Positions 1-25,585 of a stretch of 25,585 nt of DNA are shown here, one piece after another. The position numbers were made by a program, and so were the translations under genes. Numbering within the stretch: the stretch's first letter is position 1; each line of letters opens with the position of its first letter. The DNA comes from a virus. The stretch covers positions 1 to 25,585 of IMG/VR virus record IMGVR_UViG_3300035698_008659, one strand, 5' to 3'. Below the pieces are notes generated by a model. The model saw only the letters and a list, made by a program, of their open reading frames with translations. It did not search any database and was not told the origin of the DNA.

Positions 1-158
1 CTGCAGAAAATCTATTACAAACTCAAGAAGGATTTTTCTTTGGAAGGACAGGATATAACGAATGGTATGTAAGGGATTTGAAAGATACAATAAAAATAAT
101 CAACAAGTGTTTAAAGCTACCGAAAGAATGGGATTTTGAATATCATAGTAGTTGGTAG
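1..158 (+). CDS. 3' end of a small phage-type protein (5' truncated)
   Basis: The frame is open from the window edge (first full codon at base 3) to a TAG at 156-158, giving about 51 residues. The visible part contains GFFFGRTGYNEWYVRDLKDT followed by an Ile/Lys-rich helix. I recall this FFFG...Y-x-W/Y-x-x-D-L-x-x-T pattern from small uncharacterised proteins of tailed phages; no function is known to me. The next gene starts 15 nt downstream with its own SD (gggaggt), so the TAG is a genuine stop. The start lies outside the window. Confidence 0.65.
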   Translation, partial: AENLLQTQEGFFFGRTGYNEWYVRDLKDTIKIINKCLKLPKEWDFEYHSSW

Positions 159-172
159 GGAGGTAAAAGAAA

Positions 173-463
173 ATGGAAAATAAATTTACAAATAAAGGAA
201 AAGATTTGTATATCGATGGTAAAAAGGTTTTAAGAGGATGGGAATCATTTAGTGGTTGGTATTGGTTTGCAGTAGAGGAAGTACAAAAACAAGATAGTAT
301 TATAGATGATAAAGTACATAAAGGTGATACTATTTGGTATGGATTGGTACAAGGCCACGAAACAGAATGGGGAGATTTTAGTCAGGCAGAACTTGAATCA
401 CTTAAAGGAAAGGTATGGGAAATCAAGAAGCAAAACTTACCACACTCTGGGAGGCGAGAATGA
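173..463 (+). CDS. Small conserved-type viral protein, unknown function
   Basis: This gene encodes 96 residues. The SD gggaggt lies 9 nt before the ATG. Aromatic-rich segments SGWYWFAVEE (about 27-36) and WYGLVQGHETEWGDFS (about 55-70) are the recognisable parts. The 'FGLVQG-E-EWGYFS' type motif occurs in unannotated phage proteins I have seen, but no activity is attached to it. There is no signal peptide or membrane segment. Its stop overlaps the start of the next gene (ATGA at 460-463), indicating translational coupling. Confidence 0.75.
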   Translation: MENKFTNKGKDLYIDGKKVLRGWESFSGWYWFAVEEVQKQDSIIDDKVHKGDTIWYGLVQGHETEWGDFSQAELESLKGKVWEIKKQNLPHSGRRE

Positions 464-675
464 ATCATACAAATGAACACGATGTAGATATTATTACTGC
501 CTTATATTTGGGAAACCATTTAGAGCAGGACGAAATCGATAGAGGGATAGAATTAATTGAAGGTATGAAGGCTAATATAAAATCTCGAGCAGGATTTAGG
601 GATGTAATGATGGACGACCAAGGGAATGATAACCTAAAAAGAATAGCAGATGTGTTGGAGAAGATGATAAAATAG
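460..675 (+). CDS. Small unknown protein, translationally coupled
   Basis: This gene encodes 71 residues when started at the ATG at 460, which overlaps the upstream stop and sits 6 nt after the SD gggagg. An in-frame ATG at 415 lies inside the previous gene without an SD and is less likely. The protein is acidic and probably all-alpha (DEIDRGIELIEGMKANIK). It ends with TAG, followed two codons later by an in-frame TAA. No family is recognised. Confidence 0.7.
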   Translation: MNHTNEHDVDIITALYLGNHLEQDEIDRGIELIEGMKANIKSRAGFRDVMMDDQGNDNLKRIADVLEKMIK

Positions 676-685
676 GAGGTATAAA

Positions 686-805
686 ATGGGAAAGATATTA
701 TTAAATTTGGATAAAGAAACAGAAAAGCTTTTGAGAGATATGGCAGATAATGAAGGTAGGAGTATGACATCAGTTGTAAGTAGAGCATTGAGAGGGACTA
801 AATGA
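686..805 (+). CDS. Ribbon-helix-helix mini-protein (CopG/Arc-like)
   Basis: This gene encodes 39 residues. The SD aggaggt lies 5 nt before the ATG, and the TGA overlaps the next ATG (802). It follows the ribbon-helix-helix plan: a beta strand with alternating hydrophobics (KILLNLD, 3-9), helix A (KETEKLLRDMADNEG, 10-24), a short turn, then helix B (MTSVVSRALR, 27-36). RHH proteins bind DNA as dimers through the strand, usually as repressors. At 39 residues this is little more than the bare fold, so it may act as an autorepressor or hetero-dimer partner. The function is inferred from pattern only. Confidence 0.72.
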   Translation: MGKILLNLDKETEKLLRDMADNEGRSMTSVVSRALRGTK

Positions 806-1311
806 GTGATGAACCATTACAACCTATAACTTTAGAGCTGATAAACAGCTTAAGAGGGGTAGAACGAGGAAGAGCGTTAGAAAAGTATACTGAATGGATT
901 AAAGGAGTTAGAGCACAAGATAAGAAGGGTGTACTAAAAGAACATAGGAAGGTTTATAATTTTATCAATAGAGAGCAGGTTGAGAATACTAAGAAGAAAT
1001 ATAGGGAAGATAATAAGGAAATGTTAAAAGAAAAGGCTAAGGAAAATTATCTTAAAAATAAACCTGCAAGACAAGCTTATGTTAAAGAATATTATAGTAA
1101 CCCTAAGAATCTTGAAAAGAGTAGAGCAAAGTCAAGGGAGTATTATAAAGACAATATTATTATGGTAAGAGCAAAAGCAAAGATAAAATATGATATAGAT
1201 AGAGAAAAGATATTGGAGAATGGAAAAGTTAGATATAAAAAGAATAGAGTGCATATTTTAAAGCTGCGTAGGATTAATTATTATAAACATAAGGAGTTGA
1301 AGCAAAAATGA
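802..1311 (+). CDS. Lys-rich basic protein with degenerate Y-x-x-N/K repeats
   Basis: This gene encodes 169 residues and is very basic. From about residue 55 to the end it is a degenerate helical repeat of roughly 15-25 residues built on '(Y)YKxNK-x(n)-KAK-x-K/N-Y' units (KKYREDNKEMLKEKAKENY, KEYYSNPKNLEKSRAKSREY, KYDIDREKILENGKVRY, and a C-terminal copy). Such Lys/Tyr/Asn repeats occur in viral proteins, sometimes beside HNH nucleases, but no nuclease motif is visible. A nucleic-acid-binding or structural role is possible. It overlaps both neighbours by ATGA. Confidence 0.75.
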   Translation: MSDEPLQPITLELINSLRGVERGRALEKYTEWIKGVRAQDKKGVLKEHRKVYNFINREQVENTKKKYREDNKEMLKEKAKENYLKNKPARQAYVKEYYSNPKNLEKSRAKSREYYKDNIIMVRAKAKIKYDIDREKILENGKVRYKKNRVHILKLRRINYYKHKELKQK

Positions 1312-1532
1312 TTATAAAAACTATAATGAAAAAGGAAGGATTGAAATTACCTGAAAAAGAAATTACTGAAAAATACAATAAAAATAAGAAAATGGCTGTA
1401 ACGAAAATACAATTTCAATCAAGTTGTCCTTTTGGACACGAAGAAATAGATTTCATAGATTTAGTTCATAGAAAATACATTTTTTGTTATAAATGCTGTA
1501 AACAATTTATTCAGGAGGATTACGAATGTTAA
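1308..1532 (+). CDS. Small putative zinc-binding protein
   Basis: This gene encodes 74 residues. It has a Lys-rich N-terminal half followed by a possible zinc knuckle: C40-x3-H44 and C60-x2-C63-C64. The start overlaps the upstream stop (ATGA) and has SD ggag at 1293-1296. The Cys/His spacing fits a treble-clef or zinc-ribbon-like site, but no named family is recognised. Confidence 0.65.
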   Translation: MIIKTIMKKEGLKLPEKEITEKYNKNKKMAVTKIQFQSSCPFGHEEIDFIDLVHRKYIFCYKCCKQFIQEDYEC

Positions 1533-1561
1533 AACACAAAAAACCACAACTAATTATTTAA
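1526..1561 (+). CDS. Possible 11-codon micro-ORF
   Basis: A strong SD (aggagg, 1513-1518) sits 7 nt before an ATG whose frame encodes only MLKHKKPQLII before TAA. It overlaps the end of the previous gene. Either this is a real micropeptide or leader, or it is the remnant of a gene decayed by a nonsense mutation; the SD is as good as that of any full gene here. Confidence 0.25.
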   Translation: MLKHKKPQLII

Positions 1562-1588
1562 ATGAACTTAATATGAGGTAAAAGAAAA

Positions 1589-1819
1589 ATGATGGAAATT
1601 GAAAAAGCGATTAAGGAAATTAGCGATTTATGTGAAGGCACAGATGTTGATGGTGGGAAAGCTTTAGGTGTATTCCAAGAGGCTTATAAGGAGCATAAAA
1701 GAATTTATGGTAGTGCTTTGTTAGCAGATGATTATAATCAAAGAATGAGGGAAAGATTTGAGTATCAAATGAAAGTTACTACAAAATATATTAGAGAAAC
1801 TAAACGAGAAGATATATAA
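1589..1819 (+). CDS. Small helical protein, unknown function
   Basis: This gene encodes 76 residues. The SD gaggt (1575-1579) lies 9 nt before the chosen ATG; a second ATG follows immediately. The protein is charged and mostly helical, with no cysteine pairs or membrane segments. It is the last gene before a 256-bp non-coding interval and probably ends an early operon segment. No family is recognised. Confidence 0.65.
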   Translation: MMEIEKAIKEISDLCEGTDVDGGKALGVFQEAYKEHKRIYGSALLADDYNQRMRERFEYQMKVTTKYIRETKREDI

Positions 1820-2075
1820 ATAAGTTATATTTATAATTATAATATAACGTCAATAATAACTGGTAGGATAAATAAATTACCCCATTAAAATAACTGAACA
1901 TTATTGTAGGGATATTTATTCTATATAAAGGTATAGTTTTAAGTTATTTTGGAGACTAATATAAAATTATATTAAATTGTTGATTGTTGAGTATTTGAAG
2001 GAATTAAGTGTATACATACCCTTTGAATATCATTATATTATTATGTTTATATTATAATTTAAAAGAGGGATTTAG
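1820..2075. promoter_or_regulatory. Gene-free AT-rich interval with palindrome and TATA-like boxes
   Basis: This 256-bp interval has no supported ORF. It begins with an almost fully palindromic AT tract whose arms are GTTATATT (1824-1831) and AATATAAC (1841-1848); this could be a 3'-end hairpin or an operator. TATA-like boxes are CTATATAAAG (1921-1930) and TTTATATT (2046-2053). The second is centred about 26.5 nt before the ATG at 2076, which is archaeal leaderless spacing. An SD-like gaggg (2065-2069) also lies there, so the start mode is ambiguous. The interval most likely carries the promoter of the next operon. Confidence 0.45.
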
Positions 2076-2384
2076 ATGAAATATAAAAACTACAGCATAA
2101 CATTAACCCACCAAGCTATTTGTGCATTACAAGAAGTTAATGCCTTAGATATGAGGGGAAACAAAAAGATTGGAAGAAATTTAAGTAAGATTATTTCTGC
2201 GTATGTTTTAGATGGAATTAAAGTAAAGGGAGCTACTCTAAAGAAGAGAGAGTATATTCATAAATTAAAGGAACTTGATATTATGGATAGGAAGATGAAG
2301 AGTATGGAAGGAGTAATGAAGATATTAGGAGAAGAAGCATCAATATTAAAAAAAGAAATGGAGGTTGAAGATGAAGGAATATAG
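2076..2384 (+). CDS. RHH-like N-terminus with C-terminal coiled coil
   Basis: This gene encodes 102 residues. Residues 5-47 (NYSITLTHQAICAL..., then GRNLSKIISAYVLDGIK) resemble a ribbon-helix-helix DNA-binding unit: an alternating-hydrophobic strand, a helix, and a second helix with the typical S/N-L-S-x-I-I-x-x-Y/A pattern. The rest (about 55-100) is a charged coiled coil. As the first gene after a promoter-bearing interval it is a plausible transcriptional regulator. It ends in TAG inside the SD/start region of the next gene. The RHH assignment is by pattern only. Confidence 0.6.
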   Translation: MKYKNYSITLTHQAICALQEVNALDMRGNKKIGRNLSKIISAYVLDGIKVKGATLKKREYIHKLKELDIMDRKMKSMEGVMKILGEEASILKKEMEVEDEGI

Positions 2385-2583
2385 AACAACAGAACAATGG
2401 GAAGAAATATGTGATTCAGCAATAAATGGAAACTGGAGTCAAGCAATGCAGGAATGTGTAGATTATGGATTCTATGCTAATGATATGATAAATGCATTTG
2501 ATGAAGATGTTTGCCCATTAGAACCAATGGATTTAGCAATACTTTCTGAGGGAGCGATGAAGTTGAGGAATGAAAATGAATAA
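2371..2583 (+). CDS. Small acidic protein, unknown function
   Basis: This gene encodes 70 residues from ATG 2371, which lies 5 nt after SD ggaggt (2360-2365). An upstream in-frame TTG (2365) overlaps that SD and is rejected. The protein is acidic, with the segment QWEEICDSAINGNWSQAMQE followed by VDYGFYANDM. Similar 'QW-x-x-x-x-x-A-x-N-G-N' motifs occur in phage hypotheticals. It has no membrane segments. It overlaps the preceding and following genes. Confidence 0.7.
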   Translation: MKEYRTTEQWEEICDSAINGNWSQAMQECVDYGFYANDMINAFDEDVCPLEPMDLAILSEGAMKLRNENE

Positions 2584-2827
2584 AGTAATATATTGGTTGA
2601 TACCACTATTAATATCTGTTTTTTTAGTTGGTGCATTAATGGGATATGAGGGCAGACCTTACAACACTTGTCATTGTGAAGTGTGCAAACCAGAAGTGGT
2701 TATGTTTGAAAGTGTGAAGGAATGTGATTTAGTAAATTTAACTATTGAGAAGAAGGCAGACTATACAGAAATAAAGAATGAGTTGGATATTGCAAAGGCA
2801 GTAATGGTTACGGACTGGGTGAAATAA
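2576..2827 (+). CDS. Small membrane-anchored protein with a Cys/His cluster
   Basis: This gene encodes 83 residues from ATG 2576 (SD gagg at 2565-2568, 7 nt away); ATG 2570 is only 1 nt from the SD. One hydrophobic segment (about 5-23, VIYWLIPLLISVFLVGALM) should anchor it in the membrane. The following stretch has C-x-C-x2-C (CHCEVC), then an acidic C-terminal helix. It could be a viral membrane or superinfection-type protein, but there is no direct evidence. The next ~110 bp hold no intact gene. Confidence 0.65.
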   Translation: MNKVIYWLIPLLISVFLVGALMGYEGRPYNTCHCEVCKPEVVMFESVKECDLVNLTIEKKADYTEIKNELDIAKAVMVTDWVK

Positions 2828-2828
2828 A

Positions 2829-2936
2829 ATGGAAGAAGAAGATGAAATATTTATGTAAGATTTAAATTTAGTATTATATAGTGATAATAAACATTTATAT
2901 AGAATGGGTATTTTAAAGTATATATTGGAGGTATAA
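2829..2936 (+). pseudogene. Short frame interrupted by TAA (possible gene remnant)
   Basis: ATG 2829 opens a 9-codon frame (MEEEDEIFM) stopped by TAA 2856-2858. The same frame then continues for 25 codons to a second TAA. The first nine residues resemble the N-terminus of the membrane protein at 3696 (MQEEDKIFG). This may be a decayed duplicate or chance; no SD precedes it. The following promoter lies inside this stretch. Confidence 0.2.
2894..2901 (+). promoter_or_regulatory. Archaeal-type TATA box for the gene at 2938
   Basis: TTTATATA is a perfect match to the archaeal box A core. A start site 25-26 nt downstream would fall near 2923. That leaves a short leader containing SD ggaggt (2927-2932), 5 nt before the ATG at 2938. 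The call rests on motif and spacing only; AT-rich DNA makes such matches common. Confidence 0.45.
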
Positions 2937-2937
2937 G

Positions 2938-3309
2938 ATGACAAACAGAATAGATAAGCCAGACCTGATTCAGACATTAACTGAATCGCCAGAAAGAATA
3001 AAAAGATATAGTATGGAGCAGTTAGATAATGCACTAAAGTATGATGCATTATTATTACAGAAGAAATCTGTGAAATTAGAATTCTCAAAAACCATTGATA
3101 AGGAAGTAGATGATAATGGTAAGAAAAGATATGGAAGCGAACTTAAGAGAACTGTAGAGCTTCGAGTAAGATTAGACAGAGATGATTCCTATAAACAATT
3201 AAGGGAAAACATCGAAAGCCTTAAGGCAAGAATAGAAACAGGAAAGATTGAATTACAATATATGACCTATATGTTTCGAGCAAGTGAAGCTCTGACAAGG
3301 TTATTATAA
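2938..3309 (+). CDS. Coiled-coil protein, unknown function
   Basis: This gene encodes 123 residues with SD ggaggt at optimal spacing. It is charged and largely helical: an N-terminal helix with LTESPERIKRYSMEQLDNAL, a central basic strand-like region (KKRYGSELKRTVELRVRLD), and a C-terminal coiled coil ending YMTYMFRASEAL. The pattern recalls small phage replication-region proteins of unknown function. It has its own TATA-like promoter and is followed by a large hairpin and a gene-free structured region. Confidence 0.7.
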   Translation: MTNRIDKPDLIQTLTESPERIKRYSMEQLDNALKYDALLLQKKSVKLEFSKTIDKEVDDNGKKRYGSELKRTVELRVRLDRDDSYKQLRENIESLKARIETGKIELQYMTYMFRASEALTRLL

Positions 3310-3389
3310 CTCTGCAAAAAAGGTAGGAGGTTTTTGATATTCTTATGGCTTCACCTCCTTTGTGTATTTTCCTCCTCCTTTTGCAAGAG
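3310..3389 (+). terminator. Long bulged hairpin with competing inner stem
   Basis: The segment starts immediately after the upstream stop. CTCT (3310-3313) pairs with AGAG (3386-3389), GCAAAA (3314-3319) with TTTTGC (3379-3384), GG with CC, and AGGAGG (3325-3330) with CCTCCT (3371-3376). That is about 18 pairs with small bulges and a 40-nt loop. The same AGGAGGT can instead pair with ACCTCCT at 3353-3359 in the loop, so two mutually exclusive folds exist. No T-run follows, so it is either a 3'-end structure or the first domain of the adjoining RNA. The loop also carries TCACCTCCTTT (3351-3361), identical to the 16S rRNA 3' end motif. Confidence 0.5.
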
Positions 3390-3399
3390 AGTTAATTAA

Positions 3400-3480
3400 G
3401 AATTAGTAGTCTAATATCAAGATTCAGGAGATATCTAATAAAACAAGACCTGAGTTGCAGGTGTAAATCCTGCCCAATTC
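3400..3480 (+). ncRNA. tRNA-like cloverleaf (degenerate or atypical)
   Basis: The 81 nt fold by eye into a cloverleaf. Acceptor: GAATTAG (3400-3406) with CCAATTC (3474-3480), 6 of 7 paired. D-arm: GTCT/AGAT (3409-3412/3420-3423) with a 7-nt loop. Anticodon stem: TCAGG/CCTGA (3424-3428/3449-3453) with a 20-nt loop. Variable region: 3 nt. T-arm: GCAGG/CCTGC (3457-3461/3469-3473) with a 7-nt loop, TGTAAAT. The T-loop lacks the usual TTC, the D-loop lacks GG, the anticodon loop is 13 nt too long, and no CCA is encoded. It may be a tRNA remnant, a tRNA mimic or part of a larger RNA. A CTA triplet lies in the large loop (3435-3437). Confidence 0.35.
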
Positions 3481-3690
3481 GTTATATTCATAAGGGACAT
3501 AAAAAGTCTTTTTGAAACCGCCTCACAGCACTTGTAAAACAAAACGCACACGAAACTATGTGGAGTATGGTGTCTCCCTTCAAGTAAAGCAACCAGACTT
3601 TCGCAATTGACATTAACACCTTGCCTTGAATTCAAAGGCGTCACCAAAAGGTTTGTCTGGTTGTGCTGGGCGAATATTATTTGAGGGATA
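3481..3690 (+). ncRNA. Candidate structured non-coding RNA
   Basis: There is no credible ORF on the + strand, and G+C is about 43% at 3541-3660 against about 28-30% nearby. The 3' strand 3655-3672 is paired continuously in three blocks: GTCTGGTT with AACCAGAC (3591-3598), GTGCTG with CAGCAC (3526-3531), GGCG with CGCC (3519-3522). Nested inside are ACCTT/AAGGT (3618-3622/3648-3652) and GCCTT/AAGGC (3623-3627/3635-3639). Smaller hairpins (CACA/TGTG, 3547-3562) occupy the side domain. Stacked, coaxial helices in a GC-elevated gene-free island are what a stable viral RNA looks like in an AT-rich genome. It does not match an RNase P, tmRNA or SRP pattern that I can recognise. Confidence 0.55.
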
Positions 3691-3695
3691 GATAA

Positions 3696-4064
3696 ATGCA
3701 AGAAGAAGATAAAATATTCGGAACTACAATACTATTAATAATGATATTAATATTTGGATTAACTTTCTTTTTATTAAAAGATTATGAACCAAACAATATA
3801 GAAACAGCAACGGATTATATGGAAGATAAAATTCTTAATACTGATTATGGCTATAATAATAAACAATGGGTTGGAGGATTAACTATAAATCGACTGCAGT
3901 ATTATTATGAGAAATACTATATTGTATCAAGACCGATTCTTAAGAGAGAAACAGAGAAGATATGTGCTATTTGTGAGGGAATTAATTTATCTCACATTAG
4001 TAATCAATGTTTAGAAGATGTAGTAGATTATATTAGATTGGAGGATATAAATGAAAGCAAATAA
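3696..4064 (+). CDS. Single-pass membrane protein, unknown function
   Basis: This gene encodes 122 residues. A weak SD gaggg (3683-3687) lies 8 nt before the ATG, directly downstream of the structured RNA region. After MQEEDKIFG comes a hydrophobic helix (about 9-27, TTILLIMILIFGLTFFLL), then a soluble domain rich in Tyr with C90-x2-C93 (CAIC). The topology predicts a short inside N-terminus and a larger domain on the other side. No family is recognised. It overlaps the next gene by 14 nt. Confidence 0.65.
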   Translation: MQEEDKIFGTTILLIMILIFGLTFFLLKDYEPNNIETATDYMEDKILNTDYGYNNKQWVGGLTINRLQYYYEKYYIVSRPILKRETEKICAICEGINLSHISNQCLEDVVDYIRLEDINESK

Positions 4065-4317
4065 ACTAAAGAAACCATTAAATGTATTTATAATTCCTGG
4101 TGCAAGTACATTTCAAATACAACAAATGCAACAGATGATTAAACAGGGTGGAAAGTATATGATTTCTTCTGGTGAAATTAATTGTTACAGGTTTGATAAA
4201 GGCGAATGGTATATTGTGAGTAATGGTAAAAAGAAGTTTTCTGATTTAATTCCAAGTCAGAAGAAGATGAAGGGATTTTTGAAGAGAGTTATTGATAAGG
4301 TGGTTCATTTTGACTGA
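4051..4317 (+). CDS. Small basic protein, unknown function
   Basis: This gene encodes 88 residues with SD ggagga (4040-4045), 5 nt before the ATG. It is a basic protein with a Gln/Met-rich helix (STFQIQQMQQMIKQGG) and a beta-hairpin-like stretch (YRFDKGEWYIVSNGKKKF). There is no membrane segment or cysteine cluster. It could be a small nucleic-acid-associated protein, but this is not supported beyond charge. Confidence 0.65.
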   Translation: MKANKLKKPLNVFIIPGASTFQIQQMQQMIKQGGKYMISSGEINCYRFDKGEWYIVSNGKKKFSDLIPSQKKMKGFLKRVIDKVVHFD

Positions 4318-4519
4318 AGAAGTAGTTGATAAGCTTGAAGAGTTCAAAAAGACATTCCAGAGTCAGAGTGTTAAGGCTAATATGGATATGATGGATATTA
4401 AAAAAGCATTAGAAAGTATTATAAAAATTTTGGAGGTGCAAGATGGAAGAGTACAAATGGGACAAGACACTACTGATAACAGTAGCGATAGTGGTAATAG
4501 TAATATTTATGTTGGGTAG
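4310..4519 (+). CDS. Short coiled-coil protein with TTG start
   Basis: This gene encodes 69 residues if started at TTG 4310, which lies 6 nt after the SD-like ggtgg (4299-4303) and overlaps the upstream stop by 8 nt; another TTG at 4292 has no SD. The first ~45 residues form a coiled coil (EEVVDKLEEFKKTF..., DIKKALESIIKILEVQ). The last 25 are Gly/Ser/Asp/Asn-rich and are encoded over the start of the next gene in another frame (overlap 4443-4519). It ends in TAG. Confidence 0.5.
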   Translation: MTEEVVDKLEEFKKTFQSQSVKANMDMMDIKKALESIIKILEVQDGRVQMGQDTTDNSSDSGNSNIYVG

Positions 4520-4727
4520 ATTATCTGTATACAATAACCAAACAGATAGTAAAGTTGAGAGGGTAGAATATTATATGGATAACATAGATAAATTAGAAGG
4601 ATTGGATAGTAACTTTAAATATATTAATGAGGATATGAATATAGGCCAAGGGATAGTTATGTATGAAAAGTATAAACCATTTTCAAGTTTCGCCTTGGAG
4701 GTAGTAATGAGGGATATCTGTGAGTAA
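4443..4727 (+). CDS. Single-pass membrane protein, unknown function
   Basis: This gene encodes 94 residues. The strong SD ggaggt (4432-4437) lies 5 nt before the ATG. The N-terminal hydrophobic helix (about 9-25, TLLITVAIVVIVIFMLG) is followed by an acidic soluble region. Its layout resembles the membrane protein at 3696, and the two frame a cluster of small coiled-coil and membrane genes. The TM-coding stretch doubles as the C-terminus of the upstream gene in another frame, an unusually long overlap (77 nt) for this genome. Confidence 0.65.
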   Translation: MEEYKWDKTLLITVAIVVIVIFMLGRLSVYNNQTDSKVERVEYYMDNIDKLEGLDSNFKYINEDMNIGQGIVMYEKYKPFSSFALEVVMRDICE

Positions 4728-4869
4728 ATATCCAAAAGGTTGTGGGGCTTGTATTGAGCGAAAGAACTGCCATCACATAAAGATGCAGTGGGTAGGAGAA
4801 TGTTTAAAGAGATGTACCATTTTAAGGAGTCAGCACGAATTAGTAGATGATAGAGGGATATCATTATGA
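4720..4869 (+). CDS. Cys-rich small protein with GTG start
   Basis: This gene encodes 49 residues. GTG 4720 lies 5 nt after SD gaggga (4709-4714), and its TGA overlaps the ATG of the next gene (4866). It contains C8-x2-C11, C17-H18-H19 and C28-x3-C32, a layout that could hold zinc. It fills an otherwise empty stretch of about 140 bp in exactly the coupled style of its neighbours, which supports it as a real gene. The function is unknown. Confidence 0.6.
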   Translation: MSKYPKGCGACIERKNCHHIKMQWVGECLKRCTILRSQHELVDDRGISL

Positions 4870-5186
4870 ATAGAGCGAGATTTGTTAAGAGGAATATGAT
4901 AAGGTTTTTCTGGTGGAAGACATACTTCGGTAGAGCAAATGCTTACATCTCTGCACCATTAGGAATAGTAACGAGTTGTGTTATGTTTATGACTTTCCTT
5001 AAAGTGTTCTGGCCGAGTGTAAGTTGGATGAAAGCTATCCCAGTATTTGTATTACTAATTGCATTTATGTTTTGGTGGGGCTTTATAGATGTTAAGCATA
5101 AGTTTGCACATTGGGAACAGAGTGTTACTAATCAATTGAATCCAGAGTTGATGGATATACTAAAAAATACAAAGGTGAAGAAATGA
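4866..5186 (+). CDS. Two-pass membrane protein
   Basis: This gene encodes 106 residues. A very basic, aromatic N-terminus (RFVKRNMIRFFWWKTYFGR) is followed by two hydrophobic helices (about 29-49 and 55-75) and a soluble tail of about 30 residues. By the positive-inside rule both ends should be cytoplasmic. Its size and topology would suit a holin-like or membrane-remodelling protein, but it sits with early-type orphans, not beside an endolysin, so I leave it unassigned. It overlaps both neighbours by 4 nt. Confidence 0.65.
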   Translation: MNRARFVKRNMIRFFWWKTYFGRANAYISAPLGIVTSCVMFMTFLKVFWPSVSWMKAIPVFVLLIAFMFWWGFIDVKHKFAHWEQSVTNQLNPELMDILKNTKVKK

Positions 5187-5413
5187 AAGCAGAAATTATA
5201 ATAGAGGAAGGACACAATTATGTTGAGAGCGTGAAAGATGGAGCAGAATATACTTCTGTTAATATGAATGCAAGAAAGTATGGTGGGTCAAGTCCTTGCG
5301 ATACTCCTGAAGAAGTAAGTAGTGCTATTAAACGTTTTAAAGAGTGGGCTATTAAAGAAGGGGATAATCCATTTATTACAGATAGGAGAAATACATTAGA
5401 GAGGTGGATGTAA
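5183..5413 (+). CDS. Small soluble protein, unknown function
   Basis: This gene encodes 76 residues. SD-like ggtga lies 5 nt upstream and the start overlaps the preceding stop. An N-terminal strand (AEIIIEEGHNYVESV) is followed by a helix (PEEVSSAIKRFKEWAIKEG) and a Trp-ending C-terminus. No recognised domain. The next ATG overlaps its stop (TAATG). Confidence 0.65.
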   Translation: MKAEIIIEEGHNYVESVKDGAEYTSVNMNARKYGGSSPCDTPEEVSSAIKRFKEWAIKEGDNPFITDRRNTLERWM

Positions 5414-5583
5414 TGAAAATAAAACTTGAATGGATGGATAAGATAAGGGATAGAATTTCTGATAATTATGGAACTATAAAGAATGCTCCTGAAGAGGTTA
5501 AAGAGTTCTTAAGTCCTATTATGAAATATGGAACAGAAGAAGAAGCAAGGATAACTAAAAAACTTATAGGGAAGGATAAATGA
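5413..5583 (+). CDS. Small protein, unknown function
   Basis: This gene encodes 56 residues. SD gaggt (5401-5405) lies 7 nt before the ATG, which overlaps the upstream TAA. The product is charged and helical (EWMDKIRDRISDNYG..., TEEEARITKKLIGK). Tight coupling on both sides and a good SD support it despite its small size. No family is recognised. Confidence 0.6.
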   Translation: MKIKLEWMDKIRDRISDNYGTIKNAPEEVKEFLSPIMKYGTEEEARITKKLIGKDK

Positions 5584-5741
5584 GGGTTTTAGCTACAGAT
5601 AAAGATGGGGTTAAGCAAGTTAGATATATTAATCCAAAAAGTTTCGATGATAGTACTATGGAGTTACAAGAAATTATTATAAGCATCGAGGATAATAAAT
5701 ACTATAAAGCAGAATTAAATGCTTTTGGAGGAAAAAAATGA
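5580..5741 (+). CDS. Small protein, unknown function
   Basis: This gene encodes 53 residues, starting in an ATGA overlap with the previous gene and ending in an ATGA overlap with the next. SD-like aagga lies a few nt upstream. It has a short beta-rich start (RVLATDKDGVKQVRYINP) and an acidic amphipathic helix (TMELQEIIISIEDNK). Its C-terminal Gly-Gly-Lys-Lys codons form the SD of the following gene. Confidence 0.55.
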   Translation: MRVLATDKDGVKQVRYINPKSFDDSTMELQEIIISIEDNKYYKAELNAFGGKK

Positions 5742-6184
5742 TAAAAACAATTGTAGGAACGGATTTAGAAATAGTAGATAAGCAAGTGAATGAGTTTATG
5801 GCTATGAAGGGAAAGGATATGCCAGTAAGGACAGAGTCTTTATTGAATGAGAATAATTGCGTGATACATAAGGCAGTAGTTTTTTTTGATGGTATTAAGA
5901 AAGAACCTCAATTAATAACTCAACCAGTAGCACAGAACCAAGTTATTCCACCAGTAAAAAGTAAGCCTGAACATACTGGTGCTTTATGGAAACAACCTGA
6001 TGGAACATTAACAGGAAAGTTTGATAATAAAGATTGTATTATTGACTTAGCTAATTTAATTGCAGGAACTACTAAAGCTGGAAAGCCTAAATGGACTGGA
6101 GAAGTCGGAGGGATTAAGTTTACAGTGATTGAGAATGATTGGAAGAAAGAACCAAAGCACCCAGATTACAAAATTATAGGATAG
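5738..6184 (+). CDS. Two-part viral protein with C-terminal DUF736-like domain
   Basis: This gene encodes 148 residues with SD ggagga just upstream. The N-terminal ~65 residues form an alpha/beta unit (IKTIVGTDLEIVDKQVNEF...) as seen in small phage hypotheticals. A Pro/Gln-rich linker (about 67-80) leads to GALWKQPDGTLTGKFDN...KFTVIENDWKKEPKHPDYKI. This pattern (G-x-L-W-K..., then ...HPDY-x-I) resembles DUF736-type and related phage domains of unknown function. The TAG stop is in frame with the next gene, which however has its own strong SD. Confidence 0.6.
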   Translation: MIKTIVGTDLEIVDKQVNEFMAMKGKDMPVRTESLLNENNCVIHKAVVFFDGIKKEPQLITQPVAQNQVIPPVKSKPEHTGALWKQPDGTLTGKFDNKDCIIDLANLIAGTTKAGKPKWTGEVGGIKFTVIENDWKKEPKHPDYKIIG

Positions 6185-6196
6185 GAGGGAATGAAG

Positions 6197-6583
6197 ATGA
6201 CAACTGAAAATAAAGTAGATTATAGTAAATGGATGGGTAAGTGTGGTGCTGATTTAGCAATTAAAGGAAGACAGCATTTATGTAGTTTTGATTGTGGATT
6301 AATAATAGAAGACCCATCTAAAAAAAATTATGAAGATAATTATGATGAAACACCTGATTATGATGAAATAACATTAAAAGAATGTAAGGATGGGGAGTTT
6401 TTTTGTATGATTCCTGAAGATGGTAGAAAAGAGATTGAAATAGATGATTTTAATATGATACTAAATAAAAATAAAAGTTCTTGTTTAGTTTTATATATTG
6501 AAGAGTGGGAAGGTTCAGAGGATATTATAATTAGATATTCAGATATAATAGATTTATCTATGAAAGTTCATAGGTTTAAATAA
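6197..6583 (+). CDS. Acidic protein with scattered cysteines
   Basis: This gene encodes 128 residues from ATG 6197, 7 nt after SD aggaggg (6183-6189); ATG 6191 is too close to the SD. It is strongly acidic (DEITLKECKDGEFF, EDGRKEIEIDDF, EEWEGSEDIIIRYSDIID). It has three N-terminal cysteines (CGADLAIKGRQHLCSFDCG) that might bind a metal. An acidic small viral protein could mimic DNA, but that is speculation. No family is recognised. Confidence 0.65.
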   Translation: MTTENKVDYSKWMGKCGADLAIKGRQHLCSFDCGLIIEDPSKKNYEDNYDETPDYDEITLKECKDGEFFCMIPEDGRKEIEIDDFNMILNKNKSSCLVLYIEEWEGSEDIIIRYSDIIDLSMKVHRFK

Positions 6584-6597
6584 TTAGGAGGGATAAA

Positions 6598-6870
6598 ATG
6601 GAAGTTAAACAATTAGAAGAACAGAAAATATATAAAGTATTTTTTACAGAGTTCTTTGAATTAAAAGTAGGTGAGAAAGCTTTAGATAACTTTATTGCAA
6701 AGATAGGAAAGAAAACTAAAAGTGGAGAGTACATTTTAGATAGTAAAATGAGGGATTTGATGAAATCGGATTTCGTGCAGAAGAAGATGAAACCATTAGA
6801 GCCATTAGTAACTGGAGAAATGTGGGAGCAGAGCAGAATTGCATTAAGAGGGGCTATTTTCAATGGATAA
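6598..6870 (+). CDS. Small helical protein, unknown function
   Basis: This gene encodes 90 residues with a strong SD (aggaggg) about 7 nt upstream. It is Lys/Glu-rich, alpha-helical, with a Met-rich central segment (DSKMRDLMKSDFVQKKMKPLEPL). It overlaps the next gene by 8 nt. No domain is recognised. Confidence 0.65.
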   Translation: MEVKQLEEQKIYKVFFTEFFELKVGEKALDNFIAKIGKKTKSGEYILDSKMRDLMKSDFVQKKMKPLEPLVTGEMWEQSRIALRGAIFNG

Positions 6871-7114
6871 TGTTGAGTGGCTTGTTTTGAAAGATAAAAT
6901 AAAGCTTGATACGGAAACTGAAAAGTTTTATTATTTTAAGCTTAAAAGCTATTGGGGAAAGGGGTATAATGTTACGATAAATAAAGAGAACGTTGGCTTT
7001 TATTGTGATTGTCCCAATAGCTCTTATAATAGCTTGATTGGAGTGAATGACCCAAGAGAATGCCTACATATTCAGGCGTGTAGGATGTGGATAAAAAATC
7101 GAGGTGAAGAATAA
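6863..7114 (+). CDS. SWIM-type zinc-finger protein
   Basis: This gene encodes 83 residues. A central beta hairpin (YNVTINKENVGFYCDCPN) brings C48-x-C50, and a downstream helix carries C67-x-H69 (ECLHIQACRMW). That CxC...CxH pattern, with the last pair at the start of a helix, is the SWIM zinc finger signature. SWIM domains bind DNA or proteins and occur in transposases, SWI/SNF ATPases and archaeal/viral mini-proteins. Here the domain is essentially the whole protein. It overlaps the upstream and downstream genes, within a cluster of DNA-binding mini-genes. Confidence 0.65.
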   Translation: MDNVEWLVLKDKIKLDTETEKFYYFKLKSYWGKGYNVTINKENVGFYCDCPNSSYNSLIGVNDPRECLHIQACRMWIKNRGEE

Positions 7115-7467
7115 TGAATGATAATATATACAGCACAGTACCAGAAGAACATAATGAAGTAACTGATGTAGATAAAAGAATAAAATTATTTAGGTATCTA
7201 AAAGAGAACAAGGGAACTTTCTTTACAGCAAGAGTACTTGCCCAAGAGTTAGGATATAAAACAACAGGAACACAAGTAGAGTTAAGAAAAGCTATTACAG
7301 AACTAATAGAAGTAAACTTAGCACCTATTGTTGGAAACGCTAAAGGATTTAGTTATGTATTACATACAAATATGTTAAAGGTATATATTGAAAGTTTAGA
7401 GTTTAGAAAGCAGGGACTTCAGAGAAGGATTGATGCAGTTAATAAAATTTATAGAGGAATGGAATGA
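7114..7467 (+). CDS. Winged-helix DNA-binding protein
   Basis: This gene encodes 117 residues. Residues ~20-80 form a winged-helix pattern: helix 1 (KRIKLFRYLKENKG), FFTARVLAQELGYK as helix 2, TQVELRKAITELIEVN as recognition helix 3, and a wing with LAPIVGNAKGFSYVL. The GxFFTA / LPI(V/I)-x-N-x-x-G-F/Y-x-Y layout is common in phage replication-region regulators. A C-terminal helix (about 85-117) probably dimerises. A role in transcription control or replication initiation is likely. It overlaps the following RHH gene by ATGA. Confidence 0.68.
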   Translation: MNDNIYSTVPEEHNEVTDVDKRIKLFRYLKENKGTFFTARVLAQELGYKTTGTQVELRKAITELIEVNLAPIVGNAKGFSYVLHTNMLKVYIESLEFRKQGLQRRIDAVNKIYRGME

Positions 7468-7595
7468 GGATGGTACAGATTAGTTTAATGGTAAAAGAGG
7501 AAACAAAAGAACTTTTGAGAGATAAAGCAAATTGTGATATTAAGTCTTTGAGTCAGTATTGCAGGAAAGTTTTGGAAGGAGTTGTTGAGAAATGA
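7464..7595 (+). CDS. Ribbon-helix-helix mini-protein
   Basis: This gene encodes 43 residues. SD agagga lies 6 nt before an ATG overlapping the winged-helix gene's stop. The strand VQISLMVK (4-11) is followed by helix A (EETKELLRDKANCDI) and helix B (SLSQYCRKVLEGVVE). This is the same minimal plan as the 39-residue protein at 686, and the two share the ETxxLLRDxA segment of helix A (KETEKLLRDMA and EETKELLRDKA). They may be distant paralogues able to hetero-dimerise. Confidence 0.68.
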   Translation: MRMVQISLMVKEETKELLRDKANCDIKSLSQYCRKVLEGVVEK

Positions 7596-7735
7596 CAGCA
7601 CATAAATATTTGGATGATTGGGATAGGGAAGTGCTAAAGCTTAAAGAGAAGGGGATTCAGCCTCCTAAGCTTGACTTACCGAGTTGGATGAAGAGAGATT
7701 ATATGGATAAGTGTACTAATGAGGAGAAAGAATGA
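7592..7735 (+). CDS. Small protein, unknown function
   Basis: This gene encodes 47 residues, coupled by ATGA on both sides. The sequence is helical and charged at the start (KYLDDWDREVLKLKEKG), then Pro-rich (QPPKLDLPSW), then basic. It is supported mainly by the perfect coupling and absence of any other use for the stretch. Confidence 0.5.
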   Translation: MTAHKYLDDWDREVLKLKEKGIQPPKLDLPSWMKRDYMDKCTNEEKE

Positions 7736-7842
7736 CTAATGAATATGGAGAGTTAAATATTTCAATATTATTATTTATGGCTATAGGGATAATATTTATA
7801 GGACTTATAATAATTGGAATAACTTTAAAATTATTAATATGA
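7732..7842 (+). CDS. Very small single-pass membrane peptide
   Basis: This gene encodes 36 residues. SD gaggag lies a few nt upstream and it is coupled by ATGA on both sides. Residues about 10-34 are almost entirely Ile/Leu/Phe/Gly, one transmembrane helix, after an acidic 9-residue N-terminus. Such mini membrane proteins can be toxins, antiholins or regulators of host membrane enzymes; which of these cannot be told from sequence. Confidence 0.5.
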   Translation: MTNEYGELNISILLFMAIGIIFIGLIIIGITLKLLI

Positions 7843-8192
7843 ATAAAGCAGATATAAAGAAAAGGACAATGGAAACTTACAAAAGTTATCATATACCAGG
7901 CAGACCTAATTATGTGAAACGTCCTAAAAATGCTATCTATATTTCTGCTGCTAATAGTTTAAAGCACGAAATGGAGAAATTAAAAACTTGTTACGAGTTA
8001 AGGACAACTGGGAGTGATTTTGTTACAGAAGCAGTAAGGAATAGTTTAGATGATAAAGGGAAAGAAAGGCGTGTTGATATTGTAGATTTAAGTACAGGAC
8101 TTGAAATAGAAATAGAAACAACTCCACAGAGAGCAAAACGATTTAAAGGACAGACAGGAGTTATGGTTATAAAATGCTGGGAGGAAGATTAG
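7839..8192 (+). CDS. Putative PD-(D/E)XK-like nuclease
   Basis: This gene encodes 117 residues. The N-terminus is basic. The core has H43-E44 in a helix, FVTEAVRN (E64), RVDIVDL (D80, D83) and GLEIEIETTPQRAKRF (E89/E91/E93), then a hydrophobic strand (VMVIKCW). The order helix-E, strand-D, strand-E-x-E matches small PD-(D/E)XK nucleases and Holliday-junction-resolvase-like folds, where a Glu, an Asp and E-x-K/E bind metal. The usual Lys of E-x-K is not obvious. It has no SD; translation is probably coupled to the upstream peptide. Its position just before terminase and polymerase fits DNA processing. Confidence 0.4.
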   Translation: MNKADIKKRTMETYKSYHIPGRPNYVKRPKNAIYISAANSLKHEMEKLKTCYELRTTGSDFVTEAVRNSLDDKGKERRVDIVDLSTGLEIEIETTPQRAKRFKGQTGVMVIKCWEED

Positions 8193-8210
8193 TCATTAAT
8201 AAGTAATGAT
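8192..8210. promoter_or_regulatory. Imperfect palindrome upstream of the small terminase gene
   Basis: GTCATTA (8192-8198) and TAATGAT (8204-8210) form an almost perfect inverted repeat around ATAAG. The central ATTAATAA (8195-8202) is TATA-like and centred about 26.5 nt before the SD-less ATG at 8225. A bacterial-like TATAAT (8215-8220) lies too close to the ATG to serve that start normally. It is a possible operator overlapping a promoter. Confidence 0.3.
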
Positions 8211-8224
8211 TAACATATAATACA

Positions 8225-8641
8225 ATGGGAAATAATGAAGAACTAAAAGAGAAATTAAGGTCATTAATACTTGAATTTGGCGAATGGGAAGTAAATATAC
8301 TCAAATTAAGTCGAGAATGGGGAGTACCGAAGAGTACACTTGCAAGATGGAAAGACATAATAGTAAAAGAGATAGGGATAATAGATATAGATGAATTTGG
8401 TAGAAACGTACAGAAAACAGGATTAAGTAATATAAAGTTATGCCAGAGAATGATAAGACAGGCTGAAAGTGTCGGAGATAAGGCTAAAGCAATAAAAGCT
8501 TATAATGATAGTGTAGATACATTTACTGGGTTTTTAGAAAATTATGGTTATAAAGAAAAGGTTGCAGAGAAAATTATTGCAGAAGGGAAGCTTACTTGGG
8601 AAGGATTTAATAAAGCATACAACGAAACGATTAATAAGTAA
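8225..8641 (+). CDS. terS: Putative terminase small subunit
   Basis: This gene encodes 138 residues. Residues 23-46 are a helix-turn-helix (NILKLSREWGVPKSTLARWKDI). The remainder is helical, with a central oligomerisation-like segment (SNIKLCQRMIRQAESVGDKAKAIKAYNDSV) and ending LENYGYKEKVAEKI, a tail I associate with small terminase proteins. TerS recognises the packaging site and delivers DNA to the large subunit. Unusually, the large subunit lies 3.1 kb downstream, with polymerase, ParB and glycosyltransferase genes between. There is no SD, so it may be leaderless. An HTH regulator is the alternative. Confidence 0.5.
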   Translation: MGNNEELKEKLRSLILEFGEWEVNILKLSREWGVPKSTLARWKDIIVKEIGIIDIDEFGRNVQKTGLSNIKLCQRMIRQAESVGDKAKAIKAYNDSVDTFTGFLENYGYKEKVAEKIIAEGKLTWEGFNKAYNETINK

Positions 8642-8673
8642 GTAGTTTATCAAAAGAGTAGGGAGAGGATAGG

Positions 8674-10404
8674 ATGGATAAAAGAGGGTTAATAATAGAT
8701 ATAGAAACAGATGGTCTTGAATTAGATTGTAATATAGTCTTAATAGGTCTTAAAGATAGTATTACAAGAGAAGAGACTATATATGACTTACAAAAACAAA
8801 GTAAGGATGATATTAAAGTTTTATTGAAGGAGAAATTTAATTCTTATGATATTTTAATCGGTTATAACCTTGTTAATTTTGATATGCCTATTATAGAAAA
8901 CTTTTTTGATTTGAAATTCTTTGGGAAAGTTATTGATTTGTATAAAATTACTAAGAATAAAGATGGATTGTTAAGGAAGAAGTTTAAAAATTTTAAGTTG
9001 AAAACTGTTGTTGAAGAGTTAGGATTGAGTGAGTTAAAAGGAGATATTGATTATAAAATATTTCAGAGAGAGATGAATGAAGAAGAGAGGAAGGATGCTT
9101 ATAAGTATCTGAGTAAGGATTTAAGGGCTACTTGTGAGTTGTTTTGGTATTATGACGATTTCTTTAAAGAGTTTAAAGACTTCCTAATTGATAAGGATAT
9201 AGAGAAATATAATCATTTTGCTTGTAACACAGGAACATTTGTATATAAATTTCTTTGTAAGAGTCTTGGGATGGAAGAGAAGTATGATGAATATGTAAAA
9301 GGAGAAGGATATACAGGTGGATTTGTGATGAATCCTAAGACTGATTATGCAGAAGGAGATATTTATTGCTTGGATTTCAATAGTCTTTATCCTCATATTA
9401 TGATTATGGCTAACTTATTTAGTAAAGGAGATTGGGATGGAGGGAAATTTGAGTTGGATGGAAGTTATGATAATAAGAATTTACATAAGGTAAGTGAGGA
9501 GATTAAAAGGTTATATGATTTAAGAGTGAAGTTAAAGCAAGAGAATAACCCTAAAGAGTATGTATTAAAGGTTATTATTAATACAATTTATGGATTGACT
9601 GCGAATAGTGTCTTTAGTAACTTTTATGATAAAAATATTGCGAGTGATTGTACTAAGATTGGTAGAGAATTATTATTGATGACTTGTGATAAATTTGAAA
9701 AGAAAGGTTATGAAATATTATATGGAGATACTGATAGTATTTATTTAAAGAATCCTTATGATGAAGAAAAGTTAATGAAAGACAAAGCATCTGTGATAAA
9801 AGACTTAAAGGGTTTATTTCCGTTTCCAGTTGATAGTTTTGATTTAGGAGTAGATTATAAGATTAAGAGGATTGCGTTCTTTAGAAAGAAATTATATATG
9901 TTTAAAACGAATTCTGATGAAGTGGTGGTTAAAGGATTACCTATAATTAAGGATAATGCTACTGGATTAGGATTTAAAGTCTTTAAAGAATTTATAGAGC
10001 CACGATTTAAAGATGATGGAAGTTTTCTGTTTAAGTATAAGCAGTTAAAAGAATGGTGTTATAGTTTATTAAAAGAGAATAAAAGATTGATAGGGAAGAG
10101 TTTTAACTTAAAAGAATTGAGTTATTACAAGAATGACACTAATATTTATTATAATTTAAGTAAGGAGTATGGTGAAGGGATGCGTGTGTTCGTTCCTAAC
10201 TATTTGAAAGGTGTAGGGAAGAATGTTAAATATATCCCTATAGAAGACAGCGAAGATATAGATGTAGTATATTTAAGTCTTAGAAGTACATTACAAGAGC
10301 TTGATTATTTCTGTAGTGAGAAAGAATTAATAAGTGATTATATATCTAATGAGATGAAGATAATAGGAAATAAAGACCAATTAACAATGGAGGAATGGTT
10401 ATAA
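8674..10404 (+). CDS. polB: Family B DNA polymerase (compact, with 3'-5' exonuclease)
   Basis: This gene encodes 576 residues, short for the family (cellular archaeal PolB is about 770-800). Exo I is D9-I-E11, Exo II GYNLVNFD (D70), Exo III Y145-x3-D149. Polymerase motif A is DFNSLYP (234-240), motif B K299-x3-N303-x2-Y306-G307, motif C Y350-G-D-T-D-S355, and the KKLY element is at 405-408. All catalytic residues are present, so both activities should work. It replicates the viral genome. The separate N-terminal domain of cellular PolB is missing, and I see no clear protein-priming TPR insertions between motifs A and B, so priming mode is open. SD gggagagg precedes the ATG; the stop overlaps the next start (TAATG). 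Confidence 0.93.
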   Translation: MDKRGLIIDIETDGLELDCNIVLIGLKDSITREETIYDLQKQSKDDIKVLLKEKFNSYDILIGYNLVNFDMPIIENFFDLKFFGKVIDLYKITKNKDGLLRKKFKNFKLKTVVEELGLSELKGDIDYKIFQREMNEEERKDAYKYLSKDLRATCELFWYYDDFFKEFKDFLIDKDIEKYNHFACNTGTFVYKFLCKSLGMEEKYDEYVKGEGYTGGFVMNPKTDYAEGDIYCLDFNSLYPHIMIMANLFSKGDWDGGKFELDGSYDNKNLHKVSEEIKRLYDLRVKLKQENNPKEYVLKVIINTIYGLTANSVFSNFYDKNIASDCTKIGRELLLMTCDKFEKKGYEILYGDTDSIYLKNPYDEEKLMKDKASVIKDLKGLFPFPVDSFDLGVDYKIKRIAFFRKKLYMFKTNSDEVVVKGLPIIKDNATGLGFKVFKEFIEPRFKDDGSFLFKYKQLKEWCYSLLKENKRLIGKSFNLKELSYYKNDTNIYYNLSKEYGEGMRVFVPNYLKGVGKNVKYIPIEDSEDIDVVYLSLRSTLQELDYFCSEKELISDYISNEMKIIGNKDQLTMEEWL

Positions 10405-11036
10405 TGATAAATATACCAAAGATAGAGAACTTAAGTACAGATTTGTTGAAGATAGATGGAGATAACCCTAATGTGATGAATCCACCTGAATTTAATGCTT
10501 TGAAAGCTAATATGCGAAAGTATGGGTTTTTGATACCGATAATTACTAATAATGAATTTATAGTTGCAGATGGAGAGCATAGATTAAAAGCTGCAAGAGA
10601 ATTAGGAATGAAAGAAGTGCCAGTGATTAAATTAGATGTGAAAGATATTGATAGAAGAATATTAAGACAAGTTTTGAATAAGCTTAAAGGAACACATAAT
10701 CCAAGTAGGGATAAGAGTGAATTTGATATAATATTAGATAAGGGAGGAAGAGAGGATTTAAAGGAATTGTTATCCCTTACTGAAGATGATTTAGAGAAGT
10801 ATATTGGAGATAAAAGAACTATAGATGACTTACCGCCTATTACACCAGAATATTTAGAAGAATACAATTATGTTGTAGTGTTCTTTAGAAACCAACTTGA
10901 TTGGGAAGTGTTTAAGAATAATTATGACTTACCAGTTGTTAGAACAAACGAGCCAGAAGGAAAGTTTAAGAAACCAAGAAAAGGAGTTGGAAGAGTTATT
11001 GAAGGTGCTGACTTCATAAAGAGGATGGGGATATGA
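10404..11036 (+). CDS. ParB/Srx-fold protein
   Basis: This gene encodes 210 residues from ATG 10404, 10 nt after SD ggagg (10389-10393) and overlapping the polymerase stop. ATG 10395 lies 1 nt from the SD and is rejected. Residues ~10-80 are a ParB N-terminal domain: NPNVMNPPEFNALKANMRKYG, then D56-G-E-H-R60. The C-terminus has YNYVVVFFRNQLDWEVF and GVGRVIEGADFI, typical of viral ParB-like proteins. Some members use this fold as NTPase or nuclease; others sit in viral DNA-modification clusters, fitting the next gene. A partition role is unlikely in a lytic-type module without ParA. Confidence 0.78.
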   Translation: MINIPKIENLSTDLLKIDGDNPNVMNPPEFNALKANMRKYGFLIPIITNNEFIVADGEHRLKAARELGMKEVPVIKLDVKDIDRRILRQVLNKLKGTHNPSRDKSEFDIILDKGGREDLKELLSLTEDDLEKYIGDKRTIDDLPPITPEYLEEYNYVVVFFRNQLDWEVFKNNYDLPVVRTNEPEGKFKKPRKGVGRVIEGADFIKRMGI

Positions 11037-11758
11037 AGGTTGAAATCATAATACCAAGTTATATGAGAGCAAAGGATGTTATAACAGGGAGATACTTGAC
11101 TAAGGCTAAAATATGTGTACCAGAAAGCCAAGCAGAAGAATATAAGTTACATAACAAGAATGAGTTAATAATTATCCCTGATGAATGTGATGGGAATATA
11201 GGAAAGAAAAGAAATTGGATTCTTGATAACGTGAAGGCAGATATTTTATGTATGATAGATGATGATGTAAGTGCTATGGGTATGTACGAAAACGACCAGA
11301 GAGTTATATTAACTGAAGAGGAAGTATATGAGTTTCTTTTAAAGTATAGTGAGATAGCAAAAAGTGTAGGGACTTGTTTGTGGGGAGTGAATTTATTAAA
11401 GGATAGAATTGCTTATAATGAGTTCAGACCTTTTAATTTCTTAGTACCGATACTTGGTCCTTTTAATGTTCACTTAAATAATCCTTGCAGGTATGATACA
11501 GATTTATCTTTGAAAGAAGATTATGATATGAGTTTGCAAGTGATACAAAGATATAGGAAACTAATGAGAGTAAATAAATTTCATTATATAGTAAAACAAT
11601 ATAGGGATAGAAATAAAGGTGGATGTACTACATATAGAAGTAGGGATAGAGAGATAACCCAGTTGAAGATGTTAAAAGATAAGTGGGGCAGTAAGATTGT
11701 ATCTATACCGAACAATGATATAAATCCATTGATACATATTCCTATTCCAGGAACTTAA
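11033..11758 (+). CDS. GT-A glycosyltransferase resembling TET-associated (DNA-base) glycosyltransferases
   Basis: This gene encodes 241 residues. The N-terminus is a GT-A fold: MKVEIIIPSYMRA, a strand with KAKICVPESQAEEY, IIIPDECDGNIGKKRNWIL, and the metal/nucleotide-sugar motif MIDDDVSAM (D76-D78). The order (IPSY-x-R-A, V-x-E-x-x-A-x-x-Y, iiiPd...GNIgkkRNwi, iDDD) matches the phage glycosyltransferase family described with TET/JBP and ParB proteins, thought to add sugars to modified DNA bases. Sitting between a ParB-like gene and the large terminase supports DNA rather than capsid glycosylation. No base hydroxylase or hypermodification synthase is visible in this window. Confidence 0.7.
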   Translation: MKVEIIIPSYMRAKDVITGRYLTKAKICVPESQAEEYKLHNKNELIIIPDECDGNIGKKRNWILDNVKADILCMIDDDVSAMGMYENDQRVILTEEEVYEFLLKYSEIAKSVGTCLWGVNLLKDRIAYNEFRPFNFLVPILGPFNVHLNNPCRYDTDLSLKEDYDMSLQVIQRYRKLMRVNKFHYIVKQYRDRNKGGCTTYRSRDREITQLKMLKDKWGSKIVSIPNNDINPLIHIPIPGT

Positions 11759-13176
11759 TGACTGAGATAAATAATGTACTAAAAAAGAGAGATGTTAAAT
11801 TTTTAGCGAAGTATTTTTTTAATGTGAATTTAACACCTAAGCAAGAGGAGTTAGTTGAAGCGATAGCTTTCCACGAAAACAATAGGATTGTGATTTCTTG
11901 TCTTACAAGATATGGAAAGAGTTACTGCGTTAGTATTGGAGTGTTGTTATATCTTCTATTTAATTATAATAAAAGAATATTATTAATAGCTCCTACTATA
12001 TCACAGAGTAAGATTATTCGTAATTACATAAGTGAGTTTATTCTTGAAAGCGATTTATTTAGGGATTTAGTTGATATGGCTTTAACAGGGCTTGACCGAT
12101 TAAAGAGCGAAGTAAGTAAGAGCAGGATAACTTTCAAGAATAATAGTCAGATTCAAATATTAAGTGCAGAAGGTACAGCAGAGAGGCTTATGGGATTTGG
12201 TGGAGATATGATTGTATTGGATGAAAGTTGCTTGATTGATTATGAAGTGTATAGGCAGAAAATAAGTCGTATGCTTGGGGATAACCCTGATTCTATTTTG
12301 GTAGAGATTGGAAACCCTTGGCATCGTAACAACCAAATGTACGAGCATTGGCTGAATCCAAACTTTAAAAAAATTCATATTGGTTGGGAAGAAGCGATAG
12401 AAGAGGGAAGACTTGACCCAGTATACCTTGAAGAACAAAGAGAGCTTCTTACTAATCTTGAATTTGACGTGTTATACAAAGCAGAATTTCCAGAGGAAGC
12501 AGAAGACAGCATATTTAATTATAAAAAGGTAGAAACTGCCAGTAAGATAGATTTAAATGAGTTTAAAGAGGTTTCCAAACGAAATAACATAATCAGTTGC
12601 GATGTTAGTGATAAGGGAGTGGATAAGACTGTTATAATGACTGGCTTTGAAAAGGATGGGATATATGTAGTTGAAAATATTTATACAGAGGATAAGAGTG
12701 AGAATATGAAGGTTGCAGGGAAGATTGTAGATTTACAGAGAGAAACTGATGCTAAAATAATAAATATTGATACAATAGGTATAGGTGCAGGAGTTGTAAG
12801 CAGACTTAAAGAGGTTTTAGAAGGGATTGATGTTAAAGTTAATGCTTGTCATTATGGAGAAGGAGTAGGAAGTAGTGAGAAACGATGGCCAAGTAAGAAT
12901 GAAAGGCTTGATGATAAGGAAAGCACAAGTAATAAGAAAAGATTTCTTAATAAGAAGGCTGCACAATATTTTAGGCTTAAAGACTTATTTGATGGGGAGA
13001 ATATGGCTATACCTAAGAATGATTTCTTAATTAAAGAACTTATGGCTATGCGTTGGGAATTGACAAGTAGTCGAAGGATTAGAATTTTAGACCCTGATAA
13101 AAGTCCTGACTTTGCGGATGCTTTAGTTTATTTTATTTGGAGAGAGGATAATGATATAGTTATGGATTTTGGTTGA
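11758..13176 (+). CDS. terL: Terminase large subunit
   Basis: This gene encodes 472 residues, full length. The ATPase domain has Walker A variant L-T-R-Y-G-K54-S55, Walker B MIVLDE (D155-E156) and the coupling segment GNPWHRNN (from 185). The RNase-H-like nuclease has SCDVSDKGVDKT (D282), INIDTIGIGAGV (D338) and a C-terminal acidic PDFADALVYF. It powers genome packaging and cuts concatemers at the portal. Start and stop overlap the neighbours (TAATG upstream). No intein or intron is present. Confidence 0.93.
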   Translation: MTEINNVLKKRDVKFLAKYFFNVNLTPKQEELVEAIAFHENNRIVISCLTRYGKSYCVSIGVLLYLLFNYNKRILLIAPTISQSKIIRNYISEFILESDLFRDLVDMALTGLDRLKSEVSKSRITFKNNSQIQILSAEGTAERLMGFGGDMIVLDESCLIDYEVYRQKISRMLGDNPDSILVEIGNPWHRNNQMYEHWLNPNFKKIHIGWEEAIEEGRLDPVYLEEQRELLTNLEFDVLYKAEFPEEAEDSIFNYKKVETASKIDLNEFKEVSKRNNIISCDVSDKGVDKTVIMTGFEKDGIYVVENIYTEDKSENMKVAGKIVDLQRETDAKIINIDTIGIGAGVVSRLKEVLEGIDVKVNACHYGEGVGSSEKRWPSKNERLDDKESTSNKKRFLNKKAAQYFRLKDLFDGENMAIPKNDFLIKELMAMRWELTSSRRIRILDPDKSPDFADALVYFIWREDNDIVMDFG

Positions 13177-13213
13177 AATGGTAATAACAGGAAATAGTAA
13201 TAGGAGGAGAAAG

Positions 13214-13366
13214 ATGGTACAAAGCGATTTGTTATGTAAGAGTTGTAAAAAACCTTTATATATAACAAGACTTGAAGAGAGATTATGGTGCAAAGAATGT
13301 CGTGTTTTTAGGGAGGATGGTATTGAAAGAGAATCTCCTTGGAGATATAAGAGGTCGAAAAAATGA
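13214..13366 (+). CDS. Zinc-ribbon mini-protein 1
   Basis: This gene encodes 50 residues from ATG 13214, 6 nt after SD aggagg (13202-13207); an earlier in-frame TTG (13169) lies inside terL. C8-x2-C11 and C26-x2-C29 form a classic zinc ribbon, followed by a basic tail (WRYKRSKK). It probably binds nucleic acid or a protein partner. It is coupled to a second zinc-ribbon gene, suggesting a pair acting together. Confidence 0.7.
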   Translation: MVQSDLLCKSCKKPLYITRLEERLWCKECRVFREDGIERESPWRYKRSKK

Positions 13367-13608
13367 CTTGGGAGTTTTTACAATGTCCTTATTGTGATGA
13401 ATTTAAAGGAGGGCATGGAGTGAGGGTGCCTAAGACTATTGGTAAGTACAGGATTAAAAGGGCTGGAGAATCTGTTATTGTTTTGCAATGTCAAAGGTGT
13501 AGTAAAAGTTTTAGGATTAGAATGATGGGTGATTTATTGTTGTGGGATGATATGACTGGTCTTGAAAAGAAGGCTTTTAAGGTGGAGAAGTGGAGGGGAA
13601 TCAAATGA
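13363..13608 (+). CDS. Zinc-ribbon protein 2
   Basis: This gene encodes 81 residues, start in ATGA overlap with the previous gene. C8-x2-C11 (CPYC) and C43-x2-C46 (CQRC) flank a basic beta region (RVPKTIGKYRIKRAGESVIVLQ), as in transcription-factor-type zinc ribbons. It ends with a hydrophobic, Trp-containing helix. Located between packaging and head genes, it could act in late transcription or packaging; not assignable further. Confidence 0.7.
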   Translation: MTWEFLQCPYCDEFKGGHGVRVPKTIGKYRIKRAGESVIVLQCQRCSKSFRIRMMGDLLLWDDMTGLEKKAFKVEKWRGIK

Positions 13609-13898
13609 ATAAAGGAGAACTAAAACAGATGTTTGGAAATAATGGATATGTAGAAACTGATGGTAAAAATTACTTTACTGATAAGGAAATGGTAGAGATT
13701 GAGTTTGAGAATGATACATTTTATTTTACCAAACAACCAAGTTTCCCAATGGAGTTAGAAGAGAATGGAATTAAGTTTACTGGATTTAGAGATGGGAGCA
13801 TAACAATAAGTGAAGGTTGTGAAATAATCCAGTTAAATAAATATGATAAGTTAAAAGAAATAATAAAGATAGCTGAAGACCAACAGGGAGAATACTAA
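13605..13898 (+). CDS. Small acidic beta-rich protein, unknown function
   Basis: This gene encodes 97 residues from ATG 13605, 6 nt after SD ggagggg; the in-frame GTG 13590 overlaps the upstream gene and the SD. It contains several predicted strands (MVEIEFENDTFYFTKQP, GIKFTGFRDGSITISEG) and a helical C-terminus (YDKLKEIIKIAEDQ). No family is recognised. Confidence 0.65.
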   Translation: MNKGELKQMFGNNGYVETDGKNYFTDKEMVEIEFENDTFYFTKQPSFPMELEENGIKFTGFRDGSITISEGCEIIQLNKYDKLKEIIKIAEDQQGEY

Positions 13899-13899
13899 G

Positions 13900-14589
13900 A
13901 TGACTGAAGAAAGTTTCCTTAAAAGAGTAGTTAAGAATTTCTTTATTAAAGACCCCTTAGACAAAGACCCTTATGGGAAACGATTAAGGAAGGACACTAA
14001 CTCTATGCCCTGGAATATATACGACCAAGGTAAAAGCTTTAAACATCACACTAAGAAGTTTCATAAGATTCATTGGGGTCTTAAGTATAAAGTTATTGTT
14101 CCTATGGTTATGTTAATTGATAGGATATTCAGTAAGTACTTGGTGCGAAAGGTTGAGAAAGAGCCATACAATAGAAACTTTTTAGCTTTTGAAACAGCTT
14201 TTGAGAAAGCTATAGGGGATTGGAATGTTCATTATAGGGGTGCTCAGTATAAGGATAAAACTTATACTAAAACGTTGGCTGATAATAAGAGTTGGCTTAA
14301 AAGAAAGAAGAATGATAGATGCACAGACTTACTTAGGAGTATGAAGGATATGATGCAGACAGTTTGCCTTAATGATACTGCGTATAGGTCTTTTTTTGAT
14401 ATTTTGATGTATAATGTTATGAATGAAATGACTACACAGTATATGGATAATAAGAAGAAGAAGATACAGCACTTGTTTTATTTCAGCAAAAGTATTTTTG
14501 ATATTGATTATTACGTTGTAGAGAAAAGTTTGAATCGTGATAAGGCTATTAAGGTGTATAAGAAAGCAGGAAGATTGAGGAAGAGCTAA
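13900..14589 (+). CDS. Basic helical protein, unknown function
   Basis: This gene encodes 229 residues. SD-like gggag lies upstream, and the start is 1 nt after the preceding stop. It is rich in Lys, Tyr and Phe, mainly helical, with KSFKHHTKKFHKIHWGLKYK near residues 45-65 and KSWLKRKKNDRC around the middle. There is no signal peptide; one hydrophobic stretch (VIVPMVMLIDRIF) is too short and polar for a confident TM. It sits just upstream of the portal in the packaging/head region, so a DNA-binding or head-assembly role is conceivable but unproven. Confidence 0.6.
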   Translation: MTEESFLKRVVKNFFIKDPLDKDPYGKRLRKDTNSMPWNIYDQGKSFKHHTKKFHKIHWGLKYKVIVPMVMLIDRIFSKYLVRKVEKEPYNRNFLAFETAFEKAIGDWNVHYRGAQYKDKTYTKTLADNKSWLKRKKNDRCTDLLRSMKDMMQTVCLNDTAYRSFFDILMYNVMNEMTTQYMDNKKKKIQHLFYFSKSIFDIDYYVVEKSLNRDKAIKVYKKAGRLRKS

Positions 14590-14608
14590 AAATGGGAGGG
14601 AATAGAAA

Positions 14609-14782
14609 ATGAATATAAAAAATTACGTAGAGAAAATAGGGAAGCAAATAAGTGATATGAACATTAATGAGGTAGAGTTTGATTTAGCTATTAAGGATGG
14701 AAGTGGTGTTGATGAAGATAACACAAGCAGTAATAGAGTGAAGTTTAAGATTAAGAACAAAGAGATGGGGGATAAAGAATGA
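14609..14782 (+). CDS. Small protein, unknown function
   Basis: This gene encodes 57 residues. SD gggaggg (14594-14600) lies 8 nt before the ATG and the TGA overlaps the next ATG. It has a short helix (YVEKIGKQISDMNIN) followed by two strand-like segments separated by a Gly/Ser/Asp-rich loop. Coupling and a strong SD make it a real gene. Confidence 0.6.
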   Translation: MNIKNYVEKIGKQISDMNINEVEFDLAIKDGSGVDEDNTSSNRVKFKIKNKEMGDKE

Positions 14783-15258
14783 GAACTGAAGAAAAAACAT
14801 TTGAGAAACAAAAAGACGGAAGACTAAAGATATGTATAACTACTAAAGAGGATTTGTTATTACCTACAGAGAAAGGAAATAAAGAGATAGGTAGTCAAGT
14901 ACAATTCACTACACAAACAATAGATAAAGAGAATATAGAATTATTAAGTGATTTTATTGAGAGTAGTTATAATGATGGGTTAGTAAAACTTAAGGAAGTA
15001 GAAGAAAAAATTAAAGTATTAGGAGATGTGAATGAGAAATTAATTGATGAAGATATGATGAAGGGTATTGCAGAACTTATAGGAAAGACTGCAAAAAAGA
15101 TTAATGCTAAATTCCTTGCGAGTAAGCTTGGACCTTTATCACAATTTATCGAGAGAGTTAGTCAGAAAAAAGGTTTACAGAAAGAACTTGATTTCACTAA
15201 GGAGAGAGTGGATGTTATTAAAAAAGACGTTCTTGATATCAAGAAGGCACTTAAATAG
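14779..15258 (+). CDS. Coiled-coil protein before the late promoter
   Basis: This gene encodes 159 residues. A beta-containing N-terminal part (RLKICITTKEDLLLP...SQVQFTTQTID) is followed by helices with heptad character (KLKEVEEKIKVLG; LQKELDFTKERVDVIKKDVLDIKKAL). It ends in TAG, seven bases before the late promoter box. No family is recognised; a scaffold- or tail-chaperone-like role is not supported by position. Confidence 0.6.
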   Translation: MRTEEKTFEKQKDGRLKICITTKEDLLLPTEKGNKEIGSQVQFTTQTIDKENIELLSDFIESSYNDGLVKLKEVEEKIKVLGDVNEKLIDEDMMKGIAELIGKTAKKINAKFLASKLGPLSQFIERVSQKKGLQKELDFTKERVDVIKKDVLDIKKALK

Positions 15259-15261
15259 CAA

Positions 15262-15276
15262 TGGTTTTAAATACTT
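15262..15276 (+). promoter_or_regulatory. Archaeal-type late promoter box 1 (portal operon)
   Basis: TGGTTTTAAATACTT, with TATA core TTTTAAATA at 15265-15273 (centre 15269), is repeated exactly at 18085-18099. Archaeal transcription starts about 25-27 nt from the TATA centre, that is around 15294-15296, inside the first base pairs of the leader hairpin that begins at 15292. It most likely drives the head genes. Confidence 0.6.
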
Positions 15277-15291
15277 AAAACTATCAAGTAA

Positions 15292-15368
15292 GGTTAGGAA
15301 GTGAAAGGCAGTTCATATCCTACCCTATCCGCCCTTGTTCACTACAAAGGCCATTGTAAAACAGGGGC
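15292..15368 (+). ncRNA. Twin-hairpin 5' leader RNA of the portal transcript
   Basis: Hairpin 1 (15292-15324): GGT/ACC and AGGA/TCCT with one bulged T, then GTGAA/TTCAT (one G-T wobble), apical loop AGGCAG. Hairpin 2 (15331-15368): GCCCTTGTT/AACAGGGGC (9 pairs, one wobble), a 3x1 internal loop, TACAA/TTGTA, apical loop AGGCCA. Both have a lower stem, an interruption, a 5-bp upper stem and a 6-nt loop starting AGGC. It lies between a TATA box and a portal gene that has no SD. It may control translation, stabilise the mRNA, or be bound by a viral protein. Confidence 0.55.
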
Positions 15369-15390
15369 AATTAAATTCACTTAATTCATA

Positions 15391-17178
15391 ATGTCTTTTT
15401 TCAAAGCCGTCGAGGCTAAAGCACTAACATCAGAAGAGCAGAAAGCAGACTCTAATTCTGCAATACAAGATGGAGCACTTTACCTTAGTGGTATCACTGA
15501 CCCTATTAAAGATGGAATTTTTAAAGCTTACATTCCAGAATTTCTTTACAAGCCTCCTTTTGGTTATCCAAGAAAAACTAATTTGTTAGAGGTTAAAAAG
15601 TTAGCAAGGAATCCTTACATTTTCTCAGTTATTAAAACTATTGCAGATGAAGCGAGTAGTATTCCTTGGAAGATTCAAATTAAAGAAGAGTTCCAAGAGA
15701 GTATGAATGATAAGAAAAAAGAGAAAGATGTTGAAGGAGAAGATGTTGAAGAGAAAGGAGAAGTAGAAGATTACAAAGATAAAATAAAAGAAGTAACTAA
15801 GTTCTTTAATAATCCTAATGGGAATGATGAAAGCTTTAAGTATTTATTAAAGCAATTAATTACAAGCATTGAAGAAGTAGATACAGGAGTGTTTGTTAAA
15901 GTCTTTGACGCTAATAAAAACTTTAAGCAAATGTTCGTGAGAGACGGAGCAACATTCCTTAAAAACCCTACGATTTATGGTTATATGGGTGCAAGAAGTA
16001 ACTTTGTACCTCCACTCCCTGATAACTTAAGCGAGTCAAGGATGGAAGCTAAGAAAATGAGTAACACCGCAACTTCCTTTACTGATTCTAATATTCTTAA
16101 CCAGTATGGATTAACGTATAAAGAGATAGCAGCGTATTACCAGTATGGATGGACTGCAGGAAGTCTTCCAGTACCTTTTGGTAAACGAGAAATAGTATTT
16201 ATGATGATGAATCCAAGGTATGATACTATCTATGGAGTGAGTCCTATTGAAAGATTATTTGATATTATAGAAACTTTAGTTTATGGTAGCCAGTTCAATT
16301 TAGACTTTTACACTAATAACAATATGCCTGAAGGCATCATTCAATTACTTGGAGCGAATGAAAAACAAATAAAACAATTCAGAAGTAACTTTAATAACAA
16401 TTTTAAGTTTAAAGATAATGTAGGAAATAATAGAAAAACATTCTTTAAATTTCCAGTAGTTAATACAGAAGTAGATTTTAAACCATTCCAACTTAACCCT
16501 AACCAAATGGATATTTTAGGACAGCAAGAATGGTTCACTAAACTTATGTGGATGTGCTTTGGAGTAACTGCGGAAGAGATGGGTTTTACAGAGAAAAGTA
16601 ATAAGGCAGTGAGTGAATCACAAACTGCAACGAGTAGAAGAAAAGCTATACAGCCTTTACTTGATATGATTAAATATAATCTTGATATGAGTATTATTCC
16701 AGAGTTTTTCACAGCAGAAGGTAGTGATGAACTTATGGATGCAAGTGAAGTACCTCTTGAAATAGTATTTGAAGATTACCAATTTAATGAAGATAAACAA
16801 ATTCACGATATTTTAGAGCAAGAAATCCGTATGGGTGTTAAAACTCCTGAGATGGCTGCGAAAGAACTCGGTATTAATGTAGAAGAACTTAAACAACAGA
16901 AAGAAGAGAACCTCCTCAAAGAACAAGAAGCTATGGGTGATGAAGATGATAATAACCCTTTTAGTAATGATGGACAGGATTCTAAAGATACTCCTGACAA
17001 GGACGATAAAGATAAGAATATACAGAAGGCCGCAGTGGTTGAAGAACCTACTGAAGTAGTTGATTCAAGGAATGATTTACTTAAGGAAATGGATTCTTTT
17101 ATTGATAAGATAGGAGAAAATATTGTAGAACAACTGGATAAAATTCCAGAAGAAGTAGTAGACCAAATGGAGGGTTGA
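15391..17178 (+). CDS. Portal protein
   Basis: This gene encodes 595 residues. The N-terminal region has PEFLYKPPFGYPRKTNLLEV and KKLARNPYIFSVIKTIADEASSIPW, the classic start of HK97/SPP1-type portals, followed by an acidic low-complexity insertion (EDVEGEDVEEKGEVEDY, about 115-130). The central part contains IVFMMMNPRYDTIYGVSPIERLFDIIETLVYG and MPEGIIQLLG, also typical. The C-terminus is acidic with EDDNNPFSNDGQ linkers. Twelve copies form the DNA gate at one capsid vertex. There is no SD: a TAA lies 3 codons upstream in frame, and the 97-nt structured leader precedes it, so initiation may depend on that RNA. Confidence 0.9.
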   Translation: MSFFKAVEAKALTSEEQKADSNSAIQDGALYLSGITDPIKDGIFKAYIPEFLYKPPFGYPRKTNLLEVKKLARNPYIFSVIKTIADEASSIPWKIQIKEEFQESMNDKKKEKDVEGEDVEEKGEVEDYKDKIKEVTKFFNNPNGNDESFKYLLKQLITSIEEVDTGVFVKVFDANKNFKQMFVRDGATFLKNPTIYGYMGARSNFVPPLPDNLSESRMEAKKMSNTATSFTDSNILNQYGLTYKEIAAYYQYGWTAGSLPVPFGKREIVFMMMNPRYDTIYGVSPIERLFDIIETLVYGSQFNLDFYTNNNMPEGIIQLLGANEKQIKQFRSNFNNNFKFKDNVGNNRKTFFKFPVVNTEVDFKPFQLNPNQMDILGQQEWFTKLMWMCFGVTAEEMGFTEKSNKAVSESQTATSRRKAIQPLLDMIKYNLDMSIIPEFFTAEGSDELMDASEVPLEIVFEDYQFNEDKQIHDILEQEIRMGVKTPEMAAKELGINVEELKQQKEENLLKEQEAMGDEDDNNPFSNDGQDSKDTPDKDDKDKNIQKAAVVEEPTEVVDSRNDLLKEMDSFIDKIGENIVEQLDKIPEEVVDQMEG

Positions 17179-17814
17179 ATGACTCCAGAACAAAAGAATA
17201 TTATCAATTGGATAATAAATCAAGTTTCTAAAATTATTAACTTTGAGGGTTTTCGTACAGGAGTTAGTCAGCTTATTTCTAAGGAGTATGATAAAGGTAT
17301 GCACGATGCAGAAGTTAAGTTTGAAATGAATTTTGTGCGTAATGATAAGAATGTGGGTGTACTTAACAGTTACGTTTATGATAATTTAACAGCACATACA
17401 GACCAAGTTGGAACTGATTTAAGACAAGAACTTACCAGAGGACTTCTTAATGGAGAGGATGTTAAAGGACTTAAACAAAGAGTGAAGGATGTGTTCAAAG
17501 ACCCAAAATATTCCAATAGGATGAAGATGGTTTTAAGGACTGAAACTTTAAGAGCTAATAATCAAGGTCAGTTAGATAGTGCAAAACAAAGTGGAATGGA
17601 TGTTAAAAAATATGTTAGTATAGTAAAAGATAACAGAACAAGCCCTATATGTTGGGCTGAGAACGCTAAGTATGGTACACCAGAACAAGCTATTCCTTTA
17701 AGTCAAGAGTTTATAGTTAAAGCTAAATCAGGTAAGAAGACTCAAACTATTAAATCCCAAGCACCTCCATTCCATCCTAATTGCAGGACTATAATAAGAT
17801 TTACAGAAGTGTAG
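17179..17814 (+). CDS. Head morphogenesis protein (Mu gpF / SPP1 gp7-like)
   Basis: This gene encodes 211 residues with SD gaggg overlapping the portal end. The C-terminal half shows the Phage_Mu_F signature: MVLRTETLRANNQGQLDSAK, MDVKKYVSIVKDNRTSPICW, and PPFHPNCRTIIRF with conserved Cys/His residues. These proteins enter the procapsid via the portal and in some phages are ejected with DNA. The stop is TAG, and the same frame continues through three codons into the next ORF, which has no SD, so a read-through fusion is formally possible. Confidence 0.88.
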   Translation: MTPEQKNIINWIINQVSKIINFEGFRTGVSQLISKEYDKGMHDAEVKFEMNFVRNDKNVGVLNSYVYDNLTAHTDQVGTDLRQELTRGLLNGEDVKGLKQRVKDVFKDPKYSNRMKMVLRTETLRANNQGQLDSAKQSGMDVKKYVSIVKDNRTSPICWAENAKYGTPEQAIPLSQEFIVKAKSGKKTQTIKSQAPPFHPNCRTIIRFTEV

Positions 17815-17823
17815 AATAATAAA

Positions 17824-18081
17824 ATGAAAGAAATAGAAGACTTTAAATCCCAGAATGGGAACGTTAATTATTCTGTTAAGGAATTAATGGGTGCTTTACA
17901 TATTAAGATGGATAAAGTTAATGATAATATTAATTGTATTAATCATAGATTGAATGATGGTGATAAACAAATCACTAAACTTAATACTAAATCAGGAATA
18001 TTCACAAGTGCAATAGCTTTTATTGTTTCTGCAATGGGTGGTTTATTATTTCTAATTTTAAAGGTTTCTTCCATTATATAG
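17824..18081 (+). CDS. Coiled-coil plus C-terminal TM protein
   Basis: This gene encodes 85 residues. A helical/coiled-coil part (KELMGALHIKMDKVNDNINCINHRL...) is followed by one TM helix (about 59-80, GIFTSAIAFIVSAMGGLLFLIL). The layout resembles XhlA-type hemolysin/holin-associated proteins and other small tail-anchored phage proteins. No SD precedes the ATG, and it is in frame with the upstream Mu-F-like gene after its TAG, so it is made by coupling, leaderless initiation or read-through. It ends in TAG, just before late promoter box 2. Confidence 0.6.
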   Translation: MKEIEDFKSQNGNVNYSVKELMGALHIKMDKVNDNINCINHRLNDGDKQITKLNTKSGIFTSAIAFIVSAMGGLLFLILKVSSII

Positions 18082-18084
18082 GAG

Positions 18085-18099
18085 TGGTTTTAAATACTT
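18085..18099 (+). promoter_or_regulatory. Archaeal-type late promoter box 2 (leaderless protease gene)
   Basis: This is an exact copy of the 15-bp box TGGTTTTAAATACTT. The TATA core TTTTAAATA (18088-18096) is centred on 18092, exactly 27 nt before the ATG at 18119, and no SD lies between. This is textbook archaeal leaderless geometry. Confidence 0.65.
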
Positions 18100-18118
18100 C
18101 ATTGCTTGGAATAGATGT

Positions 18119-19036
18119 ATGGAATCTAAAAATCTAAAACCTTATACTTTCTACAACAAAGATATTAATTATTCTACGATTGAAACTAAATCAGGTAAGA
18201 GATATTTTGTTGAAGGATTTATCAGCACAAGCGACCCAGACATTGATGATGACATCGTAACTTCTAATTGTTTAAAATCTATGCTAAAGCAAATTCAGGA
18301 TAGAGATATCACATTAGACTATGAACACGAAGCTTTTAGAGATAATCCCACGATACTTCCTGTAGGAAAGATAATCAAAGGAGAACTAAAAGATAGAGGG
18401 CTATGGGCTAAAATCGAATTAAACCCAGCAAGTCCTAAATTTAAAAGCTTATGGGAAAGTGTAAAGAAAGGATTTGCAAACGCATTTAGCATAGCTTTTA
18501 AACCTATAACAACAGTGATGAAGCAAGTAGGTGAAAAACAATTTAGGTTACTTGAAGAATTAAACTTATTGAATGTAGCTATTACTGGAGTGCCAGTTAA
18601 TCAAAGTGCTACTATGACTGACTTTGGAATGAAAGCAGTTGTTATGAAATCAATAGATGATATGGATGTAGTGAAGAAAGGCGAATGTCCATATTGTGAA
18701 ACTAAGGAGGATATTAAAATGGTAGAAACAAAAGATGAAGCTCCTGCAGAAGCAGAAGTTGTAGAAAAGAAAGAACAAGCACCAGTAGAAGCAGAAGTAA
18801 AGGAAGAAGCTAAAGAAGAAGTTGCTCCTGAAACAGAAGCAGAAGTTAAAGTAGAAGAGAAAGCAATAGAAAATGAAATTCTTAAAGAACTAAAAGCAAT
18901 AAGAGCAGATATTGAAGTTCAAAAGAAAGAATTAAAAGATTTAAAGGAACAGCCTGTATTCAAATCAGAGATTAAGGAAGTACCTGTAGTAGAAAAAGCA
19001 GAAGAAGAAACAAAAAGTATTCTTCAAAGCATATAA
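18119..19036 (+). CDS. Prohead maturation protease with C-terminal scaffold region
   Basis: This gene encodes 305 residues. Residues 1-175 are an HK97-type (U35 family) protease: VEGFISTSDPDIDDDIV, LDYEHEAF (H70), FANAFSIAF (S124), and the strand LLNVAITGVPVN. It cleaves scaffold and capsid N-termini during maturation. Residues ~200-305 are an extremely Glu/Ala/Lys/Val-rich coiled coil (EAEVVEKKEQAPVEAEV..., ILKELKAIRADIEVQKKELKDL), as in scaffolds. A half zinc knuckle (CPYC, 190-193) sits at the junction. The start is probably leaderless, from the TATA box 27 nt upstream. An internal SD and ATG mark a nested gene. Confidence 0.85.
   Translation: MESKNLKPYTFYNKDINYSTIETKSGKRYFVEGFISTSDPDIDDDIVTSNCLKSMLKQIQDRDITLDYEHEAFRDNPTILPVGKIIKGELKDRGLWAKIELNPASPKFKSLWESVKKGFANAFSIAFKPITTVMKQVGEKQFRLLEELNLLNVAITGVPVNQSATMTDFGMKAVVMKSIDDMDVVKKGECPYCETKEDIKMVETKDEAPAEAEVVEKKEQAPVEAEVKEEAKEEVAPETEAEVKVEEKAIENEILKELKAIRADIEVQKKELKDLKEQPVFKSEIKEVPVVEKAEEETKSILQSI
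18719..19036 (+). CDS. Nested scaffold protein from an internal start
   Basis: Inside the protease gene, AAGGAGG (18704-18710) stands 8 nt before an in-frame ATG (codon 201). From there 105 residues would be made separately: the whole Glu/Lys/Ala-rich coiled-coil part without the protease. Lambda uses the same design (Nu3 scaffold nested in protease gene C). The protease's own start has no SD, so two different initiation modes could set the protease:scaffold ratio. What is seen: the SD, ATG, frame and composition; expression is inferred. Confidence 0.6.
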   Translation: MVETKDEAPAEAEVVEKKEQAPVEAEVKEEAKEEVAPETEAEVKVEEKAIENEILKELKAIRADIEVQKKELKDLKEQPVFKSEIKEVPVVEKAEEETKSILQSI

Positions 19037-19054
19037 TTTAGGAGGAAAAAACAA

Positions 19055-20209
19055 ATGGCAGAAACAAAATCAGTAGGACAAGATTTCCCAAGTTCAGATG
19101 CTTACGCACACTCATTTGGTACAATTCCATCAGGAACTTGTTATCAAAAATTAGATTTAAAGAGTATTGCAGTAGGTAAAGACCCTTCATATTCAATAGA
19201 TATGAGACCTGCAATAGACGGACTTGCAAAGAAAGGACTTAAATCACTTACCACAGAATCAGGTGGAGTAGGTACAGCAGGATATGCAATGGTACCAATT
19301 TATGTAGACCCAAGAGTTATTGATGAAACAAGAAAGAACACACCTCTTGTAGAAATAATTCCAAGAGTTACAAATCAAGGTATGACTGCAGACTATAACA
19401 AAATCACAGGTAAAGGTGGAGGATTCACAGCAGGAGAAGATGCATCATTAAGTGAAACAAACACAACCTATGACAGAGCAACAAGTCAAATTAAATTTTT
19501 ATATGCAGTTGGAAGAGTAACTGGACCAGCTATTGCAGCAATGCCTTCATATGTTATGGCAGGAATTGACCCAACAGGTGGAGCAGTAGGAAGTTTCAAT
19601 GACCAAAACGCAATTAATTCTAAGCAAATGAATGTTCTTGTTAAAACAAGAGAAATCAGAGAGCTTGAAGAAGGACTTATTGTTAATGGTAATGCAACAA
19701 CATCAGCAGTTGGTGGTGGAGTAAATGGTACAGAGTTTGATGGTATCGTTCAACTTATGAGTACAACTAACACTGTTGATAAAAACACAAGTGCTTTAGC
19801 TCTTGGAGATATTGATACAGCTATCAAAAACGCTTTTGATGATGGTGGAAGACCTAACTTTGCAGTATGCTCAAGTGGAGTTTTCACAGACTTACTTGGA
19901 CTTTTAACAGCAAAGATTGGTTATATGCAACCAACACAGCAAGTGTTCTGGGGATTCAGCACAATAGTATTACATACTATGGTGGGAGATGTACCAGTAA
20001 TTCCATCTATGTTCTTAAGTAACGTAAGTGGAGCAAAGGCAATATATTTCTTAGACTTAAGTGTTGTAGAAATGAGAGTGTTACAAGACTTAACATTCCA
20101 AGACCTTGCAAAAACAAATGACAGTGAAAAATATATGTTAAAGATATATGAAACCTTTATCATAAAGAACACTAAATTTTGTAGTTCAATAACAGAAATA
20201 TCAGCATAA
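19055..20209 (+). CDS. Major capsid protein (HK97 fold)
   Basis: This gene encodes 384 residues. SD aggagga lies about 8 nt before the ATG, directly after the protease/scaffold gene. The sequence is typical of HK97-fold shells: a polar N-terminal arm, PIYVDPRVIDETRKNTPLVE, a beta-rich E-loop-like region with Gly/Thr (GKGGGFTAGEDASLSETN), REIRELEEGLIVNGN spine helix, and GDVPVIPSMFL...VEMRVLQDLTF at the C-terminus. The N-terminal ~65 residues may be the region cleaved by the protease, but no site can be assigned. Codon use leans to GCA/ACA, as in the other abundant structural genes. Confidence 0.85.
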   Translation: MAETKSVGQDFPSSDAYAHSFGTIPSGTCYQKLDLKSIAVGKDPSYSIDMRPAIDGLAKKGLKSLTTESGGVGTAGYAMVPIYVDPRVIDETRKNTPLVEIIPRVTNQGMTADYNKITGKGGGFTAGEDASLSETNTTYDRATSQIKFLYAVGRVTGPAIAAMPSYVMAGIDPTGGAVGSFNDQNAINSKQMNVLVKTREIRELEEGLIVNGNATTSAVGGGVNGTEFDGIVQLMSTTNTVDKNTSALALGDIDTAIKNAFDDGGRPNFAVCSSGVFTDLLGLLTAKIGYMQPTQQVFWGFSTIVLHTMVGDVPVIPSMFLSNVSGAKAIYFLDLSVVEMRVLQDLTFQDLAKTNDSEKYMLKIYETFIIKNTKFCSSITEISA

Positions 20210-20238
20210 GGTTATGGGGGATTAATTTCCCCTCCCTT
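20208..20238 (+). terminator. Hairpin at the 3' end of the capsid gene
   Basis: GGGGA (20217-20221) pairs with TCCCC (20228-20232) around TTAATT. Outside an internal loop AAGG (20208-20211) pairs with CCTT (20235-20238), including the last bases of the stop codon. There is only a weak T-rich tail. It may be a partial terminator or 3' stabiliser that raises capsid mRNA over downstream genes. Confidence 0.5.
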
Positions 20239-20262
20239 ATTTGATTAAAGGAGGAAAACGAA

Positions 20263-20532
20263 ATGACAGCAACAATAGCAGCTAATCAAATCCAACTCGC
20301 ACCTAATGGAAGCACTACTAATGCAGGTTATAAGATAGCAATTATTAATAGTGTAACTAAAGATACAGATGGAGATGCTTTAACAATAGCGTCTGCAAAA
20401 GAAATTGTGTGGTGTAACTTAACTTTTGATACTGACGGAACCGACGAGCAATGCGTAATAAGTGGAAAGTTTATAACATTAAATGATTCAACCACAGGAG
20501 CATTGAGTGGAATAGTAGTATATTCAGAATAG
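20263..20532 (+). CDS. Small beta-rich structural protein A1 (possible capsid decoration)
   Basis: This gene encodes 89 residues with SD aaaggagg. It is Thr/Ala/Ile-rich with many short strands and no Arg. It aligns without gaps to the next gene at about 63 of 89 residues, sharing QIQLAPNGSTTNAGYKIA, SAKEIVWC and DGTDEQCV. Its place right after the capsid gene and its small beta-rich character fit a decoration/stabilisation protein. No named family is recognised. It ends in TAG. Confidence 0.68.
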   Translation: MTATIAANQIQLAPNGSTTNAGYKIAIINSVTKDTDGDALTIASAKEIVWCNLTFDTDGTDEQCVISGKFITLNDSTTGALSGIVVYSE

Positions 20533-20545
20533 GAGGCTAAAGAAA

Positions 20546-20815
20546 ATGACAGCAGTAATAAGTGCAGGACAGATTCAACTTGCCCCAAACGGAAGTACAA
20601 CAAATGCCGGTTATAAAATTGCACTCATTAATAGTGCAGTCAAGACAGCACAGTATGATGTTTTATATGTACCATCAGCAAAAGAAATTGTATGGTGCCA
20701 AGTAACATTGGATGCAGATGGAACAGATGAACAATGTGTAGTAGAAGGAAAATATATTCATTTAAACGATGCAACAACAGGAGCAGTTTCTGGAATGATT
20801 GTTTATTCAGAATAA
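20546..20815 (+). CDS. Small beta-rich structural protein A2 (paralogue of A1)
   Basis: This gene encodes 89 residues with SD taggagg before the ATG. It is the tandem paralogue of the preceding protein: same length, about 71% identical, differing mainly at surface-like positions (30-42) and near the end. The DNA is much less similar than the protein, indicating an old duplication kept by selection. Both copies keep the two cysteines (WC and QC), which may be structural. Confidence 0.68.
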   Translation: MTAVISAGQIQLAPNGSTTNAGYKIALINSAVKTAQYDVLYVPSAKEIVWCQVTLDADGTDEQCVVEGKYIHLNDATTGAVSGMIVYSE

Positions 20816-20840
20816 AAAAATTTAATGGAGGAATAATAAA

Positions 20841-21140
20841 ATGACATCAGATTTAACAAGTACAACAAGCGTATCTATCGGTCAGAATGATGTGCAGTCA
20901 GGTCTTAGGGCAATAACCCTTAAGGTACCAACAGCAAATGCAGGAGACGTGATTTATGTAGCACCAACTTTAATACCAGGACTTAGGAATATTGCATTCG
21001 CATTAGAGGCAGTAGATGAAGGAGGAGCAAGTGCAACAGTAATAGTACCTAACAGAACATCATCTGGAAAAACCAGTGTGATACATATCGGAACAGGAAA
21101 ACAATTAGCTACAAGAGATATTTTAATCCTTGCAGAATGA
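20841..21140 (+). CDS. Small beta-rich structural protein B1 (possible capsid decoration)
   Basis: This gene encodes 99 residues with SD tggagg. It begins MTSDLTSTTSVSIGQNDVQ, with strands such as RAITLKVP and VIYVAPTL, then DEGGASATV and NRTSSGKT. It is near-identical in length and pattern to the following gene. The N-terminus (start MT, polar, then a Q-N-x-V/Q-L segment) is faintly like family A, so all four could share an ancestor; that is only a guess. Confidence 0.68.
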   Translation: MTSDLTSTTSVSIGQNDVQSGLRAITLKVPTANAGDVIYVAPTLIPGLRNIAFALEAVDEGGASATVIVPNRTSSGKTSVIHIGTGKQLATRDILILAE

Positions 21141-21154
21141 TGGAGGTAAAATAA

Positions 21155-21454
21155 ATGACATCAGATTTAACAGCAACAACAAGCGTATCTATTGGACAAA
21201 ATGACGTTCAAACAGGATTAAGAGCTATTGTTCTTAAAGTTCCTGCAGGTAATTCAGGCGACATAATTTATGTTGCTCCAACACTTGTACCGAACTTAAG
21301 GAATATGGTCTTTGCAGTTTCAGCTACAGATGAAGGAGGAGCAAGTGCTACAGTGTCAATTCCGAACAGAACATCATCAGGAAAGACAAGTTACTTAGTA
21401 CTACCAGCATCTACAGATGGACTTACCAGAGATATTTTAATACTGGCAGATTAA
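21155..21454 (+). CDS. Small beta-rich structural protein B2 (paralogue of B1)
   Basis: This gene encodes 99 residues with SD tggagg. It aligns without gaps to B1 at about 71 of 99 residues; the main divergence is a block of 11 residues at about 80-90 (SYLVLPASTDGL versus SVIHIGTGKQLA), likely an exposed loop or strand edge. It is followed by a T-rich tract. Confidence 0.68.
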   Translation: MTSDLTATTSVSIGQNDVQTGLRAIVLKVPAGNSGDIIYVAPTLVPNLRNMVFAVSATDEGGASATVSIPNRTSSGKTSYLVLPASTDGLTRDILILAD

Positions 21455-21470
21455 TTTTTTATTTTTTTTT
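21455..21470 (+). terminator. T-rich tract, archaeal-style terminator
   Basis: Six T, one A, nine T directly follow the stop of the second B-type gene. Archaeal RNA polymerase terminates at such oligo-T tracts without a hairpin, and no hairpin is present. It probably reduces transcription of the connector and tail genes relative to capsid and decoration genes. Confidence 0.5.
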
Positions 21471-21501
21471 ATTATTTAATTTTAAATGGAGGAAAACTAA
21501 A

Positions 21502-21726
21502 ATGGCATTAACAACACAATCAATTCCTAATAAGGTAGAAGTAAAAGCTTTTCCTGTTGGAGAATCAAGATTAGATATAGAAGGGAAAGGATATTTTCAT
21601 AAGTACACTAAAGAAGAATTAATTGCTAAAGGATATGTTCAAGATGAAGTAGTAGAAGTAAAAGCGGAACCAGTCAAACCAAAAACAACTGGTAAATCAA
21701 AAATATTTAAGAGGTTAAGTAAATGA
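21502..21726 (+). CDS. Small basic head-region protein, unknown function
   Basis: This gene encodes 74 residues. SD tggagga lies 8-9 nt upstream, after an AT-only spacer. A compact N-terminal domain (PNKVEVKAFPVG..., then YFHKYTKEELIAKGYVQ) leads to a Val/Glu/Lys/Pro-rich tail (VEVKAEPVKPKTTGKSKIFKRL). It sits where small head proteins of unknown role are found. It overlaps the next gene by ATGA. Confidence 0.6.
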   Translation: MALTTQSIPNKVEVKAFPVGESRLDIEGKGYFHKYTKEELIAKGYVQDEVVEVKAEPVKPKTTGKSKIFKRLSK

Positions 21727-22058
21727 GTTTTTCAACAAGAACCATTGAAATTACAAGTAATACAGATGGAGCAGTAACGGCTTCTTTAACTGCAAATGGT
21801 TTAGTTAAATCTATTTCAATTAATCCAGATGGAACATCAGTACCTACAGGTTCTTGGGACTTAACTATATCTACAGATTTAGGAAGTACTGTTTATACTA
21901 ATGCAGCTCTTGGAGCAACAGCAAGTCTTATAGCACACCCATTAACAGGTGATGGAGTTACTTCACAATTATATGGTGTAGCAGGACAACTTCAAATAGT
22001 TGGTGGAGCAATGGGTTCTACTAAGAAAGCAGTTATTACAATACTTGTAGAAGATTAA
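21723..22058 (+). CDS. Beta-rich structural protein, unknown function
   Basis: This gene encodes 111 residues. It consists of Thr/Ser/Gly/Ala-rich strands (TIEITSNTDGAVTASLTANGL, SWDLTISTDLGSTVYTN, AVITILVED). The composition resembles the A and B family proteins just upstream, though no alignable motif is shared. It is likely a virion component (head fibre, decoration or head-tail region). Confidence 0.6.
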   Translation: MSFSTRTIEITSNTDGAVTASLTANGLVKSISINPDGTSVPTGSWDLTISTDLGSTVYTNAALGATASLIAHPLTGDGVTSQLYGVAGQLQIVGGAMGSTKKAVITILVED

Positions 22059-22061
22059 ACA

Positions 22062-22937
22062 ATGACAGCATACTGCACAGCAACGGACGTAAGGAACGCT
22101 ATAGATTTTCCTTCAACAGGAGCACCTATTAGTGATAGTGTTATAGATGAATTTATATTACAGAGTGAGGAAGAGATAGAAGATATTTATTTCACTAACT
22201 TTGGAAATGTAGAAGCGTCTGGAACAGCTACAGGAGGAAGTACAGTTAGTCTTACAACAACAGGAGTGAGTTGGACTGTTAATACTTTTGCTGAAAGAAT
22301 TTTATGGATTTATTCAGGAACAGGAAGTGGTCAGTATAGAGAGATAAGTTCTAATGGTGCAACAGCAGTTGTTGTTAGTCCTGCTTTAGAAACAGCTCCA
22401 GATTCTACAAGCTTATTTAGAATTACTAAACTTGGTTATCAAGATAAAACTATAGATGGTACTGGAGAAGATACTCAGTATACAGACTTACAGCCTTTAA
22501 TTAGTTTAAATGAATTAACAATTGATGGTACTGGAGTAACTGCAGCAAGTTATTATTTATATAAAGATGAAGCAAAAATATTATTAAAAAATACATCACC
22601 TAAAACAAGATTTGAGAACAAAGACCCTCAACTTGTTAATATGAAATATGTGTATGGAGTTTATCCATTGCCTAAAATCATTAAGAGGTTATGTATATTA
22701 TTAAGTGCATTAAGAACATTAACAGCACAAATCGCAGGGACATATGATGATTTTACAACTGTAAGTCTTCCTGCAGGATTTAGTGCGAGTAAGGGTGAAC
22801 CTTACGTTAATATTCAGAGTGCTTTAGATAGATTGCAGGCAGAAGCGAAAGGAATAATTTATGGAGATAAGAGTACTGCTTTAGGTGCTAATATGAGAAG
22901 GGCACCAAGTTATAGACCTTATACTTTATTTGGATAA
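22062..22937 (+). CDS. Head-tail connector protein with inserted beta domain
   Basis: This gene encodes 291 residues. The N-terminus AYCTATDVRNAIDFPSTG...SDSVIDEFILQSEEEIEDIY is the helical start of gp6-like (HK97/SPP1 gp15) connector proteins. Residues ~50-125 are an inserted beta domain with GTGSGQYREISSNGATAVVVSPALETAPDSTSLFRI, a module found in several phage structural proteins. The connector fold resumes afterwards, ending with helices and a basic tail. It should form the ring below the portal. It has no SD and starts 3 nt after the upstream stop, so it is probably coupled. Confidence 0.68.
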   Translation: MTAYCTATDVRNAIDFPSTGAPISDSVIDEFILQSEEEIEDIYFTNFGNVEASGTATGGSTVSLTTTGVSWTVNTFAERILWIYSGTGSGQYREISSNGATAVVVSPALETAPDSTSLFRITKLGYQDKTIDGTGEDTQYTDLQPLISLNELTIDGTGVTAASYYLYKDEAKILLKNTSPKTRFENKDPQLVNMKYVYGVYPLPKIIKRLCILLSALRTLTAQIAGTYDDFTTVSLPAGFSASKGEPYVNIQSALDRLQAEAKGIIYGDKSTALGANMRRAPSYRPYTLFG

Positions 22938-22938
22938 A

Positions 22939-23286
22939 ATGGATTTATTTGATATAGTCGGACAGGATAGAACTGCAATAGTTATGAAGAGTAGAACTGC
23001 AGGAGCAAGAGATAAGAAGAAGCGAAAGCAGAGAGGTGGAAGTAGTCATAGCTCTGGTGGTTCTAAAAAGAAAGGAACGTTATCAGATGTGGCTAATAGT
23101 TCAGAAGGAAAAAAATATTTAAATTCATTAGAAAGGATAAATCAAGAATTATCAGATTATAGAAACAATAAACTTCCAAGAAATAGCAAAAGGGAGAAAC
23201 ATTTAATTGACAATTTAAAACCAGCATATATAAACTTAATAAAACAAAAATTTAATTTTGACGCCTCAAGTTATGGAAATAACTGA
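22939..23286 (+). CDS. Basic protein in the neck region, unknown function
   Basis: This gene encodes 115 residues from ATG 22939, 1 nt after the connector stop; an in-frame TTG at 22930 overlaps that gene. A strongly basic Gly/Ser/Lys-rich linker (about 24-48, KKKRKQRGGSSHSSGGSKKKG) separates a short N-terminus (MDLFDIVGQDRTAIV) from a helical C-terminus (LNSLERINQELSDYRN...). The flexible basic stretch could contact DNA or capsid. No family is recognised. Confidence 0.55.
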   Translation: MDLFDIVGQDRTAIVMKSRTAGARDKKKRKQRGGSSHSSGGSKKKGTLSDVANSSEGKKYLNSLERINQELSDYRNNKLPRNSKREKHLIDNLKPAYINLIKQKFNFDASSYGNN

Positions 23287-23332
23287 GTTAGTTAAAAAAT
23301 TAAGTAATAAATTCAATTTTAATTGGGATTAA
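23273..23332 (+). CDS. Possible 19-residue ORF
   Basis: ATG 23273 opens a 19-codon frame (MEITELVKKLSNKFNFNWD) overlapping the previous gene and ending 2 nt before the next ATG. No SD. It could be a coupled micropeptide or simply a spacer; support is weak. Confidence 0.15.
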   Translation: MEITELVKKLSNKFNFNWD

Positions 23333-23334
23333 AA

Positions 23335-23475
23335 ATGCCACCAGGACAAGGATATAAAAAAGAGAAAGAGATGCTTTCATTAATTAATAGGCAGTCTTCT
23401 ATCCAATGGTTTAATGAGTACAGAGCGTTTTGGGAACGAGTTAAAAAAGAATCTAATAAAGTAAAGAGGTCTTAA
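23335..23475 (+). CDS. Small protein, unknown function
   Basis: This gene encodes 46 residues: MPPGQGYKKEKEML..., a helical basic/aromatic segment with QWFNEYRAFWERVKKES. Its last codons supply the SD (gaggt) for the next gene, whose ATG follows the stop directly. No SD of its own is seen. Size and position suit a small neck-region gene. Confidence 0.45.
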   Translation: MPPGQGYKKEKEMLSLINRQSSIQWFNEYRAFWERVKKESNKVKRS

Positions 23476-23871
23476 ATGGTTATTCAAAACGTTTTAAGCG
23501 TATCAGACTTTAACCAAATACTTGATAATTATGCAGGACGTCAAGTTCAACATATCAAAGTAACTAAGACTACTAACAATTATAGTGGTCAAGAAACTTT
23601 AAGTGATGGAACAACAAGTATGATTAAATGTTATTTTGTTAAGACTAATCAGAAAGAAGATTATAATAAAGCAGGACTAATAAGAAACGGAAACGCTTTA
23701 ATGTTATCTAAGTTTGCTGACAGCGTAGGGTATAACGATAAGATATTAGTTGATACAGAAACTTTCAGAGTTATAGAAGCGTATAATGTTATGGGAGTCT
23801 TTGATAGCACAAGTACTGGAACTACAGCAGTCTATACTGCTTGTTCGTTATATATGAATGATGAAAATTAA
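23476..23871 (+). CDS. Putative head closure / neck protein
   Basis: This gene encodes 131 residues with SD gaggt 5 nt before the ATG. The order of strands and the motif GNALMLSKFADSVGYNDKIL, then ETFRVIEAYNVMG, resembles head-closure (SPP1 gp16-like) proteins that seal the connector and bind the tail. It is one of four genes in canonical order: connector, closure, gp10-like, tail terminator. Assignment is by position plus weak pattern. Confidence 0.5.
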   Translation: MVIQNVLSVSDFNQILDNYAGRQVQHIKVTKTTNNYSGQETLSDGTTSMIKCYFVKTNQKEDYNKAGLIRNGNALMLSKFADSVGYNDKILVDTETFRVIEAYNVMGVFDSTSTGTTAVYTACSLYMNDEN

Positions 23872-24283
23872 TATTGACCAGGATGATTTTAATAAGAGAT
23901 TAAAAAGAATAGCATTCAGAATTCAAAATAAATTACAAGATAAACTTACCACACAGCATGGAAGAGATACTGGTGGACTTGTTTCAAGTATTATTGGAAG
24001 TGCCGACGACAACACTGTTTCGATTACAATGGCTGAGCAGGGGAAGTATTTAGAGTTTGGAACACCACCACACTTTCCACCTGTAGAAGAACTTAAAGGT
24101 TGGGTATCAAGAAAGTGGAATTTATCCACTGAGAAAGAGATTAAGCAGGGTGCGTGGATACTGGCTAAGCATATTGCAAAGTTTGGTACACGACCATTCC
24201 CTTTTATTAGAACCACGTTTCAGAATGACGTGAATGATATTATTAAAGAAGAGCTTAATGGATTAAGCATTACAGTTAGTTAG
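23858..24283 (+). CDS. HK97 gp10-like neck/tail protein
   Basis: This gene encodes 141 residues; the start overlaps the previous gene by 14 nt (ATG 23858 or 23861), with no SD. The core motif is well preserved: GKYLEFGTPPHFPPVEELKGWVSRKW, then AWILAKHIAKFGTRPFPFIRTTF. This Y-x-x-F/FGT ... PPv-x-x-L-x-x-W ... I-x-x-x-GTRP-x-PF pattern is the HK97-gp10 family, involved in the head-tail joint. It ends with TAG; a second in-frame stop follows after nine codons. Confidence 0.8.
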   Translation: MMKINIDQDDFNKRLKRIAFRIQNKLQDKLTTQHGRDTGGLVSSIIGSADDNTVSITMAEQGKYLEFGTPPHFPPVEELKGWVSRKWNLSTEKEIKQGAWILAKHIAKFGTRPFPFIRTTFQNDVNDIIKEELNGLSITVS

Positions 24284-24314
24284 GCCGAAGTGCTGAAAAG
24301 ACCAAGAGGTTGAA

Positions 24315-24977
24315 ATGACTACCAGTGTAAGTATACTAAATATAAAAAAGGAACTTGTAAATTTTCTTAGAAATCAAGATATTCTTTCTACTACTCAAAG
24401 GAGTGTTACAACCACAAGTGCTACAGCTACATTAAGTGGTGCAACTTCTATGCTTATTAATCGGAGCAATGTTAAAAATATTAGAAGTTTAAGTGTTGGA
24501 GGAACAGCACAAACTTTTGGTAATGATTATACTATTAATTTAACTTTTGATGATTCAGGAACTACAAAGTGTAGGTTAGACTTCACGAGTGCAAAGACAG
24601 GAGGAGCAACTGCAAGTTTAGATTACGGAACTGATAAAATATTTCCTGACTTTCCAAGACCTGGACTTACCTTAAGTGATTTTCCAAGAATAGGATTTGA
24701 TATTATTAGTGGACAAACTACAGATTTAGAAATAGGAGGAGGAAGTCAATGGACTACTTACCCTTTGACTATTATTGCGTATGCAGATAGTACAGATGAA
24801 GTTGAAGAATTAACTGATAGTATTAGAATAGCGATTAAAGGAAATAAAAAAGAGTTCTATTATTTTCCTTATATGAATCTTACTGCGACTGGACCTTTAA
24901 TAGTGAGTCCTTTTGGTAAGAGTAAAATAATGCAAAGAAATCAAGACGCAGATGTAAGATTTGTGTATGAAGATTAA
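24315..24977 (+). CDS. Putative tail terminator with beta insertion
   Basis: This gene encodes 220 residues with SD gaggt 4 nt before the ATG. It begins with a helix (SILNIKKELVNFLRNQDILS), has a Thr/Ser/Gly-rich beta insertion at about 27-105 (NVKNIRSLSVGGTAQTFGNDY), then a terminator-like core: PRIGFDIISGQTTDLEIGGGSQW, YPLTIIAYADSTDEVEELTDSIRIAIK. Tail terminators cap the tail tube and bind the head closure complex. The position before the tail-tube gene agrees. Confidence 0.62.
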   Translation: MTTSVSILNIKKELVNFLRNQDILSTTQRSVTTTSATATLSGATSMLINRSNVKNIRSLSVGGTAQTFGNDYTINLTFDDSGTTKCRLDFTSAKTGGATASLDYGTDKIFPDFPRPGLTLSDFPRIGFDIISGQTTDLEIGGGSQWTTYPLTIIAYADSTDEVEELTDSIRIAIKGNKKEFYYFPYMNLTATGPLIVSPFGKSKIMQRNQDADVRFVYED

Positions 24978-24988
24978 TGGAGGAAAAA

Positions 24989-25186
24989 ATGGTATCACCT
25001 AATTGGGGAAGAACAGCAAAAAATTCAACAAGAGAAGAAAAAATAAAGAAAGGAGTAACAGAAAGGCAACTTCAAAGTATGACAATAAAACAATTAAGAG
25101 AATTCGCTTCAGAAAATAATTTAACATCAAAAGATACAAGTGCAGATGAATTAGCTGAAGAAATATGGAAGGAAATGGAGGATTAA
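24989..25186 (+). CDS. Small SAP/HeH-like helical protein
   Basis: This gene encodes 65 residues from ATG 24989, 5 nt after SD ggagg; ATG 24977 overlaps that SD. Residues ~28-62 (LQSMTIKQLREFASENNLTSKDTSADELAEEIW) follow the SAP / HeH / LEM-like helix-extended-helix plan (l-x-x-M-t-x-x-x-L-r-x-x-a-x-x-x-n-l...a-d-e-L-x-x-x-I). Such mini-domains occur in phage tail and head clusters, often attached to or beside structural proteins. Confidence 0.6.
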   Translation: MVSPNWGRTAKNSTREEKIKKGVTERQLQSMTIKQLREFASENNLTSKDTSADELAEEIWKEMED

Positions 25187-25187
25187 G

Positions 25188-25585
25188 ATGACATCAAATA
25201 TAGTATTTAATGGTAAAAAAACTTATGTAGTATTCGCAGAAGATACAGCATTCGGAACTGCAGGAACTCCTGGAGGAACAGCTTATATTGATAAGGTAAC
25301 AAACTTCACAGGAAATATGACTAACAATATGATTCGTATTCAAGGGATAGGTGAAGGAAGAAACGCTAATAAAAATGTTAATGGTAACTTAGATATTGCA
25401 GGTAGTATTGAATAGGAACTTACTGACCCTGACTTTATGAAATATCTTATAATAGGAACAAGAAGTGGAGTAGGAACAGCAGCAGACCCTTACATAATTA
25501 CAGAGGCAGAAGAAATTGGTTTTTCTGCAGGAACAAGTCAAATAAAAACATTAACTTTAGAATCTGGAAGCGTATTTGGTAGTGA
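25188..25585 (+). CDS. Tail tube protein, interrupted by an in-frame TAG (3' end beyond window)
   Basis: SD ggaggat precedes ATG 25188. The first 75 codons (FNGKKTYVVFAEDTAFGTAGTPGGTAY, then NGNLDIAGSIE) end at TAG 25413-25415. The same frame stays open to the window edge, giving ELTDPDFMKYLIIG, SGVGTAADPYIITEAEE and more. The two halves together read like one major tail protein (start with v-x-f-a-x-E-t-x-f-G-t, then G-x-x-d-i-x-G-s-i-x-x...mkyll-G). A 75-residue product alone would be too short. Possibilities: programmed read-through, TAG decoded as an amino acid (for example pyrrolysine), a real nonsense mutation, or a sequence error. Confidence 0.6.

Follow-up and report, generated by a model that had tools for sequence, protein, structure and literature searches.

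A putative structured RNA, about 160 nt long, beside a tRNA-like element in a phage, with a homologue in a related phage

The plus strand at 3515–3677 of the window, which is an entire linear IMG/VR virus record of 25,585 bases with 32% G+C, is best explained as encoding a structured phage RNA, free-standing and about 160 nt long, that belongs to an accessory cassette of tRNA-like RNAs, a reading to which a probability of about 0.6 is given. A structured RNA is supported because a related phage preserves a long helix through compensatory changes. In this respect the initial annotation, which proposed a structured viral ncRNA outside Rfam at 3310–3690, holds, while its energy argument and its assumption of one RNA do not: rather than a single extensive RNA of 381 nt, at least three elements (a hairpin, a tRNA-like element and a core of about 160 nt) were found. 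These and the parts of the core are listed below.

3310–3389, plus strand: imperfect hairpin directly 3′ of the stop codon of 2938–3309, arms GGTAGGAGG and CCTCCTCC
3400–3481, plus strand: degenerate tRNA-like element, acceptor GAATTAG/CCAATTC, T-arm GCAGG-TGTAAAT-CCTGC
3515–3677, plus strand: core structured RNA, helices P1 and P3 with a junction between them; homologue at 3676–3851 (minus strand) of contig L040
3519–3531, plus strand: 5′ strand of P1, CGCC, a 3-nt bulge UCA and CAGCAC; partner 3663–3672
3530–3541, plus strand: invariant ACUUGUAAAACA, identical in L040; two candidate P2 pairings, UUGU/ACAA and ACUUG/CAAGU
3580–3604, plus strand: conserved block UCAAGUAAAGCAACCAGACUUUCGC; 3577–3605 is identical to L040 at 25 of 29 positions
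3591–3662, plus strand: P3 stem-loop, AACCAGAC (3591–3598) with GUCUGGUU (3655–3662), and nested ACCUU/AAGGU and GCCUU/AAGGC stems
3663–3672, plus strand: 3′ strand of P1, GUGCUGGGCG; L040 counterpart GUGUCACGUG

Fold of the core RNA and its conservation in a related phage

The window encodes a family B DNA polymerase, a ParB-like/methyltransferase protein, a glycosyltransferase, terminase, portal, MuF-like protein, protease and an SU10-type capsid protein, and haloarchaeal tailed viruses are among the distant relatives of its proteins. The host was left unassigned because no relative of the capsid protein was found in genome contigs. No close relative turned up in viral contigs either when the genes on both sides and the complete polymerase protein were used as queries. 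A polymerase-based search brought in L040 (IMGVR_UViG_3300023112_000040, a contig of 40,355 bases), and by protein identity (capsid 72%, portal 46%, MuF-like 43%, protease 41%) the two phages are relatives. Elsewhere in the window, PADLOC matched 4051–4317 weakly to Cas11a (E 0.00087, 17.8 bits), probably by chance. In the gap ahead of the portal gene, at 15305–15390, the GC skew is reversed, a 9-bp hairpin (z −2.2) is present and TTGTAAAACA occurs for the second time; two copies of it were seen in 7 of 100 shuffles.

The pairing described in the initial annotation was reproduced exactly: the 18-nt strand 3655–3672 (GTCTGGTTGTGCTGGGCG) pairs in order with 3591–3598, 3526–3531 and 3519–3522, and the nested stems at 3618–3627/3635–3652 are present as ACCTT/AAGGT and GCCTT/AAGGC. 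The short match between window and L040 at the conserved block (E 0.006) led to the full homologue on the L040 minus strand, and the two sequences, each folded alone, gave the same P1 and P3. In both, pair probabilities were 0.95–1.0 for P3 and 0.79–1.0 for the outer and middle pairs of P1, with the two junction-side pairs of P1 at 0.28–0.63. The inner domain of P3 differs in L040 and is not clearly conserved, and the two P2 pairings are indistinguishable because neither varies.

Compensatory changes, for which the initial annotation had suggested looking in homologues, were present in L040. All 18 pairs of P1 and P3 are kept, and five of them are altered on both sides. These double changes affect 5 of the 10 P1 pairs, with CGCC/GGCG replaced by CACG/CGTG and CAGCAC/GTGCTG by TGACAC/GTGTCA, so that the 5′ strand of P1 reads CACG-AAA-UGACAC in L040; one further pair, in P3, changed on one side only, from A-U to G-U. 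In simulations with an equal number of random changes, none of 200,000 kept all P1/P3 pairs, and sliding the partner strand by 1–3 columns lowered the pairing from 100% to 28–51% with zero double changes. The covariation comes from a single comparison of two sequences and is not family-wide, and 12 of 500 pair shuffles matched it, which is about the limit for two rows.

A chance pairing in a gene-free stretch is therefore highly improbable: each P1/P3 pair is kept through changes, and in local similarity the core scored 40, whereas none of 1000 shuffles exceeded 29. What speaks for chance is that the folding energy of the core is no better than that of shuffles, and it is the comparison with the related phage, not the energy, that sets the structure above chance.

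The strand was assigned by wobble changes. Two of them (A-U to G-U and G-C to G-U) are compatible with the plus strand only, so the RNA was placed there. They also bear on a DNA-level reading, in which a replication or packaging site has inverted repeats that mimic RNA helices. The element is intergenic and G+C-rich and has inverted repeats, and in L040 a 532-aa ORF in terminase-gene position begins about 0.5 kb downstream of it; nevertheless, the window copy and the terminase gene are separated by about 8 kb, and G-U wobble changes together with conserved unpaired stretches fit an RNA, so a DNA element is given little credence.

The junction of the core RNA holds nearly invariant unpaired stretches. 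Small ribozymes typically look like this too, with helices that meet at a junction and loops that do not vary, and by this architecture a self-cleaving or otherwise catalytic RNA comes into consideration. It is decidedly unlikely, as no Rfam ribozyme family matched and a hammerhead core was not recognised by eye.

Coding potential, composition and folding energy of the gene-free stretch

The segment claimed to be gene-free was confirmed as such, with no credible gene at 3310–3695. The accompanying claim that the genes of this genome otherwise overlap fails in places, since 1820–2075 is an AT-rich gap (20% G+C) with no long ORF. The reported G+C island exists, 3551–3670 being the richest 120 nt of the record (45% vs. 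32% overall), although the margin is small, with coding stretches reaching 44%. A reading frame shared with L040 is improbable, because the alignment contains indels of 11, 12 and 13 nt; as these gaps are not all multiples of three, a coding region was rejected.

Folding energies were compared with those of shuffled sequences, and neither the full 381 nt nor the core stood out. The full stretch had a z of −1.49, with 7 of 100 shuffles equally good; 3515–3690 and 3519–3672 had z of −0.55 and −0.72, respectively; and the core 3515–3677, at −0.5 to −1.3 on both strands, has an ordinary folding energy. The stem-loop 3590–3663 does stand out, with a z of −2.7. A real RNA is possible even where, as here, its folding energy is indistinguishable from that of shuffles. 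Of the three outcomes that the initial annotation had named as speaking against it, only this ordinary energy was observed, the absence of compensatory changes and a conserved protein frame being contradicted by the comparison with L040.

Known RNA families were then considered. The core gave no gathering-level match in the window to Rfam 15; over 3250–3760 only two chance-level Rfam matches (E 2.8 and 6.9) were obtained, and none on the L040 core. In agreement with the initial annotation, which had recognised no RNase P, tmRNA, SRP or group I/II intron signature, tmRNA was rejected as ARAGORN made no call, and a group I intron, an RNase P RNA and a signal-recognition RNA were rejected as Rfam gave no match.

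Neighbouring elements and the downstream gene

The order in the window is hairpin, tRNA-like element, core RNA and the gene at 3696, while that in L040 is hairpin, core RNA, a skipping-rope match, tRNA-Gly, tRNA-Thr and the 532-aa ORF. The skipping-rope match (3510–3595; RF02924, 35.0 bits, E 3.1e-6) falls just under the cut-off of 36.7, and both tRNA genes are within 0.65 kb of the core RNA. No relatives of the genes flanking the core in the window, the 3696 gene included, were detected in L040.

These neighbourhoods bear on the option, raised in the initial annotation, of a cis-acting leader or riboswitch for the putative membrane-protein gene at 3696. That gene is immediately downstream on the same strand and starts 18 nt past the conserved part, and the structure could mask or expose its GAGGG ribosome-binding sequence. 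The ribosome-binding site is, however, outside the conserved structure, and the L040 homologue is followed by the skipping-rope RNA and tRNA genes, with no 3696 relative detected there. The same downstream gene, as would mark a cis-regulatory leader, is not conserved, since the neighbours differ in the only two members. A leader is thus rather unlikely, and a free RNA is the likelier of the two because the core has different genes beside it in each phage.

The hairpin (3310–3394) had a z of −3.2 to −3.4, and L040 carries a comparable one ahead of the core (3854–3900, z −3.0). The window hairpin, taken as 3310–3395, also holds CACCTCCTTT, similar to the 3′ terminus of 16S rRNA, together with a 16-codon ORF from ATG 3345 with GGAGG ahead.

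The element at 3400–3481 exceeds the Rfam tRNA cut-off (RF00005, 32.5 vs. 29 bits, E 1.2e-5 with 121 nt searched). At an 85% threshold, ARAGORN read it as tRNA-Ser(GGA), its sole such match in the window, and the shuffled region gave 53 in 2000; whole-window scans with Rfam and with ARAGORN at default settings missed it. The four-arm layout and T-arm are tRNA-like, while the anticodon arm is enlarged or misformed: a 7-nt anticodon loop with U33 is absent, the loop being 20 nt in the Rfam fold and CAGGAGA, with A33, in the ARAGORN fold. Working tRNAs have GG in the D-loop and TTC in the T-loop. Here the D-loop is AATATCA and the T-loop TGTAAAT, and the element was named tRNA-like rather than tRNA because both motifs are absent. 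The skipping-rope model RF02924 gave no match on 3400–3481 at E≤10. The 3′ end of the element matched the L040 skipping-rope element at 26 of 34 bases, with none of 1000 shuffles as good, but this similarity is ordinary against the whole L040 record, so that a kinship between the two elements is no more than hinted at.

Two further stretches were noted on the L040 minus strand. A strong hairpin RNA-like element (3276–3366, z −3.2), ending in GGTATG/CATACC, lies between tRNA-Gly and tRNA-Thr, and 3439–3505 has D-arm-like and T-arm-like parts (GGGTTCGAGTCCC) with no anticodon arm between them, a poor fold (z +1.0) and no Rfam call.

Distribution, related phage RNAs and possible role

A covariance model, R1, was built from the window and L040 sequences. 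On 36 records fetched via polymerase, glycosyltransferase or RNA pattern it matched L040 only; on 78 capsid relatives it gave no match, and no further copy emerged when 100 loci were searched more permissively. The searched set comprised about 110 related contigs, many of them fragments, in which absence of a match is no proof. When 1.7 Mb of fetched loci were scanned with a relaxed regular expression and the stems were checked, a full score was obtained only for L040 and the window. In viral contigs, the gapped pattern CTTGTAAAACAN{20,50}CAAGTAANGC was found in L040 and in two others, L053 and L054, which were judged chance matches as their surroundings showed no likeness; the strict pattern had no match in genome contigs. 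At the DNA level, the region gave only short chance-level matches to phage records, and the three inspected were in coding genes. From these searches, the core RNA looks accessory and rare.

Several phage RNAs offer a comparison. Phage T4 transcribes the small RNAs RNAC and RNAD, of unknown role, from its tRNA region (PMC3014915, PMC9697503). The setting, as described, is similar, yet the core in the window adjoins only a degenerate tRNA-like element. ROOL and GOLLD are structured RNAs of phages and prophages that are often near tRNA islands and have no known function (PMC12286853). Such a setting, phage-encoded and near tRNA genes, is found in L040, whereas the window has the tRNA-like element only. 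The Rfam models of ROOL and GOLLD had no match in the window, and GOLLD members are far larger than the core RNA, many exceeding 800 nt. The skipping-rope RNA (RF02924), a motif found in phages (PMC8501573), is a neighbour about 80 nt downstream of the L040 core homologue, and the core itself does not match RF02924. By analogy with T4 RNAC/RNAD, ROOL and GOLLD, the core is probably an accessory, trans-acting phage RNA of the tRNA-island kind.

As a free-standing phage RNA, the core would be co-transcribed with the adjoining tRNA-like RNA or RNAs, and host tRNA-processing nucleases might cut it out. During infection it would act in trans: the long helix of P1 and P3 would form a scaffold from which the invariant loops UUGUAAAACA and CAAGUAA are offered to a partner, which could most plausibly belong to the translation or tRNA machinery. 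Only tentatively can the window and L040 RNAs be proposed as the first two members of a phage RNA class not described before, which would be accessory in tRNA-like cassettes and would either target the translation or tRNA machinery of the host or be catalytic. The core RNA would add a further small example of a structured phage RNA near tRNAs; its fold is backed by evolutionary evidence, its boundaries are defined, and its short length suits chemical probing and structural studies.
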